Shown: positions 1 through 64,000 of the stretch, piece by piece
Layout: each line of letters begins with the position of its first letter
Position numbering within the stretch: the stretch's first letter is position 1
Source of the DNA: Deferribacterales bacterium Deferri_01
Lineage (GTDB): Bacteria; Chrysiogenota; Deferribacteres; Deferribacterales; Geovibrionaceae
NCBI GenBank assembly: GCA_001603805.1
Contig: LUZY01000009.1
Location: 62,001-126,000, forward strand
Length of the DNA: 64,000 nucleotides
Reading direction: 5' to 3'
Made by a program: the position numbers and the translations under genes
Notes under the pieces: generated by a model
Told to the model about the DNA's origin: nothing
The model's input: only the letters and a program-made list of their open reading frames with translations
Database searches by the model: none

Positions 1-818
1 TAAGCCCAACAGGTGTATGATATTGCAACATAATAGGTGGCGGGGTGTCTGTGCTGAAGACCGATATTTACTCCGAGAACAGTTGTTTTACCGCCGAAGC
101 CCATGGGACCAATCTTAAGCTTGTTGAGATCTTCTATGAGTCCTTCTTCAAGTTTGGCTAGTTCAGGATTTTCGCTTCTTTCGCCCAGTGTGCGGAAAAA
201 CTGTTCTTTTGAAAGGGCATAGCTGGTAACTCTGTCACCGCCGATGCCGACGCCGATTATACCGGGTGCGCAGCCATATCCCTGAGCCTTATGAACAGCA
301 TCAATAATAACTTTGCGTACACCTTTAAGGTCACGTCCTGCTTTGAGAGCAGCATCGGGGAGTCTGTACTGTGTTCCTACGTTTTCGGAACCGCCGCCTT
401 TGAGCATTACTCTTACCCTGACTTCGGGCTTATCCCACTGGTGGAAGTGCATGTAGGGAGCGTTTATTCCGATATTGTTGCCTGTGTTTTTACCTGTGAT
501 GGGGTCAACCGCATTGGGGCGGAGATACTGAAGCTTTGTGGCTTCCATTGCTGCCCATTCAAGAGCTTCACGGTATTTCTTTTCGCTTTCGCCAACAGGG
601 AAATCCACATAACAGATGATAGATCCCGTGTCCTGACAGAGAGGCGTAGACGCTTCTCTTGCGAGTTCGATATTTTCGACTATTGTGCCGAAAACGTTTT
701 TTGCGGATGTTCCCTCGTCCTCATTGTCGTATGCCTGCCTGATCGCCTTTTCCACATCCGGTGCAAGGTCTGTGGAGGCTCTGCGGAGCAGTTCCAACAT
801 AGCATTTTTGAGTTCCAT
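1..818 (-). CDS. Fumarate hydratase class I (alpha part), truncated by the window edge
   Basis: Iron-sulfur fumarase that interconverts fumarate and malate in the TCA cycle. The minus-strand frame starts at ATG 816-818, with a GAGGTGG ribosome site at 821-827, and stays open to the left edge (272 codons seen). Visible family motifs are PLCQDTG, PNAVDPITGKNTGNNIG, KGGGSEN and GCAPGIIGVGIGGDR. The tail is outside the window, so it cannot be said whether the alpha and beta parts are fused or separate genes. It is divergent from fumC, separated by 277 bp that must hold both promoters. Confidence 0.93.
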   Translation of the reverse strand, partial: MELKNAMLELLRRASTDLAPDVEKAIRQAYDNEDEGTSAKNVFGTIVENIELAREASTPLCQDTGSIICYVDFPVGESEKKYREALEWAAMEATKLQYLRPNAVDPITGKNTGNNIGINAPYMHFHQWDKPEVRVRVMLKGGGSENVGTQYRLPDAALKAGRDLKGVRKVIIDAVHKAQGYGCAPGIIGVGIGGDRVTSYALSKEQFFRTLGERSENPELAKLEEGLIEDLNKLKIGPMGFGGKTTVLGVNIGLQHRHPATYYVAISYTCWA

Positions 819-1095
819 AGCCACCTCATTATTCAGCTATTGAAAAAATTAATAGCGTTATTTTGCGCTTATACTCATATGTAACCCAAAAAATGTTATA
901 TTTCAATAACGGCTTTAAACAGGTATTAATTTATATTATACAGATAAAGCTCATAATGCTCACAGGTATTTTTAAAACAACGATTTTTTGATGTTAGAAG
1001 CATCTAAGTATGGTAAAATTATTACAAGGCTGTTAGATTTAATATAATGCAGAATAACTATCAGTAATTTTATAATAAAACACCGGAGGAAAAGA

Positions 1096-2487
1096 ATGAG
1101 CTTCAGGATTGAGAAAGATACCATGGGTGAAATCAGGGTTCCAGACGGGAATTACTGGGCGGCGCAAACTCAGAGAAGTCTGGAAAACTTCCGTATCGGC
1201 ACTGAAAAGATGCCGCCTGAGCTTATTAAAGCCTTTGCAGTTCTTAAGAGGTCACTGGCTGTTGTTAATAACAAGCTGGGCAAGCTTGATAATGATAAAA
1301 CAAAAGGAATTGTGCAGGCATGCGATGAAATACTTGCAGGAAAGCTTGCGGACCAGTTTCCCCTTGCTGTATGGCAGACAGGAAGCGGAACTCAGACCAA
1401 TATGAATCTTAACGAAGTAATAGCCAGCAGGGCAACAGAGATTATGGGCGGGGATTTCCGCACGAAAAGGCTGGTTCATCCCAATGACCATGTGAATATG
1501 TCTCAAAGCTCAAACGATACATTTCCCACGGCTATGCATATTGCTGCTGTCACTGAAGTGGAGGATCTGCTTCTTCCCGCTTTGAAAAGGCTCAGAGACA
1601 CGCTTGCTGCAAAGAGAGATGAATTCGCCGGAATAGTTAAAATCGGGCGTACTCATCTTCAGGATGCAACTCCTCTGACATTGGGGCAGGAGTTCAGCGG
1701 ATATGTGGCAATGCTTGAGACAAACTATACCCAGCTTGAGGGATCACTTGAATATGTCCGGGAGCTTGCCATAGGCGGAACAGCAGTAGGCACAGGGATA
1801 AACGCTCACCCTAAACTCGGCGTTATGGCGGCAGAGGAGATAAGCTCGTTTACAAAAAGACGCTTTGTTTCCGCCGCAAACAAGTTTCAGGCGCTTACAT
1901 CTCATGATGCTCTTGTTTATGCAAGCGGAGCTGCAAAAGCCCTTGCTGCCAACCTGATGAAGATAGCCAATGACGTGCGCTGGCTTTCATCCGGTCCGAG
2001 ATGCGGAATAGGTGAACTCAGGATACCTGAAAATGAGCCCGGCAGTTCCATTATGCCCGGTAAAGTCAACCCTACTCAATCTGAAGCGGTTACTATGGTT
2101 GCGTGCCAGGTGTTCGGTAATGATGCGGCGATAGCTTTTGGTGCGAGTCAGGGGAATTTTGAGCTGAATGTCTTCAAGCCTGTGATAATCTATAACTTTC
2201 TTCAATCTGTACGACTTCTGGCAGACAGCATGGACTCGTTTAATGAACATTGCGCTGTCGGCATAGAAGCGAATAAAGATGTGATCAAAAGCTACCTTAA
2301 AAACTCTCTGATGCTGGTGACTGCGCTTAATCCGTACATCGGGTATGAGAATGCCGCAAAAATAGCTAAAACAGCCTACAAGGAAAACTCTACTCTGAAG
2401 GAGACTGCGGTAAAACTCGGTCTGCTCACTGCGGAGGAGTTCGACAAATACGTGATACCGGAAGAGATGGTTACACCTAAGGAATAA
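1096..2487 (+). CDS. fumC: Fumarate hydratase class II
   Basis: Iron-independent homotetrameric fumarase of the aspartase/fumarase superfamily, 463 residues, the normal length. The signature loop [15 protein letters not shown] is near residue 317, [17 protein letters not shown] near residue 97, and [14 protein letters not shown] near residue 128. The ATG is preceded by GGAGG at about 1085-1089. It is head to head with a class I enzyme for the same reaction; in other bacteria such pairs are used under different oxygen or iron conditions, which is a likely but unproven reason here. A strong hairpin terminator follows directly. Confidence 0.97.
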
Positions 2488-2494
2488 ATACGGG

Positions 2495-2522
2495 AAAAGG
2501 GGCTTTAGCGAGCCCCTTTTTT
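2495..2522. terminator. Intrinsic terminator shared by fumC and the convergent receiver gene
   Basis: Perfect 10-bp stem (AAAAGGGGCT at 2495-2504, AGCCCCTTTT at 2511-2520) with a 6-nt loop and T run. The A run on the left arm gives a U tract on the opposite strand, so it can act for both convergent genes. It abuts the stop codon of the minus-strand gene at 2521. Confidence 0.88.
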
Positions 2523-2880
2523 ATTTTGAGCAGTACTCTATCTTTTCAAACAGCATGTCTTTTATGACAGGCTTCACGATTGAATCAGTCACAGAGTGGT
2601 CGCTGTTGTCATATTCATATGCAGATATGACAATAATGGGGACACCCGGTTCAACTTTGCGTATTTCGGATATCATCTCCCATCCGTCCATAACGGGCAT
2701 CTGGAGATCTGTCAGCACCATGTCCGGTCTGTGTTCCAGAAACATGGAGAGACCCTCTTTGCCGTCTTTAGCGGGATAAATCTGACCGACACGTTTCTGC
2801 AGGACACGAGTAACCGCCATTCTGGTGACGGATTCATCCTCAACATAGAGTATGCTCAGATTTGATAAGTCCTTTGCCAT
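2521..2880 (-). CDS. Single-domain response regulator (CheY-like receiver)
   Basis: Phosphoacceptor receiver of 119 residues with no output domain. The acidic pair is D15/E16, the phosphorylated aspartate is D58 (TDLQMPVMDG), the switch serine is S86 and the conserved lysine K103 (VKP). The start ATG has GAGGTG upstream on the minus strand. It sits 90 bp downstream of the S8 peptidase gene in the same direction and may be cotranscribed with it. Its partner is unknown; several soluble PAS kinases without receivers lie elsewhere in the window. It may act by protein contact, like CheY or Spo0F. Confidence 0.92.
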   Translation of the reverse strand: MAKDLSNLSILYVEDESVTRMAVTRVLQKRVGQIYPAKDGKEGLSMFLEHRPDMVLTDLQMPVMDGWEMISEIRKVEPGVPIIVISAYEYDNSDHSVTDSIVKPVIKDMLFEKIEYCSK

Positions 2881-2970
2881 CCATCACCTCTGACGATATA
2901 TTTCACAATTGTAATATGGAAAAGCGATAATATCAACGTTATTGCAACAAATAAAAATGTATTTAAACTA

Positions 2971-5127
2971 TTATATCTCTAAAAAGGCAAAAACGGTATT
3001 GTTCTCTTTTATACTGTCTTTAAAATTTTTAAAGTTGCTGCTGCTTTTGCATATGAAGGATATGACTGCTGCATATGGAACTAAAACAGGTTCTTTGAAA
3101 AAATCCCTCTTTGATGCCGTCAGGCGCAGAAAGAGATTCTCAAATAAACACGCTGTATTTACAGATGCGTGGTAGTCCTTAAGAGGCAGCCACAGGAAGT
3201 CAGACTTTGCTTTTGGATCAGCAGGGGCATATTTCAGATGTTTATCTGTCACCAGCCCCGTCCATTTTCCGTTTTTATAGTAACCAAGAGATGCCTTGAG
3301 ATTAACACATGTATAATATCCCGCATAGGCAATACTCACCGGAGGACGGTAGGAGAGTGTTATGCGGACTGTGCCGTTAAACCTGCCGTTACAGACCATT
3401 TCAGGAGGAACCGGAACTGCTGATGTTTCAATGAATGAACCTTTTTTATATATTCCGGTGTGGATGATTGTTATTGTGTCATCATCTGTTGTCATCATTT
3501 TTTCCGGTGTTTCAGGAAGACCCCAGCCGGTATATATTCCGTCAGCTGCTTCACCTGCTGCTTTATGAATCAAAAGAGCTTTTACTGTGTCCACTGTGGC
3601 TGCTTTGTCCAGAAGTGTATAAAGTTTAGCGGCTGTTCCCGCCACAGAAGGCGAAGCATGGCTTGTTCCGGTGTCTTCTGCTATCTCGTTATATTTTCCT
3701 ATTGAGAAAACTCCCTTAGGGATATTTTTCCCGAATCTGTACTCGTGAGTTCCACCGTAATAAACAAGTTCGGGTTTAACGGATGAAAATGCGCCCCTTC
3801 CTCTTCGGGTGAACAGTGAAGGGGAGTTGAAAGGTGTGAGATTCGTATCAGTGTGGCTCACCGAGCCGACAGTCAGAGCAAAAAGACTTTCAGCAGGTAT
3901 GGTTATTATGTCTTCGGCTCTGGGTTCATCTTTATTCCAGTCTCTCAAAGGAGAATAGTTGCCGGCGGGGAGAATGAAGAGAACATCCTGTTCCCGCTGA
4001 ATGCAGTCAAGAAGATAGGCGAACAGGCTTATGTTCTCTCCTGAGGTGATATTTGTGCCCAGTGAAAGATTCCAGATTTTAATTTTGTCCCTGTATTTAG
4101 GAACAACAGTTCTTAAAATCATAGCAAGGCGGGCAAGGTCGGGCGGTGTGCCGTTTCGTCCGGGCATAACTGTCACATCAAGAAATTCTGTTCCTCCGAA
4201 GCTCTCCCCGCAGGCAAGGGCACGCCCGGTTACAAAAGTTCCGTGAGCAGGATCAATAAGTTCTTTCTCAACAAAAAGTTCTTTCCCTGATTCCCATTTG
4301 CGCAGGAAGGAATTTTCCGCAACTCCTGAATCTATTATTCCCACAGAAGGGTATGTTTCTCCGGCTTTTTTTTCCATCACGCAGTCTGAGAAAAGATCTT
4401 CATGTCGAAGGTAATGCTCTGTTATCTCGATCATCTCAGGTTCAGATATCTCACATATATAACTGTGGTTAAGAATAGTTGTCAGTTTAGGCTTGTAGTC
4501 TGAGAGATACGCTTCAATAAATATAGAATCAGCGATTTGCGGGTGAATTTTCAGAGAATGCGCACCGAGCTTGTTAAGAAAGCCTGCTACTGTTTCGGCT
4601 GTATCAGGAAACGGAAAGCATTTAAAACGGATTGTCTTGCCGGATGATTTGTCGAAAACAGCCTTCTTAACAAAATTATGAGAAATCTCAAGCTTTTCAT
4701 TAGGATAAAACCCGCCGATATTTTCAATGTGAGTAAGAGATGCTTCAAAGGATTTGCTTCTGCTGAAACGCATCACGGAACAGATCCGTTCCAGCTCACT
4801 ATCGTCCGAAACAGGGAACAGAAAGCCTGTGTTTCCGGCTGAACCTATGAGTGATATTTTTGCAGTTTCCAGAAAGCTGTAGCGCAGAGATTTCGCCAGA
4901 GAGTTTTCCCGCAGAACAAATTTTTCAACGACAGGAAGCCCCTTGTTATACTCAAAGTTTCTGTAAAACCCGAACCCTTCCTTGACCATGCGGACAATGG
5001 TTCCTCTGCTTATGGAAGGGTATCCTGATGTGCGGGGTTTTACCGGAACACCGGATACCGGACGTGCTTTTACAAAGTTTTCAGAAAACTCCATGAACAG
5101 TATGGGGTTTTTGAAGTTTTTCCCCAT
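2971..5127 (-). CDS. S8 family (subtilisin-like) serine peptidase with a long N-terminal region
   Basis: A 718-residue protein with a complete subtilase triad: D266 (GIIDSG), H295 (DPAHGTFV), oxyanion N390 (LPAGN) and S489 (GTSHASPSVAGT). There is no signal peptide, so it should act in the cytoplasm. The roughly 250-residue N-terminal region (SLAKSLRYSFLETAKI segment near residue 76) resembles the N-terminal part of S8 peptidases found in the two-gene IetAS anti-phage/plasmid system, but that system needs an AAA ATPase and none is adjacent. Here the upstream partner, 43 bp away, is an XRE-type DNA-binding gene. The C-terminal 150 residues look beta-rich and match nothing I recognise. Defence or regulator cleavage are both possible; catalytic assignment is firm, role is not. 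Confidence 0.85.
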   Translation of the reverse strand: MGKNFKNPILFMEFSENFVKARPVSGVPVKPRTSGYPSISRGTIVRMVKEGFGFYRNFEYNKGLPVVEKFVLRENSLAKSLRYSFLETAKISLIGSAGNTGFLFPVSDDSELERICSVMRFSRSKSFEASLTHIENIGGFYPNEKLEISHNFVKKAVFDKSSGKTIRFKCFPFPDTAETVAGFLNKLGAHSLKIHPQIADSIFIEAYLSDYKPKLTTILNHSYICEISEPEMIEITEHYLRHEDLFSDCVMEKKAGETYPSVGIIDSGVAENSFLRKWESGKELFVEKELIDPAHGTFVTGRALACGESFGGTEFLDVTVMPGRNGTPPDLARLAMILRTVVPKYRDKIKIWNLSLGTNITSGENISLFAYLLDCIQREQDVLFILPAGNYSPLRDWNKDEPRAEDIITIPAESLFALTVGSVSHTDTNLTPFNSPSLFTRRGRGAFSSVKPELVYYGGTHEYRFGKNIPKGVFSIGKYNEIAEDTGTSHASPSVAGTAAKLYTLLDKAATVDTVKALLIHKAAGEAADGIYTGWGLPETPEKMMTTDDDTITIIHTGIYKKGSFIETSAVPVPPEMVCNGRFNGTVRITLSYRPPVSIAYAGYYTCVNLKASLGYYKNGKWTGLVTDKHLKYAPADPKAKSDFLWLPLKDYHASVNTACLFENLFLRLTASKRDFFKEPVLVPYAAVISFICKSSSNFKNFKDSIKENNTVFAFLEI

Positions 5128-5170
5128 TATTTGGACTCCGGCAAAAATGCGGCTTCAAAGCGGCCGGATT

Positions 5171-5551
5171 TTATTCTTTTGAACCCTCAAAAACTTCCAC
5201 CAGAGGCACAATTACTTTCTCAATATTTTTAATATTTGAGTAATTCAGGCGGTTTATCCGTTCCAGAAGCACCTCCCACCCTGCGGGGATGGGTATTCCT
5301 CCTGATGATGAGAGCTGTTGGAGTATTTGCCTGTTGGCATTCAGGTAATGTTCCAGAGGAGCTTTTTCGTAAAAGAATTTAATGTCCAGCCCGAAGTGGT
5401 CAGCAAGTATTTCGAGTTTTGCGGCGTCAATATTACCGGACTTCTCATAATGCGATACGGCCTGCTGGCGTACAGAGAGGATGTCCCCGATGTCAGCCTG
5501 AGATATTTTAAAGTGTTTTCTGAGGGTTTTTAATCTTTCTGCTAAATCCAT
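5171..5551 (-). CDS. XRE-family helix-turn-helix regulator
   Basis: A 126-residue protein with an N-terminal Cro/CI-type HTH (residues 4-58; SQADIGDILSVRQQAVSHYEKSG) and a C-terminal part of about 65 residues without a recognised domain. It is the first gene of a minus-strand set with the S8 peptidase. No Shine-Dalgarno is visible before the ATG, so the message may be leaderless or weakly translated. A perfect palindrome lies 75-97 bp upstream, over the promoter of the divergent gene, and is a good candidate for its binding site. The pairing of an XRE repressor with a peptidase recalls ImmR-ImmA, where a metalloprotease removes the repressor; here the peptidase is S8. Confidence 0.88.
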   Translation of the reverse strand: MDLAERLKTLRKHFKISQADIGDILSVRQQAVSHYEKSGNIDAAKLEILADHFGLDIKFFYEKAPLEHYLNANRQILQQLSSSGGIPIPAGWEVLLERINRLNYSNIKNIEKVIVPLVEVFEGSKE

Positions 5552-5601
5552 AAAAATTAGAATACATGAAACTTGCGTAAAAGAGTAACAAAAAATTTTT
5601 G

Positions 5602-5648
5602 TTGACTGATACGCACAATTTGTGTATTAACAAATGATATTTGTTAAT
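5602..5648 (+). promoter_or_regulatory. Promoter and palindromic operator for the divergent HTH gene
   Basis: TTGACT at 5602-5607, a 17-bp spacer and TATTAA at 5625-5630 form a good sigma-70 promoter. Two dyads overlap it: CACAA-T-TTGTG at 5614-5624 between the boxes, and a perfect 10-bp inverted repeat, ATTAACAAAT (5626-5635) and ATTTGTTAAT (5639-5648) around GAT, covering the -10 box. A protein bound there would block this promoter. Confidence 0.72.
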
Positions 5649-5658
5649 TTGGAGGCGG

Positions 5659-5919
5659 ATGGTGTATAGGGAGCTGGAGTGGGAGGAGAAAAGCATTAGT
5701 AACGAACTGGCAAAAATTCCTCATGGGTTTTTATCTGTATCGCAGGCGGCTGAGGTTCTTCAGGTTAATCCGCTTACGGTTAAAAGATGGATATGGCGTG
5801 TTGAACTGCCTGCATGGAACACACGGACTGACGGCAAAGGGCATTGGAGGATAGCAAAAGAAAGTATTTCTGAATTTGTCCAGAAGCGTAATTCTATGAA
5901 TATCGATTTTTATGACTGA
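5659..5919 (+). CDS. Small excisionase/MerR-type helix-turn-helix protein
   Basis: A protein of about 86 residues with the helix-turn-helix 17 pattern (LSVSQAAEVLQVNPLTVKRWIWRVELPAW, then HWRIAKESISEFV), as in excisionases and small regulators. An upstream TTG at 5641 is inside the palindrome and cannot be the start; ATG 5659 or GTG 5662, just after GGAGG at 5651-5655, is preferred (GTG has the better spacing). It is divergent from the XRE/peptidase genes and probably controlled by the shared operator. Function could be a second regulator of the module or a relic of a mobile element. Confidence 0.78.
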   Translation: MVYRELEWEEKSISNELAKIPHGFLSVSQAAEVLQVNPLTVKRWIWRVELPAWNTRTDGKGHWRIAKESISEFVQKRNSMNIDFYD

Positions 5920-5981
5920 TTTGCCTGCAATGCATCTGCTGTTGAAGTTACAAAAGCATAAGCCAAGCTTTTATTCATGGA

Positions 5982-6027
5982 CCGGAAACAAGGAAACATG
6001 CACTTTGTGTTTCTATTATGTTTCCGG
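5982..6027. repeat. Nested inverted repeat after the small HTH gene
   Basis: CCGGAAACA (5982-5990) pairs perfectly with TGTTTCCGG (6019-6027), and a second, weaker pair (AGGAAACA with TGTGTTTCT) lies inside. The transcript would form one long hairpin about 65 nt after the stop codon at 5919. There is no T run. The rest of 5920-6203 shows no credible gene; overlapping short frames on both strands lack ribosome sites. Confidence 0.5.
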
Positions 6028-6203
6028 CAGCAGCAGGTTAACGAGCGCATATAAAATACTTTTTGGTTTTTGCCGGCATTGGTCTCTTTTTCAGTGTGTC
6101 TGAAAATCATTTATCTATAGGCTTTTACAAGCAAACCAAACATCCTTTAATAATCATGCTTAAGTTTATATGTGCCTTGTGTGAAAATATGTTCTAAAAT
6201 ATT

Positions 6204-6241
6204 TTGACAAAAACCGTTCAAAATTGTATACCGTATACAAT
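6204..6241 (+). promoter_or_regulatory. acnB promoter with palindromic operator
   Basis: TTGACA at 6204-6209, 17 bp, then TATACC at 6227-6232. The -10 box lies inside a perfect 19-bp dyad, ATTGTATACCGTATACAAT (6223-6241). The same core (TGTATAC, one base, GTATACA) lies in front of mdh. GT...AC dyads of this kind are typical of GntR-family operators; that family assignment is inference. Confidence 0.72.
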
Positions 6242-6256
6242 CTTGAGTTATGAACG

Positions 6257-6288
6257 GTTCATGCCCTGAAAGCCCGCAGGTCATGAAC
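6257..6288 (+). promoter_or_regulatory. Hairpin in the acnB 5' leader
   Basis: GTTCATG (6257-6263) pairs with CATGAAC (6282-6288), and after one mismatch CCTG pairs with CAGG around an 8-nt loop. It starts inside TGAACGGTT (6251-6259), which is also a perfect inverted repeat of AACCGTTCA (6212-6220) across the operator. A short open frame (ATG 6250 to stop 6330, 26 codons) passes through the hairpin but has only a weak ribosome site. Possible leader control of aconitase translation. Confidence 0.45.
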
Positions 6289-6355
6289 TGCAATACAAAA
6301 AAAATTAGCGGATCTCCGGATTCCGTATGAATACCTCTATCAAGGAGAAATAATT

Positions 6356-8911
6356 ATGATGCAAGACTACCTCAAACATGTAGAAGAAAGAAAAGCGCAG
6401 GGCATTCCTCCACTTCCTCTTTCACCCGAATTTACCGCTGAAGTGTGTAAAATGCTGGAAAATCCGGCAAAGGATCAGGCAGATTTCCTTAAAGATCTTA
6501 TCGCCAACCGTGTTTCCCCCGGTGTTGACCCCGCATCCGAAGTTAAGGCAGCATGGCTCGCTAAAGTTGCAAAAGGCGAAGTTAAATGTCCTGTTATCAC
6601 AAAGAAGGAAGCTGTATTTTTCCTTGGTACAATGCTTGGCGGTTACAATGTAAAACCTCTGGTGGATCTTCTTGCTGATGCAGAACTCGGCGCTGATGCT
6701 GCTGAAGCTCTGAAACATACAATACTTGTTTACGGCGCTTTTGAGGATGTACTTGCTCTTTCCAAAACAAATGCCAATGCAAAGGCTGTTGTTCAGTCAT
6801 GGGCTGATGCTGAGTGGTTCACATCAAAACCCGAATTTCCCAAATCATTCAAACTGAAAGTCTTCAAGGCTGACGGCGAAACAAATACAGATGACTTTTC
6901 CCCCGCTAAACATGCGTGGAGCCGTCCTGATATTCCTCTCCATGCACTTGCCATGGGTGAAACCTCATGGCCGGAAGGGAATGCAACAATTGACAAATTC
7001 CGTGCTGACGGCTTTGAGGTCGGCTTCGTGGGTGACGTTGTCGGAACAGGTTCTTCCAGAAAATCCGCATGCAACTCAGTTATGTGGAAAATTGGTCAGG
7101 ATATTCCCTTTGTCCCCAATAAAAGAAGAGGAGGAGTTATCCTCGGCGGCGTAATCGCTCCCATCTTCTTTAATACTACTGAAGATTCCGGCGGCCTTCC
7201 CATAGCTTGTGATGTAAACAGCATCAAAACAGGCGATGTTATAGTTGTTGATACAGAAAAAGGCGAAATAAAAGATGAGTCCGGAAAAGTGATATCCACT
7301 TTTGAACTCAAACCTTCCACAATAAAAGATGAATACAGAGCAGGCGGACGTCTGAACCTTATCATCGGACGCCAGCTTACAACCAAAGCACGTAAGGCTC
7401 TGGGGCTTCCTGAAAGCACTGTTTTTACCGCCACTGTAAATCCTGTTCCCAAAAAAGGTCAGGGATTTACTCTTGCACAGAAAATTATCGGCAAGGCATG
7501 CGGTGTTGAAGGTGTTCTTCCCGGAACTGCCTGCGAACCCAAAATGACTACTGTCGGTTCACAGGATACAACCGGTCCTATGACAAGAGACGAAATAAAA
7601 GAACTTGCCTGCCTTGAGTTTCAGGCGGATATGTTCATGCAGTCATTCTGCCACACAGCGGCTTACCCCAAAAAAGCAGATGTGAACATGCACAAGTCTC
7701 TCCCTGATTTTGTAACATCCAGAAAAGGCGTTTCACTCCGCCCCGGCGACGGTGTTATCCACTCATGGCTCAACAGGTTTCTTCTGCCGGATACTCTCGG
7801 TACAGGAGGGGACTCTCATACACGTTTCCCCATAGGGCTTTCACTTCCTGCGGGTTCAGGTCTTGTTGCCTTCGCAGGCGCTCTGGGCTTCATGCCACTT
7901 GATGTACCTGAATCTGTGCTTGTTAAGTTCAAAGGCAAATTTAACCCCGGAATCACCCTTAGAGACGCTGTTAACGCTATTCCCTACTGGGCAATAAAAC
8001 AGGGGCTTCTTACTGTTCCCAAACAGAATAAGAAAAACATTTTCAACGGACGTATCCTTGAAATGGAAGGCTTGCCCGAACTGACAGTTGAACAGGCATT
8101 CGAGCTTACTGATGCAACAGCGGAAAGATCTGCCGCAGGCGGTACTATAAAACTCAGCGAAAAGTCTGTAGCCGAATTCCTGAAGAGCAACATTGCTCTT
8201 ATGAAAAAGATGATAGCTGCAGGTTATCAGCATGCTGAAACTCTGAAAAAACGTATTGAGGATGCTGAAAAATGGCTTGCCAAACCTGTTCTTCTCGAAA
8301 GAGATGAAAATGCTGAATACGCAGCAGTCATAGAGATTGACCTCGCTGAAATCACCGAGCCGATCCTCGCATGCCCCAATGACCCTGATGATGTTAAACT
8401 TCTTAGTGAAGTTGCAGGAAACAAGATTGATGAAATCTTCATCGGCTCCTGCATGACAAATATTGGTCACTTCCGTGCAGCAGGCAAAATATGGGAAGGC
8501 GCAGCTTATCCTAAAACAAAAATATGGCTGACACCTCCCACTCTTATGGATCAGATGCAGCTTATGGAGGAAGGATACTATTCAATATATGCAAGTGTCG
8601 GCGCAAGGACGGAAATTCCCGGATGCTCACTCTGCATGGGTAATCAGGGACGTGTTCAGCCCAAAGCGAATGTACTCTCAACCTCCACAAGGAACTTCCC
8701 CAACCGTATAGGGGACGAATCACAGGTTTACCTTGGTTCTGCGGAGCTTACGGCGGTGACTGCTCTTATGGGTGAGCTTCCCACACCGGAGGAATATTTT
8801 ATGCTTTATAAGAGCAAAATCGAGCCTAAACAAGCTGAGGTATATAAATACCTTGAGTTTGATAAAATGGGCGATTTTGAGCTTTCATACATCGAAAGAG
8901 TGGCATTCTAA
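6356..8911 (+). CDS. acnB: Bifunctional aconitate hydratase 2 / 2-methylisocitrate dehydratase
   Basis: Converts citrate to isocitrate through cis-aconitate, using a [4Fe-4S] cluster. The 851 residues are the usual AcnB length. The AcnB order is seen: N-terminal HEAT-like domain (1-160), swivel domain (165-380, TDDFSPAKHAWSRPDIPLHA and GTGSSRKSACNS), then the catalytic domains with FCHTAAYP, TLGTGGDSHTRFPIG and the cluster cysteines in FIGSCMTN and CSLCMGNQ. The start is ATG 6356 with AAGGAG at 6343-6348; ATG 6359 is also possible. It is monocistronic, with its own operator, leader hairpin and terminator. AcnB proteins in other bacteria also bind mRNA when iron is short. Confidence 0.97.
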   Translation: MMQDYLKHVEERKAQGIPPLPLSPEFTAEVCKMLENPAKDQADFLKDLIANRVSPGVDPASEVKAAWLAKVAKGEVKCPVITKKEAVFFLGTMLGGYNVKPLVDLLADAELGADAAEALKHTILVYGAFEDVLALSKTNANAKAVVQSWADAEWFTSKPEFPKSFKLKVFKADGETNTDDFSPAKHAWSRPDIPLHALAMGETSWPEGNATIDKFRADGFEVGFVGDVVGTGSSRKSACNSVMWKIGQDIPFVPNKRRGGVILGGVIAPIFFNTTEDSGGLPIACDVNSIKTGDVIVVDTEKGEIKDESGKVISTFELKPSTIKDEYRAGGRLNLIIGRQLTTKARKALGLPESTVFTATVNPVPKKGQGFTLAQKIIGKACGVEGVLPGTACEPKMTTVGSQDTTGPMTRDEIKELACLEFQADMFMQSFCHTAAYPKKADVNMHKSLPDFVTSRKGVSLRPGDGVIHSWLNRFLLPDTLGTGGDSHTRFPIGLSLPAGSGLVAFAGALGFMPLDVPESVLVKFKGKFNPGITLRDAVNAIPYWAIKQGLLTVPKQNKKNIFNGRILEMEGLPELTVEQAFELTDATAERSAAGGTIKLSEKSVAEFLKSNIALMKKMIAAGYQHAETLKKRIEDAEKWLAKPVLLERDENAEYAAVIEIDLAEITEPILACPNDPDDVKLLSEVAGNKIDEIFIGSCMTNIGHFRAAGKIWEGAAYPKTKIWLTPPTLMDQMQLMEEGYYSIYASVGARTEIPGCSLCMGNQGRVQPKANVLSTSTRNFPNRIGDESQVYLGSAELTAVTALMGELPTPEEYFMLYKSKIEPKQAEVYKYLEFDKMGDFELSYIERVAF

Positions 8912-8925
8912 GTTAACATTTCCCA

Positions 8926-8954
8926 GGGGGACTTGAAAAAGTCCCCCTTTTTTT
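8926..8954 (+). terminator. acnB terminator
   Basis: Perfect 9-bp stem GGGGGACTT (8926-8934) and AAGTCCCCC (8939-8947) with a 4-nt loop followed by a T run of 7. It lies 14 bp after the acnB stop. Confidence 0.92.
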
Positions 8955-9327
8955 GTGCATCTATAAGTCAAAATGATATGTTACAGTATAAATCAAATGG
9001 CTTTATGTTCATAAAACGGTATTTGAAAAAATTGATAGATAAAAACGATATGTTTATTGGGAATTCTAATCCGCTGATTACTGTTATTGTTTATGAGCAT
9101 GCTAAGTTAAGCTATGGGTATCCACACAGTCTTTTTTAAACCGTTATATCGGAAAATTACCAAGCTGCGTTTGTTTTGTTATTTACTCTGAATATGGCGT
9201 ATTTAGGGACTTGTAGGAGTTCTTGAACCGAGTGTTATTTTTTTTGTCTTTTATAATATGCGAAAAACCGTATTTTCTTCTTTATCAAATTTAAAAAATG
9301 TTTTATTATCGGCGTTGCCAATAGATC

Positions 9328-9370
9328 TTGACAAAAATTTATGTATAATTATAACTGTATACAGTATACA
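9328..9370 (+). promoter_or_regulatory. mdh promoter with the same operator as acnB
   Basis: TTGACA at 9328-9333 and TATAAC at 9350-9355 (16-bp spacing) are followed by TGTATAC (9356-9362), A, GTATACA (9364-9370), the core of the acnB dyad. The operator sits at the start of transcription, about 7 bp further downstream than in acnB. The remaining sequence from 8955 to 9536 is A/T-rich with no credible gene. It gives mdh a leader of about 170 nt with a small hairpin, GAGCC/GGCTC at 9496-9509, shortly before the ribosome site. Confidence 0.68.
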
Positions 9371-9527
9371 TCAGAAAAGAGTTCTAAAAACGTTTTTTCG
9401 GTGTATGAAATGGATGGCGAAACAGACTTTTTGTGAGCAGGTTTTAATGAAAATTGCTGGTTATCGCCAGAAAAGTGTGTACTATGAGGAAATTGGAGCC
9501 TGATGGCTCTGAAACTATATCATATAG

Positions 9528-10511
<984 letters not shown>

Positions 10512-10540
10512 AATAACCGTTATATTTTAAGGCTATATTA

Positions 10541-10642
10541 ACATGGCTCACCAATTAAGGCTTGAAGTTAGCATTGGTTTGGAATACTATTTTTGTGTTT
10601 TAAGCCCTAAGTAAAACAAAACAGCTGGAAGGTGAGCCATGT
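10541..10642 (+). promoter_or_regulatory. sucC leader that can hide the ribosome site and start codon
   Basis: ACATGGCTCACC (10541-10552) is the perfect 12-bp reverse complement of GGTGAGCCATGT (10631-10642), which contains the sucC Shine-Dalgarno and its ATG at 10639. Inside this loop a second helix forms between 10555-10566 and 10599-10610, with one mismatch and one G-U pair. An open frame of 23 codons starts at the ATG inside the left arm (10543) and stops at 10614. Its translation would unwind both helices. This is the layout of a translation-controlling leader; no known riboswitch class was recognised. Confidence 0.65.
10543..10614 (+). CDS. Possible leader peptide upstream of sucC
   Basis: ATG at 10543 opens 23 codons, beginning MAHQLRLEVS and ending in SPK, with TAA at 10612-10614, 24 nt before sucC. 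AAGG at about 10529-10532 could serve as ribosome site. It overlaps the left arm of the sucC leader helix and all of the inner helix, so ribosome passage would change leader folding. It could also be a chance frame; the peptide has no run of one amino acid that would suggest classical attenuation, though it contains adjacent Tyr-Tyr-Phe-Cys. Confidence 0.35.
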   Translation: MAHQLRLEVSIGLEYYFCVLSPK

Positions 10643-11859
10643 ATTTACACGAATTTCAGGCTAAGGGTCTTCTCCGCGAGTACGGTCTTCCCGTACCGGA
10701 CGGAGGAGTAGCATCCACAGCCAGCGACGCTCTCCGTGTCGCAAAAGAGTTGAAAGGAGAAAAATGGGTTCTTAAAGCTCAGGTACACGCAGGCGGAAGG
10801 GGAAAAGCCGGCGGAGTTAAGATTGTTCAGTCATTTTCAGACGTATACGACGAATCCACACACATGCTCGGTATGAAGCTGGTTACGCATCAAACCGGAG
10901 AAGACGGAAAAATAGTCCGCAGGATTCTCATTGAAAAAGCGACTAACATCAAACAGGAAATTTACCTGAGTTTTATGGTGGACAGAGATAATGAGCAGCA
11001 CATCTTAATCGCAAGCGCAGAAGGCGGTACTGAGATTGAGACTCTCGCTGAAAGTAAACCGGATGCCATTATAAAGGAGAAACTCTCCGCTATAAAGGCA
11101 ATGGGGGCTTATCAGGGGAGAAAAATTGCCAAGAAACTCGGGCTTAAAGGCAATCTCCTCAATAAGTTTTCCGCGGTAGTGGTTAAGCTGCACCAAGTCT
11201 TTATGGACTATGACTGCATGCTGCTTGAAATAAACCCCCTCGTCGTAAACAGTGACAATGAAATCGTCTGCCTTGACGCAAAAATCACTGTGGACGACAA
11301 CGCACTCTTCCGTCACTCAAAGATAGAAGAGATGAAGGACTACGGTGAAATGGAGCCTCAGGAAGTAAGAGCCTCCATATATGACCTGTCCTATGTGAGC
11401 ATGGAAGGAAACATCGGCTGCATGGTTAACGGAGCCGGTCTTGCCATGGCGACCATGGACATTATTAAGTCCTTCGGCGGGCAGCCAGCCAACTTCCTCG
11501 ACGTCGGCGGCGGAGCAGACGAGAACAAGGTAAGGGAAGCATTCAGAATCATCCTTACCGACCCGAATGTGAAGGTTATCTTCGTAAACATTTTCGGTGG
11601 TATCGTTCGCTGCGACTTGATAGCCAAAGGCGTTTTGAAAGCGGCAAATGAGGTTCCGGGTGATAAACACGTAGTTCTCAGGCTTGACGGCACAAACGTT
11701 GCTGAAGGTAAGAAAATCATCAACGAGGAAGCCCAGACATCAGGACTGAACATCTATGCGGCAGATACGATGGCAGACGCCGCCCAGCTTGCCGTCAAAC
11801 TCGCAAACGAACCCGCGCCCAATGCTGCTTCTGCGAAGAAGAAAGGGGGGAGCAAATGA
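10639..11859 (+). CDS. sucC: Succinyl-CoA synthetase (ADP/GDP-forming) beta subunit
   Basis: Forms the ATP-grasp subunit that, with SucD, interconverts succinyl-CoA and succinate with nucleotide synthesis. The 406 residues include the ATP-grasp start ([18 protein letters not shown]), the LLEINPLVV metal-binding segment, and the C-terminal [17 protein letters not shown] and [11 protein letters not shown] motifs. The start ATG lies in the sequestering helix of the leader. It overlaps sucD by 4 bp (ATGA), indicating translational coupling. Downstream oor genes supply succinyl-CoA, so the operon completes 2-oxoglutarate to succinate. Confidence 0.97.
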
Positions 11860-12737
11860 GCATACTTATAAATAACAGAACCAAGGTGATTGTACAGGGC
11901 CTCACAGGCAGTCAGGGAAAATTCCATGCAGCCAAAATGAAGGAATACGGAACAAATATCGTTGCCGGTGTTGTTCCGGGCAAAGGCGGAGAGAGCGTTG
12001 ACGGCACTCCGGTGTTTGACACTGTTGAAGAAGCTGTCAGAGCTACAGGCGCTAATGCGTCTATAATATATGTTCCGCCTGCGTACGCTGCTGATTCCAT
12101 TATGGAAGCGGTGGACGCAAACCTCGACGTATGCGTGTGCATCACCGAAGGCATCCCCGTGAGAGATATGCTTGCGGTTAAAAGAATGATCAAGACCACA
12201 GGTTCAAGAACAATGCTCATAGGACCCAACTGCCCCGGCGTGATCACACCCGGCGAGTGCAAGATGGGAATTATGCCCGGTGAAATACATACCCCCGGAA
12301 CAGTGGGGATTATCTCAAAATCGGGCACACTGACTTACGAAGCTGTTAAGCAGGTCAGCGCTTACGGTCTTGGTCAGTCAACTTGTGTGGGAATCGGTGG
12401 AGACCCTGTAATAGGGCTTAAATACATCGATCTGCTCGAAATGTTTGAGTACGATGCGCAGACAGAGCTTGTAGTTCTGATAGGCGAAATCGGCGGCCAG
12501 GCAGAAGTGAAAGCAGGGGAATGGATTAAAAACAACTTTTCGAAGCCTGTAGTAAGCTTCATAGCCGGGCAGACCGCACCCAAGGGTAAAAGAATGGGAC
12601 ATGCGGGAGCCATCATCTCCGGTGGAGACGATACAGCGGCATCTAAAATGAAAAGGCTTGCTGAATGCGGTGTTCACGTTGTGGAGCTGCCTTCGGAAAT
12701 CGGCAAGAAAGTTGCCGAGGTTCTTGGGAAAATTTAG
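11856..12737 (+). CDS. sucD: Succinyl-CoA synthetase alpha subunit
   Basis: CoA-binding and phosphohistidine subunit, 293 residues, normal length. The N-terminal CoA site reads [15 protein letters not shown], and [20 protein letters not shown] and [10 protein letters not shown] follow. The active-site histidine is in [14 protein letters not shown]. It overlaps sucC by 4 bp. A perfect hairpin without a T run follows 7 bp after the stop, then the oor genes in the same direction. Confidence 0.97.
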
Positions 12738-12744
12738 AAATAAG

Positions 12745-12773
12745 GGCTGTCTGCCTTGGGGCGGCAGACAGCC
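12745..12773 (+). promoter_or_regulatory. Hairpin between sucD and oorD
   Basis: GGCTGTCTGCC (12745-12755) and GGCAGACAGCC (12763-12773) form a perfect 11-bp stem with a 7-nt loop. There is no T run, so it is more likely an mRNA processing or 3' end-stabilising element, or a Rho-type end, than an intrinsic terminator. It separates sucCD from oorDABC. Confidence 0.6.
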
Positions 12774-12885
12774 TGAATATAAAGGTAAAAAAGCTTATTT
12801 TCAGGTCAGATCTCAGCGGCTTAAGACCTGAATCAGCTTTTAACGCGGTAATTTGACGTTACGGCAATTACAAAAGGAGAAGTTA

Positions 12886-13083
12886 ATGGGTAAGGCAGAA
12901 AGCATTAACATTATTGTAGAGTACTGCAAGGGTTGCGAAATCTGCGTAGAACTCTGTCCTACCAAAGTCCTTGATATGAAGGACTTTAAAGCGCACGTCG
13001 CCGACCTCGACAAGTGCATAGCTTGCATGCAGTGCGAGCTTAGGTGTCCCGACTTTGCAATCGAAGTTTATAAAAAAGGCTAA
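12886..13083 (+). CDS. oorD: 2-oxoglutarate:ferredoxin oxidoreductase, delta (ferredoxin-like) subunit
   Basis: A small electron-transfer subunit of 65 residues carrying two [4Fe-4S] motifs: CKGCEICVELCP (residues 14-25) and CIACMQCELRCP. ATG 12886 is chosen because AAGGAG lies just before it; an in-frame TTG at 12853 has no ribosome site. It is first of four genes in the order delta, alpha, beta, gamma, the order known for oorDABC of epsilonproteobacteria. Confidence 0.93.
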   Translation: MGKAESINIIVEYCKGCEICVELCPTKVLDMKDFKAHVADLDKCIACMQCELRCPDFAIEVYKKG

Positions 13084-13095
13084 CAGGAGGAATTT

Positions 13096-14229
13096 GTGGC
13101 TAGAGAAATTAGATTCCTTCAAGGAAACGAAGCAGTATGTGAAGGCGCTCTTTATGCGGGATGCAGATTTTATGCAGGTTACCCCATAACGCCTTCAACC
13201 GAAATCGCGGAAGGTCTTTCGGCTTCACTCCCCAAAGTAGGCGGACGCTTCATCCAGATGGAAGACGAACTTGCTGCTATGGCAGCTACAATAGGCGGTT
13301 CTATCGCAGGCAAAAAATCAATGACGGCAACATCAGGTCCCGGTATGTCCCTTAAAATGGAAAACCTTGGATACGGCTATCTCACAGAGATTCCCTGTGT
13401 TATCGTAAACGTTATGAGGGGCGGTCCCTCAACCGGTCTTCCCACAGGACCCGGACAGTCTGATGTTATGCAGGCTAAATGGGGAACCCACGGTGACCAC
13501 CCGGCAATCGTTCTCACTCCCTCCACAGTACAGGAGCAGCTGAACGAAACAGTAAGAGCATTCAATCTTGCTGAAAAGTACAGGATGCCTGTAATTCTTC
13601 TCACAGATGAAATTATCGGTCACATGAGGGAAGCTATCGAAATTCCCGAACCCGGCGAACTTGAAGTCATCGACCGCAAGAGACCCACATGCGATCCGAA
13701 AGATTATAAACCCTACAAACCCGAAGCAGACCTTGTACCCCCTATGGCTGATTTCGGTTCAGGCTACAGATATCATATAACTGGTCTTAACCACGCTGAA
13801 GACGGTTTTCCCTCAAACAACGGTAAGATGGCTCAGGCTGATGAAATCCGTCAGGAAAACAAAGTTATGCACCACTATGATGATATCGTGAAAGTGGAAG
13901 AGTTTGAGTGTGCTGATGCTGAAATTATAGTTTTTGCATACGGCAGCTCTGCACGCTCCGCTAAAGAAGCCGTTATCAAGGCAAGAGAAGAAGGTGTGAA
14001 AGTTGGTCTTTTCAGACCCCTTACGCTTTGGCCTTTCCCTGAAAAACACCTTGAAAAATATGTCGGCAAAACCAAAAAGTTCATCGTTCCTGAGCTTAAC
14101 CTCGGTATGATCAAACTTGAGGTTGACAGAGTCGTGAAGGGACAGGCAGAGGTTGTCGGCATCAATAAGATAGACTCCGACCCGATCACGCCTGTTGAGA
14201 TCATGGATGAAATCAGGAGGTCTAAGTAA
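13096..14229 (+). CDS. oorA: 2-oxoglutarate:ferredoxin oxidoreductase, alpha subunit
   Basis: Pyrimidine-binding half of a thiamine-diphosphate enzyme that oxidatively decarboxylates 2-oxoglutarate to succinyl-CoA with ferredoxin as acceptor; the reaction is reversible. The 377 residues include AGCRFYAGYPITPSTEIAE, the ATSGPGMSLKMEN loop and a transketolase C-terminal-like domain (FAYGSSARSAKEAV). The start is GTG 13096 after AGGAGG. Its stop overlaps the ATG of oorB by one base. Confidence 0.95.
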   Translation: MAREIRFLQGNEAVCEGALYAGCRFYAGYPITPSTEIAEGLSASLPKVGGRFIQMEDELAAMAATIGGSIAGKKSMTATSGPGMSLKMENLGYGYLTEIPCVIVNVMRGGPSTGLPTGPGQSDVMQAKWGTHGDHPAIVLTPSTVQEQLNETVRAFNLAEKYRMPVILLTDEIIGHMREAIEIPEPGELEVIDRKRPTCDPKDYKPYKPEADLVPPMADFGSGYRYHITGLNHAEDGFPSNNGKMAQADEIRQENKVMHHYDDIVKVEEFECADAEIIVFAYGSSARSAKEAVIKAREEGVKVGLFRPLTLWPFPEKHLEKYVGKTKKFIVPELNLGMIKLEVDRVVKGQAEVVGINKIDSDPITPVEIMDEIRRSK

Positions 14230-15035
14230 TGGCTTACGATTACAGCAAATACCTCAGAGCAGGTAAAATCCCTCATATATGGTGCCCCGGCTGCGGCTAC
14301 GGTATAATCATGAAATCACTTATCAGAGCTATCGACGCCACAGGCATCGATAAGGATGATATAGTTCTTACATCCGGTATCGGCTGTGCCAGCCGTCTTC
14401 CCGGTTATATGGATTTCAACACGCTGCACACCACACACGGACGCTCACTTGCTTTTGCAACAGGCGTTAAAGTGGCTAACCCCAAGCTTAAAGTTATTGC
14501 CCTTGGCGGTGACGGAGACATGACAGCTATCGGCGGTAACCACTTCATTCATGCGTGCAGAAGAAATATTGACATAACATGCTTTGTTTTCAACAACTAT
14601 ATATACGGCATGACAGGCGGTCAGTACTCACCTACTACGCCTAAAAACTCCAAAGCGACAACCGCACCCTACGGCAACGCAGACAACCAGTTTGACATAG
14701 CCCAGCTTGCCATAGGCGCCGGCGCAACTTTTGTTGCGAGAACCACAACTTACCACGCTGTACCCATGGAAAAACTGATTAAGCAGGCGCTTGATCACAA
14801 AGGCTTCAGTGTTGTGGAAATCATGGCTGGCTGCCCCACAGGTTACGGACGCAAAAACAAACAGGGATCTCCCGCTAACATGATCCTCTGGCAGAAAGAA
14901 AATGCGGTTCCCGCTAACAAAGCCAAGGAAATGAGCGAAGAGGAAATGGCGGGTAAATTCGCCATAGGCGTTCTGCATGAAGTTCAGAAAGCTGAGTACG
15001 TAGAAGCTTACGATGCTCAGGTCGGTTTGAAGTAA
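14229..15035 (+). CDS. oorB: 2-oxoglutarate:ferredoxin oxidoreductase, beta subunit
   Basis: Thiamine-diphosphate-binding subunit, 268 residues. The N-terminal WCPGCGYG carries cluster-linked cysteines and the ThDP/Mg motif is GGDGDMTAIGGNHFIHA ending in FNNYIYGMTGGQ. Coupled to oorA by the overlapping TAATG. The SPTTPKNSKATTAPYGN segment is typical of 2-oxoacid enzymes of this branch. Together with sucCD it replaces an NAD-linked 2-oxoglutarate dehydrogenase, none of which is in this window. Confidence 0.95.
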   Translation: MAYDYSKYLRAGKIPHIWCPGCGYGIIMKSLIRAIDATGIDKDDIVLTSGIGCASRLPGYMDFNTLHTTHGRSLAFATGVKVANPKLKVIALGGDGDMTAIGGNHFIHACRRNIDITCFVFNNYIYGMTGGQYSPTTPKNSKATTAPYGNADNQFDIAQLAIGAGATFVARTTTYHAVPMEKLIKQALDHKGFSVVEIMAGCPTGYGRKNKQGSPANMILWQKENAVPANKAKEMSEEEMAGKFAIGVLHEVQKAEYVEAYDAQVGLK

Positions 15036-15048
15036 GGAGTGATTGAAA

Positions 15049-15591
15049 ATGGCTAGAAGTGAGATAAGACTTAGCGGTTCCGGCGGACAGGGTATGATTA
15101 CTGCCGGTATTATCCTTGCCATGGCTGCCTCCGTTTTCGAAGGCAAAAAAGCCATTCAGTCCCAGTCATACGGACCTGAAGCAAGAGGCGGCGCAAGTAA
15201 GGCAGAGGTTATTATCAGTGATGATGATATCTACTACCCTAAAGTTATGAACCCTGATGTTGTTGTGGCTCTTACTCAGGAAGCTGCAGACAAATACTGC
15301 AAAGACCTTAAAGATACAGGTCTTCTGATAGTTGACAACCTCATGGTTAAAAAAGCTCCCGAAGGGAAGTTCAAAGTTATCGGTCTTGACATAATTGTCA
15401 CTGCCGCTGAAAAAGTGGGCAAAGCAATGGTTGCAAACGTTGTGACTCTTGGTGCGCTCAACGCTCTTTGCGACTTTGTTGATCATTCAACCCTTGAGAA
15501 GGCTGTTCTCAGCCGTGTTCCCAGAGGTACGGAAGAGCTTAACAAAAAAGCACTCGCAGCCGGCGCAGAACTTGCAAAAGCAGCGAAATAA
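15049..15591 (+). CDS. oorC: 2-oxoglutarate:ferredoxin oxidoreductase, gamma subunit
   Basis: CoA-binding gamma subunit, 180 residues, with the family start RLSGSGGQGMITAGIILA and QSYGPEARGGASKAEVIISD. ATG 15049 is used, with AAGGAG at 15033-15038; an in-frame TTG six bases earlier is too close to the ribosome site. Last gene of the operon; a strong terminator follows 24 bp later. Confidence 0.94.
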   Translation: MARSEIRLSGSGGQGMITAGIILAMAASVFEGKKAIQSQSYGPEARGGASKAEVIISDDDIYYPKVMNPDVVVALTQEAADKYCKDLKDTGLLIVDNLMVKKAPEGKFKVIGLDIIVTAAEKVGKAMVANVVTLGALNALCDFVDHSTLEKAVLSRVPRGTEELNKKALAAGAELAKAAK

Positions 15592-15615
15592 GAATTATAC
15601 GGATTAAATATCCTT

Positions 15616-15648
15616 AAAAGGCGCTCCTGTTTGGGGCGCCTTTTTTTT
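15616..15648 (+). terminator. oor operon terminator
   Basis: AAAAGGCGC (15616-15624) pairs with GCGCCTTTT (15636-15644), extended inwards by two C-G pairs and a U-G pair, and followed by a run of eight T. Confidence 0.92.
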
Positions 15649-15828
15649 GTGGGAATATTCAGATATCTCCGATGAATATCAAAATCAATACCTGTTAAAA
15701 TTGTGATATCCACATAAAAGTTTTTCTTCAGTTTAAAAAATTCATTATTTGGAATTGAAAAGCCTGTACAATATATAAGATACTGTTATAATATTGTCAA
15801 AAAAGCGTTTGGGAAGGAACATTTTTTA

Positions 15829-17463
15829 ATGATTGGTGAAAATTGTTCTTCGGGAAGCAATGCGGCACTGCTTATTTCTATTCTTGATTCGATAGGCAAG
15901 GGTGTTCTTGTTTTCAACGGTAAAGTTATTTACTGCAACTCCGTTGCTGAGGCTGCTTTAGGTTATTCGGCAGGTAATCTGGAGGGGCGTGAGCCGTGCG
16001 AGATATTCCCTGTGGATTCCAAGCTGCTTAATTCATGTATATTTGAAGAAATTTACGAGTGCAACATGGGCGGCGAGTTTAATTTCCGCACAGCGGATGG
16101 CTCTTTGATCCCAATGAAAAGCGAGATAAAAAGCATCGAATATGAAGGGAAGCATTCATGTCTGGTAATTTTCGATGCAGGGTCATCGGCTGATAAACGT
16201 GTTAAAAAACTTGCTGAAACAGAGCAGCTTTTCCGTATCTTGACAGAAAATTCCTTCGCCGGTATTTATATCTACAAAGATAAATATATTTATGCAAATC
16301 CGGAATATCTCTCCAAAACAGGTTACTCAATGGAAGAGCTTAAGCTTATGTCTCCATGGGAGCTTGTTCATGAGGACGACAGAGCCTTTGTTAAAGAAAA
16401 TGTGACCCGCAGACTGGCCGGCGAAGTTTTCGACCAAAAATACCACGAACGCAAAATAATAACTAAATCGGGGAAGATCAGAACCGTCAGAGTTGCAACA
16501 AATACTGTGATGATTGACGGTGAATTTGCCGGAATTGGCAGCACTATAGATATCTCCGACCTTAAAGAGCTTCAGAATAGTCTTGAGGACAAGGTAAAAG
16601 AAGAGACTTTGAAGCGCTATGAGCAGGAGCAGCTTCTTATACAGCAGTCAAAGCTTGCAGAAATGGGGGCTATGCTCCGTTCAATTGCACACCAGTGGAA
16701 GCAGCCTTTGAGTGCAGTCGGGATGCTTTTGCAGGATATGGTTCGTACGTATAATTCAGGCGAGATGGATAAAAAATATGTCGACTGGGTGCATGATACG
16801 GCATCAGAGCAGATAACTTACATGACAGAGACAGTTAAAGATTTTATGGACTTTCTCCGTCCTTCACAGGAGCGAAGCCTTTTCACAATAGAAGAAGCCC
16901 TGTGGCCAACGCTTAAGATATTTTCACATCAGGCAATTTCCCATGATCTCCACATCGAAATGAAGTGTGACTGGAAAGAGAATGATGATAAAGGCATATC
17001 TGCACATATTAAGAATATTGGCGACTCTAACATACATATAGACTGCAATAAATGCGGACGCAGCGACCTTCGTGTTGAGGGTTATAGAAATGAATTTATG
17101 CAGGTTCTGCTTAATATATTCAATAATGCCAAGGACGCCATTGAAGCCTTGAAGAAAAAAGGGGAACTGACGGAGAGCGGAAAAATATGTATCAGAATAA
17201 CTGATTTTGAAGGTCGTGTCTCAATTGATATTGAGGACAACGGCGGCGGAATTCCTGAAGAGCTGCTGAAGAAAATTTTTGATCCTTATTTCACTACGAA
17301 AAGCTCGGAGCATGGCTCAGGAATAGGCCTTTATATGGTGCGTGCCATAGTTGAAAACAGCATGGGTGGAGAGGTGCGGGTCAGAAACGGCAGTTCAGGC
17401 GCTATTTTCAGTATTATTCTGGACAGACATATCAAACGGGACTCTGCGGCAGGTTCCTGTTAA
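15829..17463 (+). CDS. Soluble PAS-PAS sensor histidine kinase
   Basis: A 544-residue kinase without membrane segments. Two PAS domains (about 12-118 and 130-245) are followed by a short coiled coil, the phosphoacceptor H288 in SIAHQWKQPLSAVG, and an ATPase domain with LNIFNNAKDAIEAL (N box), DNGGGIPEE and GSGIGLYM. An unusual insert before the N box holds a C-x2-C pair (C406, C409). Residue set is complete, so it should be active. No cognate regulator is adjacent. Its 3' end overlaps the convergent fic gene by 32 bp, and no terminator separates them. Confidence 0.93.
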   Translation: MIGENCSSGSNAALLISILDSIGKGVLVFNGKVIYCNSVAEAALGYSAGNLEGREPCEIFPVDSKLLNSCIFEEIYECNMGGEFNFRTADGSLIPMKSEIKSIEYEGKHSCLVIFDAGSSADKRVKKLAETEQLFRILTENSFAGIYIYKDKYIYANPEYLSKTGYSMEELKLMSPWELVHEDDRAFVKENVTRRLAGEVFDQKYHERKIITKSGKIRTVRVATNTVMIDGEFAGIGSTIDISDLKELQNSLEDKVKEETLKRYEQEQLLIQQSKLAEMGAMLRSIAHQWKQPLSAVGMLLQDMVRTYNSGEMDKKYVDWVHDTASEQITYMTETVKDFMDFLRPSQERSLFTIEEALWPTLKIFSHQAISHDLHIEMKCDWKENDDKGISAHIKNIGDSNIHIDCNKCGRSDLRVEGYRNEFMQVLLNIFNNAKDAIEALKKKGELTESGKICIRITDFEGRVSIDIEDNGGGIPEELLKKIFDPYFTTKSSEHGSGIGLYMVRAIVENSMGGEVRVRNGSSGAIFSIILDRHIKRDSAAGSC

Positions 17464-18538
17464 GCTCAAATCCTTCTTCATTCCTGAAAATTATACCTAT
17501 TTCCAAGAGACTTTTGATGTCTTTTGTTCTTTCATCTTCTGAATTACTTTCGTATAGCTTTGAAAAAATCGGATTTTTGAAAAGTTCCTCTTCGGATACT
17601 GTTCTGTCTGCTTCAAAAAGAGCATAAAGCAGTTTGTACTGACGTTCAGAAATCTTATTCTCCGATTTCAGCCACTTGAAAAAATCTTTGACAGCAGATA
17701 TGCGTAAGCCGGCCAGTAAAATATCAGTCACTGTGATGAACGATCTGCATACCCCGGTCAGATAGAAGATAATGAAAGGTGTAAGATCAAATCCGCCGGC
17801 TTTTTCACTTTTTCTGAAACTTCTGTAGTAGTCGGATCTGTTTTCTTTATAATAAATACCTATGGAGCGGTAAAGGTATCTGTAACCGGCTTTTTTAAGA
17901 ATTGCAGCCTCAACGCTGCGTGCTGTCCGCCCGTTGCCGTCACCGAAAGGGTGGATGAGATTGAGATGATAATGCGCCAGACACGCCCTGATAAGCGGAT
18001 GAACGGACTTTATTTCATCTCTGTTAAACCAGTCGCAGAATTCCTTTATGAGTTTTGCAATATCCTTTTCAGGGGGAGAAAAATATTTTATATCGGCTGA
18101 TTTTGTTCTGAAACTGCCCGGAATGTTCCCTTCTGCACGCACATCAAAAGTTATGTGCATATGAAGTCTTTTTATAAAGTCAGGTGTGAGTATAAACGGT
18201 TCAGCAGAAGGAACTATGGAATCTACAAGCCCGTAGACTATCCTGAGATTTGCCAGCGCTTTTTCAGCCGCCGGGCGGTGGTAGCTGTCCTGAAGGATCC
18301 GCAGGAGGTTAAGGGCATCCTCGCTGTTCATATTAATTTTCTGAACTGTGAGGGATGAGTAAATGCATTTGTTAAATATGGTTTCAAGATATGGGTACGC
18401 ATATGGAACAACAGGCAGACTGTTCAGAATGGCAAAGCGTGCATCGGCCTCCTTAAGAAAAGGAGCAATTGTTTTTTCATCGTATTTTCCGCTGAAAGTT
18501 ACACGTTCAAGCCTGTCTGTTATAATCTGCCGAATCAT
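17432..18538 (-). CDS. Fic domain protein with altered inhibitory motif
   Basis: Fic proteins transfer AMP or related groups onto target proteins. The active-site motif HPFGDGNGRTAR (H196-R207) is complete. The N-terminal region corresponds to the Fic_N inhibitory helix of class II proteins, but at the position of the (S/T)xxxE(G/N) motif it reads S62-L-T-V-Q66-K, so the blocking glutamate is glutamine. A winged-helix-like C-terminal part (residues 280-368) follows. 368 residues is usual. No antitoxin gene is adjacent; it lies between two PAS kinases, convergent with one and downstream of the other. Confidence 0.9.
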   Translation of the reverse strand: MIRQIITDRLERVTFSGKYDEKTIAPFLKEADARFAILNSLPVVPYAYPYLETIFNKCIYSSLTVQKINMNSEDALNLLRILQDSYHRPAAEKALANLRIVYGLVDSIVPSAEPFILTPDFIKRLHMHITFDVRAEGNIPGSFRTKSADIKYFSPPEKDIAKLIKEFCDWFNRDEIKSVHPLIRACLAHYHLNLIHPFGDGNGRTARSVEAAILKKAGYRYLYRSIGIYYKENRSDYYRSFRKSEKAGGFDLTPFIIFYLTGVCRSFITVTDILLAGLRISAVKDFFKWLKSENKISERQYKLLYALFEADRTVSEEELFKNPIFSKLYESNSEDERTKDIKSLLEIGIIFRNEEGFELNRNLPQSPV

Positions 18539-18593
18539 CAGCCCCCCGTAAGAGTTACAAGTTTATAATTATAACAGAAAAAAACAGAAAAAC

Positions 18594-20927
18594 TTACGAA
18601 GGTTTTCGGAAACGCAGGGTAAATACTGCTCCGCTTTCATCGTTATCCGCCTGAATACTGCCCTGCATATGTGTTTCTGTAATGAGCTTGGAGATATACA
18701 GTCCGATGCCTGTTCCGTTGCTACCCTTTGTAGTGAAGTAGGATTTGAATATGGTGTCTTTAATCTCTTCGGGAATGCCGCCGCCGTTATCTTTTATTCT
18801 TATGACCACTGCATCTTCAGTTTCAGCGCAGCTCACATCAATCTTACCTCCGGCAGAGCCTTTCTGGCTTTCGGTAATTGCATCTTTTGCGTTTGCCAGA
18901 AGATTGAGGATAACCTGCTTGAACTCGCTTTTTGAACCGTAAATCAGCGCCTTTGTGCTGCATTCGAGGTTGTGGATTATTTCTATTCGGCTGTTTGCAT
19001 AGTGGACGGATACAAGGTTTATGATCTCCTCAAGAGCTGAGGTTACTTCAAATTTATCGTCCGCCTGCCCGGGTTTGAAGAAGTTTCTGAAATCCTTAAC
19101 TGTCTGGGACATAAACTCAAGTTGTTCCATAATTGAAGATGTGTAGTCATGAAGGTTTTCAATATTCAGATCATTGCTTTTAAACTCTGATTCAATGAGC
19201 TGGCTGAACATTCCAACTGCATTAAGAGGCTGCTGCCACTGGTGTGTTATCACCCCTATCATTTCACCCAGAGCAGCCATTTTCGACTGTTGAATGAGCA
19301 TTGCCTCCTGTTCTTTCTGTTTGGTGTGCAGCTCGCTTAATTCTGTTATGTCTGAGGCAGTTATAAGGGTTACAGGGTCATGATCAGCCCGTGGTCTTGC
19401 CACACTTATGATCAGAATTTTTTCTCTTCCTGACTGAAGTGTAAAAGAATATTCCAACCTGCTTATATCCTGATTTGTTCTTAAGGCATCACATAGAATA
19501 TCCGCCTGGCTGCTGTTTAAAAGCTCCGGATAGGCATCTGTAAAAAATCTGCCGGGGGTAATTCTTTGCTCACGCCCGAAAATCTTGTTAAATTCAGGGT
19601 TAGCTATTTCCACACGGCAGTTTCTGTCCAGAACGCATATGCCGGCATTTGCTGAGATTAATATGGAATTAAGAAGCTTTTCGTGTTTTTCAATGCTTTC
19701 TGCAGCACGGATTCTTTCTGTCTGATCGTGGTGTATTCCGTTTATTCTGTGGGGTTTGCCTGATGAGTCAAAATCATATGAGTAGATTGAAGTGATGATT
19801 CTTTCCTCTCCGTCAGGGCGAACGATCCGGAAATTGAATTCTCTTTCAGGCGTATATTTAAAAAGCGCTTCCAGCCATCCTCTGACCTTGTCACGGTCTT
19901 CGGGATGAGTTGCGGTGAGTATTTCCTTCACAGTAGGTGCTTCCGGTCTGCGTTCTAAGCCGAAAATAGCAAATGCCTCTTCTGTCCAGCGACCTCTTCT
20001 TGTCCGCATATCACGCATCCAGCCGCCCATTCTGGCGACTTTTTGGGTTTTGTTCAGCAGATCTCTGTTTTCTTTCAGGCGTGTGTAAGCTGTGCGCAGT
20101 TTTTCAGTGCGTTTGCGGACTGTCTCTTCCAGCATTTGGTTGGACTCTTCCAATAGCTCCCTGAGCTTCTCCTGTTCGGTTATATCTGTTTTTATTCCGA
20201 TAAAGCGTGTAATTTCGCCTTTTTCAGTAATAGGAGCTATTTTGGCAAGTTCCACATAATTTGTGCCGTCTTTCTTTTTATTTATGAATTTCCCTGTCCA
20301 GATCTCGCCTCTTTGGATAGTATTCCAGAGGTTTCTGTAAAAGTCTGTATCGTGGACACCTGATTTTAATTCTGTAAAACCATGACCGATGATCTCTTCT
20401 CTGGAGAAGCCTGTAAGTTCTTTAAAAAATGGGTTAACGTATTCTATTATTCCGTTCCGGTCGGTAACTACAATGGAAATAGGGCTGTGTTCAACTGCGG
20501 CATGGAGTGTTCTTAGCATTCTGACGTTATCACAGTAAAGATCGGAATGGGCAGAGCTGACAAGATTATCTGCCAGACAACCTTCAGTGAGTGTGGAAAC
20601 ATAAGCTGCTGCAGACTTGAGCCTTTTAATGGGAATGTTGTCATTGGCGTAGACGGCTGACAGGATTTTAGGGAAGTTATCAAGTTCTATTGTGTTAAGT
20701 GCAAAGATTCCGCCGTTATCGGTGCGCAATATGCCTTTTATGATGTTTTCCGCACCGGCATCTTTTAAAACATCCGGCAGAAGACTTGCGTGGCGGTTTC
20801 CGTCTGCCTTGACGAGTATTTTGCCTTCAAAATCATGTATACTGGCAGGAAAGCCGGAAAATTCCGAGAACTGCTCGAGCTGTTTTTTCAATTTGTCTGT
20901 ATTTATAAGTTCATTTAACCGTGACAT
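18594..20927 (-). CDS. Multi-PAS sensor histidine kinase
   Basis: A 777-residue cytoplasmic kinase. Residues 1-125 resemble a PocR-like ligand-binding region (NTDKLKKQLEQFSEFSG start, characteristic of that domain). Then come PAS (about 140-255, SPISIVVTDRNGIIEYVNP), a coiled coil, a PAS with PAC (about 300-410) and a third PAS (about 415-530). The kinase core has H562 (VITHQWQQPLNAVG), LNLLANAKDAI, DNGGGIPEE and GTGIGLYI. All catalytic motifs are intact. It is 55 bp upstream of fic in the same direction. Short spacing suggests possible cotranscription, but a functional link is unproven. Confidence 0.92.
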   Translation of the reverse strand: MSRLNELINTDKLKKQLEQFSEFSGFPASIHDFEGKILVKADGNRHASLLPDVLKDAGAENIIKGILRTDNGGIFALNTIELDNFPKILSAVYANDNIPIKRLKSAAAYVSTLTEGCLADNLVSSAHSDLYCDNVRMLRTLHAAVEHSPISIVVTDRNGIIEYVNPFFKELTGFSREEIIGHGFTELKSGVHDTDFYRNLWNTIQRGEIWTGKFINKKKDGTNYVELAKIAPITEKGEITRFIGIKTDITEQEKLRELLEESNQMLEETVRKRTEKLRTAYTRLKENRDLLNKTQKVARMGGWMRDMRTRRGRWTEEAFAIFGLERRPEAPTVKEILTATHPEDRDKVRGWLEALFKYTPEREFNFRIVRPDGEERIITSIYSYDFDSSGKPHRINGIHHDQTERIRAAESIEKHEKLLNSILISANAGICVLDRNCRVEIANPEFNKIFGREQRITPGRFFTDAYPELLNSSQADILCDALRTNQDISRLEYSFTLQSGREKILIISVARPRADHDPVTLITASDITELSELHTKQKEQEAMLIQQSKMAALGEMIGVITHQWQQPLNAVGMFSQLIESEFKSNDLNIENLHDYTSSIMEQLEFMSQTVKDFRNFFKPGQADDKFEVTSALEEIINLVSVHYANSRIEIIHNLECSTKALIYGSKSEFKQVILNLLANAKDAITESQKGSAGGKIDVSCAETEDAVVIRIKDNGGGIPEEIKDTIFKSYFTTKGSNGTGIGLYISKLITETHMQGSIQADNDESGAVFTLRFRKPS

Positions 20928-21115
20928 TCAACATCATAAAAATTGTCTATTTTTATAGATATAGTTCAGAATTATAAGTTTAGGAAGAAATATATTTTTT
21001 TAAAGAGAAGATTTACTATAATTATAATATCACAGGCGTGATAAAGTCCTTTGCTTTTTTTTCATATAGTTTTAAACTCCTGCTGGATTCTTATATGATT
21101 TAATTGAATTATCAA

Positions 21116-21468
21116 GCTCCCTGACTTCCGTGTAAAGAAGTTCGCCGTGCGCAGCGAAGCCTTGCTAGGCAAGGCGCGAGCGTGTGGCGAGAGTTTCCAC
21201 GGAAGGCAAACACGAGCTGTAATATAAAGACTGACAGGCTCCCAACTTCCACGGAAGGAAGTTCGCCGTGCGCAGCGAAGCCTTGCTAGGCAAGGTGCGA
21301 GCGTGTGGCGAGAGTTTCCACGGAAGGCAAACACGAGCTGTAATATAAAGACTGACAGGCTCCCAACTTCCACGGAAGGAAGTCCGCCGTGCGCAGCGAA
21401 GCCTTGCTAGGCAAGGCGCGAGCGTGTGGCGAGAGTTTCCATGGAAGGCAAACACGAGCTGTAATATA
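21116..21468. repeat. Three tandem 121-bp palindromic repeat units
   Basis: Near-identical units begin at 21116, 21238 and 21359 (period 121; the first unit has one extra base and the most differences). Each contains a perfect hairpin GCCTTGC-TAG-GCAAGGC, flanking TCGCC/GGCGA arms, two CTTCC/GGAAG-type dyads and a spacer ending in GAGCTGTAATATA. The array fills most of the 551-bp gap between the kinase and the helicase and ends about 10 bp before the helicase start, so it would be in the helicase 5' leader. The rest of the gap (20928-21115) is A/T-rich with no gene seen. Confidence 0.9.
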
Positions 21469-21478
21469 GAGGTGGCAT

Positions 21479-23029
21479 TTGCTAAAACGTTTAAAACAAA
21501 AAATCCGCTCCCTTTTCGGAACAAAGAAGGCAGCGGCGATCCGTGTGAGAGAAATCACTATGGATGCGAAAAAAGAAGAGCAGCACCATAAACCTGCCAA
21601 ACCATCAAAGGAGAAGGTAAGAACTGCACCTCCTAAAGAAAAAGTCAGAGTTGTACAGGCTCAGCCAAAACCCAAAAAAGAACCTAAAGTGTTTACACCA
21701 TGGGATCCTGCCGAATTTCAGATTGAAAAGGCTGAGGGTAAGGTACGTTTCCATGATTTGGATATTTCAGAACAGCTTTTAAGAGCAGTTTATGATCTTG
21801 GCTTTAAATACTGTACAGATATTCAGGGCGAAATTCTCCCGCAGGCATTTGAAGGAAGAGATGTAAGTGGAAAAGCGCAGACAGGAACAGGAAAAACAGC
21901 GGCGTTCCTTCTTTCTGCATTCAGGCATATTCAGAGAAACCCCCTTGAAAACCGCAAGCCCGGAACTCCCAGAGTTCTTGTTCTGGCGCCGACTAGAGAA
22001 CTTGTTCTCCAGATAGAGAAAGATGCCCTTGGGCTGTCTAAATATCTTGATGCTGAAGTTCTCGCTGTTTTCGGCGGTATGGGTTACGAAAAGCAGAAAA
22101 GAGCCCTTGAAGAAAAGCTGGTGGACATTGTGGTTGCAACTCCAGGAAGGCTTCTTGATTTTCGTCAGAGCAGTAAGGTCAATCTCTCTAAGGTTGAGAT
22201 ACTGATTATTGATGAAGCTGACAGAATGCTTGATATGGGATTCATCCCCGATATCCGGAGAATAATCAACTATCTCCCCCAAAAGGAAAACAGACAGACA
22301 ATGCTTTTCAGCGCAACTCTTACACCGCAGGTTGCAGAGCTTGCATCCAGATGGACAAAAGAACCCTTTGCTGTTGAGATTGAGCCGGAAAACATTACCA
22401 ACACACGCATAGAGCAGCTTGCATATATTATAGAAAGTGACGACAAGTTTAAGATGCTCTACAACTATATCAAAACCCGTGATCTTAAGAGTGTTATAGT
22501 TTTCTGCAACAGAAGGGATCAGACCCGCAACCTGACAGACAGCCTCTATGCCCTCGGTATTGAGTGTAAGATGCTTTCCGGCGATGTCAGCCAGACAAAA
22601 AGAATCAACACTCTTGAAGAGTTCAGAACCGGTAAGATTCAGGTTCTTGTGGCTACAGATGTTGCAGCCAGAGGGATTCATGTTGACGGTGTCACTCATG
22701 TATTCAACTACAATCTTCCTGAAGACCCTGACAGCTATGTTCACAGGATAGGACGTACCGCCAGAGCTGGCGCATCAGGTATATCTGTGATATTTGCCTG
22801 TGAAGAGGAGTCTATGCTGATTCCGGCGCTGGAAGAGCATACGGGTGTTAAGATGAACTACATTTATCCGGAAGAGGAACTTCTGACTGAACTGCCTGAC
22901 CCGGTTAGAAAACCTGAGAAAAAAGAAAGACCGGTTATAAAGACATCCGGCAGGGCAGGGAGCAGACCTACCAAACCCGGCGGAAGAAAACCCCGCAGAA
23001 AAAACACTGCGGGAGAGGCTAAAGCTTAA
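21479..23029 (+). CDS. DEAD-box ATP-dependent RNA helicase (RhlE/RhlB-like)
   Basis: Unwinds RNA duplexes, probably in ribosome assembly or RNA turnover. Motifs run in order: AQTGTGKT from residue 133, PTRELVLQI, ATPGRLLD, D245-E-A-D, SAT, then helicase domain 2 ending in HRIGRTARAG. A lysine-rich N-terminal 70 residues and a basic C-terminal tail (GRKPRRKN) are RNA-binding extensions. The TTG at 21479 follows GAGGTGG and gives an amphipathic basic start; ATG 21560 is an alternative. The end overlaps the convergent smc gene by 11 bp. Confidence 0.94.
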   Translation: MLKRLKQKIRSLFGTKKAAAIRVREITMDAKKEEQHHKPAKPSKEKVRTAPPKEKVRVVQAQPKPKKEPKVFTPWDPAEFQIEKAEGKVRFHDLDISEQLLRAVYDLGFKYCTDIQGEILPQAFEGRDVSGKAQTGTGKTAAFLLSAFRHIQRNPLENRKPGTPRVLVLAPTRELVLQIEKDALGLSKYLDAEVLAVFGGMGYEKQKRALEEKLVDIVVATPGRLLDFRQSSKVNLSKVEILIIDEADRMLDMGFIPDIRRIINYLPQKENRQTMLFSATLTPQVAELASRWTKEPFAVEIEPENITNTRIEQLAYIIESDDKFKMLYNYIKTRDLKSVIVFCNRRDQTRNLTDSLYALGIECKMLSGDVSQTKRINTLEEFRTGKIQVLVATDVAARGIHVDGVTHVFNYNLPEDPDSYVHRIGRTARAGASGISVIFACEEESMLIPALEEHTGVKMNYIYPEEELLTELPDPVRKPEKKERPVIKTSGRAGSRPTKPGGRKPRRKNTAGEAKA

Positions 23030-26000
23030 GGTCGCTAAGGCGCACTGAGAGCATCTTGGAGACGCCCGGTTCCTGCATTGTTACCCCGTAGAGGCTGTCA
23101 GCCTCTGCCATGGTTTTCTGGCTGTGGGTGATTATGACAAACTGGGTGTCCCCCGAAAGGGTTTTTACCACTTTCATAAATTTATCTATGTTTGCCTCGT
23201 CCAGAGGCGCATCTATTTCATCAAGAAAACAAAAAGGCGTGGGTTTGTAAAGAAACAGGGCAAAAAGCAGTGTGCATGCGCTCATTGCCTTTTCTCCGCC
23301 TGAAAGAAGATTCATGTTCACCAGCTTCTTGCCGGGCGGCTGAACAAAGATTTCCACACCGCTGGTGAGAAAATTATCCGGCTCACTGAGGCGGAGTTCC
23401 GCTCTGCCGTCACCGAAGAGAATATCGAAAACCTTTTTAAAGTTGTCACGCACGCCTTCAAAGGTGTCTCTGAAAAGTGCTGCCGTGCTGTCGTCTATTT
23501 CGCTGATAAGTTCGTGAATACTGGCTATGGCTTCTTCAAGGTCTTCTCTCTGCTGGGTAAGGAATTCATCTCGTTTGCAGACTTCATCAAACTCCTGCTC
23601 TGCTGCCATATTGAGCGGTCCGAGCTCGTCTATGAGTTTAGTTACTGCATCAAGCTCGGCCTTTGCTTTATTAGGCTGAAATCCGGAAAGATCGGGTTTT
23701 TCATCGTTTATATCTGCTTCAAACTTTTCCGTGAAATTTTCAGATAGACTCTGCATCTCCGCAAGTACACGCTCACGTTTTATTTCTGAATCAGTGACAA
23801 CGCTGCGGAGTTTTTCTACCTCACGGTTGGCTTTTTCGATCTCTTTTTTGAGGTCTTCCAGCTCTTTTTCCCTTTCAGCAACTTCCCTGTCTGTGTTCAG
23901 TGCGCTTGAGCGAAGTTCCTGCTGCTGCTTCATCAGAGAGGCATATTCTGTTTTCTTGATCTCCAGCCGTTCACGGAAATTTATTATATCTACAGTAAGA
24001 AGCTTGCTTAGGCGCTGTTTGGCATCGCCAGTTTTCTGAGTTGTCTCGCTTATTTCCCTGTCGGTGAAATGAAGCTCCCGTGCCAGAGCATTTAGCTGTT
24101 CGGTGAAGCCTCTTTCTTCTATTTTAAATGCAGAGAGTTCATCCTTTGCGTCTTCATAGAGGGTGTTCACATCTTCAAGTCTTTCATCCAGAAGCTGTTT
24201 TTCATCCTCTTTCTCACGCTGTTCATCGGCTGTCTTCTCACGTTCCTCACGCAGTGAGGCAAGCTCCTTTTCTGTGCGTTCCAGCTCACGGGCAACAAAC
24301 TCTGTTTCCTTGTCTATTATCTCGCCTCTGCGGGAGAGTTTTTCTTTTACTGCAACAGCTTCATCAAGCATGCGTGAAGTATTTTTAGCTTCGGTCTCAA
24401 GGGTTGACTTGCGGTTTTCCTTCTCTGCAAGCAGCTCGGAAACTTCAGCGGTTTTGGCAGAGAGACCTTCGTATCTGGACTCTGCGGATTCAAAATCCGC
24501 CGCAACAGTTTCAAGCTTATCCTCTGCTGTTTTAAGCTCTGTTTTGAGTTTAAGGATCACAACCCCTTTATCATCATCACCGATTTTGCGGTAGAGGTTT
24601 CCTGTTTTGATAATGCTGTCGGTTATTTTTTCCTGCTGTCCGAGTTCTGCTATGAGTCCGTCAGCTGCATCGCTGAAAGTAAAACGGAGCGATCCGGTCA
24701 TCTCTCTGACTGTGGCAAGAACCATTGATTTCTGCTCTGATTTGAAAACCACAATGTCTGCTGAGTGGAGCGGTGGTTCGGACTCTTCATCGAGCATATC
24801 AATAAGCAGTGATGACTCAAAACGTTTGAGGTACTCACCGCTGTCACCTATGGCGGCATTTTCTATCTGTTCACGGAGAACCGCTCTGCGGCTTTCCAGT
24901 GAGTTTTTTTCAAGACGCAGGCTGTCTGCCTCGCTTTTGGCGTCCGCTTCAAGGGTTTTCACCTCTGCAAGCTCGGCTTTTGCTTCCTTTATTTCATCTG
25001 TCAGGTGCTTGAGGGCGTCTCTGGTTTCTTCAAATTCTCTTTGAGCGTCTTCCGCTCTTCGGACAGATTTTGCGATTTCTGCTTCCAGATCATCTTTTTC
25101 CAGAGTGAAGCGTTTTCTGTCCGCTTCCAGACGGTTGATTGTCGTCTCTTTTTCAAAAACAGAATTGTTTACGGATGTAAGCTTTTGGGTGAGTTCAAGG
25201 TATTCATCCTCAAGCCCGTCTATATCGTATTTGAGATCATCCCGCATGCGGGTGTATTCTTCAATTTTTTCTTCAAGTTCCTCAAGGTTTTCAGTGAGTT
25301 TATTCTTATTTTTCTCCGTTTCTTCCTTAGATGAAAGAATCCTGACCCTTGAGGCTGTAAGCTCTCTGAATTTACGTTCAAAGTCTTCTATTTCTCTATG
25401 AAGTCGCTCTTTCGTGCTTTCTGCTCCGGCTATTTCACTTTCCAGCAGGCGGACATCGCCGGATATATTGGCAATAGCATCACCCAGAAACAGCATTTTT
25501 TCGTTGGTTTCCTTAAAACTGCCCCGGAGAGAGTTGAGCTGCCTTTCCTTTTCTGTTTCAGTTTTTACCAGCCTTTCAAACTCTGCGATGATGCCGGACA
25601 TGCCGATCTTTTCCTTGTTTATCTCCTCGGTAAGAGCTGATGAATCGTCTTTCAGTTTAGTGTATTTGTGGAGGATTATGTTTTTATCAAGTTCCGTCTT
25701 TCGGGATGCAAACTCACGAAACTTTTTCACTGTTTCCACTTGTCTTGTGAGTGTTTCTATATGGCTGCGGATTTCGCTGATGATGTCGTTGACACGTCCA
25801 AGGTTGTCTCTGGTTTGATGAAGCCTTCTTTCCGCTTCTTTTTTGCGTTCCTTGAAACGGACTACCCCTGCTGTTTCCTCAAGGAAAAGACGGAGTTCAT
25901 CCGGTGTCGCCTGAATAATTTTTTCCACCTTGCCCTGTTCGATGATGGAAATACTTCTGGCGCCCATGCCTGTGTCATAAAAAATTTCACGGATGTCTTT

Positions 26001-26372
26001 AAGGCGGCATTTGCGGTTGTTGATTTTGTATTCACGCTCACCGGTGCGGTAAAACTTTCTGGTTACTGTTACTTCGGAGAGAGTGCCCCATTTTGCCGTA
26101 ACACTTTCCGGCAGGTCACTGACAGTGAGTGAAACCTCCGCAAAACCAGAAGGCTTGCGCTTGGAGGAGCCGCCGAAGATGACATCTTCCATGTCATTCC
26201 CACGGAGTTCCTTTGGGCTTTGTTCGCCGAAGACCCAGCGTATAGCGTCCATGATGTTGCTTTTGCCAGAGCCGTTTGGACCTACCACGCAGGTAATGCC
26301 GTCGGGGAAATCCACGGCAGTTTTGTCAACAAATGATTTAAAGCCTTGCAGTGTTATGGACTTAAAGCGCAT
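23019..26372 (-). CDS. smc: Chromosome segregation protein SMC
   Basis: Large ATPase that compacts and organises chromosomes with ScpA/ScpB. 1117 residues: N-terminal Walker A (GPNGSGKSN, near residue 33), long coiled coil, a hinge around residues 500-640, returning coiled coil, then the C-terminal ABC signature LSGGEKAMSA and Walker B FCFLDEIDAPLD. Length is slightly below the usual 1150-1190. scpA and scpB are not adjacent. Convergent with the helicase. Confidence 0.96.
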   Translation of the reverse strand: MRFKSITLQGFKSFVDKTAVDFPDGITCVVGPNGSGKSNIMDAIRWVFGEQSPKELRGNDMEDVIFGGSSKRKPSGFAEVSLTVSDLPESVTAKWGTLSEVTVTRKFYRTGEREYKINNRKCRLKDIREIFYDTGMGARSISIIEQGKVEKIIQATPDELRLFLEETAGVVRFKERKKEAERRLHQTRDNLGRVNDIISEIRSHIETLTRQVETVKKFREFASRKTELDKNIILHKYTKLKDDSSALTEEINKEKIGMSGIIAEFERLVKTETEKERQLNSLRGSFKETNEKMLFLGDAIANISGDVRLLESEIAGAESTKERLHREIEDFERKFRELTASRVRILSSKEETEKNKNKLTENLEELEEKIEEYTRMRDDLKYDIDGLEDEYLELTQKLTSVNNSVFEKETTINRLEADRKRFTLEKDDLEAEIAKSVRRAEDAQREFEETRDALKHLTDEIKEAKAELAEVKTLEADAKSEADSLRLEKNSLESRRAVLREQIENAAIGDSGEYLKRFESSLLIDMLDEESEPPLHSADIVVFKSEQKSMVLATVREMTGSLRFTFSDAADGLIAELGQQEKITDSIIKTGNLYRKIGDDDKGVVILKLKTELKTAEDKLETVAADFESAESRYEGLSAKTAEVSELLAEKENRKSTLETEAKNTSRMLDEAVAVKEKLSRRGEIIDKETEFVARELERTEKELASLREEREKTADEQREKEDEKQLLDERLEDVNTLYEDAKDELSAFKIEERGFTEQLNALARELHFTDREISETTQKTGDAKQRLSKLLTVDIINFRERLEIKKTEYASLMKQQQELRSSALNTDREVAEREKELEDLKKEIEKANREVEKLRSVVTDSEIKRERVLAEMQSLSENFTEKFEADINDEKPDLSGFQPNKAKAELDAVTKLIDELGPLNMAAEQEFDEVCKRDEFLTQQREDLEEAIASIHELISEIDDSTAALFRDTFEGVRDNFKKVFDILFGDGRAELRLSEPDNFLTSGVEIFVQPPGKKLVNMNLLSGGEKAMSACTLLFALFLYKPTPFCFLDEIDAPLDEANIDKFMKVVKTLSGDTQFVIITHSQKTMAEADSLYGVTMQEPGVSKMLSVRLSDLKL

Positions 26373-26475
26373 GAAACAATTTTATCTTAATTCCTTAACT
26401 ATTCATATCTGAAAATTAGAAAGGGAGGCAGAAATTTATATTTTTTAAGCAGAATAAACGGGTGTCCGGTACTGC

Positions 26476-26500
26476 GCACTCCCTGCTTTTGAGGGAGTGC
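26476..26500. terminator. Hairpin downstream of the chemoreceptor gene
   Basis: GCACTCCCT (26476-26484) and AGGGAGTGC (26492-26500) form a perfect 9-bp stem with a 7-nt loop, 29 bp after the stop of the minus-strand chemoreceptor. No clear U tract follows on the minus strand, so efficiency is uncertain. Confidence 0.55.
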
Positions 26501-26528
26501 ATCTGTATGTGACGGTTTAAAGCCTTGG

Positions 26529-28481
26529 TCAGACTTTGAACCTTGATATAAGCATTGTGAGATTTTCTGTCTGCACCTGAAGATTATTTACTGTCTGGGT
26601 TACTTCAGCGAATGCTGCGGAGCTTTGTTCAACTGCGCTTGCCACTCCCTGAAGGTTTTCGTTAACTGTCATTGTGGAGTGTGTCTGCTGCTGAACCAGA
26701 GACATGACAGACGATGTTTCATCATGGATCTGTCCAGCTGATGTAACTATTTCATCAAAGACATGCCTTGTTTCCTCGGCAGCCCCGATTCCCTGATCAA
26801 CGCTCTTTTCAGCCTGCTGCATGCCGGCTTCCGCCATTACTGTCTCTTTCTGAAGGGATGTTATTATCTCTCCGACTTCCTTTGTGGCGTTTTGTGTGCG
26901 TTCAGCAAGCTTACGAACCTCGTCTGCCACCACAGCAAAGCCTCTGCCGGCCTCGCCCGCTCTTGCCGCTTCGATTGCTGCGTTCAGTGCAAGAAGGTTC
27001 GTCTGGTCTGCTATATCATTAATCACACTGATGATATTTCCTATCTCTTCTGATGATTTGCCGAGCTTGGATATTGTTTCAGAAAGCCCTGCGGTGGTGT
27101 CTTTTATTCCGGAAATTCTGCGGACAGTCTCCTGGACAAACTTTTTACCTTTTTCCGTTACAGCAAGGGCTTCTTCAACTCTCTGCCCTGTGCTGTCAAC
27201 ATGGAGAGTGACCTCTTCTGCGGACTGGGTTACATCTCTCATGCCGTTTGCTATATCGTTCACCTGTGCCGACTGGGAATCCGCAGTTGCAGAAAGCTCC
27301 TCGGCCGTGCTGGAAAGCTCATTTGTGGCAGATGCCACTGTATCTGTGGCGTCCTTAACACTGAGCATTGTTTCTCTTATCTTATCAACGAATATGTTAA
27401 ACTCACGGGCGACTGTTCCTATTTCATCGTTTGATTTGACAAGTATTTTCATGGTGAGGTCGCCGTCTGCTATATCCTTGAAAACTGTCACAAAGCCGAG
27501 AAGCGGTTTTGTGATGGTTGAAGCTGCAAAGAAGCTTGTTATTATGACGAGAGCGAGGATAAGCGGGCTTTCGATTATTATTATATTTCTCATGCGGTGA
27601 AGCGGCGCTTCAAGCTCATTTATATAGCTTCCTGCTGCGACTATCCAGTCTATTTCCGGCATGTATCTGTAAATTACTATTTTTTCTCTGGCGTGTGTTT
27701 CATTGGGGTTTTTCCATGGATAAACAATTTTGCCGGACTTATTTGTGATTATTTCCTTAATAAAATATCTGCCATCTGCATCTTTGCTCTCTGAGAGGTT
27801 TTTTCCCTCCATGGCAGGATGCACCATCAGTGTTCCTTCTGAATCAAGAACATAACCGTAGCCTGTGTCACCTATCTTAACTGAGAGAATATAATCCCTG
27901 AAATCTTTTGAATTAAGCATTGTTTTAAAATCGGAGACAGGAACAGTACCGACTACTATCCAGTCCCATTTCTCAAAAACGCGTGCCGCAGCAAGAGATT
28001 TAATACCGTTCAGCGATACATGGGCAAACCCGCTGCGGTTTTTTATAAGTTCAGAGAAGCCCGCGGTGGATGAAAGATTTTTTCCTATATCTTCTCTTAC
28101 TCTGTCGTAAATAATTTCCCCTGAACTATTGAGGATGATGAAATAGCCTTTTTCCAGAATATCCTGTTCAAGAAGAGCCTGAGATGCGTCATACATAGCA
28201 ACATCTTCGTTGTAGCCTCTCCGCAGCGAGTTCATGTATGTGAGGTTTATTGTGTTGATGCCCGAATCCACTGCTCCTTCGAGGTAGCCCTTAGCAGATG
28301 AGTTTATGGAGGCAAGCACAATGGAGGCAAAGGTATCTGTTGTATGGGAGAGATCATTTTCAATCATTGAGTAGGACATTTTTTTTGCATTGCTGTATGC
28401 AGTTATAGCCAGAAAGAGAATAGTGATGAGGGAAAGGATACTGAACACAATGATAATTTTGTATTTGATGGTGAACTTCAT
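26529..28481 (-). CDS. Methyl-accepting chemotaxis protein with a Cache sensor
   Basis: Membrane chemoreceptor of 650 residues. Transmembrane segment 1 (about 8-28), a periplasmic double-Cache-like sensor (about 35-290, with [20 protein letters not shown]), segment 2 (about 300-325), HAMP (about 325-380), then the signalling hairpin with the conserved tip [20 protein letters not shown]. The Cache fold in other receptors binds small organic acids or amino acids; the ligand here is unknown. It signals through CheA/CheW. No C-terminal CheR-docking pentapeptide is seen. Confidence 0.95.
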
Positions 28482-28637
28482 ATGAACTCTCCGTTTAAGA
28501 ATATCTATTAATTATGATTGATTTTTCAATACTGGCAACAGAAATATCTTCTGCCTGTCTCTTTATGTGCGTTTTGTAAACAACTAATACTAAAGCGTTC
28601 ATGACTTTTAAACATCTAATTAACCTAATAAATCATA

Positions 28638-28672
28638 TTGACAAAAAAGTGGCAACAGTTTTTACTTGTCTG
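28638..28672 (+). promoter_or_regulatory. ftsY promoter
   Basis: TTGACA at 28638-28643 with TTTACT about 17 bp downstream is a sigma-70 promoter. The TTG of this box is in frame with ftsY, which shows why the longer frame must not be used as the gene start. Confidence 0.6.
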
Positions 28673-28703
28673 GCTTGAGAAAAAGTCTGTGGAGCATGAT
28701 AAA

Positions 28704-29741
28704 ATGGCATTTTTTGATATATTCAGGAAGAAAAAGAATGAAACGTCCGTTCAGGTTGAACAGACGGAAGAAGAAACACCCCAATCACCCGTCGGGGAAA
28801 CATCGAAAAGTTTCTTCGGAAAGCTGAAAGAAGGGCTTTCCAAAACTTCAGATAAATTTACCGGCGGTCTGGAGAATATATTCCTTGGGCGCAAAACAAT
28901 AGATGAAGATCTCCTTGAAGAGCTTGAGGAACTTCTTATTACCTCTGACATGGGCGTGCAGACCTCAATGAAAATAATCGACAGTGTCCGTGATGAGGTT
29001 TCCAGAAAGACTCTGAAAGACCCTGCGGAACTGAAGAACAGCCTTAAAAAGAAAATTCTGGAAATAATAAATCTGGACAACACTTTAAATCAGGTTGAAG
29101 AAAAACCGTACATGGTGATAGTTGTCGGAGTTAACGGAACAGGAAAGACTACGAGCATAGCAAAACTTGCTAAAATGTTTAAGGATTCCGGACTAAAAAC
29201 TGTTCTTGCTGCCGGGGACACCTTCCGTGCCGCTGCTGTGGATCAGCTTGCAATATGGGCTGATAGAGCAGGGGTGCCCATAATCCGGCAGGCGGAAGGG
29301 TCGGACCCTGCTGCTGTTATATATGACGCTGTTCAGTCCGCTAAGGCAAAGAATTTCGATGTTCTCATAGCCGATACCGCCGGAAGGCTTCACAATAAAT
29401 TTAACCTGATGAAAGAGCTTGAAAAAATATTCAGAGTCATCAAAAAAGAGATGCCTGCTGCTCCCCATGAGGTTCTTCTGGTTTTGGATGCCACCAGCGG
29501 TCAGAACGCACTTTCACAGGCTAAAAAATTCCATGAAGAAGTTGGTATTACGGGTATTATACTCACCAAGCTGGATGGAACCGCAAAAGGCGGCGCTATA
29601 ATAGGCATAGTCGACGAGCTTAAGATCCCGGTTAAATTCATCGGCTTCGGCGAAGGCATGGACGATCTCCGTCCGTTTGATGCGGAAAGCTTTGTGGAAG
29701 CCCTTTTCCGTACGGATATCAATGAAGCTGATAAAGGCTGA
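28704..29741 (+). CDS. ftsY: Signal recognition particle receptor FtsY
   Basis: GTPase that docks SRP-ribosome complexes at the inner membrane. Started at ATG 28704 (MAFFDIFRKKKNE, typical of FtsY), 345 residues, with GGAG at 28691-28694. An acidic A region is followed by the NG domain: VVGVNGTGKTTS, DTFRAAAVDQL, DTAGRLHNKFNL, TKLDGTAKGG and a C-terminal GFGEGMDDLRPFD. Its SRP partner ffh is at 58.7-60.1 kb. It overlaps the next gene by 20 bp. Confidence 0.96.
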   Translation: MAFFDIFRKKKNETSVQVEQTEEETPQSPVGETSKSFFGKLKEGLSKTSDKFTGGLENIFLGRKTIDEDLLEELEELLITSDMGVQTSMKIIDSVRDEVSRKTLKDPAELKNSLKKKILEIINLDNTLNQVEEKPYMVIVVGVNGTGKTTSIAKLAKMFKDSGLKTVLAAGDTFRAAAVDQLAIWADRAGVPIIRQAEGSDPAAVIYDAVQSAKAKNFDVLIADTAGRLHNKFNLMKELEKIFRVIKKEMPAAPHEVLLVLDATSGQNALSQAKKFHEEVGITGIILTKLDGTAKGGAIIGIVDELKIPVKFIGFGEGMDDLRPFDAESFVEALFRTDINEADKG

Positions 29742-30507
29742 TTTCACTCCGGCGGAGTTCCGCTGGATAAACAGAGAAGCAGAGAACCCTTTTCCCCCTG
29801 TTGTTGCCGAACACGAAGGGAAAGCTTACATACTCAGCGGGTTTGAGAAGCCTGCAGAATCCTTTTTCCATGCCGGTGTTCTTTCTCTGGATGAGCTTTT
29901 TGAGCTGTCATTAAAAATTCACGGCGAGCCAGACCCGGCTGACCTTGGACGCATGATCGAAATCGGTGAATCGTTCGGGAAAAAATACAGGGAAATAAAC
30001 GTAATCAACGCAAGGGTTAAGGGTATCAGAAATGCCGAATCTCTAAAAATTCTATCCCGTTCGCCTCAATCTTTTCTTGAGTATGTAAAGACGAAACAGC
30101 CTTCAATGAAGACAGTGGGTATGTACGCTGCTCTGCCTGAATCACATAAAGAATTTCTCCATAAATATATATCCTCACAGCCTTCTGTATCTGCATTCAG
30201 GACAGCGGTTGAAACACTCACTGATTATGCTGACAGGGATATAAACCCAGATGATGCTATGCTTACCAAAAAACTTGAAACCGAGCGCAGAGAGACCCGC
30301 ACAGAGTTTGAGGCGGAATTCCGAAGGCTTGGCAGAATACTCGGCGGGGACATATCGAACCAATCAGGTTTTGAAACGGAAGAGGTGACAGTATCGTTCA
30401 CCGCTTCATCATATGAGGAGTACCTGAAAAAGTGTGCCGAACTCTATGATTCCAGAGAGAACGCAGCAGAGCTGTTCAGGTTTCTGAAAGAAAATGATAT
30501 ATATTGA
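29722..30507 (+). CDS. Unknown protein coupled to ftsY and the SPL-like gene
   Basis: 261 residues from ATG 29722 (MKLIKADFTPAEFRWINREAE), overlapping ftsY by 20 bp and the next gene by 14 bp. A longer start at 29677 would lie well inside ftsY. No recognised domain, signal peptide or membrane segment. The middle is basic and helical, with a likely coiled coil near residues 175-210 (LTKKLETERRETRTEFEAEFRRLG). Its position just before a radical SAM gene with overlapping ends suggests the two products work together, but this is context only. Confidence 0.75.
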   Translation: MKLIKADFTPAEFRWINREAENPFPPVVAEHEGKAYILSGFEKPAESFFHAGVLSLDELFELSLKIHGEPDPADLGRMIEIGESFGKKYREINVINARVKGIRNAESLKILSRSPQSFLEYVKTKQPSMKTVGMYAALPESHKEFLHKYISSQPSVSAFRTAVETLTDYADRDINPDDAMLTKKLETERRETRTEFEAEFRRLGRILGGDISNQSGFETEEVTVSFTASSYEEYLKKCAELYDSRENAAELFRFLKENDIY

Positions 30508-31519
30508 AAAATCCGCCGAGAACCTTCCTCTTGCACTCAAAGTGGCAAAAGAAAATGAGGTTGTTCTTGTTGATGACGGTTTTGTTCCCGAAGACATAAA
30601 GAGAAACATTCTCATATCTTCCTCACGCAATAATTATGTTCACAGATGCCCCGCTACGAAGATATACCGCTGCTGTAATTATTATGTAACAGACGCTGCG
30701 GAGGGGTGCCCGTTTGACTGTTCATACTGTATACTTCAGTCGTATCTTAATCACTCATACATAAAAGTTTATGGGGACACGGACGCCATTGTCACGGAGA
30801 TAAGAGAGCTTGCCTCAAAGGGCGAACGGGTGAGACTGGGGACAGGGGAGCTTTCGGACAGTCTGGCTCTGGATAATATTTTGGGGCTTAGTGAAATCCT
30901 TGTGCCTGTGATAAATGAGTATGACAATGTTCAGTTTGAACTTAAGACTAAGTCGGCTAATATTTCAAAACTGTTTAACTTAAATCCGAAAAATATAGTG
31001 GTAAGCTGGAGTCTGAACCCGGAACATGTTATAAAGCGTGAGGAGCATGGCGCTGCATCGCTTAAAGCAAGGCTTAATGCTGCTAAGGAGCTTTCCGCAT
31101 ACGGATACAAGGTTTCCTTTCACTTCGATCCTGTTATATACTATGAAGGGTTTGAAAAAGATTATGATGAGCTTATAGAGCTGCTTGCAGCTCATGTAAA
31201 TGAATCTGACGTTCAGTTCATAAGTGTGTCTACATTCCGCTTTATACCGGAACTTCTTTCCTCCGTGAGAGAAAAATTCGGCGGGAGTATGCTGCTGAAA
31301 GGTGATTACACAAAGGGGCTTGACGGCAAAATGCGCTATTTTAAGCCTCTTCGTGCGCATATGCTGCGGAGTGTGACAGGATCAATCAGGAAGAGATGGA
31401 AAAATGCTTTCATGTATTTCTGCATGGAACATTCATCTCTCTGGGAAAAGCTCATGGGGTTTGACCCCGGCGAAAGAGAAGAACTTGAATCCCTCTTTCC
31501 GTTTATCAGGATGAAATAA
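30494..31519 (+). CDS. Radical SAM protein of the spore photoproduct lyase family
   Basis: 341 residues with a CxxxCxxC cluster motif (GCPFDCSYCIL, near residue 74), preceded by CCNYYVTDAAEG, the pattern of SplB-like proteins. LGTGELSDSLALDNI and the SWSLNPEHV strand fit the partial TIM barrel. In Bacillus this family repairs the UV spore thymine dimer; this organism shows no sign of sporulation, and I cannot find the cysteine hydrogen donor of SplB at the matching place. Non-sporulating homologues are known but their substrate is not. Translationally coupled to both neighbours. Confidence 0.82.
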   Translation: MIYIEKSAENLPLALKVAKENEVVLVDDGFVPEDIKRNILISSSRNNYVHRCPATKIYRCCNYYVTDAAEGCPFDCSYCILQSYLNHSYIKVYGDTDAIVTEIRELASKGERVRLGTGELSDSLALDNILGLSEILVPVINEYDNVQFELKTKSANISKLFNLNPKNIVVSWSLNPEHVIKREEHGAASLKARLNAAKELSAYGYKVSFHFDPVIYYEGFEKDYDELIELLAAHVNESDVQFISVSTFRFIPELLSSVREKFGGSMLLKGDYTKGLDGKMRYFKPLRAHMLRSVTGSIRKRWKNAFMYFCMEHSSLWEKLMGFDPGEREELESLFPFIRMK

Positions 31520-32391
31520 TGAAATACGCCTGCTTTGACATCGGCGCCACCAACCTTAAAATGGGTGTGGTGGACGAAAACGGCATCTTTCTTGGATATG
31601 AATCCGAAAAAACACCGCAGGATTATGCTGAACTCACCGGAAAAATACGTGATTTTGCTTTGGATAACTCCTGCTCTGCCATAGGCATAGGTATTCCGGG
31701 CAATGTAAGCGGCGGCAGTGCATATTGCCCTAATCTCCCCGTGTTGAACGGATATCCCCTAGAAAAAGACATTTCTGAGATGACAGGCTTAACAGTCAGC
31801 ATAGAAAACGATGCCAACCTTGCGACCCTTGGCGAATATATATTTTTTGAAGCGGAAAGCACCGGAAACATGATTCTGCTCACTCTCGGTACAGGCGTTG
31901 GCGGCGGACTGATACTGGATGGAACACTGGTTACATCCGAATCAGCAGCTTTTGAAGTGGGGCATATAACCCTGAATTTCAACGGTGAAAAATGCGGCTG
32001 CGGCAAACGAGGATGCTTTGAATACTATTGCAGCATGAGCGGGCTGGTGCGAAGCTATAATGAATTAAGCGCCGATGTTAAATTTCTCAAAGCTGCTGAT
32101 ATTTATAAGCAGTTCAAAATGGGTGATAAAGTAGCGGAGCTTGCCTTTGAAAATTACGCCAACAGCCTTGCTCATGGAATGGCAAGCATCGCAAACCTTT
32201 TTGCACCGCTTAAGATAAAGATAGGCGGCGGACTTTCCGAGATGTCAGACGCTTATCTCCATACCGCTGTTAAGGTATTTTCAAAAATTGTCTTTCCGGC
32301 GCTCAAAGATAAGGTGGTGATAGAAACCGCTGCCTCCAAAAACAGGGCAGGGCTTCTGGGAGCCGCCGCCCTCTGTATGGTGAACAGCTAA
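31519..32391 (+). CDS. ROK-family sugar kinase (glucokinase-like)
   Basis: Phosphorylates a hexose, probably glucose or an N-acetylhexosamine. 290 residues: phosphate loop DIGATNLKMGVV (7-18), catalytic D in ENDANLATLGE, TLGTGVGGGLILDG, and the ROK zinc site HITLNFNGEKCGCGKRGC. No HTH domain, so it is an enzyme rather than a NagC-like repressor. The start overlaps the previous stop (TAATG). The 3' end overlaps the convergent cyclase by 4 bp. Confidence 0.92.
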   Translation: MKYACFDIGATNLKMGVVDENGIFLGYESEKTPQDYAELTGKIRDFALDNSCSAIGIGIPGNVSGGSAYCPNLPVLNGYPLEKDISEMTGLTVSIENDANLATLGEYIFFEAESTGNMILLTLGTGVGGGLILDGTLVTSESAAFEVGHITLNFNGEKCGCGKRGCFEYYCSMSGLVRSYNELSADVKFLKAADIYKQFKMGDKVAELAFENYANSLAHGMASIANLFAPLKIKIGGGLSEMSDAYLHTAVKVFSKIVFPALKDKVVIETAASKNRAGLLGAAALCMVNS

Positions 32392-34244
32392 TACTCTGTA
32401 TCGTGGGTCCACATATCTCTTGTAAAGCGCATTACCTTATTTCTGCCTGCTTCTTTTGCTTTATACAGCGATATATCTGCGAATTTTATCGCCTGCCAGA
32501 AGTTTTCCGTATCTTTAGGGAAAATGGAAACTCCTATGCTGAGTGTCTTTTTTAATGAGACAGCGGGGCTTATCCGCATTTCATGTTCTTCCATATTCCG
32601 GCGTATTTTCTCCGCAACGCTCATTATGCTTTCATCGTCTTCCGCATCTTTGATTATGATGAGAAACTCCTCGCCGCCGTAGCGTATTATGATGTCGGAT
32701 GAGCGGACGGAGCCCTTCATTATCGTGGCAAGTATCTGAAGCACTCTGTCCCCGGTTTCATGACCAAGGTCGTCATTGACTTTTTTGAAGTAATCCAGGT
32801 CGCACATCAGTATGCCGATATTTTTCTGCCTGCGTTTAGCGTCAGCAGTGAGTATTTCTGTATATTCTTCAAGAAACCTGCGGTTGTTTAGCCCTGTAAG
32901 CGGGTCTTTCAGGGTTGTTTCACGCAAGTTTTTAAGCAGCTTCTTGCTCTCTATTACGGGAGAAGCATTCTTAAGATAATCCTGTAATAAAGGCAGCGCC
33001 TTTTTAAGCATCTCTTCATTTTCAGGTTTCACCGTGACATGCACAACCTCGCCAACTGCACCTGCAATGATTATGGGCATGCACATGTGCTTCCTTCCTT
33101 TATCGTAGCCCAGAAATCTGGGGCATGATCTGAAATCTGCTGATCCGAAAACAGTCTGTGCAAGTCTCTTACACCTGCATTCTTCAGGACTTATGAGTAT
33201 GTCTTCCGAGCAGGGCATGGGCTCAAGGGTACATGTATCACCGCATATTTCATGGTTAAGGTAGTTGATTCTGTTTTTTGCCTCATCCACTTCGTATATT
33301 GCAAAATCATGGAAACCGAAGCTGTTCAGCAGACCGAAAATACGGACATAAACCTCATGTATATTCTTATCTTCTTCTATAAGCTGCTTAAACTGCTCCA
33401 TGTTAAGGCGCTTCTGAAGATAGTCATTAAAAGCGGAAATCATTCTGCCTATTTCATCTTTGTTTACCGCTTCAATTTTGGTTTCTATTATGCCTGATGA
33501 ACCCAGATCCTCTATGCTGCGGGTGATGCGGTTAATGTTTCCGGTCATTCCTTTGAGATACGTATAAAGGATGCCAACTACAACAACAGTGGCTATTAAT
33601 CCGAGCAGGAGACAGATTACTACTGACTTTATTATCCGCATGCGCTTTTCCTGCAGAATACTGTCTATGTTCTCTTCCGTGCGCTGGGTCTTGTCCAGGG
33701 ATAAAATGTAATAGTCGAGTGGTTCAAAATACATGGTGTTTATGAAATAACTGACATTTTTTCCGTGTGATGAAAATTCCACAAATGCCCCGTGCATACG
33801 GGACTCAAAAGCTTTTTTGATCATCGCGTTCAGTTTTGTGCGGTTTGAGGGGGAAGCTTCCAGAAGTTTTTTGAAATCACTTCCGTTTGCCGCAACCAGA
33901 CTGCCGTTAAAATCGAATATGGCGAAAGAATAGCTGTCGTCACTGAGGATAAGAACATTGCTTATGAACTCTTTTACGATGTTCTCTTTGTCTTTGGACG
34001 GGTCGCCTGCTGTAGAGTACAGCCGTGTGAGTATACCGTGGAGATCCATGGTATATTTCATATGACGGAATGATTTCTCCTGAAAATATTTGCCCTGTGA
34101 GCTGAAAACAGCTTTATCCGTATAGTAGTTCTGTACTTCGGTATAGATAAAGAGCCCGTAACCTACTATCCCCAAAAGAATAAGACCAAAAAAATAAATG
34201 CCCAGAAGCTTAACCCTGAGGGAAACATCTCTGAAAAACTGCAT
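32388..34244 (-). CDS. Membrane diguanylate cyclase with HAMP and cysteine-rich sensor region
   Basis: Makes cyclic di-GMP. 618 residues: transmembrane segment 1 (about 12-32), periplasmic sensor, segment 2 (about 205-230), HAMP (to about 280), a GAF-like cytosolic region (about 285-430) and GGDEF (about 445-610). The active site reads GGEEF, with a product-inhibition site RSSD five residues earlier. The GAF-like region holds many cysteines (CGDTCTLEPMPC, ECRCKR, SCPRF, HMC), suggesting metal or redox sensing. Lies convergent to the ROK gene. PilZ receptor candidate at 47.3 kb. Confidence 0.92.
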   Translation of the reverse strand: MQFFRDVSLRVKLLGIYFFGLILLGIVGYGLFIYTEVQNYYTDKAVFSSQGKYFQEKSFRHMKYTMDLHGILTRLYSTAGDPSKDKENIVKEFISNVLILSDDSYSFAIFDFNGSLVAANGSDFKKLLEASPSNRTKLNAMIKKAFESRMHGAFVEFSSHGKNVSYFINTMYFEPLDYYILSLDKTQRTEENIDSILQEKRMRIIKSVVICLLLGLIATVVVVGILYTYLKGMTGNINRITRSIEDLGSSGIIETKIEAVNKDEIGRMISAFNDYLQKRLNMEQFKQLIEEDKNIHEVYVRIFGLLNSFGFHDFAIYEVDEAKNRINYLNHEICGDTCTLEPMPCSEDILISPEECRCKRLAQTVFGSADFRSCPRFLGYDKGRKHMCMPIIIAGAVGEVVHVTVKPENEEMLKKALPLLQDYLKNASPVIESKKLLKNLRETTLKDPLTGLNNRRFLEEYTEILTADAKRRQKNIGILMCDLDYFKKVNDDLGHETGDRVLQILATIMKGSVRSSDIIIRYGGEEFLIIIKDAEDDESIMSVAEKIRRNMEEHEMRISPAVSLKKTLSIGVSIFPKDTENFWQAIKFADISLYKAKEAGRNKVMRFTRDMWTHDTEY

Positions 34245-34454
34245 TGCTTTGACCCCTGAATAAGATTGTGTTTTTCCTGATATATTTTTTACATAAAAAA
34301 GCTTATTTGCAAGGGAAATTAAGTATGTTGATTTTTATAAACTTCTGCAAAACAAAAATAAAAGAAAGAATGATATAAATGTGATGAAAATTGTCTTTGA
34401 TCTGAGACTTAAATGTGTGAAACTATTAGGTACTAATCAGCTTAAAGGTGTGAA

Positions 34455-37262
34455 ATGAAACGTATTCTGATTCTCTTTTGTATTTTTCTGTCCGTTAATG
34501 CTTTTGCGGCAAACATATACAGCCTCGAGCTGACTTATACCGGTACGGAAATCAAGGGCAGGGCGGCATGGAAGTCTGATTCCCCTGCAAAATTCGATAG
34601 TGCCGGACTTAGCATAAAGGGTGCTGAGGTTGAAAACGGTTCCTTTATTCTTCCCGCAGGCAGAAGCGAGATAAGCTTTGAAGGTATGCCGCACAGCATT
34701 TTCGGCGACTGGTTTCCCGTTGCGGAGGAAAAAGCATATGTGATGCTTAAGGTGACTGTTCCCAAAGGGTATCTGCCTTTGTTTGAAGGGGAGGAGACAT
34801 CTGAGCCGTTTAATAATGTTTATACCTTCCACAGCCGCGGCGAGGCTGAAAAACCCCATCTTACCATAACAAGCGGAGTTGAGGTGAAGTCTGTTGAAGC
34901 GGCGGGGGTGACTGTACGCACAGCTTTTTCAAAGAAAAACGCAGGCTTTGCTGATGAATACATTCAAAAAAGTATTGAATATATAAAGATGTACAGTGAA
35001 CTCATAGAAAAATATCCTTATGGCTCGTTAACCATACTGGAAGTTCCTTATCCAGTGGGATATGCTTTTGATGGTTTCACAACTTTGGGCTCTGCTGTTA
35101 TACCCATGCCGTTTATTACGGAGACATCGCTCGGTCATGAAATACTCCACCAGTGGTTCGGGGGTTCAGTTGGCATTAATTACGACAAAGGCAACTGGGC
35201 GGAAGGCATCACAACATATATGGCTGACTATTACTATAACGAGCTTAAATGGATGGGAAAGGAATACCGTAAGAATTCTCTGATCTCATTCGGTGCATAT
35301 TCTGATAATGAAACCGATTTCCCCATGTCCGAATTTAAAGCACGTCACGGTAAATCAGGTTCTGCGGTGGGTTACAACAAGGCAATGATGTTTTTTCATA
35401 TGCTTAAGCGCACCTACGGAAATGACAAATTTTTAGACGCTGTCCGGCTTTTTGTAAAAGACAACACAGGAAGAAGAGCCTCATGGGATGACTGGAAAAA
35501 AGCTTTTGTAACTGTCGCAGGAGATGATGCGGCACAGCTTTTCGATACATGGATAACTTCAAAGGGTCTGCCTGCCTACTCAGCGGAAAAGATAAGTGTA
35601 AAATCTGTAAACGGCAGGTATGTAACCTCTTTTAACCTTGTGAGAAAAGGGGAAGGTTTTGTTGCCGATGTTCCCGTAACCGTGAAAACTGTCACAGGAC
35701 AGCAGGATTTTATATTAAGGAGCGATAACGGCAGCACAGGCTTTGACCTCGCCACAGAGACAGAACCGGTAAGTCTTGTTATTGATCCTTATTACGATGT
35801 GCCCCGTGCGCTTTATCCGGCGGAGATTCCACCTGTGATTTCTGCATATCTCGGTGCTTCAAAAAAAGTTTTTGTGACAGATTCCGAGAGGTTCAACTGC
35901 CTGTCCGGGGTTAGCGAACAGGGTGAAGTTAAGCAGGTTTCATACAAAGGGTTCAGGCTTGAGGATTACAAGGATTATTCTGTTATGCTTGCCGGAGTGC
36001 CGGACCATTTTTATGAAAAATACTTCGGACGTGCCCCTGAACAGGGGGACGGTCTGCTTGTTAAAACCTATAAAAACCCGTTCAGTATTGACAATGTTGT
36101 AGTTTCCGTCTCCGGCAGTCCGGATGGAATAGAAGGTGTATGCCGCAGGCTGCCGCATTACGGCAAATATAGCGAGCTTGTTTTTACTAAGGGGCGCAAT
36201 GTGAAAAAAGATGTTAACCGCACTGAAGACGGTGTTATTTATGAGATAAAAAACAAAGAATACGCTTTCAGGGTTTCCGCAGCCATGACTCTTGATGAAA
36301 TAGCCGCAGAAGCGGACGGTGTGCGGCTCATTTATATAGGCGAAAAGCATGATGAACACTCCCATCACGCAAACCAGCTTGCCATGATAAAACTGCTCCA
36401 TGAAAAATACGGGAAAACAGCCATAGGTATGGAGATGTTTCAGCGCCCCTTCCAGAAGGTTCTGGACGATTACATCGAAGGTGTGGTTGATGAGCGCACA
36501 ATGCTTGAAAAAACAGAATATTACAAACGCTGGCGGTATGATTATCATCTCTATAAACCCATACTGACCTACGCCAGAGAAAACGGGATAAGGATAATAG
36601 CCCTGAATGCTCCGGCTGAGGCAACTAAAAAAACAGCCATGGAAGGGCTTGGAGCCCTTAATGAAGAGGAGAGGTTCTCCACAGCCTCGGAAATAGATTA
36701 TTCAAACCCCGCTTACAGGGAAGATCTTAAAAGTATATTCGACATGCACCCCTCAAGGCAGGTTTTTGAAAACTTCCTTGAAGCACAGCTGCTTTGGGAT
36801 GAAACAATGGCGGAAGCCGTTGCGGAATATATCAAAAACAATGACGGAGTGATGGTCGTTCTCGCCGGTAACGGACATATAAGAAGGGGCTACGGCATAC
36901 CGGAGAGAGTGAAACGGCGTACGGGTCTGAAGTATCTTTCCATTGTGCAGGACGAACCTGCGGAGAAAGGTATAGCTGATTTTGTCCTTTATCCCGATGG
37001 GCTTGACGGAGAGGCAGCACCAAAGCTGGGTGTTGCGGTGAAGGATTCGGATAAGTCTCCGGAGATCACTGAAATAGGTGATGATACCCCTGCCAAGAAA
37101 GCCGGACTTCAGGTCGGTGATGTGATTACCGGTATAGATTTCTTTGAGGTCAACAGCCTTTATGATCTTAAAGTAGCCCTGTTTTATATGAAACAGGGAA
37201 ATTTTGTTAAACTTAAAATCCTTCGGGACGGGAAAGAAATCGTTGTAGATATGGAGCTTTAA
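34455..37262 (+). CDS. Secreted M1-type metallopeptidase fused to ChaN-like and PDZ domains
   Basis: 935 residues with a signal peptide (1-19, cut after AFAA). Residues about 150-390 form an M1 peptidase core with zinc ligands H228-E-x2-H232 (GHEILHQW) and E250 (WAEGITTY), but no aminopeptidase GAMEN motif. A middle region is followed by a ChaN-like domain (about 610-845: YIGEKHDEHSHHANQLAMI, AIGMEMFQRPFQ, GNGHIRRGYGIP), known from haem-binding lipoproteins. A C-terminal PDZ domain occupies about 850-935 (DDTPAKKAGLQVGDVI). It overlaps the transglutaminase-like gene (TAATG). Envelope protein processing is a reasonable guess; the combination is not one I know. Confidence 0.88.
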   Translation: MKRILILFCIFLSVNAFAANIYSLELTYTGTEIKGRAAWKSDSPAKFDSAGLSIKGAEVENGSFILPAGRSEISFEGMPHSIFGDWFPVAEEKAYVMLKVTVPKGYLPLFEGEETSEPFNNVYTFHSRGEAEKPHLTITSGVEVKSVEAAGVTVRTAFSKKNAGFADEYIQKSIEYIKMYSELIEKYPYGSLTILEVPYPVGYAFDGFTTLGSAVIPMPFITETSLGHEILHQWFGGSVGINYDKGNWAEGITTYMADYYYNELKWMGKEYRKNSLISFGAYSDNETDFPMSEFKARHGKSGSAVGYNKAMMFFHMLKRTYGNDKFLDAVRLFVKDNTGRRASWDDWKKAFVTVAGDDAAQLFDTWITSKGLPAYSAEKISVKSVNGRYVTSFNLVRKGEGFVADVPVTVKTVTGQQDFILRSDNGSTGFDLATETEPVSLVIDPYYDVPRALYPAEIPPVISAYLGASKKVFVTDSERFNCLSGVSEQGEVKQVSYKGFRLEDYKDYSVMLAGVPDHFYEKYFGRAPEQGDGLLVKTYKNPFSIDNVVVSVSGSPDGIEGVCRRLPHYGKYSELVFTKGRNVKKDVNRTEDGVIYEIKNKEYAFRVSAAMTLDEIAAEADGVRLIYIGEKHDEHSHHANQLAMIKLLHEKYGKTAIGMEMFQRPFQKVLDDYIEGVVDERTMLEKTEYYKRWRYDYHLYKPILTYARENGIRIIALNAPAEATKKTAMEGLGALNEEERFSTASEIDYSNPAYREDLKSIFDMHPSRQVFENFLEAQLLWDETMAEAVAEYIKNNDGVMVVLAGNGHIRRGYGIPERVKRRTGLKYLSIVQDEPAEKGIADFVLYPDGLDGEAAPKLGVAVKDSDKSPEITEIGDDTPAKKAGLQVGDVITGIDFFEVNSLYDLKVALFYMKQGNFVKLKILRDGKEIVVDMEL

Positions 37263-38212
37263 TGCGCCCGAAGATGCTTGTTCTCTCTTTTCTGCTGTTT
37301 GCTGCCGCATTTGCGGTTTTTCGTTTCAGTGAAAAGAGAGATGTGCCGATTCCATATGACGGCGAAATGCCCGAAAGGTATGTCCGCAAGGGGTTCCAGC
37401 CTTATATAAAGGCAGTGAACAAAAACAGTCAGCAGTTGAGGGCACTGGGAGCTAAGATTGCCGGAAACTGCCCGGACACAGAGTGTAAGGCGGCAAGGGT
37501 TTATGCCTTTGTTCAGAGGGATGTACGCTACTTAAGCGACCCTGCGGGATTTGAGCTGATCCAGAAGCCGGAAGAGACACTCGCCTTGATGGCGGGAGAC
37601 TGCGAGGATCTTGCCATACTCGTCTCTTCCCTTCTCTGGAACATAGGCGTGGAGACTCAGCTTGTTGCAACGGACAGCCATATGTATTCAAGAGTATGCG
37701 GAATCGACCGTCACAGGTTTGAAGGAATTTTGGAGGATGAGTACGCCTCAAGCCTCACTGTTACAGATACCCGTCAATATCTCCCGGCAAACTCTGCATG
37801 GGCGGTCTCTTTTGAGGGAACAGGGGCAGAAAAAGCATATGTTATTGAATTCAGCGCAGGCGAACCGGTGGATATTTATCTTTTTCCTGATAAAAATGAA
37901 TTTGATAAGATGACAAAGGGCGGTAATTTTAGATATTATGACACATGCTCCGCCAAAAACAGCAGAGGTGAAAAGCTGTGGTGCGGCATTGAGCGTGGAA
38001 ATGTAATAGGAGTGAAGACCCGGAAGGCATCCGTTTTGACATTCAAAGCGGTTAAATCTGCCTCGTTTTCGTCCGACCTTGTATTTGAAGAAGACGAGGA
38101 AGGTACACTCTGTGTTCCTCTTGATGCGGCAATCAAAGGCGCACAGGTTCTGCCCGGAATGGGTATGGACGAAGACGGCATAACAGAAAAATACGTGATT
38201 GATATAAGGTAA
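37262..38212 (+). CDS. Membrane-anchored transglutaminase-like cysteine protein
   Basis: 316 residues with an N-terminal membrane anchor (4-22) and a transglutaminase-core segment: VYAFVQRDVRYLSDP, C114 in LMAGDCEDLAILVSSLLWNIGVE (the typical DCed motif) and H140 in ATDSHMYSR as likely catalytic residues. The C-terminal 150 residues are of unknown fold. Such proteins usually act as peptidases or amidases in the periplasm. Translationally coupled to the M1/ChaN/PDZ gene, implying a joint envelope function. Confidence 0.82.
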   Translation: MRPKMLVLSFLLFAAAFAVFRFSEKRDVPIPYDGEMPERYVRKGFQPYIKAVNKNSQQLRALGAKIAGNCPDTECKAARVYAFVQRDVRYLSDPAGFELIQKPEETLALMAGDCEDLAILVSSLLWNIGVETQLVATDSHMYSRVCGIDRHRFEGILEDEYASSLTVTDTRQYLPANSAWAVSFEGTGAEKAYVIEFSAGEPVDIYLFPDKNEFDKMTKGGNFRYYDTCSAKNSRGEKLWCGIERGNVIGVKTRKASVLTFKAVKSASFSSDLVFEEDEEGTLCVPLDAAIKGAQVLPGMGMDEDGITEKYVIDIR

Positions 38213-38219
38213 ATGATTC

Positions 38220-39842
38220 ATGAAAACATTCTGCTCAAAAGACTGCCCCGATTTGTGTGATTTTTATATTGAGGAACAGGAAGGAAAAATTACCTTCCGT
38301 GGCGCAGAGGAAAAAAACGGACGCAACGGTTTTGTATGTTCCAAGCTTAAAGGCTTTTATGAAAGAGAGATAACCTGCGGTGAAAAGTTTGATCCTGAAT
38401 CCCTTAAAAATGCCGCTGAATTGATAAGATCATTAGAAGGGCAGGAGTTTCTTTATATGAGAGGTTCCGGCAGTCTGGGTTATGCTATGGGCTGGTGGGA
38501 TGTTCTGTTTTCCAATATAAAAGGCGCAGTTTTCATTGACGGCAGCCCGTGTGATATAACCGGGACCGATGCCCACGAATATGATTTTGGCGTGTGTGAT
38601 AATCCACCAGTCTCGAACCTTGCCGAAGCCGAGAATATCATTATCTTCGGCAGAAATGCCAAAGTTGTGAACCAGCATCTTTTCGCTTATCTGCTTAAGT
38701 TAAAAAAAGCAGGGAAGAGAATTCTTTATATAGATCCGATCCGAACAGAAACTGTTCCTTCCGCAACGGATTACATTCGCATAAACCCCGCCTGTGATGG
38801 CTTGCTTTGCGAAGCTTATCTCACGGAGGATGAGAAGAAACGTGAGGAGTTTATAAAAATAGCCGGGCTCACAGAACAGCAGTTCCTCCTGTTTTCTGAT
38901 TATGTAAAAAACGGGAAAACTGCTTTTATCACCGGTTTCGGCTTGCAGCGATACAAAAACGGCATGGCTGCTGTCCGCTGGATAAACAGGCTTGCTGTCA
39001 AAACGGACAACGAGAAATACCTTTATTACGCCAGAGGCTCAAAGGATGAGCTGAAACCTGTGCCGAAGCAGGCTGTAAGGCGTGTGAATATATCTGAACT
39101 GCCTGAAGTTATAGATAAATTTGCCGCAATGGTAATAGTCGGGGCGAATCCTGCTGTGACTTTTCCCAAGAGTGAAAAATGGCACAAAGCTCTGGAAAAG
39201 GTTAAGCTGATAAGCATTGATACTAATATCACAGAAACTTCAAAGCATGCGGATGTGTTTATCCGTGCCGGCGGAATGTTTGCACAGAATGACATTATGG
39301 GAAGTTATTTCTTCAACGAAAGACCGTCATTGAGGGAAAAGTTTGTGAATCTTCCATCGGATACCGAACTGGCAGAGGAACTTGCAGCTCTTCTGGACAT
39401 GAAACTGGGTGTTATCCAGCCGGAAAATGTTGAAAGAAAAACACCTTCTTCAAGAAAATATGAGGAAAAGCCTCTGGAATCCGCCTTTCCTTATCATGGT
39501 AAAGGATACAGGTTTCTTTCCGGTTCGCACACAGCATATCTTAACTCGCAGGTGGCGCCATCTTTAGGTAAAAACGATCCTTTCGTATATATCTCACCCG
39601 AAACAGCCGAGAAGGAATCACTTAAAGAGAATGATTTTGTGGATGTTTTCAGCGCCGAAGGTTCGTTTACAGGAATTGTCAGAGTGAGCGGAAACATATG
39701 CGAAAATACGGTTTATGCCTACAAAAGCCGTGAAATGGCGGAAGGTTATATAAATAATGCAACGTCCATGCTTCTCACTGATTCAGGAACGGGAATTGCG
39801 TATTATGATACTTTCGTAAATATAGTTAGAAAAAAAATGTAA
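38220..39842 (+). CDS. Short molybdopterin-dependent oxidoreductase (formate dehydrogenase-like)
   Basis: 540 residues, shorter than the usual 650-800. The N-terminal [4Fe-4S] site is C5-x3-C9-x3-C13...C40. A candidate Mo ligand cysteine is in IDGSPCDITGTDAHEYDFG. IGANPAVTFPKSEKW-like and DVFIRAGGMFAQNDIMGS segments fit the molybdopterin-binding domains, and the C-terminal molydop-binding barrel (LKENDFVDVFSAEGSFTG) is present. No signal peptide or Tat motif, no partner electron-transfer subunits nearby. Substrate cannot be told. Only 7 bp after the previous gene. Confidence 0.82.
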   Translation: MKTFCSKDCPDLCDFYIEEQEGKITFRGAEEKNGRNGFVCSKLKGFYEREITCGEKFDPESLKNAAELIRSLEGQEFLYMRGSGSLGYAMGWWDVLFSNIKGAVFIDGSPCDITGTDAHEYDFGVCDNPPVSNLAEAENIIIFGRNAKVVNQHLFAYLLKLKKAGKRILYIDPIRTETVPSATDYIRINPACDGLLCEAYLTEDEKKREEFIKIAGLTEQQFLLFSDYVKNGKTAFITGFGLQRYKNGMAAVRWINRLAVKTDNEKYLYYARGSKDELKPVPKQAVRRVNISELPEVIDKFAAMVIVGANPAVTFPKSEKWHKALEKVKLISIDTNITETSKHADVFIRAGGMFAQNDIMGSYFFNERPSLREKFVNLPSDTELAEELAALLDMKLGVIQPENVERKTPSSRKYEEKPLESAFPYHGKGYRFLSGSHTAYLNSQVAPSLGKNDPFVYISPETAEKESLKENDFVDVFSAEGSFTGIVRVSGNICENTVYAYKSREMAEGYINNATSMLLTDSGTGIAYYDTFVNIVRKKM

Positions 39843-39895
39843 ATCTGCTAATATTTATTATCGTTTTTAATTTGGTTTTATTATTGCGGAGAAAT

Positions 39896-41968
39896 ATGTC
39901 TGTCGAAAAACAGAGAGAGATAAGCCTTCATAAGCTTTTGACAGTGAATTGCCTGCTTCTGGTCTTCGCTGCTGTGTCTTTAATTCTGGTTAATTACTTT
40001 CTGAATTACAGAAATTTTGAGATGAATGTGCGTGGCATAACTGCTGAAGCTGTGCGCATGGTGGATGAAAATATCGGTTATTATAAGGAGTTTCAGTCTC
40101 CTGCGAATATACATCTCCGTCGCCATATGCTTGAGGATCACAGGCAGCTCCATGACTTTATCGCCGAATACGGCATTCCCTCCTATGAATACCTTATGAA
40201 TGTTAAAACTGAACATGAAGCTGAACTCAATACGGAAATTGAAGTCGCACTTCTTACGGGTGAAGGGGTAATTTTCAACACAACCTACCCCACAGAGCTT
40301 GGGCTTGACATAAGCAAATTTCCGAATGCAAAGGAAACTCTGCGGCGGGCAAAGGACAGCGGGGAAATTTTGCTTGATTACCCTGTTTATGAACGTTCCG
40401 GCAGGGTGCTGCGTGCTTATACCATGTCATACATCAAAGAACGTGACATATATCTCCAGACTGCGCTTTTTCTTGCGGATCTCAAGGTGGTCAGGGACAG
40501 GCTGGAAAGGATTGTGGAGCTTTCTGCATATATAAAGTCTGTTGATGCGATTCTTGTTTTCAGCAACGGTGAAGCAGGCGAAAATCTGATCTTTAATATA
40601 AGTTCAGACAACCCTGAATATGATACAGATTCAGAAGCAGTTCTCGACACCCTCAGAAAAGGCATAATGACTGAAAAAACATCGGGAAATCTGATCACAG
40701 GAACAAGCAAGAGCTACTATGTCATAGCCCGTGTTCCTGATTCTGTGTCAGGGCTCAAGGATCTTGACCACCGTATAGTTTACCGTCTCAGCTTTGATAC
40801 CACTGATGAAAGGCGATATGGTCTTCTAAGCTTTTCAATAAAACTCTTTTCAGTGATAATTGCTGTTTTGGCATTGGCTATGTTTTACGGAAGGCTGAAC
40901 TCCCGGTTTGTTGTTCCTTTCAGGATAATGATTGAGAGAATTAAGCAGTCAGAAAAAATTACCGAAAAAAGCATACTCTCAGGCGAAAAGGATCTTTCCC
41001 GGCTCGCTGAACTTTATAACGGACATCTGGACAGGCAGACAGAACTTTTACTCTATGCCGAAAAGTTTAATGAAGAACTGGAAGAACAGGTCAGGGCGGA
41101 AGTTTCAAAAAGAAAAGCTAATGAGCAGTTGATAATTCGTCAGTCCATGCTTGCAACAATGGGCGAAATGACACATTCCGTTGCATATCTCTGGCAGTAT
41201 CCACTTAAGGTTCTGGGTGAATATGTTGATAATATATCCTCAATGACGGAGGATTTTGAATACAACAGAGACAAGCTGGAAAAAATAACCTCCGACTGTA
41301 TGGAGCAGGTGCTTTATATGTCCTCAACTATAGAAGGACTAAGGGATTTTTTCAGACCGTCACAGGAGAAGAAGCTTTTTGACCTCCGCCAGACACTGGA
41401 AGATACAATGAGCATGGTTGCTCCTCATATGCTTACAGGGGGCATAAAACTAAGCTTTACCTGCCGTCTGCAGGGCTACGGGGAACCTGTGACAATTAAT
41501 TTAATGAAAAATCTTAACCGATGCTGCGGCGCAGGGTACTCTGAATGCGCACCCGAATGCCCCTCCTTCGGGTTTACGATATGCGGTTTTCCGGCGGAGT
41601 TTAAGCTTGCTGTCCTGAGCATTTTTCATAACAGCAAGAGACTGCTGGATGAAAAATGCAAGTATAACAAAGAGTTTACCCCTGAACTCGCCGCTGACTT
41701 GTACGATGAAGGCGACTATATCCGCCTGTGTATTCATGACAATAGCTTAGGAATGACAGACGATGAGCTGAAAGCTGTATATGACCCGTATTCCCCGGAT
41801 TCCGGCAGGGATATGCGGCACTTTAATCTTTATATGGCTGTTGAGCTTTTCAGTTCTGTTATGAAGGGTAAAATTAACATCGAAAGCTCCGGCAGCGGAT
41901 TGGCAATTAATATCTATCTTGATAAAAACACCGCCTCCTGCGGGCTTGAAATGGGCGTGCCGAAATGA
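39896..41968 (+). CDS. Membrane histidine-kinase-like protein lacking the phosphoacceptor histidine
   Basis: 690 residues from ATG 39896 (GGAG at 39887-39890; a TTG eight codons earlier has no ribosome site). Two transmembrane segments (about 15-36 and 313-331) flank a periplasmic sensor. In the dimerisation helix GEMTHSVAYLWQYPLKVLG, the histidine of the family motif is Y431. The ATPase domain is decayed: the first N-box asparagine is S, the G1 box is DNSLGM and the GxGxGL lid is lost. A cysteine-rich insert (C543, C544, C551, C555, C563) precedes the N box. Probably a sensing or scaffold partner of the next gene, which it overlaps by 4 bp. Confidence 0.88.
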   Translation: MSVEKQREISLHKLLTVNCLLLVFAAVSLILVNYFLNYRNFEMNVRGITAEAVRMVDENIGYYKEFQSPANIHLRRHMLEDHRQLHDFIAEYGIPSYEYLMNVKTEHEAELNTEIEVALLTGEGVIFNTTYPTELGLDISKFPNAKETLRRAKDSGEILLDYPVYERSGRVLRAYTMSYIKERDIYLQTALFLADLKVVRDRLERIVELSAYIKSVDAILVFSNGEAGENLIFNISSDNPEYDTDSEAVLDTLRKGIMTEKTSGNLITGTSKSYYVIARVPDSVSGLKDLDHRIVYRLSFDTTDERRYGLLSFSIKLFSVIIAVLALAMFYGRLNSRFVVPFRIMIERIKQSEKITEKSILSGEKDLSRLAELYNGHLDRQTELLLYAEKFNEELEEQVRAEVSKRKANEQLIIRQSMLATMGEMTHSVAYLWQYPLKVLGEYVDNISSMTEDFEYNRDKLEKITSDCMEQVLYMSSTIEGLRDFFRPSQEKKLFDLRQTLEDTMSMVAPHMLTGGIKLSFTCRLQGYGEPVTINLMKNLNRCCGAGYSECAPECPSFGFTICGFPAEFKLAVLSIFHNSKRLLDEKCKYNKEFTPELAADLYDEGDYIRLCIHDNSLGMTDDELKAVYDPYSPDSGRDMRHFNLYMAVELFSSVMKGKINIESSGSGLAINIYLDKNTASCGLEMGVPK

Positions 41969-43794
41969 AGATACCGCTGAAGAAACTTCTGGTTCACAGT
42001 TTTGTTCTGCTGTTCTTTTTTCTGGTCTGCCTTGTGGCGGCGGATCACTATCTGAGCGTGCGTCTGGCTGTGGCAAAAACAAAAGACACATACAGAGGAC
42101 TCGCCGTTCTCCTTGAAGAAACGGTAAAATCAGCAGCAGATTCTTTTCACATGAGACTGGATTCAATCTCAGATGTCACGAGACACCATATGCGTGATGT
42201 TCTGCATAACTTTCCCGCAGATGAAACAGAGGCGTCCGCTCTGGCGGAAAACTATTTCGCATCCACTGGAAGAGCATATGCCGTTATGATCTATGATTCC
42301 GAAGGACATCGGCTCTACAGCGGCAAAAGCGGCAATTCTTCTGAAAGGTGGTCTACTCTTCCAAATTCAAACGACTTTGAAAAGGCAAGGACTGATTCCG
42401 GCGGAGTGATCCGCATAAGATATTCCTATGAAAAATCCACATCGGAGATCATGTGCTTTGAATGGTCGCCTGAGCAGGGGAGATATGCAGCGGTTATGAC
42501 TGAGTATTCCTTTGATGATGAAATATCTGCACGTATTCAGGGAATTCTTAGCGGAAGCAGTCTTTTCAGAAAGATTAACGTTTATTCCGTGGGCACGTCT
42601 GCCAAGGAAACTTCTGTTATTTACGGAGAGGAATTAACATCTGAAGATTTTGAAATACTTTCATCCGAGGCGCAAAACAGCACTGTATTTAAAGAAGATT
42701 TTGTTTACAAAACCTTTGAATACAGCGCCGAAGAGCTGCTCCCCTGGGGAAAAATAGGGATAAAAGCCGTGATAAGTCCGGAAGGCTTGAATCGAATGAA
42801 AGAAGGTTCTATGGTTCTTGCCGGTATGACTCTGCTCTTTTCCGGTTTGTTTATGTACTACGTTTTTAAGGTATTCCGCCGCCGGTTTGAAATACCATAT
42901 TCCGAGGTTATGCGTCTGTTCGGTCAGTCAAGAAAAATCAACCTCAAAGAAGAGAATGACTATGTTACCGAACTGAAAGAGCTTGTTCATGAATATAACA
43001 GACATCTGGAAAAAACAGAAAGGGTTATGGAAAACCTTGTTGAATACAAGGAAGAATTAAAGCTTAAGTCGGAATGGGAAGCTGAACGGCTTGAAAAACA
43101 GAAAGAATTTATGATCCAGCAGATGAAGCTGTATTCCATAGGGGAGATGGTGGCATCCGTATCCCATCACTGGCGTGAGCCGTTGAGCCTTGTGCATATA
43201 AACATGCAGAACATAAAGGAAGAGATCTCTTCCGGTATTGAAGATGAAAAGTACCTCACTGAATGTATCGCAGCATGCAGGGAGCAGATCAAACTGATGA
43301 AGGAATCTGTTGAAATGTTCCTTGGGTTTGTTTCGGCTGAAGAAAAGGAGGAGGGGAGCTTTGAAGTAATGCCTCTTTTGGATGAGGTGCATTCTTTCGT
43401 GTCAACATATTACGAAAAAGACGGAGTCGGCTTTGTCTTCTACAGCGATAATTCAGTGACGAAAGTTAACGGTTCTTCATCCGTTCTTAAGCAGGTTCTG
43501 CTTAATGTCCTTATGGTTTCCCGTGAGCTTGTGGAAACTAACGCCATCGGCGTGGGAACAATTGTTTTAAGCATGAACGAGGAAAACGGAGCCTGCGTAA
43601 TAAGTATAGAAGACAACACAGGAAAATTCAGAGAAGCCTGCCGGGCTGCTCTCGAAGATCCGCTGAGTACCGCAAATCTTAAAAAAGGAATGGGGCTTTA
43701 TATCTCAAACAAGCTAATGGAGAAAAACTTTAACGGCAGAGTGGAGGCTTCATCTTCTGAAAAAGGCACACTATTAAAAATAATCATTCCTTAA
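41965..43794 (+). CDS. Membrane sensor histidine kinase with incomplete ATPase motifs
   Basis: 609 residues. Transmembrane segments about 10-27 and 283-302 flank a periplasmic sensor. The phosphoacceptor is present (H401 in SVSHHWREPLSLV). The ATPase domain is partial: the N box reads LLNVLMVSRELV with the second asparagine missing, G1 is DNTGKF, but KKGMGLYISNKL keeps part of the G2 lid. It could be phosphorylated by, or dimerise with, another kinase. It overlaps the preceding histidine-less paralogue by ATGA, so the two are probably made in equal amounts and may form a heterodimer. Confidence 0.87.
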   Translation: MKIPLKKLLVHSFVLLFFFLVCLVAADHYLSVRLAVAKTKDTYRGLAVLLEETVKSAADSFHMRLDSISDVTRHHMRDVLHNFPADETEASALAENYFASTGRAYAVMIYDSEGHRLYSGKSGNSSERWSTLPNSNDFEKARTDSGGVIRIRYSYEKSTSEIMCFEWSPEQGRYAAVMTEYSFDDEISARIQGILSGSSLFRKINVYSVGTSAKETSVIYGEELTSEDFEILSSEAQNSTVFKEDFVYKTFEYSAEELLPWGKIGIKAVISPEGLNRMKEGSMVLAGMTLLFSGLFMYYVFKVFRRRFEIPYSEVMRLFGQSRKINLKEENDYVTELKELVHEYNRHLEKTERVMENLVEYKEELKLKSEWEAERLEKQKEFMIQQMKLYSIGEMVASVSHHWREPLSLVHINMQNIKEEISSGIEDEKYLTECIAACREQIKLMKESVEMFLGFVSAEEKEEGSFEVMPLLDEVHSFVSTYYEKDGVGFVFYSDNSVTKVNGSSSVLKQVLLNVLMVSRELVETNAIGVGTIVLSMNEENGACVISIEDNTGKFREACRAALEDPLSTANLKKGMGLYISNKLMEKNFNGRVEASSSEKGTLLKIIIP

Positions 43795-43882
43795 ATATTC
43801 CTATCAGTCACACGGCGTAACAAAGCCGTATCCTTTATGAGCTATATTTCTTCACCTTACAAAAAGCGTATCCGGTGGGGAG

Positions 43883-44290
43883 ATGGGGTTGAATTGGCTC
43901 AAAATCAGAGAAGAATACGAAAGCGGCAATACAGATGCGGATATCCTTGCGGATATGTTCGGCTGTAAGTCATCAACTATCAGAGAAAAAATAAGAAGTG
44001 AAAAATGGGAAAATACCCTTGAGGAAGGGCGTAAAAAACGCATCAGAATCTTTAAGGCTGTCCAGAATGTCGCCCTGCGGGGGATAGAAAAAGCTGACAG
44101 CATGCTTGATGAATGCGGCAATGTCAAAGATCTGGAAACACATTCCAAAGCAGTGAAAACCTTCCGTGACGTTGGGATGATTAAACCGGAGGAAGTGATC
44201 GGCGGAGTCAGAACCAATAACGCACTGGATGATATGTTTGACATAAGCCTTGAAGATGCCGCAAGAGTTCTGGGAGATGATGAAGACTGA
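43883..44290 (+). CDS. Small terminase subunit-like protein
   Basis: 135 residues with an N-terminal HTH-like region (IREEYESGNTDADILADMFGCKSSTIREKIRSEKW) as in phage small terminases that recognise packaging sites, followed by a helical oligomerisation region and an acidic tail. GGTGGGGAG precedes the ATG. It directly precedes a large terminase gene, which it overlaps by 14 bp, and this context supports the call. Sequence alone would be weaker. Confidence 0.75.
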   Translation: MGLNWLKIREEYESGNTDADILADMFGCKSSTIREKIRSEKWENTLEEGRKKRIRIFKAVQNVALRGIEKADSMLDECGNVKDLETHSKAVKTFRDVGMIKPEEVIGGVRTNNALDDMFDISLEDAARVLGDDED

Positions 44291-45674
44291 CCCCAGAGTG
44301 GAGGCATGCGCCAAAGCGAAGGACTCGTTAATAGCTTACTGTATGCTCAGTTACAGGGATTTTGTTCCGGGCTGGCACCACAGACTTCTTGCCCGTGAGC
44401 TTGAGCTTGTGGAAAAAGGCGAGACTGACAGGCTGATGGTGATGATGCCTCCGAGACACGGGAAAAGTGAAGTCACATCAGTGCGCTTCCCTGCGTGGTT
44501 TATGGGACGTAATCCGAAGTTTAATGTTATAGCCTGTTCATACAGTGCGGATCTTGCTGAGAGCTTCAGCCGAAGGGTCAGGGATTTAACCGCCTCAAAG
44601 CTTTTCAGGGGAGTTTTCGGAGGAAAAGGGCTTAAAAGGAATGTACGTTCCGCCGCAAGATGGGAACTGGAAGAAGGCGGCAGATACCTGGCTGCCGGCG
44701 CAGGAGGCTCAATCACAGGGCAGGGAGGGCATCTGATTATTATCGATGACCCTGTAAAAAACTCCGAGCAGGCATCATCAGCAGTTTACAGGGATAAATT
44801 GTGGGAATGGTACCGTTCGACCCTGTTTACAAGGCTTGAGAAGAACGGACGGATAATTCTGGTGCAGACAAGATGGCATGAAGATGACCTCGCCGGGAGA
44901 CTTCTTGCCGAAGCTCCGGATGAATGGAAGGTTCTCAAGCTGCCAGCTGTGGCGGAGGAGGACGGCTTTTTCCGCAGGTGCGGAGAGCCTCTTTGGGCAG
45001 AGAAATACGGCAGAGACGAACTCGGAAGGATAAAGCAGTCTGTGGGCTCAAGGGTTTGGAACGCATTGTATATGCAGGAGCCTGCGCCAGATTCAGGAAC
45101 TGTGCTGAAGCGGGATTGGTGGCGCTATTACAAAACTATGCCTTCAGATGTGGATTATTGGTTTCAGTCCTGGGATATGAGCTTTAAAGGGAGCGAAGGA
45201 GCTGACTATGTGGTGGGGCAGGTGTGGGCTGTTAAAGGGTCAGGCAGGTATCTTGCCGACATGGTGCGCGACAGGATGGACTTCTCCGCAACAGTGAGGG
45301 CAGTAAAAAATCTCACTGCACTTTGGCCGCAGGCAAAGGCGAAATATGTGGAGGACAAGGCAAACGGTTCCGCTGTTCTCTCTGCTCTGCGTAAGGAGGT
45401 TCAGGGGCTGATAGCGGTAGAACCGAAAGGTTCAAAGGTTGCAAGAGCCTATGCCGTTCAGCCAATTCTTGAGGCAGGTAATGTCTATTTGCCGGAGGAT
45501 AAGACATTTTCTGCGGAACTGGTTGAAGAGGCGGCTGCATTTCCATTCGGCAGACATGATGACATGGTGGATGCACTCACGCAGGCGTTAAACGAAAGCG
45601 GGGCAAGAGCAGTGCCTGAGGGTGCCTATTCAGGCACTTCGAGAAAGGCTGGTTATATATTCAAAGGATATTAA
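44277..45674 (+). CDS. Phage terminase large subunit (ATPase-nuclease)
   Basis: DNA-packaging motor, about 465 residues. The Walker A is MPPRHGKSE, Walker B is LIIIDDP, followed by the coupling RTRWHEDDLAGR-like segment (LVQTRWHEDDLAG). The RNase H-like nuclease has its aspartates in FQSWDMSFKG, YVEDKANG and GRHDDMVDALTQA, all present. ATG 44277 or 44280 follow GGGAG inside the small terminase gene; a further TTG at 44250 is less likely. The gene appears intact, which is surprising for a remnant. Confidence 0.93.
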   Translation: MMKTDPRVEACAKAKDSLIAYCMLSYRDFVPGWHHRLLARELELVEKGETDRLMVMMPPRHGKSEVTSVRFPAWFMGRNPKFNVIACSYSADLAESFSRRVRDLTASKLFRGVFGGKGLKRNVRSAARWELEEGGRYLAAGAGGSITGQGGHLIIIDDPVKNSEQASSAVYRDKLWEWYRSTLFTRLEKNGRIILVQTRWHEDDLAGRLLAEAPDEWKVLKLPAVAEEDGFFRRCGEPLWAEKYGRDELGRIKQSVGSRVWNALYMQEPAPDSGTVLKRDWWRYYKTMPSDVDYWFQSWDMSFKGSEGADYVVGQVWAVKGSGRYLADMVRDRMDFSATVRAVKNLTALWPQAKAKYVEDKANGSAVLSALRKEVQGLIAVEPKGSKVARAYAVQPILEAGNVYLPEDKTFSAELVEEAAAFPFGRHDDMVDALTQALNESGARAVPEGAYSGTSRKAGYIFKGY

Positions 45675-45686
45675 AAGGGGGAGTAA

Positions 45687-46802
45687 ATGAATAATCTCAC
45701 AAAAAATATTTCGGCATCATCAAGTTTTTCATCATTTTTAAATTTTATGCCTAATCCTGATGTAATTTTATCAAAAAATGGTCTGAGGCTTTCAGTTTTT
45801 GACGAAATGCTTACAGATGCACATATTTCAGCAAAGCTTGAACAGTTAAGGCACGGTGTCCTTGGAAACGAATGGGACATTGTTCCTGCTGATTCAACAA
45901 AGGAGGCTGTTAAAACTGCTGAGTTTGTAAGAAAAAGTCTCAAAATGATACCTAACTTCTTTCAGGAGCTTGAGGAGATGCTTTCTGCTGTGGAATACGG
46001 CTTTTCCGTTACAGAGATTATCTGGAAAAAGGAAGGCGCCCACTGGTTTGCAGAAAAACTGCTTAACCGCAATCCTGCACGGTTTGTATTTGACGGGGAA
46101 GGAAATCTGTTCATGGTCGACAGCGGCAGAAACATCCGGCTTGATGAACAATATAAGTTTATTGTTCACAGGCACATGCCCAGAAATGAAAATCCTTACG
46201 GCAGTCCAGTTTTATCCAAATGCTACTGGCCGTGGATGTTTAAGAAAGCAGGATTCCGATTCTGGCTCACCGTTGCTGAAAAATTCGGCGTGCCGACTGT
46301 ACTCGCCATGTTTGAATCTGAAGGCGGCGAAGAAACAAAGCGCAGGGCACAGATGCTGGCGGAATCCTTAAGCGGAATCCAGAATGATGCTGCGGTGGCT
46401 CTTGCTAATGTAGATAAAGTTCAGGTTCTGGAAAGCAGGGGCAGTTCAGATGATTTTGCAAAACTGGTTGAGGTCTGCAATTCTGAAATATCAAAGGCGG
46501 TCACAGGGGAGATACTCACAAGCGATACTGGTTCCGGAGGCTCTTACGCACTTGCGAAAGAACACTCCAAAACATTCGGGATCAAAGCCGCAAAAACAGC
46601 AGCATCACTTGCAGATTCTGTTAGTTCAACATTAGTAAGGTGGATAGCAGAGCTTAATTTCGGAAGCAGGTGCAAGCTTCCTTCATTTGTATTTAAAGAA
46701 AAAAAATATGCAGACTGGGCAACTGTTAAAGAGGCTGCACAGTCTGGAATGGATGTTGATTTTGCTGAAGCGGCAAGAAGATTCGGCATTCCTTTGAAAT
46801 AA
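45687..46802 (+). CDS. Mu gp29-like portal protein (DUF935), short at the C terminus
   Basis: 371 residues matching the N-terminal and middle parts of DUF935 portal proteins (DEMLTDAHISAKLEQLRHGVLGNEWDIVPAD; FGVPTVLAMFE; LTSDTGSGGSYALAKEH). Mu-type portals are about 500 residues, so the C-terminal quarter is missing; no continuation is seen in other frames after the stop. GGGGGAG lies before the ATG. It follows the terminase by 12 bp. No capsid, protease, tail or lysis genes follow, so this is either a decayed prophage or retained packaging genes. Confidence 0.87.
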   Translation: MNNLTKNISASSSFSSFLNFMPNPDVILSKNGLRLSVFDEMLTDAHISAKLEQLRHGVLGNEWDIVPADSTKEAVKTAEFVRKSLKMIPNFFQELEEMLSAVEYGFSVTEIIWKKEGAHWFAEKLLNRNPARFVFDGEGNLFMVDSGRNIRLDEQYKFIVHRHMPRNENPYGSPVLSKCYWPWMFKKAGFRFWLTVAEKFGVPTVLAMFESEGGEETKRRAQMLAESLSGIQNDAAVALANVDKVQVLESRGSSDDFAKLVEVCNSEISKAVTGEILTSDTGSGGSYALAKEHSKTFGIKAAKTAASLADSVSSTLVRWIAELNFGSRCKLPSFVFKEKKYADWATVKEAAQSGMDVDFAEAARRFGIPLK

Positions 46803-46872
46803 ACATGTATAAGGATATTTTTTCTTCACAATATACCGCTGTCATGGTAATTTTGAATGAAATCGGGTGATT

Positions 46873-47202
46873 ATGAAGAATATGATTATTTTTTCTGCGT
46901 TCGTTCTGTTTATATCGGCACAGGCGTTTGCAGATGTAAGATTTGAGAACAAAACGGAACTCCTGCTTGGAGTTCGTATGCAGAATCAGACTGACAGAAG
47001 GACAGAAAACTATGTGCTGATTAAGCCGAAACAGTCCGCATCCGTACATAACTCACGAAGCGGACTGAATGTCAGCGCACAGCTTATAACCGGAAGTTAT
47101 GAGATTAACTGCTGTGAATGGGTAACAGTTCCGGACGGGAAAAGCCTTATAATAAGGCTTTATAGTGATAACAGCCAGCGCTGTTACTGTGAGATAAAGT
47201 AA
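46873..47202 (+). CDS. Small secreted protein of unknown function
   Basis: 109 residues from ATG 46873 (GGGTGA upstream; the GTG six bases earlier is part of the ribosome site). A signal peptide (MKNMIIFSAFVLFISAQAFA) is cut before DVRFENK. The mature part is about 88 residues, beta-rich, with four cysteines near the end (INCCEW, CYCEIK) that could form disulfides. It resembles small periplasmic proteins in general form only. No phage function is evident; it follows the portal gene by 70 bp. Confidence 0.65.
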   Translation: MKNMIIFSAFVLFISAQAFADVRFENKTELLLGVRMQNQTDRRTENYVLIKPKQSASVHNSRSGLNVSAQLITGSYEINCCEWVTVPDGKSLIIRLYSDNSQRCYCEIK

Positions 47203-47262
47203 GGCATAAGCCTTTCCCGAACTGCAGACGGCAAGGGGCATAAAACATTTATCAGGTGCAGT

Positions 47263-47634
47263 ATGATTGAAAGAAGACAATTCCACAGATTTGAAGATGT
47301 CCCTGTACGGGTGAGGCTCAGAAAGGAAAACTCCGGGGATTATATTGAAGCCGATATGAGAGATATAAGCATCGGTGGAATAAAAATACGCACTGATGAA
47401 GCCATAAATATCTATGAATTCTACGAAATATTAATAAATTTCAACGACTCTGCCGAAACAGCGGGAATTACGGCAAAAGCGAAGGTCTGGCGTATTGAAC
47501 CGGATACAGAAAAAAATAATGATATTTCGAGATTCTCTGCCCTTGAATTTGTAAGCTTTGAGGAAGGGGATAGAAAAATATTCACAAAATTCCTCGCCGG
47601 CTTCCTTATGGGCAGCGGTACAGAAGTTATTTAA
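47263..47634 (+). CDS. PilZ-domain protein (c-di-GMP receptor)
   Basis: 123 residues that are mostly one PilZ domain. The binding motif is present: R-R-x3-R (ERRQFHRF, residues 3-10) and D-x-S-x2-G (DISIGGIKI, near residue 36). It should bind cyclic di-GMP made by GGDEF enzymes such as the one at 32.4-34.2 kb and pass the signal by protein contact. Convergent with the next gene, overlapping by 4 bp. Confidence 0.9.
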   Translation: MIERRQFHRFEDVPVRVRLRKENSGDYIEADMRDISIGGIKIRTDEAINIYEFYEILINFNDSAETAGITAKAKVWRIEPDTEKNNDISRFSALEFVSFEEGDRKIFTKFLAGFLMGSGTEVI

Positions 47635-48152
47635 GGGGCGAAAGCCGAATAAATTATTTTATAAAGTCTTGTTTTGCCTTGTTTTTTTATTTCAACAGGC
47701 ATCTCCGTTTTCATAAACGGAATAAGAATAGAACTCTTACCCTTTTCCAAAAACCTGTACAGTTCAGGTTTTTCGTTTCTAAAAATTAAAATACAATCTC
47801 TGTGGGCGACTTCGGCATAAATATCAGTATATATCAGGAGACCTCTGCTGAAAGCGGGGGCGAATGAGTCACTGTCTATTCTTATCCAGAGTCTGCCTGA
47901 TGATATAAGGGCGTTTTCTGTCAGCCCTGTCAGGGTTTTAGGCATAACTTTAACGGCAGAATGCTCATTAACGAATGAGTCAAGGTTAACAGAAAAATAC
48001 CCTGCAATGAGAGAAAGGGTCTCAAGACTGGGGTTTCTCTGGTCATTAATGAAATTCGACATGTTGCCGGGCGATATGCTGAGTTTCCTGCAAAGCTCTG
48101 CCTGTGTCATGTTGTTTGAGGCTAACAATTGTCTTAGTCTTTTCCCTATCAT
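47631..48152 (-). CDS. CI/LexA-type repressor with partly altered S24 site
   Basis: 173 residues: N-terminal XRE HTH (3-60, MTQAELCRKLSISPGNMSNFI) and a C-terminal S24-like domain (about 85-170). The nucleophile position is kept (S96 in DSDSFAP), but the general-base lysine expected in the later strand (V-K-R type) reads L-Y132-R. Self-cleavage is therefore doubtful. Such proteins control prophages or SOS-type genes. No operator was identified in its short upstream region. Confidence 0.85.
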   Translation of the reverse strand: MIGKRLRQLLASNNMTQAELCRKLSISPGNMSNFINDQRNPSLETLSLIAGYFSVNLDSFVNEHSAVKVMPKTLTGLTENALISSGRLWIRIDSDSFAPAFSRGLLIYTDIYAEVAHRDCILIFRNEKPELYRFLEKGKSSILIPFMKTEMPVEIKKQGKTRLYKIIYSAFAP

Positions 48153-48225
48153 TTTGGAATTATGAATCAGGATAGACTTTTTGTCAATTAAGATTCTCTT
48201 TATGTGAATGATTCGGGCGCAAAAA

Positions 48226-48245
48226 AAGGAGCCTAAAGGCTCCTT
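48226..48245 (-). terminator. Terminator of the double-HTH regulator gene
   Basis: AAGGAGCC (48226-48233), TAAA, GGCTCCTT (48238-48245), with an A run at 48221-48227 that gives a U tract on the minus strand. It ends the gene at 48252-49061. Confidence 0.9.
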
Positions 48246-48251
48246 GGTTTA

Positions 48252-49061
48252 TTAATCAGGTTTTTTAGCCACCCAATGTATTTTGTAACAGCGGCTGCCC
48301 GGTTTCATGTCTTCATTTTTATTAAGACTTATGGGTTCGCCTGCTTTTGATTCGGGAGCAAGAAGCACCGAATCAGGGTATTCAAAGCAGCGCATAAGCC
48401 TTAAAGTTCCTTCGGATGCAAAAAGAACCGATTCCCTGTCAGCGGGAAAGCCGTTGATCTTTTCAACAAAAATAAGCTCATTTTCATTGATTTTTGGTGC
48501 AAATCTTCCGTCTGTAACAACGGTCCAGAAAGGAGTTTTAAGCACTTCTGTTCTTCCCGAAGCTATGTCATCAAGATGATACTGGGTTTCAGGAGATGCA
48601 GGGAAGTAGTCGACAACTTCGTTTTCCATAACTGCGGAAAGCACTTCCTGATTCTGTTCCCCGCTGCCGATCAGTTCATCAGCACCGTATTTGAGAATCT
48701 GAGCGATTGTCTCAATGGTTTCACGCTCAAACTCTCCGTGCCCCAGTTCCAGAGCAGCAAAAAAAGTGAGGTCGTAACCTGTGGAATCAGAGAGATCTTT
48801 TTTGGAGAGTCCTCTCATTTCTCTGATTTTTTTGATTTTTTCACCGATTTCCTTAGTGTTCTTGATTGAGTCGCCAAAAGCGAAATAATCAAGCTTAACT
48901 TCGAGGAAACGTGCGATTTTAGAGAGGGTTTCGAGATCAGGCTCACGGCTTCCGCTGAGATAGTTTGAGAGTCTTGATGGGGAAAGCCCCACAGCTCTGC
49001 AGACTTCAACCTGCTTGATTCCTTTTCGTTTAATTAGTCTTCTAAGTTTTTCTCCAATCAT
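48252..49061 (-). CDS. Regulator with two tandem XRE HTH domains and a protease-dead S24-like domain
   Basis: 269 residues: first HTH 3-60 (IKQVEVCRAVGLSPSRLSNYL), second HTH 72-130 (LSKKDLSDSTGYDLTFFAALELGHGE), then an S24/LexA-like fold (about 145-265). At the nucleophile position the protein has R186 (DGRFAP) and the lysine region reads TLRLMRCF, so both catalytic residues are gone. It keeps the dimerisation fold and probably acts as a stable repressor. It faces the tRNA and the third regulator across an intergenic region with repeated TTACAC words. Confidence 0.85.
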   Translation of the reverse strand: MIGEKLRRLIKRKGIKQVEVCRAVGLSPSRLSNYLSGSREPDLETLSKIARFLEVKLDYFAFGDSIKNTKEIGEKIKKIREMRGLSKKDLSDSTGYDLTFFAALELGHGEFERETIETIAQILKYGADELIGSGEQNQEVLSAVMENEVVDYFPASPETQYHLDDIASGRTEVLKTPFWTVVTDGRFAPKINENELIFVEKINGFPADRESVLFASEGTLRLMRCFEYPDSVLLAPESKAGEPISLNKNEDMKPGSRCYKIHWVAKKPD

Positions 49062-49089
49062 AGCCTAACATTACCTTATAATATTTTTC

Positions 49090-49584
49090 GTGTAAATATA
49101 CTAGTTGTTATAGGCAGCTGATCGCATTCACATGGTGTAAACCATGTTAAAGAACAGGCTGAAGATATCAGATAAACAAAAAAAAGTCTGTTGCTTGCTC
49201 TGCCGATATCAAATATATATTTACACATAGTCTTTTCTTCGTATATATAGTTGCAAACGAAAGAGAAAATGTGCTAAGTTATCAGATGTACGGGATGTAG
49301 CGCAGCTTGGTAGCGTACTGGTTTCGGGAACCAGGGGTCGGGGGTTCAAATCCCCCCATCCCGATATTCCGTTATCTTCTGCAAGTTTAATCCGAGATCG
49401 TACCCTTCTCATTAAATTAACACAAAAAAATTACCGATACTTCTTCGATAACGCTTCCTGAAATGTGAATAGATTAGTACCTTTTCTCACACCGCAAGCT
49501 ATTCTCTTGTAAAAGTTTTCATTTTGCAATAATATATCTTTTCACTATGGTGTTAATGTGTATAACTTACACCCATGAGTGTAA
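49090..49584. promoter_or_regulatory. Repeated TTACAC words, including a perfect dyad, between divergent regulators
   Basis: TTACAC or its complement occurs at 49090-49095, 49135-49140 (within the dyad CATGGT-GTAA-ACCATG), 49221-49226, 49567-49572 and 49579-49584. The last two form TTACAC-6 bp-GTGTAA, overlapping a second dyad GTGTA/TACAC at 49558-49572, about 25-50 bp before the gene at 49609. The tRNA-Pro lies between the groups. They are candidate operators for one or both XRE regulators. Confidence 0.5.
49291..49364 (+). tRNA. tRNA-Pro (anticodon CGG)
   Basis: A complete cloverleaf of 74 nt: acceptor CGGGATG (49291-49297) with CATCCCG (49357-49363), D arm with GCAGCTTGGTAGC, anticodon stem CTGGT/ACCAG around TTCGGGA (anticodon CGG, reads CCG), and T arm GGGGG-TTCAAAT-CCCCC. 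The CCA end is not encoded. The antisense frame over it yields the familiar false peptide GWGDLNPRPLVPETSTLPSCATSR and is not a gene. Confidence 0.96.
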
Positions 49585-49608
49585 AGTGTCAAGGAATAAA
49601 ACGAATAA

Positions 49609-50205
49609 ATGTGTAGAAAAAACAAAGAAATCGGAAAAAGAATTAAACAGCTGAGAAATTTTCTGGGGCTTACCCAGAGGGAATTTGCCGATCGGATATA
49701 TTCATCTTACAGATCTGTTCAGAACTGGGAATCGGGCGACAGGTTTATCAGTGAAAGCAATCTGCGTCTTTTGATGGATGAATACGGGGTTTCGGCGGAC
49801 TGGATTTACCACGGCACAGGCGAAATGTTTTCACCGTTTTTTCAGAACTCGGATTCGGATATTTTCCTGCCGGCTGCCGAGATAATAAAAACGCCATTTG
49901 TTATTAATAATCCTGATCGGTATGCGCATATTGTTGTCAGTGACGAAATGGATCCTGTTATCTGCGAAGGCGATATTGCTTTGTGGATAAAAGAGGAAAG
50001 AATAAGGCACGGCAGCTTTGTTTTCCTTATCGGCACGGACGGAAGACCATTTATCCGTAAGTACCTTTTTAATGAAGGTCAGGGATTTCTGGTGCCTGAA
50101 AACAAAGACTACAAAGTGCTGAAAATTAATGACCCCGATGTGAGACACGTAGGCACGGTTACGGAAGTATTTACTAAAAAGTCCATGATGCCGCAGAAAA
50201 TATAG
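49609..50205 (+). CDS. CI-like repressor with the S24 serine replaced by glutamate
   Basis: 198 residues: XRE HTH (5-65, LTQREFADRIYSSYRSVQNWESGDR) and a C-terminal S24-like domain (about 90-195). The nucleophile position reads S-D-E113-M-D-P instead of G-D-S-M-x-P, while a lysine (K151 in PFIRKYLF) remains, so it cannot self-cleave by the usual route. The glutamate could mimic a cleaved or stable state. TTACAC/GTGTAA dyads lie 25-50 bp upstream. Start ATG 49609 has only a distant AAGGA. Confidence 0.84.
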   Translation: MCRKNKEIGKRIKQLRNFLGLTQREFADRIYSSYRSVQNWESGDRFISESNLRLLMDEYGVSADWIYHGTGEMFSPFFQNSDSDIFLPAAEIIKTPFVINNPDRYAHIVVSDEMDPVICEGDIALWIKEERIRHGSFVFLIGTDGRPFIRKYLFNEGQGFLVPENKDYKVLKINDPDVRHVGTVTEVFTKKSMMPQKI

Positions 50206-50290
50206 TTTTAAAATATGCTCCACTCATCTATAATCCATGGAACTGTGTCTGAACGCAGTTTTATACAGATTATAGCGGCGGTCAAAATAT

Positions 50291-50731
50291 ATGGCGTTCA
50301 ATATGATTCGCAGGAAGTTCAGAAAGCTTTTTCAGCTTGACTGTTCTCCTCAGGTTATTGCCGTCTCTTCGGCGGTGGGTGTGCTGATTGGATTTTCCCC
50401 ATACGTGGGTTTTCACACTGCCCTTGCCATAGGTGTTTCTTTTATCTTCAGCCTCCCCATGTATCCGCTGCTTCTGGGAGCGTACATCACAAACCCTTTC
50501 ACAATGGTTTTTATTTATGCGCTCTGCTACAAGTTCGGCAGATGGATTCTGCGTGATGATACTCCGATAGATATTGACTGGATGAATATTTCTTTGTCAG
50601 AAATTTTTGAAACCGCAAGGTCAATTCTATTTCCGTTTTTCATCGGGACTCATCTGATTGGATTAATATTTGGCGTTATAACATATTTTGTGATATATTA
50701 TATTGCTGTGAGATACAGACAGAACACCTGA
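50291..50731 (+). CDS. DUF2062 inner-membrane protein
   Basis: 146 residues with the DUF2062 pattern: a basic N terminus, then SPQVIAVSSAVGVLIGFSPYVGFHTALA and FSLPMYPLLLGAYITNPFTMVFIYALCYKFG, with two or three membrane segments and a C-terminal segment LFPFFIGTHLIGLIFGVITYFVIYYI. Function of the family is unknown; it is often beside glycosyltransferase or cell-envelope genes. It is 21 bp upstream of the MinD-like gene and likely in its operon. Confidence 0.85.
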   Translation: MAFNMIRRKFRKLFQLDCSPQVIAVSSAVGVLIGFSPYVGFHTALAIGVSFIFSLPMYPLLLGAYITNPFTMVFIYALCYKFGRWILRDDTPIDIDWMNISLSEIFETARSILFPFFIGTHLIGLIFGVITYFVIYYIAVRYRQNT

Positions 50732-50752
50732 AATACATAGTTGCGGGGAGTT

Positions 50753-51637
50753 ATGGCTGAAATAATATCCGTTGCCAGCGGTAAAGGCGGGGTAGGAAAG
50801 AGTTTTTTTTCCGCTAATGTTGCGATGTCGCTCACTGCGGCAGGGAAAAAAGTTCTTCTTGTCGATGCTGACCTCGGCGGTGCGAACCTTCATGATTTTG
50901 TGGGGCTTAAGCTCCCTGGAACCGGACTTTACAATTTTCTTAAAGAAAGCTTCCGCATAGGGGATATTATACAGAAAAGCCCCGCAGGAGTTGATTTTAT
51001 CGGAGGAACAGGTGATGTCCTCGGTATGGCTCATATTACCAATTACGAAAAACTCAAAATTCTTAATAGATTAAAAATCCTTGAATACGAATATGTTGTA
51101 ATGGATCTCGGCGCAGGGACAAGTTATAATATGATAGATTTCTTTAACTCTGCCGATAAAAAAGTAATGATAATGAACAGCGAACCGACCTCGCTGGAAA
51201 ACTCATATGGCTTTCTTAAAATAGCCCTCTACCGCAAGGTTGAACAACTTTTAAGAAAAGATTATAAGTTTGCCGATATATGTAAGAAAATACGCAGCAA
51301 GAGCATGAATTTTCCGAGCCTTGCCTCAATAAGAGAGGCTGTCAGGGAAATCGATCCTGCCTATGTGCATAAAACAGATGAGATAGCGGCATCATATAAA
51401 GTCGGCATAATTCTCAATATGCTTAAAACCAGAAAAGAACTTAATGTTTTTTATGGTTTCGAAACTGTTGCAAAAAAATACCTCAGTATAGATATTGAAA
51501 AAATAGGTTTCATACCTTATGATGTTAAAGTAAGCGAGAGCATTAAGCTCTTAAAACCTTTCTACACAAGCCTAGTCAGCAGGGATGTGAACTCCTGCAT
51601 TGATGACGTAAGACAGCAGCTTATAGCAAAGCTGTAA
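50753..51637 (+). CDS. MinD/FlhG-family ATPase
   Basis: 294 residues from ATG 50753 (GGGGAG just before it). Deviant Walker A is SGKGGVGKSFFSANVA, with VDADLGGANLHDFVGL and YVVMDLGAGTSYN (Walker B) as in MinD/ParA-type positioning ATPases. A helical insert (LLRKDYKFADICKKIRSKSMNFPS) is seen in a branch of FlhG/ParA-like proteins linked to motility or polar placement. There is no MinE nearby. Its partner is probably the following CheW-CheZ fusion, 11 bp downstream, so polar placement of chemotaxis parts is a reasonable idea. Confidence 0.9.
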   Translation: MAEIISVASGKGGVGKSFFSANVAMSLTAAGKKVLLVDADLGGANLHDFVGLKLPGTGLYNFLKESFRIGDIIQKSPAGVDFIGGTGDVLGMAHITNYEKLKILNRLKILEYEYVVMDLGAGTSYNMIDFFNSADKKVMIMNSEPTSLENSYGFLKIALYRKVEQLLRKDYKFADICKKIRSKSMNFPSLASIREAVREIDPAYVHKTDEIAASYKVGIILNMLKTRKELNVFYGFETVAKKYLSIDIEKIGFIPYDVKVSESIKLLKPFYTSLVSRDVNSCIDDVRQQLIAKL

Positions 51638-51648
51638 AGGGGTGTTCA

Positions 51649-53553
51649 ATGAGCAATCTTAAGCCGGTAAATCCTGCTGGATTGGACGAAGAGTTTGATT
51701 CACTTGAAGAAGGAGAGATAATCCAGCTTGTAGGTCTCAAGCTCGGAGATGAAGAATATGCTATAGATGTTCTCAAAATACAGGAGATCATCCGTACTGT
51801 GGAGATTACTTCAGTTCCCCGTACAGATTCCTTTGTACTCGGTGTAATGAACCTCCGGGGCAAAGTTATACCTGTAGTGGATCTCAGGGTGAGGTTCAAT
51901 CTCGATAAAATGGACTTTGACAAAGAAACAAGAATCATTGTCGTCCGCTTTGATAGTGAGCATATAGGCTTTGTCGTCGATGAAGTTACAGAAGTTATAC
52001 GCATAAGCAAAAATATGGTGGAACCCACTCCTCCTCTTGTGGGATCTATTGGTCAGGAATATATACTCGGTATCTGCAAATATGATGACCGACTTATAAT
52101 ACTTCTTGATATAGATACTGTTATTGCAGAAGGGAAAGCTGTTGCTGAGAGTGACTTGAGAAAACGTTTTCTCGGACAGGCAGCAATAGAGGCAAAACCT
52201 GCGGTAAATTATGATGACGTGGCTGAAACAGTTGAGAGTGAAGAAACTGTTGACGCTGATGATTCAACCGAAGAGGAAACCGCATCCGCTGAAGATGATG
52301 CAGGTGGTGATGAGCTTGACAATATTGATGAACTCATTGCAAAAGAACTGGCGAAAAGAGAGCAGGAGACTGACGAACTCAACCGAAAAAAGCAGACGCC
52401 CGAATTCCATGAAGCTGAGGGGGATGCGGACGTTGAAGATATTCTGAATGATGCACTCAGCCAGAGCGACCATGTTATTAACGGTGACGAAGGTCACGTT
52501 GTGCAGGATGAGCTTGATGCTTTGATCGCCATGGAACTCGCAAAAAGAGAAAAAGAAACAGAAGAACTCAACCGGGTTAAAAAAGAGCAGGAAAAAAAAA
52601 ATGAAAAAATAGAGGAAGAGGAGATTGATGTATCCTCTTTCTTTGCTGAACAGGCTGCGGAAATTGCTGATATTCATGATGAAATAAGTGACGCACCGTC
52701 AGAAGAAGAGCTTTTCGGACCAAGTATGGAAGAACTTCTGACCGCAGGCAGCACTACTGTAGCTCTTGATGAAACTGAAGAAGTTCAGACGGATGATATA
52801 GAAGATATTCTCCTTGAAGCAGAATCATTTGAAACACTCGAATCCCCGGAATCTGTTTTAAATAATTCCGACGAATCTGCCAGTGACCCAATGTCCGAAC
52901 CACAGAAAAAAAGGTCTGAAGATACGCTTGCTCCTGCAAAGAGCGGGATGTTTATCGAGGCTGATTCCCTTGAAGAACTCAAAAATCTTTCACAGAAAAT
53001 AATTAATGGTGACGCAGTCGATCTCGGTATTGATATAAAAGGTGAGATCGGCGAACTTTTAAGACTTATTCTTGACACAAAGAATAAAGTTGATGAGGTT
53101 GACCCCACAATTGTAATGTCAAAGGAAAGCATGCCGGTTGTTGTGCAGTCTTTGGAACAGGTTAATGAAAAAACCGAAGAAGCAACAATGAACCTCATGG
53201 AAGCTGCTGATAAAATGAGCGCTTTTTACTCGCAATTCCTTAATGACATTGAGGACTTCGAGGATCTTGTTTACAAGAAAGATACGAAAGGGCTTGTTAA
53301 AAGTATAGATCGTATTGAGAGCGAAATCGCCCTTGCAGAAGATCTCGGATTTGGTATCCTGCACGCCCTTGAGTTTCAGGATATTACTGAACAGAAACTT
53401 AGAAAAGTGATAAGATCCATTGAGGATGTCGGAGCAAGAATAGGTGCTATTCTTGGCATTATTAAAGCTAAAAAAGACGAAACAGGCGAGACGATAAGCG
53501 GAGCAAGTCAGGACGACATAGATATGCTTTTAGCTGAATTTGGTCTCAATTAA
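51649..53553 (+). CDS. CheW-CheZ fusion protein with an acidic repeat linker
   Basis: 634 residues. A CheW domain (about 20-165; IIQLVGLKLGDEEYAIDVLKIQEI, VMNLRGKVIPVVDLR) would join chemoreceptor-CheA arrays. A long acidic linker has an internal duplication (DELIAKELAKREQETDELNR and DALIAMELAKREKETEELNR). The C-terminal part (about 470-634) matches CheZ, the CheY-P phosphatase: helical hairpin, catalytic D578 and Q582 in EFQDITEQ, and the C-terminal CheY-binding tail SQDDIDMLLAEFGLN. GGGG precedes the ATG. A strong terminator follows. Confidence 0.88.
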   Translation: MSNLKPVNPAGLDEEFDSLEEGEIIQLVGLKLGDEEYAIDVLKIQEIIRTVEITSVPRTDSFVLGVMNLRGKVIPVVDLRVRFNLDKMDFDKETRIIVVRFDSEHIGFVVDEVTEVIRISKNMVEPTPPLVGSIGQEYILGICKYDDRLIILLDIDTVIAEGKAVAESDLRKRFLGQAAIEAKPAVNYDDVAETVESEETVDADDSTEEETASAEDDAGGDELDNIDELIAKELAKREQETDELNRKKQTPEFHEAEGDADVEDILNDALSQSDHVINGDEGHVVQDELDALIAMELAKREKETEELNRVKKEQEKKNEKIEEEEIDVSSFFAEQAAEIADIHDEISDAPSEEELFGPSMEELLTAGSTTVALDETEEVQTDDIEDILLEAESFETLESPESVLNNSDESASDPMSEPQKKRSEDTLAPAKSGMFIEADSLEELKNLSQKIINGDAVDLGIDIKGEIGELLRLILDTKNKVDEVDPTIVMSKESMPVVVQSLEQVNEKTEEATMNLMEAADKMSAFYSQFLNDIEDFEDLVYKKDTKGLVKSIDRIESEIALAEDLGFGILHALEFQDITEQKLRKVIRSIEDVGARIGAILGIIKAKKDETGETISGASQDDIDMLLAEFGLN

Positions 53554-53572
53554 GGTCTCTATAAATTATAAG

Positions 53573-53604
53573 CGCCGCGGGAAAAACACCTGCGGCGTTT
53601 TTTT
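53573..53604 (+). terminator. Terminator after the CheW-CheZ gene
   Basis: CGCCGC (53573-53578) pairs with GCGGCG (53592-53597), extended inwards by two G-C pairs and a G-U pair, followed by seven T. Confidence 0.92.
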
Positions 53605-53913
53605 GTAATGATATAAGTCTCTCGAACGATAAATGATATATTTAACCGAATACAACCTATGGCAGCGTGCAAACCTCACTGAGAGAGCGTGTACAGGCGT
53701 TTTAAGCAACTATTTGACTTATTAGACAGTCTATTGCATAGCCGGTGTAGTGCGGGGAAACTTACAGCCGCAACCTTTAATGCCGGATTTAAAACAATCC
53801 CGAATCTTTTTAAAATAATTCTTAGTTCTTATGAACTGTCTAAAAAATAGCCAATCTTCCTGAACCCTTAATTCAAGCAAGACAAGGACGCAGAAATAAT
53901 AGATTTAAACAAC

Positions 53914-54640
53914 TATTCCACAAATCTGTGGAGAAAAAAAAGCTTGACACTCTAAACCCTCTGATAATGGGAATGGAATGTAACTGTATGATACAGAAGG
54001 CTATTATTTGTGATATTCTGTGATCATTGTATACAAAGGCTTTTGGAGGAAATGTTTTCAACATTTTTTCCACATCGTTTATGGGTAAATTTACCATGAA
54101 AAAAAAGTAACTAAATGACAAGAAGTATCATCAAAAAAACCGATAATATCGTATTATCCGAATATATGATATGTAGGGGCAAAACTGTAAAATTTTTTTA
54201 AAGGAGTCTGTGTGCGATTAAAAAATAGACACTTGAGCTGAAAGCCATATTTTAAGGGGTTTTCATATTTGTCGAACGACTTTTTCACCTTAGATTCCAC
54301 AAATCTGTTGAGAAAAAAGTGCTTGACAGCGAAAAACCCACATCAATAGTGGAAATGTTATAAGTGACGGATAACATGTGGAAAAATACAATGTTAAGGA
54401 ATGTTAAGCAGAAGTTATTGAGGGCTTGGGCTTTTTTTGTCAACACGTTTTCCACATCGTAATTGTTGAAAACTATTCAATTTGGGACATAAGTTTCAGA
54501 TAATAAAAATGACAGAAATGATGCATTTCCTGATGCTTATCTGAAGAGGCTTTTAAAGTATTTAACAAATATTTCGTCATCCGCACAGTGTTGAAAAGCA
54601 AAGCAGTTTATCCTGATGCCTATATTAACTGTGTTGAAAA
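53914..54640. other. Origin-like non-coding region with clustered DnaA-box-like words and a long direct repeat
   Basis: The 1375-bp gap 53554-54928 has no credible gene. It contains seven exact TTTTCCACA or TTTTCAACA words: + strand 54055, 54066, 54448; - strand 54377, 54464, 54589, 54632. Close variants occur at 53914, 53927, 54293, 54306 and 54437. Two degenerate copies of a block of about 165 bp (53916-54078 and 54295-54460, offset 379-382) each hold TTCCACAAATCTGT, GCTTGACA and TTTTCCACATCGT in the same order. The canonical DnaA box is TTATCCACA. Such clusters mark replication origins or DnaA-binding reservoirs. Genes on both sides point towards the region, which is atypical for oriC. Confidence 0.5.
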
Positions 54641-54873
54641 CCATCGAGACAGTAGACGTTAATGGAGTAATAGCTTGCACAAGGGGAAAAACTGCTTAAT
54701 CACACTAAGAGTTTGTTTGTGTATAAACGTCTATGTACCATAAAGGCACTTTGTGTCTCCACATTTATAAAGTGATTGGATTGCAAATTTTAGATTGTTA
54801 TGAAAAGAGCTGAAGATATTTTGATAAAGTAAGATTGTGTCCATAGTAAATACGACAGGGTGTACTGGTATAT

Positions 54874-54903
54874 AAAAAAAGGAGCCGTTTCCGGCTCCTT
54901 TTC
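54874..54903 (-). terminator. Terminator of the rplM-rpsI operon
   Basis: GGAGCCG (54881-54887) and CGGCTCC (54892-54898), extended by AAAA/TTTT, with the A run at 54874-54880 giving the U tract on the minus strand. Confidence 0.92.
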
Positions 54904-54928
54904 AAAGTGCTGTATCTTGAAATATTGA

Positions 54929-55318
54929 TTAACGTTTGGAGAACTGGGGGCTCTTCCTTGCTTTGGGAAGACCGGGTTTTTTCCTTTCCACAGCTCTTGC
55001 ATCCCTTGTAAGGAATCCTTCCTTTTTAAGGGCTGCCCTGAATTCTGCATCGAACTCAGTGAGGGCTCTTGCGAGACCGTGCCTGATGGCACCTGCCTGT
55101 CCGCCTTTACCGCCGCCTTTTACAGTTACAAGAATGTCGAATTTTTTCTCAACATTCAGTTTAGCGAGTGGTTGAAGGCTTATCTGAATGAGCGAATCCC
55201 TCTGAAAATATGCTGAGGGTTCTTTTCCGTTGATAATTACGCTTCCGTTTCCGGGTTTTATGAAAACTCTTGCTATAGAGGTTTTTCTTCTACCGGTTCC
55301 GTAGTTGTATCCAGCCAT
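54929..55318 (-). CDS. rpsI: 30S ribosomal protein S9
   Basis: 129 residues, normal length, with [16 protein letters not shown] at the start, [19 protein letters not shown] in the middle and the basic tail [11 protein letters not shown] that reaches the ribosomal P site. Cotranscribed with rplM, 10 bp apart, the universal pair. Confidence 0.98.
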
Positions 55319-55328
55319 GAACTGCCTC

Positions 55329-55757
55329 CTAAAGCTCTAATTTTTCAGGCTGTTGAGCCTCATGGGGGTGAGCGTCACCGCTGTATATTTTAAGCTTCTT
55401 CAGCATGGCACTGCCAAGTTTTGTTTTAGGAAGCATACGTTTAACAGCGAGTCTTATTACTTCTTCAGGTTTTTTATCGAGCATTTCTTCAAGTCTTCTT
55501 TCTTTAAGACCGCCGATGTAGCCTGTGTGTCTGTAGTATTTTTTTGAAAGCATTTTTGTGCCTGTAACCGCAAATTTTTCAGCATTTACAACGACAACAA
55601 AGTCTCCCGTGTCAATTGTGGGAGTGTACTGGGGTTTGTTTTTCCCCATAAGGATCATGGCTATATTGCTTGCGAGTCTGCCGAGAACAAGTCCGTCAGC
55701 ATCTACAAGGAACCATTTTTTTTCGAGTTCATCAGGTTTTGCCCAATAGCTCTTCAT
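55329..55757 (-). CDS. rplM: 50S ribosomal protein L13
   Basis: 142 residues with [26 protein letters not shown]-like [28 protein letters not shown] and RMLPKTKLG, all typical. First gene of the rplM-rpsI pair; the 85-bp gap to rplS (minus strand upstream) holds its promoter. Confidence 0.98.
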
Positions 55758-55842
55758 TTTTACATCCTCTTTATTACAGCAGCCGGCAAACTAAGGAGCA
55801 GGCTTTTGTGATAATCCGTTAATTTTGGTCCAAGCGTACTGC

Positions 55843-56199
55843 TTAGAAGCCTTTCCTGCGTTCTTTGATTCTCGCAGCCTTGCCTCTGAGGTTTCTCATG
55901 TAGTACAGGCGAGCCTGTCTTACTTTACCTGCGCGTTTAACTTCGAGGCTTTCAATCCTGGGAGAGTAGAAGGGGAAAATCCTTTCCACACCGATGTCAC
56001 CAACCATCTTTCTAACAGTGAAAGTAGAAGATGCACCGTTACGGTGAATTCTTATTACAAGTCCTTCGTAGGGCTGAACACGTTCCTTATTTCCTTCCAC
56101 GATTCTGAAGTTTACCTTCACAGTATCGCCGGGACGGAAAGAAGGAAGCTCTTTCTTTATCTGTTCAGCTTCGATAGACGCGATCAGTTTGTTTTTCAC
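55843..56199 (-). CDS. rplS: 50S ribosomal protein L19
   Basis: 118 residues with [29 protein letters not shown] and [18 protein letters not shown]-like TFTVRKM motifs, ending in [10 protein letters not shown]. Overlaps trmD by 4 bp (ATGA), the usual trmD-rplS coupling. Confidence 0.98.
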
Positions 56200-57500
56200 A
56201 ACAGACCTCCTGAGTTCCTGTTCAATCTGTCTAGTATAATTGCCACAGCGCTCCGCACGGAAAGGTGATTAAATTCACCTGTGCCGTCAATCGGCTGGAG
56301 AATATTGTCCGCCATGCGGAAAATATCTTCCGTAAAGCCCCAACCTGTTCCGAACATGAGAAGGCATGGTTCATCAAGGGAGGCTTGCGCCAACTGCGGA
56401 TAGCTTATATTGGCTCTATCGGTTCGTGCGGTAGTGGCAACAATGCGGGGTCGTTGTCCTTCCACACGTTCGATTTCTTCCAAAACTTCCATAAGGCTTT
56501 CTTTAAGGGCTGTGCCCATAAAAGCCTGTTTTCTGTTTGCGTTGTAAGTCGCACCGTAACCTTCCAGCCAGTGGTCTATGACCCTGGATGCGATTTCGCG
56601 CTGGGCTGAGAGGGGGGTGACAACAAAATATTTTCTGACACCGTAGGTGGTGCAGCTTCTGGAGATGTCATGCAGATCCATATTTGTGATGGAGGTTGCA
56701 ACAACATCCTTCTCCTTATCTTTCATCGGATAATGAAGAAGAGCTACATATAACCTTCTGGATTTTATTTTGTCAAGTGTTAACTTTCTTAAAAATGCTC
56801 TGTCCTGATCATTCAGCGGGGCTTCCTGAAGAAGATCGGGTCTTCTTTCAAAGGTAATTTTCAGTGATTGTTCTCTCCGCCAGCGGTCAATTTCTGCATG
56901 GTTGCCGTTCATAAGGACTTCCGGCACGCTAAGTCCTTCGTATTCTGATGGTCTTGTGTAGTGCGGATATTCAAGAAGCCCTGTGGAGTAAGAATCTTCA
57001 ACGGAGGAGTTTTCATCACCGAGAACACCGGGGATGAGCCTTGCCACTGAATCGATTACAGTCATTGCGGCAAATTCGCCGCCTGTGAGTATAAAATCTC
57101 CGAGAGAAAGTGATTCATCTACCACGAGATCGTATATCCTTTCGTCTGCGCCTTCGTACCTTCCGCATATAAATGTGAGACTTTCATATTCAAGAAGCCG
57201 TTCAGCCTCTTTCTGATTAAATCTTCTGCCTCTGGGATCAAGCATGATAACCCTTGTTGCAGGGTCGGTTTTTTTGAGCGCCCTTACTGATTCAACAACT
57301 GGTTCAGCCTTCATAACAAGACCGTGTCCGCCGCCGAACTGGCAGTCATCTGTTTTGCGGTGTTTATCGTAGGCGTGTTCTCTTATGTCAAATGCGTTTA
57401 TTTCGAGTATGCCTTTTTCTGCGGCTTTGGAGATTACTCCGAAGGAAAATGGGGCTTTAGCCATTTCCGGAAAGATTGTGAGGATGTTATATCTCTTCAC
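56196..57500 (-). CDS. trmD: TrmD tRNA (guanine-N1)-methyltransferase fused to a second SPOUT methyltransferase domain
   Basis: 434 residues, against about 240-250 for normal TrmD. Residues 1-245 are TrmD, which makes m1G37 in t[39 protein letters not shown] and LTGGEFAAM, with the knot intact. Residues about 250-434 are a separate SPOUT-type domain ([58 protein letters not shown]) that exists as a standalone protein family (COG4752-like) in some bacteria. No stop or frame change lies between them. Second activity is unknown. It overlaps rimM by 14 bp. Confidence 0.93.
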
Positions 57501-57999
57501 TTATAAGTCCTGCGCTGTTGACGGTGATCCGTCTGTTTGCCGTATCTATTTTAAGCACATGATGTTCATTGTTGGATACCATCCAGCTTTTGCCGCCTTC
57601 GGTGATAATGAATACATCATTGCTGCCTGTTTCCATGTAATCGGTGAGCCTGCCTATGTAGTTTCCGTTCTCATCCACAACTTCGGCATTTTCAATTTTA
57701 TGCCAGTAGACGTTTCCTTCATCCTCTTCGGGAAGGACATCTTCCGGTATAACGACATCAAACCCTTTGAGAGCCTGAGCCTGTTCTTTTGTTTCGATAC
57801 CTTTGACCTGAACAAGGATCGCACTGCCGTGTTCATGCATGTATTCTATTTCATATGAGCCTTTTATGGCTCCGTCACGGGCTGTCATAAGGTACAGCAT
57901 ATCCCCGTAAAGCTGCGGATTATCCGTATTTGGGGCAATTCTGATTGTTCCATCCAGTCCATGTGAACCGGTTATGAACCCGACTCTTACAAAATTCAT
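57487..57999 (-). CDS. rimM: 16S rRNA processing protein RimM
   Basis: 170 residues: N-terminal RimM domain (VRVGFITGSHGLDGTIRIAPNTD) and PRC-barrel (VYWHKIENAEVVDENGNYIGRLTDYMETGSNDVFII). Assists 30S head maturation with S19. Overlaps trmD by 14 bp. About 60 bp upstream on the minus strand is a terminator-like hairpin that follows khpA. Confidence 0.95.
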   Translation of the reverse strand: MNFVRVGFITGSHGLDGTIRIAPNTDNPQLYGDMLYLMTARDGAIKGSYEIEYMHEHGSAILVQVKGIETKEQAQALKGFDVVIPEDVLPEEDEGNVYWHKIENAEVVDENGNYIGRLTDYMETGSNDVFIITEGGKSWMVSNNEHHVLKIDTANRRITVNSAGLISEEI

Positions 58000-58060
58000 T
58001 TTTTACCTTGGAATATTCAAAGACTTTTTTTTATAAAAGAGGAAGCCGCTTTCTTTAAAG

Positions 58061-58095
58061 AAAAAAATTCAGCCGGAGTTTTCTCCGGCCGAATT
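58061..58095 (-). terminator. Terminator or attenuator between khpA and rimM
   Basis: GCCGGAG (58072-58078), TTTT, CTCCGGC (58083-58089), extended by AATTC/GAATT after one mismatch, with an A run at 58061-58067 that gives a U tract on the minus strand. It should end or reduce the ffh-rpsP-khpA transcript before rimM-trmD-rplS. Confidence 0.82.
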
Positions 58096-58173
58096 TCCGG
58101 AATTTGTTCAAATGCCGTAACCTCTCTTATATTTTCGATCCCGCCGACCAAAAAAAAGAAAGGGGGTTCGGTA

Positions 58174-58407
58174 TTAATCTTCGAGGATTTCAAGAACCAC
58201 TTTTTTGCCTGCCTTAACACCTGAGGCGTTAAGGATAGTTCTTATGGCTTTAGCGGTTCTGCCCTGCTTTCCGATTACCTTACCGAGGTCGCCGTTGTCC
58301 ACGCGAAGTTCAATGATTGATGCTTTTTCCCCTTCAACTTCTTCGATTCTGACGGCGTCCGGTTTGTCCACGAGCGATTTGACGATGAATTCTACGAGTT
58401 CCTTCAC
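58174..58407 (-). CDS. khpA: KH-domain RNA-binding protein KhpA
   Basis: 77 residues, a single KH domain with the GxxG loop in [16 protein letters not shown]. In other bacteria it pairs with KhpB and binds many RNAs, affecting division and envelope synthesis. Its place between rpsP and rimM is the conserved one. Gap to rpsP is 28 bp. Confidence 0.95.
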
Positions 58408-58435
58408 GGCTTCACCTCTTCTGATATTAATTTAC

Positions 58436-58702
58436 TCAGGCACCGGTTTCGTGGAATTTTTTTATAATGCCTTCTTTTGAGAGAAGATTTTTAGCGGTGT
58501 CAGTGGGTATAGCGCCGACTTTAAGCCATTTAAGGGCTTTTTCTTCATCGATTTTTACTTCAGCGGGTTCTGTGATGGGGTTGTAGTACCCGAGGATTTC
58601 GATGAAGTTACCGTCTCTTCTTTCTCTGCTGTCTGCTACTACTATTCTGTAGAAAGGTCTTTTTTTGCGACCCATTCTCATGAGTCTGATCTTTGTTGCC
58701 AC
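58436..58702 (-). CDS. rpsP: 30S ribosomal protein S16
   Basis: 88 residues with [28 protein letters not shown] and [10 protein letters not shown], standard for S16. It is 18 bp downstream of ffh in the same operon. Confidence 0.98.
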
Positions 58703-58720
58703 TAGATGTACCTCCGTGAT

Positions 58721-60070
58721 TTACATATTTTTAAAAATATCTTTCATATTCATTTTGCTCAGGTCTTTGCCGGAGCCTAATTTTTTCTTCATGCGTTTCA
58801 TCATCTTGTTCATCTGCTCAAGCTGTGTGCAGAGCTTATTGATGTCGTTTACTGATGAACCGCTTCCTCTGGCTATGCGTTTTTTCCTGCTGGAGTTAAG
58901 AACTTTAGCATTTTTACGCTCATGAGGAGTCATTGACTGTATGATAGCCTCTATGCGTTTAAGCTGCTTATCGTCCACGTTCATCGGACCTGCAGCCGAG
59001 AGTCCAGGTATGAGCCGCATAATGCTTTCGAGGGAGCCCATACGCTTGATCATCTTAAACTGCTTCAGCATGTCTTCAAAATCCAGACCTTTTTTCTGGA
59101 TTTTGCTTGCCAGATCGTCCGCCTCATCAGGGTCAATGGCGTCCTGCGCTCTTTCCACAAGAGAAACAATATCGCCCATTCCGAGGATTCTGGATGCCAT
59201 TCTGTCCGGATAGAACTGTTCAAAGTCTTCCAGTTTTTCTCCGATGGCTATGAATTTAAGGGGCTTGCCCGTAACTTCCTTAATTGAGAGAGCCGCACCG
59301 CCTCTGGCATCACCATCCATTTTGGTGAGGATAATGCCTGTTGCGTCAAGTTTGTCGTTGAATGTCTTGGCGACAGTCACCGCATCCTGACCTGTCATGG
59401 CGTCCGCAACGAAAAGAATTTCATCGGGATTGACGGCGTCTTTTGTTCTTACAAGCTCGTCCATGAGTGTTTCATCAATATGGAGACGGCCTGCCGTATC
59501 TATGATCATAAGATCTTTTGCTGTTTTTTTTGCGTGTGCAAGGGCGTCTGTGGCGATTTTTACAACGTCTTTCGTGTTTCTGTCGGTATAAACATCAGCC
59601 TTAATTTGTTTACCCAGAACTTCAAGCTGATCTATGGCCGCCGGTCTGTAAACGTCAGCAGCAACAAGAAGGACTGATTTGCCTGTTTTCATAAAGAATT
59701 TAGCAAGCTTGCCGGATGTGGTTGTTTTACCTGCACCCTGAAGACCCGCCATCATTATAATTGTGGGCGGCTTAGAGTTGAGGTTTATTTTCGCAGCGGG
59801 ATCATCACCGCCGAGAACATTCACCAGCTCGTCATGCACTATTTTTATAAAAACCTGATCAGGGGTGAGGCTTTTGAGAACCGCTTCGCCAAGGGCTTTT
59901 TCACGGACATTCTCTATGAAACGCTTAACCACCTTGAAGTTTACATCAGCTTCCAGAAGAGCGATACGCACTTGCTTAAGGGCATCCTGTATGTTCTCTT
60001 CCGATATGCGTATCTGTTTACGCATACCTTTAAATACTGCGGTAAGTTTCTCATTCAAAGTGTTGAACAT
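58721..60070 (-). CDS. ffh: Signal recognition particle protein Ffh
   Basis: 449 residues: N domain, G domain with GLQGAGKTTTSGKLA, DVYRPAAIDQL, DTAGRLHIDETLM and TKMDGDARGGAALS, then the methionine-rich M domain with the SRP RNA-binding helix (KRIARGSGSSVNDINKL). Binds signal sequences and delivers ribosomes to FtsY. First gene of the ffh-rpsP-khpA operon. Confidence 0.97.
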   Translation of the reverse strand: MFNTLNEKLTAVFKGMRKQIRISEENIQDALKQVRIALLEADVNFKVVKRFIENVREKALGEAVLKSLTPDQVFIKIVHDELVNVLGGDDPAAKINLNSKPPTIIMMAGLQGAGKTTTSGKLAKFFMKTGKSVLLVAADVYRPAAIDQLEVLGKQIKADVYTDRNTKDVVKIATDALAHAKKTAKDLMIIDTAGRLHIDETLMDELVRTKDAVNPDEILFVADAMTGQDAVTVAKTFNDKLDATGIILTKMDGDARGGAALSIKEVTGKPLKFIAIGEKLEDFEQFYPDRMASRILGMGDIVSLVERAQDAIDPDEADDLASKIQKKGLDFEDMLKQFKMIKRMGSLESIMRLIPGLSAAGPMNVDDKQLKRIEAIIQSMTPHERKNAKVLNSSRKKRIARGSGSSVNDINKLCTQLEQMNKMMKRMKKKLGSGKDLSKMNMKDIFKNM

Positions 60071-60248
60071 TGTCCGTTTTTACCTTCCTGATGCGCAAAA
60101 GCGCAAAAAATACGCACCTTTCCCGTGTGGATGCGGGAACTAAAATTTATATGTGAAAGGGGAGGGTCTGTCAACCGTTTTTATAGGCTTCGCCGGAAGG
60201 GGAGAGGAAAGAGCGGTGCCGCCATCGGAGGAAGCACCGCCAGTTTTT

Positions 60249-61916
60249 TCAGTCTTTATTGATAATCTGTTCGGCTCTGACAAGAGCTTTTGATATATGA
60301 TCTGTTACGTTTTCACTGCCTATTTCTTCGAGAAATCCCATTTTTTTCAAGGCTTTATATGGCTGTTCCTGCACTCCTGATAAAACAAGGGACATTCCGC
60401 TGTTTCTGCATTTATGGTTAAATTCTTCAAGGGCATGGATGCCTGTTGCATCAATGGCAGGCACTTTACGCATTCTTAGTATGAATACCTTCGGCGATTT
60501 CTGGAGAAATGCCAGCATTCCCGCCAGCCTGTCAGCTACACCGAAGAAGAACGGTCCATCAATTTCATATATTTCAACACCGTCAGGAACGTTGTATTTT
60601 GATATTCTGTCAGGATCGTACTTGTTTTCTGCATAGTTCTCTCCGGTGAGGTAGTCCACATGGGTGACATCACTCATACGCTTCATAAAAAGCAGAGCCG
60701 CAAGGACGACACCAACCTGAACGGCAACTGTCAGATCCACAAAAACGGTGAGAAGAAATGTCAGTACAAGAACCCCGCTGTCGCTTTTCGGTGCATTTAA
60801 AAGTCTGCGGAAGCTTTTAAGCTCGCTCATATCCCACGCAACAATGAACAGGACACCTGAAAGAGCTGCAAGGGGGATTCTTTCCGCAAGACCTGACAGG
60901 AACAATACAAATATAAGTACGGTAATGGCATGTATTATACCTGATACAGGTGTTCTTGCCCCTGTTTTAATATTGGTTGCTGTTCTTGCTATGGCTCCTG
61001 TTGCGGGCATTCCTCCGAAAAAGGCAGACATTATGTTTGCCGTTCCCTGCGCTACAAGTTCTGTGTTTGATCTGTGTCTGCTGCCTGTCATACCGTCAGC
61101 TACTACGGCTGAGAGGAGTGATTCAACTCCCGCCAGCAGCGCTATTGTTATTGCATCGGGAAAAACAGCACGTATTTTTTCTATGCTGAATGTAGGTATT
61201 TCAGGCATTGGAAATGTTGAAGGGAGCGAGCCGAACCGATCGCCCACTGTTTCCGCAGGTATTCCGAATATCCATGCAGCAGCAGTAAGACTTGCGATTG
61301 CAGCAACATGGGCAGGAATTCTCGGTGCAAACTTTCTCACAGAGACTATTATGGCGACTGTAGCCAGTCCGACACCGGTAGCATACGGGTTGAGAGTGCC
61401 GAAATTCAGGAAATAAGCCATCCATTTTTCGTGGAATTCGGGCGGCATCTTTTCTATTGTCAGCCCGAAAAAGTCCTTAACCTGCGTGGAAAATATAACC
61501 AGAGCTATTCCCGCTGTAAAGCCGGTGGTGACAGGATAGGGGATGAACTTGATATAAGAACCCACCCTTATCAGTCCCAATATAACAAGGAGAATGCCTG
61601 CTATTATAGTGGCAAGGATCAGCCCGTCGTAGCCGTGTTTTTCTATCACGGCGTATATAATGATGACAAACGCTCCGGTGGGTCCGCCTATCTGATAGCG
61701 GCTGCCGCCAAGAAGCGAGATGAAAAAACCTGCGATAACTGCGGTGAAGAGCCCTTTATCGGGCGTGGTTCCGCTGGCGATTGCAAACGCCATGGCAAGG
61801 GGGATCGCAACGATGCCTACAGTGAGACCGGAGAAAAAGTCCCGTCTCAGTGTTTCTGCGCCGTAACCTTTTTTAAGTTCGGTGAGCAGACTGGGTTTTA
61901 GTGATGTACTGTCCAT
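60249..61916 (-). CDS. SulP-family anion transporter with STAS domain
   Basis: 555 residues with about 12-14 membrane segments (residues 25-430) and the SLC26 signature region IPLAMAFAIASGTTPDKGLFTAVIAGFFISLLGGSRYQIGGPTGAF. A cytosolic C-terminal STAS domain (about 440-545) has MRKVPAIDATGIHALEEF, the usual regulatory serine being replaced by threonine-like context. Family members move sulfate, bicarbonate or organic acids; DAUC-type or other substrate cannot be told. Single gene with a weak hairpin (GCGGTGC/GCACCGC, 60213-60240) after it. Confidence 0.93.
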   Translation of the reverse strand: MDSTSLKPSLLTELKKGYGAETLRRDFFSGLTVGIVAIPLAMAFAIASGTTPDKGLFTAVIAGFFISLLGGSRYQIGGPTGAFVIIIYAVIEKHGYDGLILATIIAGILLVILGLIRVGSYIKFIPYPVTTGFTAGIALVIFSTQVKDFFGLTIEKMPPEFHEKWMAYFLNFGTLNPYATGVGLATVAIIVSVRKFAPRIPAHVAAIASLTAAAWIFGIPAETVGDRFGSLPSTFPMPEIPTFSIEKIRAVFPDAITIALLAGVESLLSAVVADGMTGSRHRSNTELVAQGTANIMSAFFGGMPATGAIARTATNIKTGARTPVSGIIHAITVLIFVLFLSGLAERIPLAALSGVLFIVAWDMSELKSFRRLLNAPKSDSGVLVLTFLLTVFVDLTVAVQVGVVLAALLFMKRMSDVTHVDYLTGENYAENKYDPDRISKYNVPDGVEIYEIDGPFFFGVADRLAGMLAFLQKSPKVFILRMRKVPAIDATGIHALEEFNHKCRNSGMSLVLSGVQEQPYKALKKMGFLEEIGSENVTDHISKALVRAEQIINKD

Positions 61917-62047
61917 ACCTGCACCTAATTAATAATATATAAGTTGTGAAGCATACTCCTCATTATATAAAACTGCAACATACTCTTAATGATAAATATC
62001 TCAAAACATCCATTGAAAAAGATAGAACAGGTGTTATTTTTTAATCT

Positions 62048-62455
62048 ATGAGAAAATTCGCTGTAATTCCCTTACTGTTTATAATATTTGCATGTGCATC
62101 CTTTGAACCTGAAATTGTAAACCAGGGTGCAATTTACGAGATGAGAGGCTTTGAACTGAGCCTTGAAGACAATGTTCTGACAGTTAAAAATACATATTCA
62201 GAGAAAGTTTCACGTCTTCAGGTAGATGCTGAATATATTAAGGACGATGCTGTTATAGGCACATTTGTCAGTGTGGGCATAGCTCTTGAACCCGGAGGAG
62301 AGAGGCTTTACACACTTGTGATACCGCAGGGTACTGATAAAGTGAAAGTCTCTTACAGAGAGTACCCCTACGGAGAAGAGAGTGGCTCTCTTTTTATTCC
62401 GAACACCGGCAGAGTTGGCAAAACCGGTGCAGTTTATTTCATCCTTAATAATTAG
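62048..62455 (+). CDS. Small lipoprotein of unknown function
   Basis: 135 residues. The N terminus MRKFAVIPLLFIIFAC ends in a lipobox with C16 as lipidation site. The mature part (about 120 residues) is predicted beta-rich, with EIVNQGAIYEMRGFELSLEDNVLTVKN-type strands, and ends in GAVYFILNN. It resembles no family I can name with confidence. A strong dyad at 62484-62506 follows. It stands alone between the divergent SulP gene and glnK. Confidence 0.75.
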   Translation: MRKFAVIPLLFIIFACASFEPEIVNQGAIYEMRGFELSLEDNVLTVKNTYSEKVSRLQVDAEYIKDDAVIGTFVSVGIALEPGGERLYTLVIPQGTDKVKVSYREYPYGEESGSLFIPNTGRVGKTGAVYFILNN

Positions 62456-62483
62456 TTCCTTTTTAGTTCTGTTTTTAGCCAGT

Positions 62484-62506
62484 TGCTGATTAAAAATTAA
62501 TCAGCA
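62484..62506. repeat. Perfect dyad between the lipoprotein gene and the glnK promoter
   Basis: TGCTGATTAA (62484-62493) and TTAATCAGCA (62497-62506) flank AAA. It is followed by a T/C-rich stretch but no clean T run, so it may be a terminator for the lipoprotein gene. It lies about 60 bp upstream of the sigma-54 promoter, where an activator site could also be. Confidence 0.55.
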
Positions 62507-62566
62507 CTTTCCCTTTTATTTTTCAAAATGTCTCTTAAATCTTTGTTGTTAATCGTAAAACAATTC

Positions 62567-62583
62567 TTGGCACATCTGTTGCT
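62567..62583 (+). promoter_or_regulatory. Sigma-54 promoter of glnK-amtB
   Basis: TTGGCAC, 5 bp, TTGCT matches the -24/-12 consensus (TGGCAC-N5-TTGCW) exactly. Transcription should begin near 62594, giving a 26-nt leader to glnK. It implies control by nitrogen status through an NtrC-type activator. Confidence 0.88.
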
Positions 62584-62607
62584 TTCATAAGAACATCACC
62601 GGAATAA

Positions 62608-62958
<351 letters not shown>

Positions 62959-62985
62959 TTCCGCAGACAGGTGCAAGGAGGATAT

Positions 62986-64000
62986 ATGAAAAAAATTATT
63001 ATAATGCTCGGACTGGTGCTTATGGCAGCATCCGGCTTCGCAGACGAAGAACCTCTTACTCTTGAAGGGGTTCAGGCTTCAGTAGATGCGGTACAGGCAA
63101 ATGCAGACTGGCTCTGGACACTTATAGCAGCATTCATGGTCTTTTTTATGCAGCTTGGTTTCGCTATGGTTGAAACAGGCTTTACCAGAGCAAAAAACGC
63201 AGTAAACATAATTATGAAAAACCTTCTGGACTTTTCCATGGGTGCAATCGGCTACTGGGCAGTGGGCTTTGCGCTTATGTTCGGTGCCACAACAACAGGC
63301 TTTTTCGGTACCGAAGGCTTTTTTCTTTCCAACTGGGATATGCAGGACCACTGGACACTCGCATTCTGGATTTTCCAGACAGTTTTCTGCGCCACATCGG
63401 CTACAATAGTTTCAGGAGCTATGGCAGAGAGAACTAACCTTAAAGCCTATCTTCTTTTCAGCCTTGTGATGTCAACAATTATCTACCCCATAGCAGGCAG
63501 CTGGTACTGGGGTTCACTCTTCCACGGTGAAGGCTGGATAGAAGCGTTCGGATTCATAGATTTCGCAGGCTCAACAGTTGTTCACTCAATAGGCGGCTGG
63601 GCTGCTCTCGCCGGTGCTATAGTCGTGGGACCCAGAATAGGTAAATTTGCCAAAGACGGTTCCGTAAGAGCTATACCCGGACACAACATCCCCCTCGCTA
63701 CCATCGGTGTTTTTATACTGTGGTTCGGCTGGTACGGATTCAACGTTGGTTCTGAAACTGCTGCAGACACTGCACTTCCCCTTATCGCTGTGAACACTAC
63801 ACTTGCTCCCGCTGCGGGCGTTCTTGTTGCTCTTTTCACAACTGTATTTCTTTACAAAAAATTCGATGCTGGTATGTCTCTCAACGGCGCTCTTGCAGGT
63901 CTTGTGGGAATCACCGCAGGCTGCGCTAACGTAACACCTGCTTTTGCAGTTCTCATAGGTGCAATTGCAGGCTTCCTTGTAGTGTTCAGCGTTATCTTCT
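62986..64000 (+). CDS. amtB: Ammonium transporter AmtB, truncated by the window edge
   Basis: Frame from ATG 62986 (AAGGAGG at 62976-62982) open to the right edge, 338 codons seen. A signal peptide (about 1-20) is followed by membrane segments with FMVFFMQLGFAMVETGFTRAKN, CATSATIVSGAMAERTNL, and DFAGSTVVHSIGGWAALAGA, whose histidine is the first of the channel twin-His pair. The second histidine lies beyond the window. Cotranscribed with glnK from the sigma-54 promoter. Confidence 0.96.
   Translation, partial: MKKIIIMLGLVLMAASGFADEEPLTLEGVQASVDAVQANADWLWTLIAAFMVFFMQLGFAMVETGFTRAKNAVNIIMKNLLDFSMGAIGYWAVGFALMFGATTTGFFGTEGFFLSNWDMQDHWTLAFWIFQTVFCATSATIVSGAMAERTNLKAYLLFSLVMSTIIYPIAGSWYWGSLFHGEGWIEAFGFIDFAGSTVVHSIGGWAALAGAIVVGPRIGKFAKDGSVRAIPGHNIPLATIGVFILWFGWYGFNVGSETAADTALPLIAVNTTLAPAAGVLVALFTTVFLYKKFDAGMSLNGALAGLVGITAGCANVTPAFAVLIGAIAGFLVVFSVIF

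What the first reader, a model, noticed from the sequence alone, without database searches (positions are those of the whole stretch)
2521..5919. Undescribed XRE regulator plus S8 peptidase module with divergent HTH gene
A cytoplasmic subtilase with intact triad (D266, H295, S489) and a large N-terminal region follows an XRE regulator by 43 bp, and a single receiver domain follows it. A small HTH gene diverges from them. The peptidase resembles the S8 partner of IetAS but the AAA ATPase is missing. A repressor next to a protease recalls ImmR/ImmA, in which the protease inactivates the repressor. This may be a defence or stress-response switch of a different type.
Basis: partly seen in the sequence, partly recalled or inferred. 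Interest (0 to 1): 0.7.

Follow-up and report, generated by a model that had tools for sequence, protein, structure and literature searches.

The report
Defence-type protease switch beside phage-derived genes
In one bacterial family (Geovibrionaceae), a protease normally found in an anti-phage defence system has lost its usual ATPase partner, is paired instead with a DNA-binding repressor, and appears to control a conserved, phage-derived particle element (a candidate gene transfer agent) scattered over three places on the chromosome.

Summary
The XRE (5171-5551), S8 peptidase (2971-5127) and divergent HTH gene (5659-5919) are real and form a three-gene module found in 12/12 genomes of the host family (Geovibrionaceae) and 0/48 relatives outside it. 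The S8 is a full-length IetS homologue. Among 74 homologues outside the family, 69 have the IetA ATPase directly upstream and none has the XRE; the other five are four contig edges and one broken gene. The AAA is thus replaced by the XRE in one clade, not recently lost. New here: all 12 genomes also carry a compact, Mu-head-derived phage-like element without a nearby integrase. Its packaging genes (terS-terL-Mu portal) lie in this window at 43883-46802; its head/tail operon starts 9.8 kb beyond the window end. The XRE's own palindromic operators recur upstream of the head operon, strongly enriched over background, in 9/12 genomes. Packaging and head operons share a second promoter motif found almost nowhere else in the sequence examined. 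Best reading: XRE-S8-HTH is the switch of a candidate split gene transfer agent (GTA). The S8 is most likely an ImmA-like antirepressor, or a release effector like Caulobacter LypABC. Regulation is inferred from DNA motifs; DNA transfer and cleavage are untested.

The parts
5171..5551 (-). XRE-family repressor, 126 aa (HTH_3 plus conserved PxGW...C-terminal region)
   Evidence: HTH_3 3e-8; single adjacent copy in 12/12 family genomes; profile hits include the ICEBs1 ImmR DNA-binding domain 7t8i
2971..5127 (-). IetS-class S8 (subtilisin) peptidase, 718 aa, triad D266/H295/S489; N-terminal region plus C-terminal beta domain
   Evidence: AF2 model pLDDT 86.4, pTM 0.90, subtilases with C-terminal beta domain as best folds
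5659..5919 (+). divergent HTH_17/excisionase-class DNA-binding protein, 86 aa (ATG 5659; ORF opens at 5641)
   Evidence: TIGR01764 33.3 bits, cut-off 28.8; 12/12 family, 0/48 outside
5587..5603 (.). operator palindrome 1 AACAAAAAATTTTTGTT (ACA-N9-TGT class)
   Evidence: 22.8 bits with PWM built without this genome; exact AACAAAN5TTTGTT occurs 3 times in the genome, two of them here
5610..5626 (.). operator-like palindrome TACGCACAATTTGTGTA
   Evidence: 13.8 bits
5629..5645 (.). operator palindrome 2 AACAAATGATATTTGTT
   Evidence: 18.8 bits
2521..2880 (-). stand-alone receiver domain, downstream of the S8; next to the pair only in two of four genera
   Evidence: cluster c16 in 4 of 12 genomes; not part of the core module
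43810..43848 (+). promoter of the packaging operon: motif ACACGGCGTAACAA, 19 nt, TATATT; same motif and spacing at the head operon promoter (G000:C9:135748)
   Evidence: the motif occurs only at these two places in 166 kb of this genome
43883..44290 (+). small terminase-like protein, 135 aa
   Evidence: PHROGs terminase small subunit, weak, E 0.002; found upstream of terL in 12/12 genomes
44250..45674 (+). terminase large subunit (start TTG 44250, or ATG about 44256)
   Evidence: phrog_38 E 4e-129; PF03237/PF17289; 12/12
45687..46802 (+). Mu-type portal protein, 371 aa
   Evidence: PF06074 E 2e-89; 12/12 family genomes, none of 14 control genomes

Best explanation
The module is the regulatory switch of a family-wide, phage-derived, three-locus element that is most likely a gene transfer agent (GTA). 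The XRE protein represses its own operon (XRE-S8), the divergent HTH_17 gene and, in trans, the head/tail operon, by binding ACA-N9-TGT palindromes that overlap the promoters. The S8 peptidase is an IetS-class defence protease whose AAA partner has been replaced by the XRE repressor. When active it most likely cleaves or removes the XRE (as ImmA does ImmR), which frees HTH_17 and the head operon. HTH_17 is then a candidate activator of the shared 'late' promoter motif in front of the packaging and head operons. Shown by computation: gene identity, conservation, replacement of the AAA, co-distribution with the particle genes, shared operators and shared late-promoter motif. Inferred: repression by the XRE, cleavage of the XRE by S8, HTH_17 as activator, and that the particles carry host DNA. 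Confidence that the module regulates the phage-derived element: about 0.8. Confidence that S8 acts as antirepressor: about 0.45.
For: (1) Trio in 12/12 family genomes, 0/48 others, in two different chromosomal settings. (2) 69 of 74 IetS-type loci from outside the family have IetA directly upstream and none has the XRE; the other five are four contig-edge loci and one broken gene. XRE-partnered S8s form one group, SH-aLRT 99. (3) Capsid and Mu portal also in 12/12; capsid in 1/48 outside, a Mu-like prophage. (4) In two genera the module sits about 4 kb from the head operon; in the other two it is about 75 kb away, yet its operator recurs there: at 9.5 bits or more, 15 hits in 1,815 bp upstream of the head operon against 30 in 681,720 bp elsewhere, 9/12 genomes, largely kept with leave-genus-out PWMs. 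In the two genomes compared in detail the second site lies between the -35-like motif and the -10. (5) Packaging and head promoters share a motif: TTAWACATAT in 8 genomes (15 of 16 promoters exact, the other one mismatch, one stray hit in about 320 kb), and ACAYGNNNTAACAA in the host genus. (6) Strong purifying selection; capsid 94-96% identical within the genus, like aconitase. (7) ICEBs1 precedent: ImmR 127 aa, six sites over both promoters, xis divergent, ImmA cleaves ImmR at F95-M96 (PMC8960796).
Against: No experiment. Three genomes (G003, G005, G007) lack a convincing XRE site at the head promoter. No XRE operator was found at the packaging promoter. The terS-like protein seems to keep an N-terminal HTH by eye, whereas known GTA small terminases are reported to lack a DNA-binding domain (PMC11841831). 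Nothing in sequence shows that S8 cleaves the XRE; the XRE model is too poor to use (pLDDT 47). The genomes are related, so motif counts are not independent. Which protein binds the palindromes (XRE or HTH_17) is inferred from their symmetry.
Confidence: 0.62

Rival explanations
1. The S8 is the release (lysis or cell-death) effector of the phage-derived element, not an antirepressor: a defence protease co-opted like LypABC of Caulobacter, held off by the XRE until particles are made.
For: In Caulobacter a 132-aa XRE repressor (CdxB) represses both a defence-derived, peptidase-containing operon needed for GTA release and the GTA activator genes (PMC13236601). S8 belongs to an anti-phage effector family. 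No holin or endolysin was recognised among the annotated cluster proteins.
Against: Co-transcription with a conserved dedicated repressor is the classical antirepressor layout. Several cluster proteins are unannotated and could include lysis genes.
Confidence: 0.3
2. An IetAS-like anti-phage defence module of a new type, in which the XRE replaces the ATPase as regulator or inhibitor of the protease.
For: Clear IetS homology; one relative carries a true IetAS as well (L037); partner proteins of both types carry an HTH.
Against: Core, single copy, same trio in every member of one family, no defence-island setting; operators link it to particle genes. Typical defence systems are patchy.
Confidence: 0.1
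3. A remnant lysogeny switch of a decayed prophage, kept by chance, with no present role.
For: cI/cro- or immR/xis-like layout; phage neighbours in two genera.
Against: Triad invariant, dN/dS about 0.03-0.1 for module genes, conserved across four genera although the module is detached from the particle genes in two of them.
Confidence: 0.05
4. XRE and S8 form a toxin-antitoxin-like pair: XRE directly binds and inhibits a toxic protease as well as repressing it.
For: Small HTH gene upstream of a potentially toxic enzyme, autoregulated by layout, short spacing of 28-43 bp.
Against: Does not account for the operators at the head operon; not mobile; no known S8 TA family matched.
Confidence: 0.1

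Closest known systems
IetAS anti-phage system (IetS, NF042956 / PADLOC IetS)
   Same: S8 peptidase homologous along nearly its whole length with conserved catalytic residues.
   Different: No IetA ATPase next to it and none recognised elsewhere in this genome (best hit is a 655-aa FtsH-sized AAA). An XRE takes its place. Score 268 bits against the 900-bit cut-off of the NCBI IetS model.
ICEBs1 ImmR-ImmA / Xis switch (Bacillus subtilis)
   Same: XRE repressor of the same size in an operon with a protease, divergent from an excisionase-class HTH gene, several operators between (PMC8960796).
   Different: Protease is a serine S8, not a COG2856 metallopeptidase; no integrase or conjugation genes; target is a particle gene set.
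Caulobacter GTA control by CdxB, LypABC and GafYZ
   Same: 132-aa XRE repressor acting on both a defence-derived peptidase operon and GTA control genes (PMC13236601, PMC10688885).
   Different: Unrelated particle (Mu-type head here), different protease family, repressor and protease in one operon, repressor sites directly at the head operon.
VSH-1 GTA of Brachyspira (divided genome)
   Same: Particle genes conserved in a clade and split over separate chromosomal loci (cited in PMC11841831).
   Different: Different phage ancestry and host phylum; DNA packaging shown there, not here.
Mu-like phages
   Same: Mu portal (PF06074), Mu-I-type head protease and capsid; closest outside capsid relative is a Mu-like prophage in G049.
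   Different: No transposase or integrase seen beside the loci; genes are split and vertically inherited.

Membership tests
IetAS | IetS-type S8 peptidase with intact triad | tested here: met
IetAS | IetA AAA ATPase adjacent | tested here: not met
   absent next to the S8 in 12/12 family genomes; none recognised in own genome
IetAS | NCBIfam equivalog cut-off | tested here: not met
   268 bits against 900
IetAS | protects against phage | not testable with these tools
   needs challenge experiments
ImmR-ImmA / Xis switch | XRE repressor and protease in one operon, divergent xis-type HTH gene | tested here: met
ImmR-ImmA / Xis switch | several repressor sites over both divergent promoters | tested here: met
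   3-4 palindromes in most genomes; binding itself untested
ImmR-ImmA / Xis switch | COG2856 metallopeptidase ImmA | tested here: not met
   protease is S8
ImmR-ImmA / Xis switch | protease inactivates the repressor | not testable with these tools
   needs cleavage assay
Gene transfer agent | clade-wide conserved phage head and packaging genes under purifying selection | tested here: met
Gene transfer agent | no integration/replication genes with the element | tested here: inconclusive
   none recognised in the flanks read; no dedicated whole-genome integrase search
Gene transfer agent | particles package and transfer host DNA | not testable with these tools
   needs particle isolation
Gene transfer agent | small terminase without DNA-binding domain | tested here: inconclusive
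   terS-like protein shows an HTH-like N terminus by eye; only weak PHROG match

The most novel reading that the evidence does not exclude
An anti-phage defence protease (IetS) lost its ATPase in the ancestor of the Geovibrionaceae, was paired with an ImmR-like repressor, and now works as the proteolytic on-switch of a new Mu-derived, three-locus gene transfer agent in the Deferribacterota: the first GTA found in that phylum and the first S8 peptidase acting as a repressor-inactivating switch of a phage-derived element.
Probability: 0.35. Interest if true: 0.85.

Novelty: new variant of a known kind. Interest (0 to 1): 0.72.

Why it matters
It points to a previously unnoticed candidate GTA in a phylum for which the papers searched here report none, already divided into three co-regulated loci and with its control module identified. 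It is a second, independent case (after Caulobacter LypABC) of a defence-type protease next to a small XRE repressor in GTA control, which would suggest a general route by which immune parts are reused for horizontal gene transfer. The predicted operators, the shared late promoter and the protease active site give direct, simple tests.

Tried and rejected
Recent loss of IetA in this genome: rejected (12/12 family members have the XRE in its place). XRE-S8 pairing outside the family: none among 74 genome loci; of 10 viral contigs nine have the AAA directly upstream, the tenth none recognised, and none has the XRE at the S8; the sample is pattern-selected, so not exhaustive. A genome-wide XRE regulon: the loose palindrome is not enriched genome-wide over its control in most genomes, and the exact hit at C9:23955 lies in a coding gene; only the module and the head operon stand out. 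Terminase by phrog_2 or PF05876: absent from own genome; the real one is phrog_38-type in the window. XRE structure model unusable. Homology of XRE with the IetA C-terminal HTH: hhalign 70% over 34 columns, which generic HTH likeness would give. HTH_17 as binder of the late motif: its recognition helix and the motif both differ between genera g1 and g3/g4, but G003 does not fit, so only suggestive.
Full report
Observation. On the minus strand come a 126-aa XRE protein (5551-5171), 43 bp further an S8 peptidase of 718 aa (5127-2971), and 90 bp further a lone receiver domain (2880-2521). On the plus strand an HTH_17 gene diverges; its likely start is ATG 5659. Pfam confirms each domain. D266, H295 and S489 are invariant in eleven family members and in 34 IetS-type proteins.

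What the peptidase is. PADLOC IetS models match nearly the whole protein (E 7e-108, residues 52-682). The NCBI IetS model matches well below its cut-off (268 against 900 bits). The AlphaFold2 model is good (pLDDT 86.4, pTM 0.90) and its nearest solved folds are subtilases with a C-terminal beta domain such as Tk-SP and KP-43.

Partner replacement. Whole-genome searches of 60 relatives found the S8 and, beside it, the XRE in all 12 genomes of the host family and in none of 48 outside it, apart from generic weak hits. The divergent HTH_17 has the same distribution. Named records among them are Denitrovibrio and Seleniivibrio; NCBI files Seleniivibrio under Geovibrionaceae, Deferribacterota. A scan of 84,980 species genomes gave 74 homologous loci outside the family. 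Of these, 69 have an IetA AAA protein directly upstream and none has the XRE. A seventieth IetAS, inside the family, is L037. The remaining five S8s comprise four at contig edges and one broken gene. XRE-partnered S8s fall on one side of a branch with support 99. One family member (G005) carries both a normal IetAS and the XRE-S8 module. The AAA has therefore been replaced by a small XRE in one clade, and the arrangement has been kept.

Setting. In genera g1 and g2 the trio lies between fumarase and aconitase and is followed by the receiver. In g3 and g4 it lies between FtsY and a TPR gene, next to a phage capsid gene. That capsid (PF03864) is present once in each of the 12 genomes and in only one of 48 others, where it belongs to a Mu-like prophage. 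It belongs to a conserved operon starting with a head maturation protease (phrog_976), a head decoration protein (phrog_49) and the major head protein (phrog_29), followed by about ten further genes, mostly unannotated. In this genome the operon is at G000:C9:135809-145429, starting 9.8 kb beyond the window end and about 70 kb from the module.

Packaging genes in the window. A Mu portal (PF06074) is also present in 12/12 genomes; here it lies inside the window at 45687-46802. Upstream are a large terminase (phrog_38, E 4e-129) and a small-terminase-like gene, in the same order in all 12 genomes. No integrase or transposase was recognised in the flanks read. All the genes are under purifying selection, although dS is saturated so ratios are rough. 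The capsid is 94-96% identical within the genus, like aconitase. This is the profile of a domesticated, divided, GTA-like element.

Operators. The XRE/HTH_17 intergenic region carries palindromes of the form ACA-N9-TGT in nearly all genomes; here they are at 5587-5603, 5610-5626 and 5629-5645. A weight matrix built from the module's own sites, leaving out the genome under test, was used to scan 682 kb. Upstream of the head operon there are 15 sites of 9.5 bits or more in 1,815 bp (9 of 12 genomes); elsewhere there are 30 in 681,720 bp. Leaving out the whole genus keeps most of them. The sites often come in pairs 32-33 bp apart. In the two genomes compared in detail the second site lies between the -35-like motif and the -10 box. 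In G009 exact matches to the consensus occur at two places in the whole genome, the module and the head operon. In three genomes (G003, G005, G007) the head-operon site is weak or absent, and the packaging promoter has none.

Late-promoter motif. The packaging and head operons share another element. In the eight g3/g4 genomes it is TTAWACATAT with a -10-like box downstream; one copy precedes each operon (one of 16 has a single mismatch), with one stray hit in about 320 kb. In the host genus it is ACAYGNNNTAACAA, 19 nt before TATATT, found at these two promoters only in the stretches read. This ties the packaging operon inside the window to the head operon outside it.

Mechanism. The layout matches ICEBs1: a 127-aa ImmR, the protease ImmA in the same operon, divergent xis, six ImmR sites over both promoters, and cleavage of ImmR at F95-M96 (PMC8960796). 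It also matches Caulobacter, where the 132-aa XRE protein CdxB represses both the defence-derived lypABC operon needed for GTA release and the GTA activator genes (PMC13236601; see also PMC10688885). I conclude that the XRE represses the module and the head operon, and that S8 is either the antirepressor (favoured, about 0.45) or the release effector (about 0.3). HTH_17 is a candidate activator of the late motif. The regulatory link rests on conserved DNA motifs; the protease step and DNA transfer are inference.

Verdict. It is not a defence system on present evidence; it is most likely the control switch of a candidate gene transfer agent whose packaging genes lie 38 kb away in the same window.

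Noticed in passing
window 47631-50205: Three further XRE-type regulators (two with S24-like C-termini by Pfam, one of them below cut-off) stand just downstream of the packaging operon, around a tRNA-Pro (49291-49364); possibly more phage-derived control genes.
   Followed up: no
L037 7007-10063 (G005): A canonical IetAS pair (AAA 389 aa plus S8 624 aa) in a Denitrovibrio-like genome that also has the XRE-S8 module; IS21-like transposase genes lie beside it.
   Followed up: partly
IetA proteins upstream of S8 in L044-L068: Nearly all IetA ATPases end in a helix-turn-helix-like segment, so both partner types of IetS-class proteases carry an HTH.
   Followed up: partly
L031 7970-9406 region (G007): The S8 of this MAG has an in-frame TGA just before the catalytic T-S of the GTS motif, so the gene is broken or the assembly has an error; the same genome lacks a recognisable XRE site at the head operon.
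   Followed up: no
L033 16110, L189 3610 and equivalents: The late-promoter 10-mer TTAWACATAT is almost unique to two promoters per genome, a handy marker for finding more genes of this element in Denitrovibrio and Seleniivibrio.
   Followed up: partly
window 2521-2880: A stand-alone CheY-like receiver lies downstream of the S8 in genera g1 and g2 only; its link with the module is unclear.
   Followed up: partly

Follow-up and report, generated by a model that had tools for sequence, protein, structure and literature searches.

Two adjacent genes in the stretch of DNA analysed here (the window: 64,000 nucleotides of contig LUZY01000009.1 from Deferribacterales bacterium Deferri_01) encode sensor histidine kinase-like proteins that both lack parts of the catalytic apparatus. 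The question raised by this locus is how such a pair can signal, if it signals at all. To our knowledge, histidine-type pseudokinases are known mostly from single cases.

Layout of the gene pair

The two genes, HK1 and HK2, lie in tandem and overlap, as a preliminary description of the window had reported; the overlap is four bases long. Searches with HK1 (E <= 1e-40) and HK2 (E <= 1e-30) in 39 genomes, the window's own included, found the pair in four: the window's genome, two others of the same genus (g1), and G003 of the sister genus. The two genes are always linked and occupy the same locus in all four holders. The genes and the upstream neighbors are listed below.

34455..37262, + strand: ChaN/M1/PDZ gene upstream of HK1; co-directional, linked in the four holders
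37262..38212, + strand: transglutaminase-like gene upstream of HK1; co-directional, linked in the four holders
38220..39842, + strand: molybdopterin oxidoreductase gene upstream of HK1; co-directional, linked in the four holders
39896..41968, + strand: HK1, 690 aa, start ATG at 39896; membrane sensor, linker, DHp (Tyr431), degenerate CA
41965..41968, + strand: ATGA overlap of the HK1 stop and the HK2 start, 4 bases; the same in 3/3 g1 genomes
41965..43794, + strand: HK2, 609 aa, start ATG at 41965; membrane sensor, linker, DHp (His401), CA without the N-box Asn and G1

The co-directional genes at 34455..39842 are likely in the same operon as HK1 and HK2. In the single protein encoded at 34455-37262, a part resembling M1 peptidases is combined with a haem-binding domain of the ChaN type and with a PDZ domain.

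Read from the sequence, HK1 and HK2 share one order of parts: two membrane segments, the first of them N-terminal, enclose a region of periplasmic size and are followed by a linker, a pair of DHp helices, and the CA domain. The sensors, membrane segments, and dimer helix described earlier thus appear to be present in both proteins. At curated cut-offs, the CA of HK2 is the sole Pfam domain detected in the pair. It scores 27.1 bits for PF02518 (HATPase_c), barely above the cut-off of 26.4, and HK1 stays under it with 20.2 bits. No known sensor domain was found by Pfam in either protein. In the AlphaFold models, for which alignments of four window kinases served as input, the CA blocks are mostly at a pLDDT of about 75-90 and the sensors mostly below 50. 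The Bergerat fold is retained in both models, and residues 634-638 in the lid of HK1 are below 50. The Foldseek matches are ordinary kinases, with DivL and RetS at lower ranks, reflecting a common fold only. Judged by the HATPase_c match and the modeled Bergerat fold (AlphaFold, Foldseek), HK1 and HK2 belong to the histidine kinase superfamily by fold.

Catalytic motifs of HK1 and HK2

We aligned the DHp-CA parts of the four HK1 and four HK2 proteins with 20 further kinase segments from the genome of the window, a set that covers part of its kinases (L048, one region of 18, has no matching segment and was left out). The acceptor His is found in 20/20 of these segments, as are the N-box Asn and the GxGL motif of G2; the G1 Asp is found in 19/20, with Asn in L047. 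Since the other segments of the same genome retain the motifs, the losses in HK1 and HK2 are not due to chance. The relevant positions are as follows.

41186..41188, + strand: Tyr431 codon of HK1 at the phospho-acceptor His position; Tyr in 3/3 g1 genomes, His in G003
41630..41632, + strand: N-box Asn579 of HK1, retained in the motif alignment
41777..41842, + strand: F box, ATP lid, and G2 region of HK1, consensus residues gone in the alignment
43165..43167, + strand: His401 codon of HK2, phospho-acceptor site; retained in 4/4 orthologues
43516..43518, + strand: Val518 codon of HK2, aligned with the Mg-binding Asn of the N box; Asn gone in 4/4 orthologues
43606..43632, + strand: G1 remnant of HK2 in the motif alignment
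43687..43701, + strand: G2 of HK2 (GMGLY), retained in the motif alignment

In HK1, the replacement of the acceptor His by Tyr431 and the broken ATP lid agree with the preliminary description, and the losses go further. N579 and D615 are retained, the F box, TTK, and GxG are gone so that neither a lid nor G2 is left, and G1 reads DNSLG, with one Gly gone. In HK2, H401 is present, V518 stands in the column of the second, Mg-binding N-box Asn, and G1 is mostly lost, reading DNTGK versus DxGxG; the kept His and the losses in the N box and G1 are again as first described. G2 is present as well, and to the losses are added the absence of the F box and a lid shorter by 3-4 residues. Compared with a functional sensor histidine kinase, the acceptor His is therefore absent from HK1 and present in HK2, and the full N/G1/F/G2 set is found in neither, HK1 being without F and G2 and HK2 without the N-box Asn, G1, and F.

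The defects had also been called complementary. This holds at the phospho-acceptor position, where Tyr faces His, but not at the ATP sites, both of which are damaged. Each CA domain requires its own ATP-binding boxes and must bind ATP by itself. With damage in both of them, a single working kinase cannot be put together from the pair, and complementation of the ATP sites between HK1 and HK2 is ruled out.

Distribution and stepwise history

The order of genes in the four holders is ChaN/M1, transglutaminase-like, molybdopterin oxidoreductase, HK1, HK2, and the terminase genes. The family comprises 12 genomes. The molybdopterin gene is found in 12/12, and the other eight have no HK1 or HK2 beside it or beside the terminase genes.

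The sister-genus genome G003 differs in layout. HK1 and HK2 are 643 bases apart there, without overlap and with another ORF between them, and a gene read from its sequence as cupin-like precedes HK1. Translational coupling, as originally proposed, is thus consistent with the ATGA overlap in 3/3 g1 genomes but does not extend to G003. The intervening ORF (L018, 11393-11785) is small and, from its sequence, resembles an RNA-recognition-motif protein.

The boxes of HK1 in G003 are complete (AHQW, DNAKEA, DNGGG, and GIGLY), and the protein scores 60.9 bits for PF02518 (cut-off 26.4). The ATP site of HK2 is already dead in G003 (21.3 bits, under the cut-off), as it is in 4/4 orthologues. The three g1 genomes have the same Tyr and lid loss in HK1, with G2 and the F box absent in all three. 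Both genes are open reading frames in 4/4 genomes. Conservation of the pair with both defects in relatives, which the preliminary description had put forward for checking, is therefore seen in part: the pair occurs together in 4/39 genomes and the losses in 3/3 of g1, but in G003 only HK2 is defective. The opposite expectation, that relatives carry intact versions and decay is confined to this genome, is borne out by half, since an intact HK1 does occur in the sister genus but all three g1 species carry the decayed form. By parsimony, these observations suggest that HK2 lost the use of ATP before the genera split and that HK1 gave up its His and lid afterwards, within the window's genus.

Downstream of HK2, the window contains a small terminase-like ORF, a large terminase gene, and a Mu-type portal gene (43883-46802). 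The small ORF has no Pfam or PHROG match, and no other phage structural genes were recognized beside the terminase and portal genes. The large terminase is found in 12/12 family genomes with the portal adjoining in all, and dN/dS is 0.044 for both. Pfam models for Mu gpT, Mu F, tail sheath, and HK97 capsid have no match in the window's genome. The terminase and portal genes look like the relic of a gene-transfer agent or a packaging module that has been domesticated. A link between them and HK1/HK2 was considered and looks incidental, as the eight other family genomes have them elsewhere without HK1/HK2.

Selection on the two proteins

Nei-Gojobori dN/dS values were taken from G001 versus G002 (dS 1.15 and 1.60), comparisons that involve the genome of the window being largely saturated. 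The values are 0.080 for HK1 and 0.068 for HK2; two intact kinases of the window give 0.064 and 0.075. For the DHp alone they are 0.034 (HK1) and 0.042 (HK2), and for the CA alone 0.143 and 0.117, with 0.118 and 0.074 for the CA of the intact kinases. Both HK1 and HK2 are under purifying selection. Between the genera, the DHp of HK2 is its most conserved domain (63% identity; sensor 29%, CA 32%), and the DHp of HK1 shows 38%.

The ATP sites of the two proteins behave differently among the three g1 species. In HK1, 34/49 motif columns are conserved versus 68/119 elsewhere in the CA (p = 0.17), whereas the same comparison for the two intact kinases gives 46/49 and 45/49 conserved motif columns (p = 1e-6 and 1e-5). 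The motif columns of HK1 do not significantly exceed the remainder of its CA in conservation, and its use of ATP therefore looks freed from selection. By segment, conserved columns number 5/9 in G1, 11/21 in the lid, and 18/19 in the N-box helix; with the N-box Asn and the G1 Asp also retained, HK1 might still bind ATP weakly. In HK2, the altered ATP-site segments are themselves conserved among the three species (43/47 versus 70/101, p = 0.003). The CA of HK2 may therefore still bind a ligand, or a nucleotide in an unusual manner, and the conserved altered boxes would count against a wholly idle CA.

Sensors and kinship

The two genes had been taken as paralogues, a view that finds weak backing. 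In the DHp tree, HK1 and HK2 do not come out as sisters, although a topology that makes them so is not rejected either (p-AU 0.366), and HK1 groups with an intact orphan kinase (15829-17463) with moderate support (81/76). The sensor regions have no detectable similarity (hhalign probability 4.4%). A tandem duplication as the origin of the pair is neither shown nor excluded by these comparisons.

Among 50 genomes of the phylum, the HK2 sensor is found in the four holders only, and the HK1 sensor in 13, namely the four holders and nine from three other families of the order. In five of the nine non-holder proteins, the sensor is joined to a HisKA_3-like kinase beside response-regulator-like genes. 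The other four (L067, L070, L071, and L072; G025, G017, G024, and G030) carry a short Cys-rich C-terminal tail and no kinase, which would make them sensors with another kind of output. Pfam, run on seven of the nine, gives HisKA_3 in four and no kinase domain in three; L071 and L075 were classed by eye.

Proposed mechanism and alternatives

We tentatively prefer, at somewhat less than an even chance, to regard HK1 and HK2 as a two-sensor membrane unit without an autokinase, in which HK2 would be a phosphotransferase/phosphatase and HK1 a regulatory pseudokinase. The two proteins would be joined via their DHp helices, most likely as the heterodimer suggested earlier, and would have no autokinase of their own in the window's genus. 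HK2 would be the output arm, anchored in the membrane and acting as a histidine phosphotransferase/phosphatase whose CA is kinase-dead; His401 would either receive a phosphoryl group from a response regulator or strip it off one. HK1, with its sensor, membrane segments, and DHp retained, would gate HK2 allosterically as the Tyr-bearing pseudokinase. This role is proposed for HK2 because His401 and a dead ATP site match the states of PhyT and of EnvZ N347D. The latter reportedly lacks kinase activity and retains phosphatase activity with reverse phosphotransfer, according to the title of the report, and we take V518 of HK2 to be equivalent to EnvZ N347. Of the earlier suggestions, signaling without phosphotransfer of its own appears the likeliest reading. 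None of the four holder genomes has a response regulator gene linked to the pair. A single-domain response regulator of 119 aa (2521-2880) lies in the window, not adjacent to any kinase gene, and is a possible partner candidate.

The unit would have arisen stepwise, from an active-kinase HK1 with an acceptor-only HK2, as still found in the sister genus, to the doubly degenerate form. The fuller account, of a two-sensor receptor with neither protein a kinase, in which a His arm moves or removes the phosphoryl group under the gate of a Tyr partner and which descends from the active-kinase/acceptor heterodimer still in the sister genus, is rather doubtful as a whole.

The heterodimer might instead be active in the manner of FasB/FasC. 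The CA of HK1 would then use ATP via a rebuilt lid and phosphorylate His401 of HK2 in trans, and Tyr431 would remove just the acceptor site of HK1 itself. N579, D615, the conserved N-box (18/19), and the Bergerat fold of HK1 are in keeping with this, as is the FasBC layout by motifs in G003, with an intact HK1 and an acceptor-only HK2. However, the G1 and lid columns of HK1 vary among the three species, and G2 and the F box are absent in all of them, so that an active heterodimer is unlikely. We give a similarly low probability to two separate homodimers from one operon, HK2 being an independent phosphotransferase/phosphatase and HK1 sensing a phosphorylated regulator on its own, in the manner of DivL. 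The sensor regions without detectable kinship, the non-sister DHp domains, and the uncoupled genes in G003 would fit such independence, but the genes are linked in 4/4 holders and overlap by ATGA in 3/3 g1 genomes, and HK1 catalysis was lost only where the ATP site of HK2 was already dead.

More doubtful still is that HK1, HK2, or both join and tune a third, active kinase encoded elsewhere in the genome, as in RetS-GacS or ChrS-HrrS, and that this kinase would phosphorylate His401. There are 20 motif-retaining kinases in the genome, the DHp of HK1 groups with one of the intact orphans (15829-17463; 81/76), and a precedent exists in the pseudokinase ChrS, which reportedly pairs with HrrS (PMC9491836). 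Nevertheless, no specific partner was found for such tuning, and the co-conserved unit is the pair itself. Motif loss could also mean that HK1 and HK2 are non-functional, decaying remnants; this is very improbable, with frames open in 4/4 genomes, dN/dS of 0.07-0.08, and identical losses in three species, and recent pseudogene decay is ruled out on the same grounds. The two-sensor unit without an autokinase remains our preferred reading.

Comparison with known systems

EspA/EspC of Myxococcus may be a further case for comparison. FasB/FasC of group A Streptococcus, encoded by neighboring sensor-kinase genes, form a heterodimer by two-hybrid analysis (PMC12675982). One partner retains the DHp His and has a dispensable kinase domain, for which the authors propose a pseudokinase, the kinase domain of FasB is proposed to be necessary, and the regulator FasA is encoded in the Fas locus (PMC12675982). 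The adjacent kinase genes, and the retained His and lost ATP site of HK2 judged by sequence, resemble this system, most closely in the G003 state. In the window, by contrast, both CA domains are damaged, the partner has a Tyr, and the locus has no regulator gene. The one active kinase partner of a FasBC-type pair has a counterpart with complete boxes in the HK1 of G003, and the boxes are incomplete in the three g1 genomes.

DivL of Caulobacter is a Tyr pseudokinase with PAS sensors that acts on CckA with DivK~P and shows weak ATP binding and neither kinase nor phosphatase activity (PMC4211667). HK1 resembles it in the Tyr at the His position and the apparent loss of ATP use. Unlike DivL, HK1 is a membrane sensor that shares its operon with a second pseudokinase, and no kinship was found beyond the general kinase fold. 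PhyT, anchored in the membrane, has a putative sensor in the periplasm and a degenerate ATPase domain, and carries out His-dependent phosphotransfer; no phosphatase activity was seen in vitro (PMC5898713). With the PhyT/ChpT/Spo0B phosphotransferases (PMC5898713), HK2 would share a retained acceptor His and a degenerate ATPase domain, but this putative phosphotransferase is tied to a second pseudokinase, a difference from those systems. By analogy, the lack of phosphatase activity in DivL, and in PhyT in vitro, would count against the proposed HK1/HK2 unit. In RetS-GacS (PMC12189002) and ChrS-HrrS (PMC9491836), a kinase-like protein pairs with another kinase and alters its output; the partner there is an active kinase, whereas none is identified for HK1/HK2.

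No paper on a doubly degenerate, coupled kinase pair was found in the open-access literature, subscription papers lying mostly outside the search. The ingredients are each known, but the literature searches gave no such pair accompanied by a sister genus in which HK1 is still intact. Compared with these systems, the locus is a natural series under selection in a single gene neighborhood: an intact and an acceptor-only protein in one genus, and two degenerate proteins in the next. It could show how a kinase pair sheds catalysis yet keeps sensing, and whether a membrane sensor signals by dephosphorylation or phosphotransfer alone.
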